Below are positions 1-7,083 of a DNA stretch of 7,083 nucleotides, piece after piece. Where the stretch lies: the NCBI GenBank assembly GCA_027063755.1, contig JAMORD010000097.1:1-7083 (forward strand), in the 5' to 3' direction. The stretch comes from a bacterium (lineage in GTDB: Bacteria > Coprothermobacterota > Coprothermobacteria > Coprothermobacterales > JAADFF01). The notes under the pieces are model-generated. The model ran no database searches. It was given only the letters and a program-made list of their open reading frames with translations, and was not told the origin of the DNA. The first letter of the stretch is position 1. Each line of letters starts with the position of its first letter. The position numbers and the translations under genes were made by a program.

Positions 1-1238
1 ACGCTATTCTCATTAGCAGACGTCTTGTCAGAGACGATGAGCTAACATCTATTTTTATTGATGAATATACTGTTGAGGCGAGACGTATATCCACCGGTTC
101 TCGTAGATCCCGTAAGGGCTCATCTGTTATGGTAGAGGAGATTACCAGAGATGTGCCCGGCCTTTCCGATGAGGAAAAGAGAGACCTTGGCGAAGATGGT
201 ATCGTGAGAATTGGTGCTTGGGTTGAGCCCGGTAGTATCCTTGTAGGTAAAGTTACACCTCAGCCTGAAGAAAAGGAAGAGGCTGAAGTTAAGCTTCTTG
301 CACACATCTTTGGTGAGAAGATTGGTAGAGTAAAGAACACATCTCTAAGAATGCCACCTGGTGAAAGAGGTGTTGTTATAGATGTTAAAGTTTTTGAAGA
401 AGATAAAGGCTATGACTTACCTGCTGATGTTGTTAAGGTGGTAAAGGTTTATGTGGCCCAGAAGAGAAAGATCAAAGAGGGTGATAAACTGGCAGGTAGA
501 TATGGAAACAAAGGTGTTGTTGCAAAAATTTTACCTGAAGAGGATATGCCGTATTTACCTGATGGTACTCCTGTTGATGTCGTTCTTAACCCACTTGGTG
601 TTCCATCTCGTATGAACTTTGGTCAGGTATTGGAAACACACTTGGGTCTTGTTGCAAGACTCTTGGGGGTTAACATTGAAATTCCTACTTTTAAGAGTCC
701 CTCAATGGACGACATGTGGAAGGCCATAGAGCTTGCCAATGAAAAGATGAAAGAAAAATATGGTATTGAGATGAGCTCTCTTGGTAAGTTTACCCTCTAC
801 GATGGTCGTACCGGTCTACCATTTGAAAGAGAGGTTATGGTCGGTGAGATGCATATTCTTAAGCTTATTCACATGGTTGATGATAAGATGCATGCCCGTG
901 CAACCGGTCCTTATGCCCTTATTACACAGCAGCCACTTGGTGGTAAAGCCCACTTTGGTGGTCAGCGTGTGGGTGAAATGGAAGTGTGGGCTCTTGAGGC
1001 TTATGGAGCAGCCTATACACTTCAGGAAATGCTTACAATTAAATCTGACGATGTGGAGGGCAGAAAGAAGGCCTACGATGCCATCGTTAACGGTAAGCCA
1101 ATTGAGGAGATGGGCGAGCCTGAATCCTTCAGAGTTCTTGTCAAAGAGCTTCAGGGACTTGCCCTTGCCATAGAGGAAATACAGTTTCATAAAGGAAAAC
1201 AGCAGCCCAAACTCGGGGCTGAAGAGACAGAAGAATAA
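1..1238 (+). CDS. rpoB: RNA polymerase beta subunit, C-terminal part (5' end outside window)
   Basis: This is the last 411 codons of the beta subunit, which with beta' forms the catalytic core of DNA-dependent RNA polymerase. The frame is open from base 3, so the ATG at 129 is internal and not a start. In order it shows: the flap region with flap-tip-like [10 protein letters not shown] (291-320), the hybrid/active-site lysine blocks [12 protein letters not shown] (480-515; lysines at 486 and 510), [13 protein letters not shown] (588-626), the [10 protein letters not shown] and [14 protein letters not shown] blocks, and the C-terminal anchor MLTIKSDDV with [11 protein letters not shown]. The large insertion that enterobacteria carry before GDK is absent; only about 20 residues lie there, as in many other phyla. 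One oddity is a basic insertion of about 11 residues at the flap base. The gene ends in TAA and runs into rpoC, almost certainly cotranscribed. The identity is certain; only the full length is unknown. Confidence 0.98.
84..134 (+). other. Basic insertion at the base of the beta flap
   Basis: In most bacteria about six residues (DTKLGP or similar) separate the VxxR and EEIT motifs here. This protein has 17, including the basic, serine-rich run [10 protein letters not shown]. The flanks VEAR and EEITRDVP match the family well, so the insertion is bounded cleanly and is in frame. It sits at the root of the flap, near the RNA exit side. Its function is unknown; nucleic-acid contact is a guess from charge alone. 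Confidence 0.6.
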
Positions 1239-1240
1239 GT

Positions 1241-1251
1241 GAGGGGTGAGG
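1241..1251 (+). promoter_or_regulatory. Ribosome binding site of rpoC
   Basis: The purine run GAGGGGTGAGG contains GGTGAGG, which ends six bases before the ATG at 1258. This spacing suits Shine-Dalgarno pairing and favours ATG 1258 as the start. The in-frame GTG at 1246 lies inside this run and would have its own GAGGG directly abutting it, so it is the poorer choice. The rpoB stop is only a few bases upstream, so translation of rpoC may be helped by ribosomes finishing rpoB. Confidence 0.65.
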
Positions 1252-1257
1252 ACGCCT

Positions 1258-4200
1258 ATGGACAGGATAAAGAAGAAAAGGGTTCGTAAATTTGATGCCC
1301 TAAAGATAAGACTGGCATCTCCCGATGATATTCTCAAATGGTCTCATGGTGAGGTTACACAAGCTGAGACTATTAACTATAGAACATACTTGCCTGAAGA
1401 GGGCGGTCTATTTTCACAGCGCATCTTTGGTCCTATAAAGGACTATGAGTGTGCTTGTGGAAAGTATAAAGGTAAGAAGTATGAAAATGTTGTATGTGAA
1501 AACTGTGGTGTTAAGGTGACAACATCTAAAGTACGTAGAGAGTGGATGGGACACATCACTCTCAATGCACCTGTAGCCCATAGGTGGTATTATGGTAAGT
1601 CTCCTTATCCACTACCAAGGCTTTTGGGCCTAAAGTATCCTGAGGTAAAAGATATTGTGTATTTGAATCTTAACCTCGTTGCCGATGACGGTGGTCCATT
1701 TGTTCCTGCCGGTGTTGTTGTAGACGGCGAAGGCGAAATGAAGGTAAAAAATTGGTTCCTAAATTTCAGTCGTGAGCTTGAAGAAATAAAGGGATCTTCT
1801 CGTATACCTGCCAATATTCCAAGGGTCAAGAAAGAGCTAAAAGAAAAGGTTGTTATCAAGGGAGAACCACGCTTTGTGGCTGGTCCTAAGGCTATTGAGG
1901 CCATTTTTTCCATGCTTTATGAAGAAAACTATCCTGTAAAGCTGTATGTTGACTTGTCTCAGGTATGGAAGGCTCGTAAGCGTCTGAGAGAGAAGGTAGA
2001 AAACTTCCTTATGTCTTTCCTTGGCATCACGAAAAAAGATATCAGGGCCATTCTTGATGGTGAAAAGAAGATATTCTTTGGCGAAGATGTAATAAAAGTT
2101 ATAGACAAACAGAAATATCTTTTGCTGACAACCGATGAGCAGAATAAGGCCTTTGACGGTTATAAAGCCTTTGTCGCTGCGCTCTTGAAAGATTATCTTG
2201 ATGGGGGTAGCAAACTTCAGGAATTTGCCGAGATTGTTGCTCGTATACCTAATAGATATGGTAGATGGGAAAGACTGACAAATAGAGGACAGGATGTAGG
2301 ACTGTCTACGGAAAGATGGTATCCCAATGAAGAGTCTCTTGGTTCTCTTAATATGCTTGGTGTTTTTCTACCTAAGTTGCTTATTGTTATAGATTCCAAA
2401 GAGCGTAAAGCATATAAATGGGGTGAAAAGGAATATATAGAGGCTTATCTGGGTGATTACGAGGGACGTTATGAATACTTTGTCAGTCCGGAAGATGCTG
2501 AAAGATATCTTACCAATATTTCTAAAGGACTGGATGAAAATGAGGTAGCTACAATAGACCTTACTGATGAAGAAGGAGCTATTCTTTTTGAACAACCTCG
2601 TATTCAGGTATCCGATATTAGGGTTAATATCACAGGTCTTGATGTGCTAACCGATGATGTGGCAAAGAATATAAAAAGAATCATGGGGCCAGAATTCAAG
2701 TTTGGAATGGGGGCCGAGATAGTACAACAGGTACTTGAGAAAGATTTTGACAATCAGGGAAATCAGCTTCAGCTGTGGGTTGAGTATTTAAAACATCTTG
2801 AGAGGGTTGTTACAAGTGAATCTCAGCGTAGAAATATTGTTAGAAGACTTAGTGTTATGGAGGCATTTTTGCATTCTGAGTCTCGTCCCGTATGGATGAT
2901 TCTTACTGTTATACCTGTTATCCCACCAGAGCTAAGACCTATTATTCCTCTTGAAGGTGGTAGATTTGCCACTTCTGAACTTAATGACCTCTATAGACGT
3001 GTTATCAATAGAAACAACCGTCTGAAGAAGATGATGGATAAAAGGGCACCGGAGATTATCTTGAAGAATGAGAAGAGATTGCTGCAAGATGCTGTAGATG
3101 CCCTTCTTGATAATAGTGGTAAAGAGAAACCTGTTACAGACTCTTCTGGTAGACCACTGAAGTCTCTTACAGATATTCTTGTTAAGAAAGAAGGACGTTT
3201 TAGAAAGAATCTGCTTGGTAAGCGTGTTGACTATTCCGGTCGTAGTGTTATTGTTATCGGTCCTGAACTAGAGCTTGACCAGTGTGGTCTTCCTAAAGAG
3301 ATGGCCGTTGAGCTGTTTAAACCGTTCCTTATTAATAGACTTATCAAGAGAGGTATTGCTGAGACGTTTAAGGAAGCTCGTGAACTAATAGACCGCAGAG
3401 ACGATAGTATATTTGATGCTCTTGAAGAGGTTGTGAAGGATCACTATGTACTTCTTAACCGTGCTCCAACACTTCATAGACCATCTATTGAGGCCTTTAG
3501 ACCAGTTCTTGTTGATATGAAAGCTATATCTATTCCAGCTATGGTCTGTCCACCTTTTAATGCCGACTTTGACGGTGACCAAATGGCTGTTCATGTACCG
3601 CTGAGTGATCAAGCCCAAGCAGAGGCACGACTGATAATGGCATCTTCTCTAAACTTTATCTCACCGGCCAATGGAACGCCTCTGGCCGCACCTTCTCAAG
3701 ATATGGTGCTTGGTATTTACTATCTAACTATGCCATTTGAGGGAGTTAAAGGTGAGGGTAGCGTTATTTCCTCAATAGACGAGGCTTTTATCAGATATCG
3801 TCTTGGTAAGGCAGATCTCCATGCTTGGGTATGGTATCCACTCATTGCTTCTAAAGAAGAGATTGAGAAGATGAAGGCTGAAGGAAAGAAAGGTAATACT
3901 ACTATTGGTCGTATTATCTTTAACTACGAGATAGGCAAACGGATGAAACAGTATGGTCTTACCAGGTATCTAGGTAGAGGATTTGAGATATTTAAAGAAG
4001 AAGCAGATAAAAAATACCAAGGTCCAAGATTGGACTTTGTCAATAAGACATTGGATAAGAAGAAACTGAAGAAACTTATCACCGAAATGGTAGACATTAT
4101 TGGTATTGCAGATATGAAGTATTTCCTTGATGTGATAAAGGATATTGGTTTCCATTATGCAACTGTTTCAGGTTCTACCATATCTTTGCAGGAAGTACAG

Positions 4201-7050
4201 GTTATGCCCGGCAAAGATGAAATACTAAATAGGGCTTTGGAACAAGTTGAGCGTATCAACGAGGCATATGAAGACGGTATCATCAGCTATGAGGAGAGAA
4301 TTCCATCTATTATTGAGGTGTGGCGTAAAGCATCTGAAGAGATTGAAGCAAATCTTCGCAAGTTAATGTCAGAAAGTTCACCAGATAAACTGAATTCCCT
4401 ATATATCATGATTATTTCTGGTGCAAGAGGTAATGTTGACCAGTTGAGACAGTCTGTGGCATTTAGAGGTGCTGTCTATGATGCTACAGGTAATATTCTG
4501 GAAATTCCTGTAAAATCCTCTTATATAGAAGGTTTGACTGTTCGTGAATACTTTGATTCCACATACGGTGGTAGAAAAGGTCAGGTTGATACTGCTCTGT
4601 CTACATCTCTTGGTGGTTATAACACCAGAAGATTTGAAGAAGCTGTTCACGCCATTGTTGTTAGGGAAGACGACCACGAAATCAAAGATGTTGACCTAAA
4701 TATATATCAGGGTAGGGATTTGGCCCATGAAATCATGGGAAGACTTGCTGCTGAGGATATTGTTGATAGTCAGACAGGTGAAGTTATTGTAAAGAAGTTT
4801 GAGCTTATTGATGAGGATAAATTCGTGCAGATACAGAATAGAGCAGCCGGCAAGGTTAAGGTGTTTACAGAACTGATGTGGGTTGATGTGGATTCCTTCC
4901 TTGATGAAGAGAATTTCCTAGAAAATCTTATACACAATAGATTTAAACTTGCAATGGATATTGTGCTTAAGAATGGAGATTCTATACCTGCTGGCACTGT
5001 TATTACACCAGTACTTGTGCATAAGCTGAAGAAGATACTTTACGAAAACGGTTATGAGCCCAAAGTTCTTGTCAGAAGAATAGACGGTATTATGTTTAGA
5101 ACACTCAAGAATCTTGAGGGTGATAATATTAAAGACTTCTTTGCACGAATTAAGGGTAGATTTCTGGCCGATGATGTGGTCTCTCCTAAAACTGGTGAGG
5201 TGCTTGCGCAGTCTGGTCAGTTTATTGACAAGGGGCTTATTGATAAGTTTAAAGAGCATGGCGTAGACCATGTATATATTAAGAGTGCATTGACATGTAA
5301 GACGGAATACGGTGTATGTGTGAAGTGTTATGGTGAAGACATGGCCAGACACGCTATTGTTGAACGCGGTGAAGCTGTTGGTATTGTTGCTGCACAGTCA
5401 CTTGGTGAGCCTGCTACACAGCTGACACTGAGGACATTCCACACTGGTGGTACCGTTGGTGCTAAGAGTGAGGAGATTACATCTGAAGATTCCGGTTTGC
5501 GTCTGGTTGAGGCTGTCTCTACAACACCTGATTCTGGTCTTAACAAAGATGAGCGTAGATTTCTCCAGAGTATTGTCAAGCCTATTACGGATTTCTACAA
5601 AGTGCTTCGCAACATAGACGAGCGTATTAGGGCTGAGTTTGACAGTGCTAAGGAAGATATCCTCGTCAAGGAGATTAGCAACCTCAAAGAAATGACGCGA
5701 GAGGAAGAGAAAGCCCTTCGTGTATATGTTAATGACTTCCTTGACGGTTATATGAATGGAATTCTATCTATAATGGAGACTATACAGACTCTTATTAATA
5801 ACGAATTTAACTGGAGAGGCCTTAGTGTAGATGTTTACGAGTACATATTTGAGCAAATAGATAGTCTTGACAGGGTATTTGCACCTGCGGTGCTTGAAAA
5901 TCTAAGAAAGGATATAGATGACATTGTATCTAACGACGAAATTACTTCAAGGCTGTCAAGGAAGATAGAGTCTTATCTTGCGTCTATATCTGCTAAATTT
6001 GTTGAGTATCTTGCTAAACTACCAGCATGGTTCCTTATGACGGCAGGTATTAAGGGTAGAAATGCCGAAGAGGTTAAGGCTCTATACGATAGAATCATTG
6101 GCATGGGTGTAAAGGAAATTACTGATGATACCCGTAAGGAGCTTGTTGGGCTTATAAAGGGCTTATTTGAGGGTGATGATATTTCTGTAAAGGAATTCGT
6201 CTATGAACAGTTTGTAGGGCTTGATCCAACGATGGAAATAATTGACCAGAAGAAGGCAAAACTTCAACCACTGGCTCTTCTGTCGTCTGTTGATGGACAT
6301 GTTATAGAAGTTGAGGTTAAAGATAAGATGATGTATGTTGTAACAAAAGATGAATTTGGCTCTTATAAGCTTGCTTTCGCTTGGGTGTCTTTTAGATATC
6401 TTGATCCTGTTTTAGGAAGAGAAGTTGAGATTAGATTCAGGCCAAGGTTTAAAGAGGGAGATTATATCTTACCTGGTGACCTTATGGTTGTCAGTAGGCA
6501 AAGAGGTTTTCATAGACCTGTTGTCAGATATCCAAGGGTTTTCTTGCAGATGCTACTTGATAACTTTGGTTTGCAGGCAGTTGCCGACTTTCTGTTCTCC
6601 TCTATTGAGGGTATCTATGTTGATTTCCAATTTGATATTAACGACAAGCATTTTGAGGTGATCATGTCTCAGATGCTTAGTAAAGTTGAGGTTTACGATG
6701 ATGGAGACAGTGATATTCTCGTTCCATTTCACAATATTGACCTGTATAAGTTTGAGGCTGAATATAGATATCTCAAGACCAAAGGTTTGCTTACTCCAAG
6801 AGGTAAGCGTAAGATTTGGGGTACAAAAGATGTTGGTAAGCTTTCTGAGTCGTGGCTTGCTGCCGCATCTTACTTAGAGACGGCCACAGCTCTTATCAAT
6901 GCTGCTATAGCATCTAAGGTTGACAGACTTGTGGGTATGAAGGAGAATGTTATTGTTGGTTCTATGATTCCAGCCGGTACTGGTATTTATGATGATAACC
7001 AGTTCAAAATAAGGGTAGAGGGTAAAGAGGAGATTATTGAAGAAGAATAA
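1258..7050 (+). CDS. rpoC: RNA polymerase beta' subunit, expanded form (about 1930 aa)
   Basis: This is the beta' subunit, which carries the catalytic magnesium site of RNA polymerase and forms the clamp, bridge helix and trigger loop. Landmarks in order: zinc ribbon cysteines 65, 67, 80, 83; clamp coiled coil with NDLYRRVINRNNRLKK (about 573-612); NLLGKRVDYSGRSVI; NRAPTLHR; NADFDGDQM with aspartates 770, 772, 774; rim helices (about 982-1036); F-loop SGARGN; bridge helix (about 1087-1125); second zinc site H1140, C1347, C1354, C1357; trigger-loop helix with R1392 and H1395; NDKHFEVIMSQML; and KENVIVGSMIPAGTG near the C-terminus. The protein is far longer than E. coli (1407) or Bacillus (about 1200) forms because of three expansions, listed separately. 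ATG 1258 is chosen over GTG 1246 for its better-spaced ribosome-binding site; the longer form would add four residues. The gene lies 19 bp after rpoB and ends in TAA. All catalytic residues are present, so it is judged functional. Confidence 0.97.
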   Translation: MDRIKKKRVRKFDALKIRLASPDDILKWSHGEVTQAETINYRTYLPEEGGLFSQRIFGPIKDYECACGKYKGKKYENVVCENCGVKVTTSKVRREWMGHITLNAPVAHRWYYGKSPYPLPRLLGLKYPEVKDIVYLNLNLVADDGGPFVPAGVVVDGEGEMKVKNWFLNFSRELEEIKGSSRIPANIPRVKKELKEKVVIKGEPRFVAGPKAIEAIFSMLYEENYPVKLYVDLSQVWKARKRLREKVENFLMSFLGITKKDIRAILDGEKKIFFGEDVIKVIDKQKYLLLTTDEQNKAFDGYKAFVAALLKDYLDGGSKLQEFAEIVARIPNRYGRWERLTNRGQDVGLSTERWYPNEESLGSLNMLGVFLPKLLIVIDSKERKAYKWGEKEYIEAYLGDYEGRYEYFVSPEDAERYLTNISKGLDENEVATIDLTDEEGAILFEQPRIQVSDIRVNITGLDVLTDDVAKNIKRIMGPEFKFGMGAEIVQQVLEKDFDNQGNQLQLWVEYLKHLERVVTSESQRRNIVRRLSVMEAFLHSESRPVWMILTVIPVIPPELRPIIPLEGGRFATSELNDLYRRVINRNNRLKKMMDKRAPEIILKNEKRLLQDAVDALLDNSGKEKPVTDSSGRPLKSLTDILVKKEGRFRKNLLGKRVDYSGRSVIVIGPELELDQCGLPKEMAVELFKPFLINRLIKRGIAETFKEARELIDRRDDSIFDALEEVVKDHYVLLNRAPTLHRPSIEAFRPVLVDMKAISIPAMVCPPFNADFDGDQMAVHVPLSDQAQAEARLIMASSLNFISPANGTPLAAPSQDMVLGIYYLTMPFEGVKGEGSVISSIDEAFIRYRLGKADLHAWVWYPLIASKEEIEKMKAEGKKGNTTIGRIIFNYEIGKRMKQYGLTRYLGRGFEIFKEEADKKYQGPRLDFVNKTLDKKKLKKLITEMVDIIGIADMKYFLDVIKDIGFHYATVSGSTISLQEVQVMPGKDEILNRALEQVERINEAYEDGIISYEERIPSIIEVWRKASEEIEANLRKLMSESSPDKLNSLYIMIISGARGNVDQLRQSVAFRGAVYDATGNILEIPVKSSYIEGLTVREYFDSTYGGRKGQVDTALSTSLGGYNTRRFEEAVHAIVVREDDHEIKDVDLNIYQGRDLAHEIMGRLAAEDIVDSQTGEVIVKKFELIDEDKFVQIQNRAAGKVKVFTELMWVDVDSFLDEENFLENLIHNRFKLAMDIVLKNGDSIPAGTVITPVLVHKLKKILYENGYEPKVLVRRIDGIMFRTLKNLEGDNIKDFFARIKGRFLADDVVSPKTGEVLAQSGQFIDKGLIDKFKEHGVDHVYIKSALTCKTEYGVCVKCYGEDMARHAIVERGEAVGIVAAQSLGEPATQLTLRTFHTGGTVGAKSEEITSEDSGLRLVEAVSTTPDSGLNKDERRFLQSIVKPITDFYKVLRNIDERIRAEFDSAKEDILVKEISNLKEMTREEEKALRVYVNDFLDGYMNGILSIMETIQTLINNEFNWRGLSVDVYEYIFEQIDSLDRVFAPAVLENLRKDIDDIVSNDEITSRLSRKIESYLASISAKFVEYLAKLPAWFLMTAGIKGRNAEEVKALYDRIIGMGVKEITDDTRKELVGLIKGLFEGDDISVKEFVYEQFVGLDPTMEIIDQKKAKLQPLALLSSVDGHVIEVEVKDKMMYVVTKDEFGSYKLAFAWVSFRYLDPVLGREVEIRFRPRFKEGDYILPGDLMVVSRQRGFHRPVVRYPRVFLQMLLDNFGLQAVADFLFSSIEGIYVDFQFDINDKHFEVIMSQMLSKVEVYDDGDSDILVPFHNIDLYKFEAEYRYLKTKGLLTPRGKRKIWGTKDVGKLSESWLAAASYLETATALINAAIASKVDRLVGMKENVIVGSMIPAGTGIYDDNQFKIRVEGKEEIIEEE
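1450..1506 (+). other. RpoC N-terminal zinc ribbon
   Basis: The block CACGKYKG...VVCENCGVKV has the four cysteines (C65, C67, C80, C83) in the standard CxC...CxxC spacing of the beta' zinc ribbon in the clamp, near the RNA exit side. It is intact, in contrast to the altered second zinc site further on. Confidence 0.9.
1693..2694 (+). other. Large insertion in the RpoC N-terminal clamp region
   Basis: Between LLGLKYPEVKD (the usual LGLLLD block) and FKFGMGAE (usual FDAKMGAEAI) E. coli has about 55 residues; here there are about 360, so roughly 305 are extra. Thermus and Thermotoga also carry large insertions at this place, but I see no clear likeness to the Thermus one, which is rich in beta-barrel repeats. 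The segment mixes charged helices (KARKRLREKVENFLMSF; DAERYLTNISKGL) with aromatic-rich stretches (YKWGEKEYIEAYLGDY). It contains no cysteines and no intein or nuclease motif. The function is unknown. By position it should sit on the outside of the clamp. Confidence 0.75.
1864..2022 (+). repeat. Possible diverged copy of the MGAEAI clamp module (copy 1)
   Basis: The stretch RFVAGPKAIEAIFSML followed by VWKARKRLREKVENFL resembles the conserved RpoC block MGAEAIxxLL followed by a basic helix KxRKRLxVVxAF. The canonical copy lies at 2695-2877. The likeness is by eye, weak at several positions, and could reflect generic amphipathic helices. Confidence 0.3.
2695..2877 (+). repeat. Canonical MGAEAI clamp module (copy 2)
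   Basis: The stretch FKFGMGAEIVQQVLEKDF, then RRLSVMEAFLHSE, leads directly into the conserved PVWMILTVIPVIPPELRP block, so this is the family-standard copy. It is listed for comparison with the possible duplicate at 1864-2022. Confidence 0.55.
2965..3093 (+). other. Clamp coiled coil, sigma-binding (beta' clamp helices)
   Basis: FATSELNDLYRR, VINRNNRLKK and LKNEKRLLQDAV closely match the beta' clamp helices, the main docking site for sigma region 2. The arginines and the turn between the two helices are kept, so sigma binding is expected to be normal despite the expansion just before it. Confidence 0.85.
3559..3585 (+). other. RNA polymerase catalytic site NADFDGDQM
   Basis: The universal NADFDGDQM signature is exact. 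Aspartates D770, D772 and D774 hold the catalytic magnesium ion. E. coli has these at 460, 462 and 464, so the protein upstream of the active site is about 310 residues longer here, which agrees with the size estimated for the N-terminal insertion. Confidence 0.98.
4417..4476 (+). other. F-loop with divergent core
   Basis: SGARGN is standard, but what follows is QLRQSVAFRGAV where bacteria typically read QIRQLAGMRGLM. The usual methionine packing near the bridge helix and trigger loop is Phe (F1069), and Leu, Ala, Gly and the last Met are also changed. The Arg residues RQ and RG are kept. Confidence 0.75.
4516..4632 (+). other. Bridge helix with unusual substitutions
   Basis: The segment from SSYIEGLTVREYF to GGYNTRR matches the bridge helix, the element that spans the active-site cleft and moves with translocation. 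R1106, K1107, D1111, T1112 and T1116 are conserved. Against the E. coli sequence the following differ: H777 to Tyr, A779 to Gly, L783 to Gln, A784 to Val, K789 to Ser, A791 to Ser, N792 to Leu, S793 to Gly and L796 to Asn. Most bacteria read TA[ND]SGYLTRR here; this protein reads TSLGGYNTRR. Confidence 0.8.
4717..4875 (+). repeat. Zinc-domain module, copy A
   Basis: Residues 1154-1206. The core EIMGRLAAEDIVDSQTGEVI is followed by FELIDEDKF and VKVFTEL. It matches the standard RpoC pattern GRVxAEDVxxPxTGEVI, then xLIxxxxxxxxxxxGVxxVxVRS. Its upstream flank is the canonical one following the first zinc ligand. Confidence 0.7.
4924..5079 (+). repeat. Zinc-domain module, diverged middle copy
   Basis: Residues 1223-1274. 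LIHNRFKLAMDIVLKNGDSI, then GTVITPVLVHKLKKIL and EPKVLVRR, follows the same order as copies A and B: hydrophobic-basic start, DIV/DVV, a GD/GE turn, an I-T/I-D block, a helix, and a closing V-x-V strand. It is the most diverged of the three and has lost the GR and TGEV spellings. Confidence 0.45.
5134..5295 (+). repeat. Zinc-domain module, copy B
   Basis: Residues 1293-1346. RIKGRFLADDVVSPKTGEVL, then QFIDKGLIDKFKEHGVDHV and YIKSALT, leads straight into C1347. This is the position the module holds in ordinary RpoC, so copy A keeps the normal upstream flank and copy B the normal downstream flank. That is the pattern expected from tandem duplication inside the domain. Confidence 0.7.
5368..5451 (+). 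other. Trigger loop, N-terminal helix
   Basis: GEAVGIVAAQSLGEPATQ, then LTLRTFHTGG, matches the conserved trigger-loop entry. R1392 and H1395 correspond to E. coli R933 and H936, which contact the incoming NTP. Two near-universal spellings differ: GEPGTQ is GEPATQ, and LTMRTFH is LTLRTFH (E. coli M932 to Leu). Confidence 0.9.
5482..6216 (+). other. Large helical insertion in or just after the trigger loop
   Basis: From the trigger-loop histidine to the strand ending in SSVDG there are 285 residues, against about 37 in Thermus, so about 248 are extra. E. coli has its 188-residue SI3 within the same loop, but SI3 is built from beta-rich barrel motifs. This segment looks mostly alpha-helical, for example FYKVLRNIDERIRAEF, YMNGILSIMETIQTLI and LSRKIESYLASISAKFVEYL. 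It is acidic and has no cysteine. The boundaries given assume that GLDPTMEIIDQKKAK (from 6217) is the trigger loop's second helix. If instead SGLRLVEA (about 5491-5514) is that helix, the insertion lies just beyond the loop, before the jaw. Confidence 0.7.
6217..7050 (+). other. RpoC C-terminal jaw remainder, clamp anchor and switch region
   Basis: LALLSSVDGHVIEVEVKDK matches the strand after the trigger loop (usually AVISEIDGxV). FKEGDYILPGD matches the VxxGDxVxxGD turn, INDKHFEVIMSQML the DKHIEVIVRQM block, SWLAAASYLETATALINAAI the SFxSAASFQETTxVLTEAAI block, and VGMKENVIVGSMIPAGTG the terminal switch segment. The usual LGITKASL is altered to WGTKDVGKL. The protein ends with a short acidic tail, without the longer tail of E. 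coli. Confidence 0.85.
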
Positions 7051-7068
7051 ATTATAGACTCTTATATG

Positions 7069-7078
7069 AAAGGGGGGG
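7069..7078 (+). promoter_or_regulatory. Possible ribosome binding site of the next gene
   Basis: The run AAAGGGGGGG near the window edge looks like a Shine-Dalgarno sequence for a gene starting just beyond base 7083. In many bacteria rpsL follows rpoC, but nothing here identifies the next gene. No hairpin followed by a T run is visible in bases 7051-7083, so transcription may continue. An ATG at 7066 could also open a frame leading out of the window. Confidence 0.35.
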
Positions 7079-7083
7079 CAAAG

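Follow-up and report, generated by a model that had tools for sequence, protein, structure and literature searches.

A predicted helical domain between trigger helix 2 and the jaw of the RNA polymerase beta' subunit in Coprothermobacterales

In an uncultured bacterium related to the thermophilic Coprothermobacter, the beta' subunit of RNA polymerase (RNAP) has an extra domain, and the locus raises the question of whether this domain rides on the trigger loop, as SI3 does, or is anchored elsewhere. An earlier note on the window (the whole stretch of 7,083 nucleotides analysed here) had described an acidic, mostly helical segment of about 248 residues at the SI3 position; its size (about 240 residues), its acidity and, by prediction, its helicity are borne out by the results below, and its placement is not. 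The layout of the gene is summarized in Table 1. RpoC is 1934-2043 aa long in the order vs 1251-1262 aa in insert-free relatives of the same phylum. The enlarged beta' of the order combines several inserts, including an N-terminal one and the BEAN duplication.

Table 1. Features of the rpoC gene in the window
Feature	Position	Strand	Basis or remark
rpoC, beta' subunit	1246..7050	+	Single open frame, 1934 aa, GTG start; single copy in genome
F-loop and bridge helix, residues 1068-1135 (E. coli 738-805)	4447..4650	+	13/37 near-invariant positions altered in genus
BEAN-type domain in duplicate, upstream of second zinc site	4699..5289	+	hhalign and alignment
BEAN-type copies	~4699-4875 and ~5125-5289	+	hhalign vs BEAN profile: 95% and 98.6% probability
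Trigger-loop hinge H1, GEPATQ replacing GEPGTQ	5404..5421	+	Pattern search, 386 genomes
Trigger helix 1, LTLRTFHTGGT, catalytic residues retained	5422..5454	+	Profile match, 61 bits
Trigger-loop tip and degenerate trigger helix 2 (SEEITSEDSGLRLVEAVSTTPDS)	5455..5535	+	GLP hinge H2 and LFEAR absent
Insert, acidic domain predicted all-helical, residues ~1431-1671, trigger helix 2/jaw boundary	5536..6258	+	
Jaw region, divergent, slightly enlarged	6259..6615	+	Alignment; weak hhalign match to jaw profile

The additional segment separates the trigger-loop H936 region from the jaw within an intact RpoC open reading frame and is acidic (46 D/E vs 35 K/R, pI 4.80). It is 92% conserved in a second MAG of the same genus, with a dN/dS of 0.025, which means that the insert is neither a chance feature nor an assembly error; for the whole rpoC gene, dN/dS between the two MAGs was 0.021. 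This second MAG and four sister-family genomes have the same architecture, and the motifs IVxPxxDF, [FY][ND]WxGL and GI[KR]G are common to the inserts of the two families at an overall identity of about 21%. The insert is a real segment of an intact RpoC under purifying selection, and the strength of this selection together with the conserved motifs suggests at least a maintained fold.

SI3 is placed between the two trigger helices (PMC10802570), that is, between FHxGGxA and DITGGLPRV (E. coli ~941-1132). In the window's genus, this point carries only about six extra residues, the spacing from H to GL being 17 vs 11 in relatives. Coprothermobacter relatives in the order carry a homologous insert (BLASTP E 9e-8) and present in the alignment a complete trigger loop, then the insert, then the jaw; the four sister-family genomes keep the whole canonical trigger loop including trigger helix 2 (TH2) ahead of it. 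The insertion site is therefore the TH2/jaw junction and not that of SI3. It corresponds to E. coli ~1149-1152, about 12 residues past the published trigger-loop hinge G1136 (PMC7026648). A profile running from TH2 to the jaw was found in 365 of the 386 genomes surveyed, and only members of this order interrupt it, with about 209 aa at position 21. Since TH2 is unrecognisable in the window's genus, the insertion point in that genus is taken by homology from the sister family; residues 1409-1422 are the better placement of a candidate TH2 remnant, though without significance (344 of 2000 shuffles did as well). The boundaries first proposed (5482-6216) begin inside the trigger loop, at residue 1413, and end about 14 residues early, so that those in Table 1 are to be preferred. 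With the site past hinge H2, at the base of TH2, the earlier claim that the domain must move as the trigger loop folds loses its basis; an influence on pausing or fidelity is possible.

Profile comparisons were carried out to find out whether the insert is related to known beta' domains. Against an SI3 profile of seven species, hhalign gave a probability of 0.1% and no similarity, on which SI3 homology was rejected, and against jaw, HABAS and BEAN profiles the values were 0.1-0.2% (HABAS 0.15%, BEAN 0.19%), while the window's own BEAN copies, used as a positive control, matched the BEAN profile at 95-99%. The jaw region itself matched the jaw profile weakly (12% probability, E 0.0024). Searches with the insert alone, which the note had proposed as a check, yielded chance-level matches only in Pfam and in PDB sequences (best E 0.069 in the latter). 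A hit to HEPN_Cthe2314, at E 0.069 and short of the family's cut-off, was put down to helical composition and discarded. A two-sequence AlphaFold model of moderate quality (mean pLDDT 59, final third unreliable) was all-helical, with a core pLDDT of 82-89, and predicts helical hairpins of the bundle type. Both the structure prediction and the profile comparison thus agree with the view that the insert is unlike the barrel-type SI3. Foldseek with this model retrieved generic helical bundles (best E 0.06), and VIA retrieved generic four-helix bundles with Z up to 10.3 (149 residues, rmsd 4.6), a value no higher than the background for helical bundles. The McpS sensor domain 2yfa, de novo bundles and BAR domains share the predicted helical hairpin arrangement, a likeness that implies no function. 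A 906-residue AlphaFold context model (pLDDT 32) gave no 3D placement of the insert.

In the survey sample (386 genomes, 325 genera), the insert profile matched six members of the order, from both of its families, and no RpoC outside it; one further member, 78% complete, gave no RpoC match whatever. A weak match in another genome (E 6.6e-4) fell in a 173-aa frame that is not RpoC and was rejected, and a scan of the genome collection for the insert recovered the same-genus MAG alone. In these sequence comparisons the insert is shown to be lineage-specific, vertically inherited and confined to Coprothermobacterales among the sampled bacteria; it is clade-wide, absent elsewhere in the sample and carried by an intact rpoC, as a lineage-specific RNAP insertion domain should be. 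Of the suggestion that it is an independent solution at a known insertion hotspot, the independent origin holds, and the hotspot, meaning the SI3 site, has to be given up.

The window's genus shows further changes in the catalytic module. The trigger-loop hinges are known as GEPGTQ and GLP, and in yeast Pol II such hinge mutations affect both fidelity and rate (PMC3533926). Both are altered here: GEPGTQ has become GEPATQ, and GLP and LFEAR are gone. The pattern GEPATQ[LM]T was found only in G000 and G001 among the 386 genomes, the control pattern GEPGTQ having one occurrence each in 36/41. In the F-loop and bridge helix, the departures from near-invariant residues counted in Table 1 gave p=1e-4, and in the trigger-loop region (residues 1376-1430) dN was 0 between the two species of the genus. 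A 22-sequence alignment misaligned the TH2 columns across the insert, and trigger-loop counts are limited to the N-terminal half. Insert-bearing relatives outside the genus are without these hinge, F-loop and bridge-helix changes.

We give about an even chance to the explanation that an order-specific helical accessory domain is braced at the base of the jaw and that remodelling of the catalytic module followed in one genus, the function being read from position. The domain, predicted to be all-alpha, is added to beta' where the C-terminal trigger helix gives way to the first strand of the jaw; with both anchor points past the trigger-loop hinges, it would serve as a brace that stays largely still on the outer face, close to the jaw, the secondary-channel rim and downstream DNA, with no swing at each nucleotide, in contrast to SI3. 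Through the base of TH2 it may indirectly affect trigger-loop opening and the grip on downstream DNA. Later remodelling of hinges, F-loop and bridge helix in the window's genus is predicted to have altered elongation, pausing or fidelity. A stronger version, which we think rather improbable, is that a helical domain at a previously undescribed beta' site steers the trigger loop by acting on the loop's base, and that in this genus it allowed or drove the replacement of near-universal hinge residues and of residues in the bridge helix and F-loop; if true, the nucleotide-addition cycle would have been naturally rewired.

SI3 of E. coli and other Gram-negatives and cyanobacterial Si3 are likewise large lineage-specific beta' inserts in the stretch from trigger loop to jaw, but SI3, built of SBHM/HABAS barrels, sits between the trigger helices, whereas the present insert follows TH2, is predicted helical and has no profile similarity to it. 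SI3 is also the best-studied coupling of an insert to the trigger loop, and a helical domain at the TH2/jaw junction is a natural test of whether catalysis can be tuned from the loop base and jaw without riding the loop. In Rpb1, a lineage-specific jaw domain follows the GVPRLKE trigger helix (PMC11515920, a recent survey of beta' inserts). This archaeal/eukaryotic jaw (beta'-aD4 in uD5) replaces the bacterial jaw, whereas the present insert adds to it and had no similarity in the PDB sequence search. According to the main text of this survey, large bacterial beta' inserts are mainly HABAS barrels or BEAN at seven insertion sites, with sLC domains also named, and its list of the seven includes neither the uD5/bD6 junction nor the fold predicted here. 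The type-2 jaw (beta'-bD6) insert it describes, e.g. in Dehalococcoides, is also jaw-associated, but it lies in the latter half of the jaw barrel, as a HABAS domain where present, whereas ours comes ahead of the first jaw strand and is predicted helical. Our literature search on Coprothermobacter rpoC inserts returned nothing relevant apart from this survey. The replacement, in one genus, of both trigger-loop hinges and of a large part of the bridge helix, fixed under purifying selection, is in itself a natural experiment.

Among the alternatives to a static brace, it is unlikely, though conceivable, that the acidic bundle serves as a docking platform for a transcription factor specific to the order, or as a gate lying over part of the secondary-channel rim. 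Conservation of motifs across two families despite their low identity would fit such a role. The partner is only putative, however, and GreA is retained in 8/8 phylum genomes examined, unlike in cyanobacteria, which to our knowledge are without Gre; this retention speaks against complete secondary-channel shielding of the cyanobacterial Si3 type. Partial cover would still have a parallel in the rim shielded by that Si3 (PMC10802570). We regard as doubtful a structural or near-neutral expansion with no specific regulatory role, which in thermophiles would make the enzyme or its assembly more stable: the great length of RpoC in the order and the co-occurrence of several inserts would agree with it, but the low dN/dS of the insert and its conserved motifs would not. 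An SI3-like mobile domain, tethered in the trigger loop, moving with catalysis and controlling pausing or proofreading, appears distinctly improbable. The insert and the trigger loop are near neighbours in the sequence, and with TH2 and hinge H2 degenerate in the window's genus a tighter coupling could exist there; the intact trigger loop ahead of the same insert in relatives and the site past G1136, whereas SI3 lies between the helices, argue against it. Overlapping or repeated jaw-profile matches at neighbouring positions in five genomes suggest jaw-type duplications elsewhere, but a highly diverged SI3/HABAS barrel or duplicated jaw is most improbable here, given the all-helical prediction and the negligible hhalign values to SI3 and jaw. 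Finally, although the source MAG is in 251 contigs, an assembly artefact, frameshift or pseudogene is already refuted by the shared architecture in the second MAG and the four sister-family genomes and by the whole-gene dN/dS.

The source genome is a MAG of 1.5 Mb in 251 contigs with a single rpoC copy, and the closest genome to it is a second MAG of the same genus (G001, record JAADFF010000001). The extra segment of about 240 residues that the earlier note recognised in RpoC is real, but it had been misplaced at the position of SI3, the trigger-loop insert of E. coli. In four genomes of a sister family in the order Coprothermobacterales (G002, G003, G004 and G006; RpoC open frames of 2040-2043 aa), alignment shows a complete and canonical trigger loop followed immediately by an insert that stops at the start of the first jaw strand. 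The window insert is homologous to this one (BLASTP E 9e-8, 22% identity over 200 columns), as was also examined in an alignment of six sequences. In E. coli numbering, the insertion site lies at about 1149-1152, SI3 at about 941-1132 and the hinge glycine at 1136. The SI3 placement probably arose from the decay of trigger helix 2, which can no longer be recognised in the window's genus. The argument built on that placement, that the insert moves with trigger-loop folding, falls with it. The same-phylum G007 and G008 (RpoC of 1251-1262 aa) lack the insert.

Features of the window discussed in the text
Feature	Window positions	Remark
rpoB 3' end	3-1238	upstream of rpoC
rpoC	1246-7050	complete, single frame, 1934 aa
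Additional N-terminal insert	about 1693-2655	clamp region
F-loop/bridge-helix stretch	4447-4650	E. coli 738-805
Duplicated BEAN domain	4699-5289	before second zinc site
Trigger-loop hinges	5404-5535	both changed
Insert	5536-6258	residues about 1431-1671

The description of an acidic, helical domain unlike SI3 held up. The insert has a pI of 4.80 and a net charge of -11, and the structure prediction proposed earlier (AlphaFold, two-sequence input) gave an all-helical model, with pLDDT of 82-89 at about residues 1455-1504 and 76-88 at about 1555-1584 and an unreliable last third, whose structural look-up returned generic helical bundles only. Profile comparison put the probability of a link to SI3, the jaw or BEAN at 0.1-0.2%; as a control, it recognised the two BEAN copies of the window at 95-99%. 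The proposed Pfam and PDB sequence searches matched nothing.

Among 386 genomes (325 genera), the insert profile matched six members of the order and no other RpoC. A profile covering trigger helix 2 and the jaw was present in 365 of the 386; when its split, weak or partial matches were inspected again, a large gap located precisely where trigger helix and jaw meet occurred in this order only, the other splits falling within the jaw or reflecting repeated jaw-type copies. The remaining single matches had E of about 1e-40 or better, which demands near-unbroken coverage. We found no description of this insertion site: the main text of a survey giving seven beta' insertion sites, with HABAS, BEAN and sLC as inserted folds (PMC11515920), mentions neither the junction nor a helical insert fold. 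The insert is probably a new variant, helical by prediction, among lineage-specific RNAP inserts. It is under purifying selection, with a dN/dS between the window and G001 of 0.025 (whole rpoC, 0.021), rough ratios since dS is near saturation.

Both trigger-loop hinges, as assigned in PMC3533926, are changed in the window's genus, while trigger helix 1 with its catalytic residues is intact. The first reads GEPATQ in place of GEPGTQ; the coding pattern GEPATQ[LM]T occurred only in G000 (the window's genome) and G001 among the 386 genomes, and the control GEPGTQ[LM]T once each in 36 of 41 control genomes. Of the second (GLP, then RVEELFEAR), at most GLRLVEAV is left. Alanine changes at the second hinge of yeast Pol II make the enzyme fast and impair its fidelity moderately, and substitutions in archaeal RNAP at the first-hinge glycine altered here (Pol II G1076) have moderate effects only (PMC3533926). 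Near-invariant positions are changed at 13 of 37 in the F-loop/bridge-helix stretch versus 23 of 248 in the rest (Fisher p 1.1e-4); other lineages tested showed 0 to 4 such changes, and the insert-bearing G002 none. Trigger-loop residues 1376-1430 differ from G001 by 13 synonymous and no amino-acid changes. The F-loop, bridge helix and both hinges have been remodelled specifically in this genus, under strong purifying selection. Since insert-bearing relatives keep canonical hinges, the insert does not suffice to produce these changes and probably came before them.

Because both ends attach past the moving part of the loop, beside the jaw, we believe that the insert would most likely be a brace lying close to the jaw, the rim and downstream DNA, acting on the trigger loop via the loop base only. 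GreA is encoded in 8 of 8 genomes of the phylum tested, so the secondary channel is probably still accessible to cleavage factors. The insert may bind a factor, tune pausing or do no more than stabilise the enzyme.

Elsewhere in RpoC, both the window's genus and Coprothermobacter have His in place of the first zinc-site cysteine (E. coli C814; EDDH), the other three Cys being kept, and the order-specific N-terminal insert (about 300 aa) is longer in Coprothermobacter. In an unrelated lineage (L050, G012), RpoC carries about 110 aa at the true SI3 point (FHTGGVAG...SSGIVRVEEIFEARR), rich in charged residues, helical-looking by eye and unlike SBHM in appearance, which may be a real instance of what the earlier note described. 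Jaw-profile matches overlapped or were repeated in G024, G067, G108, G148, G171, G285, G310 and G374, suggesting that in several lineages tandem jaw-type (HABAS) copies follow the trigger loop.
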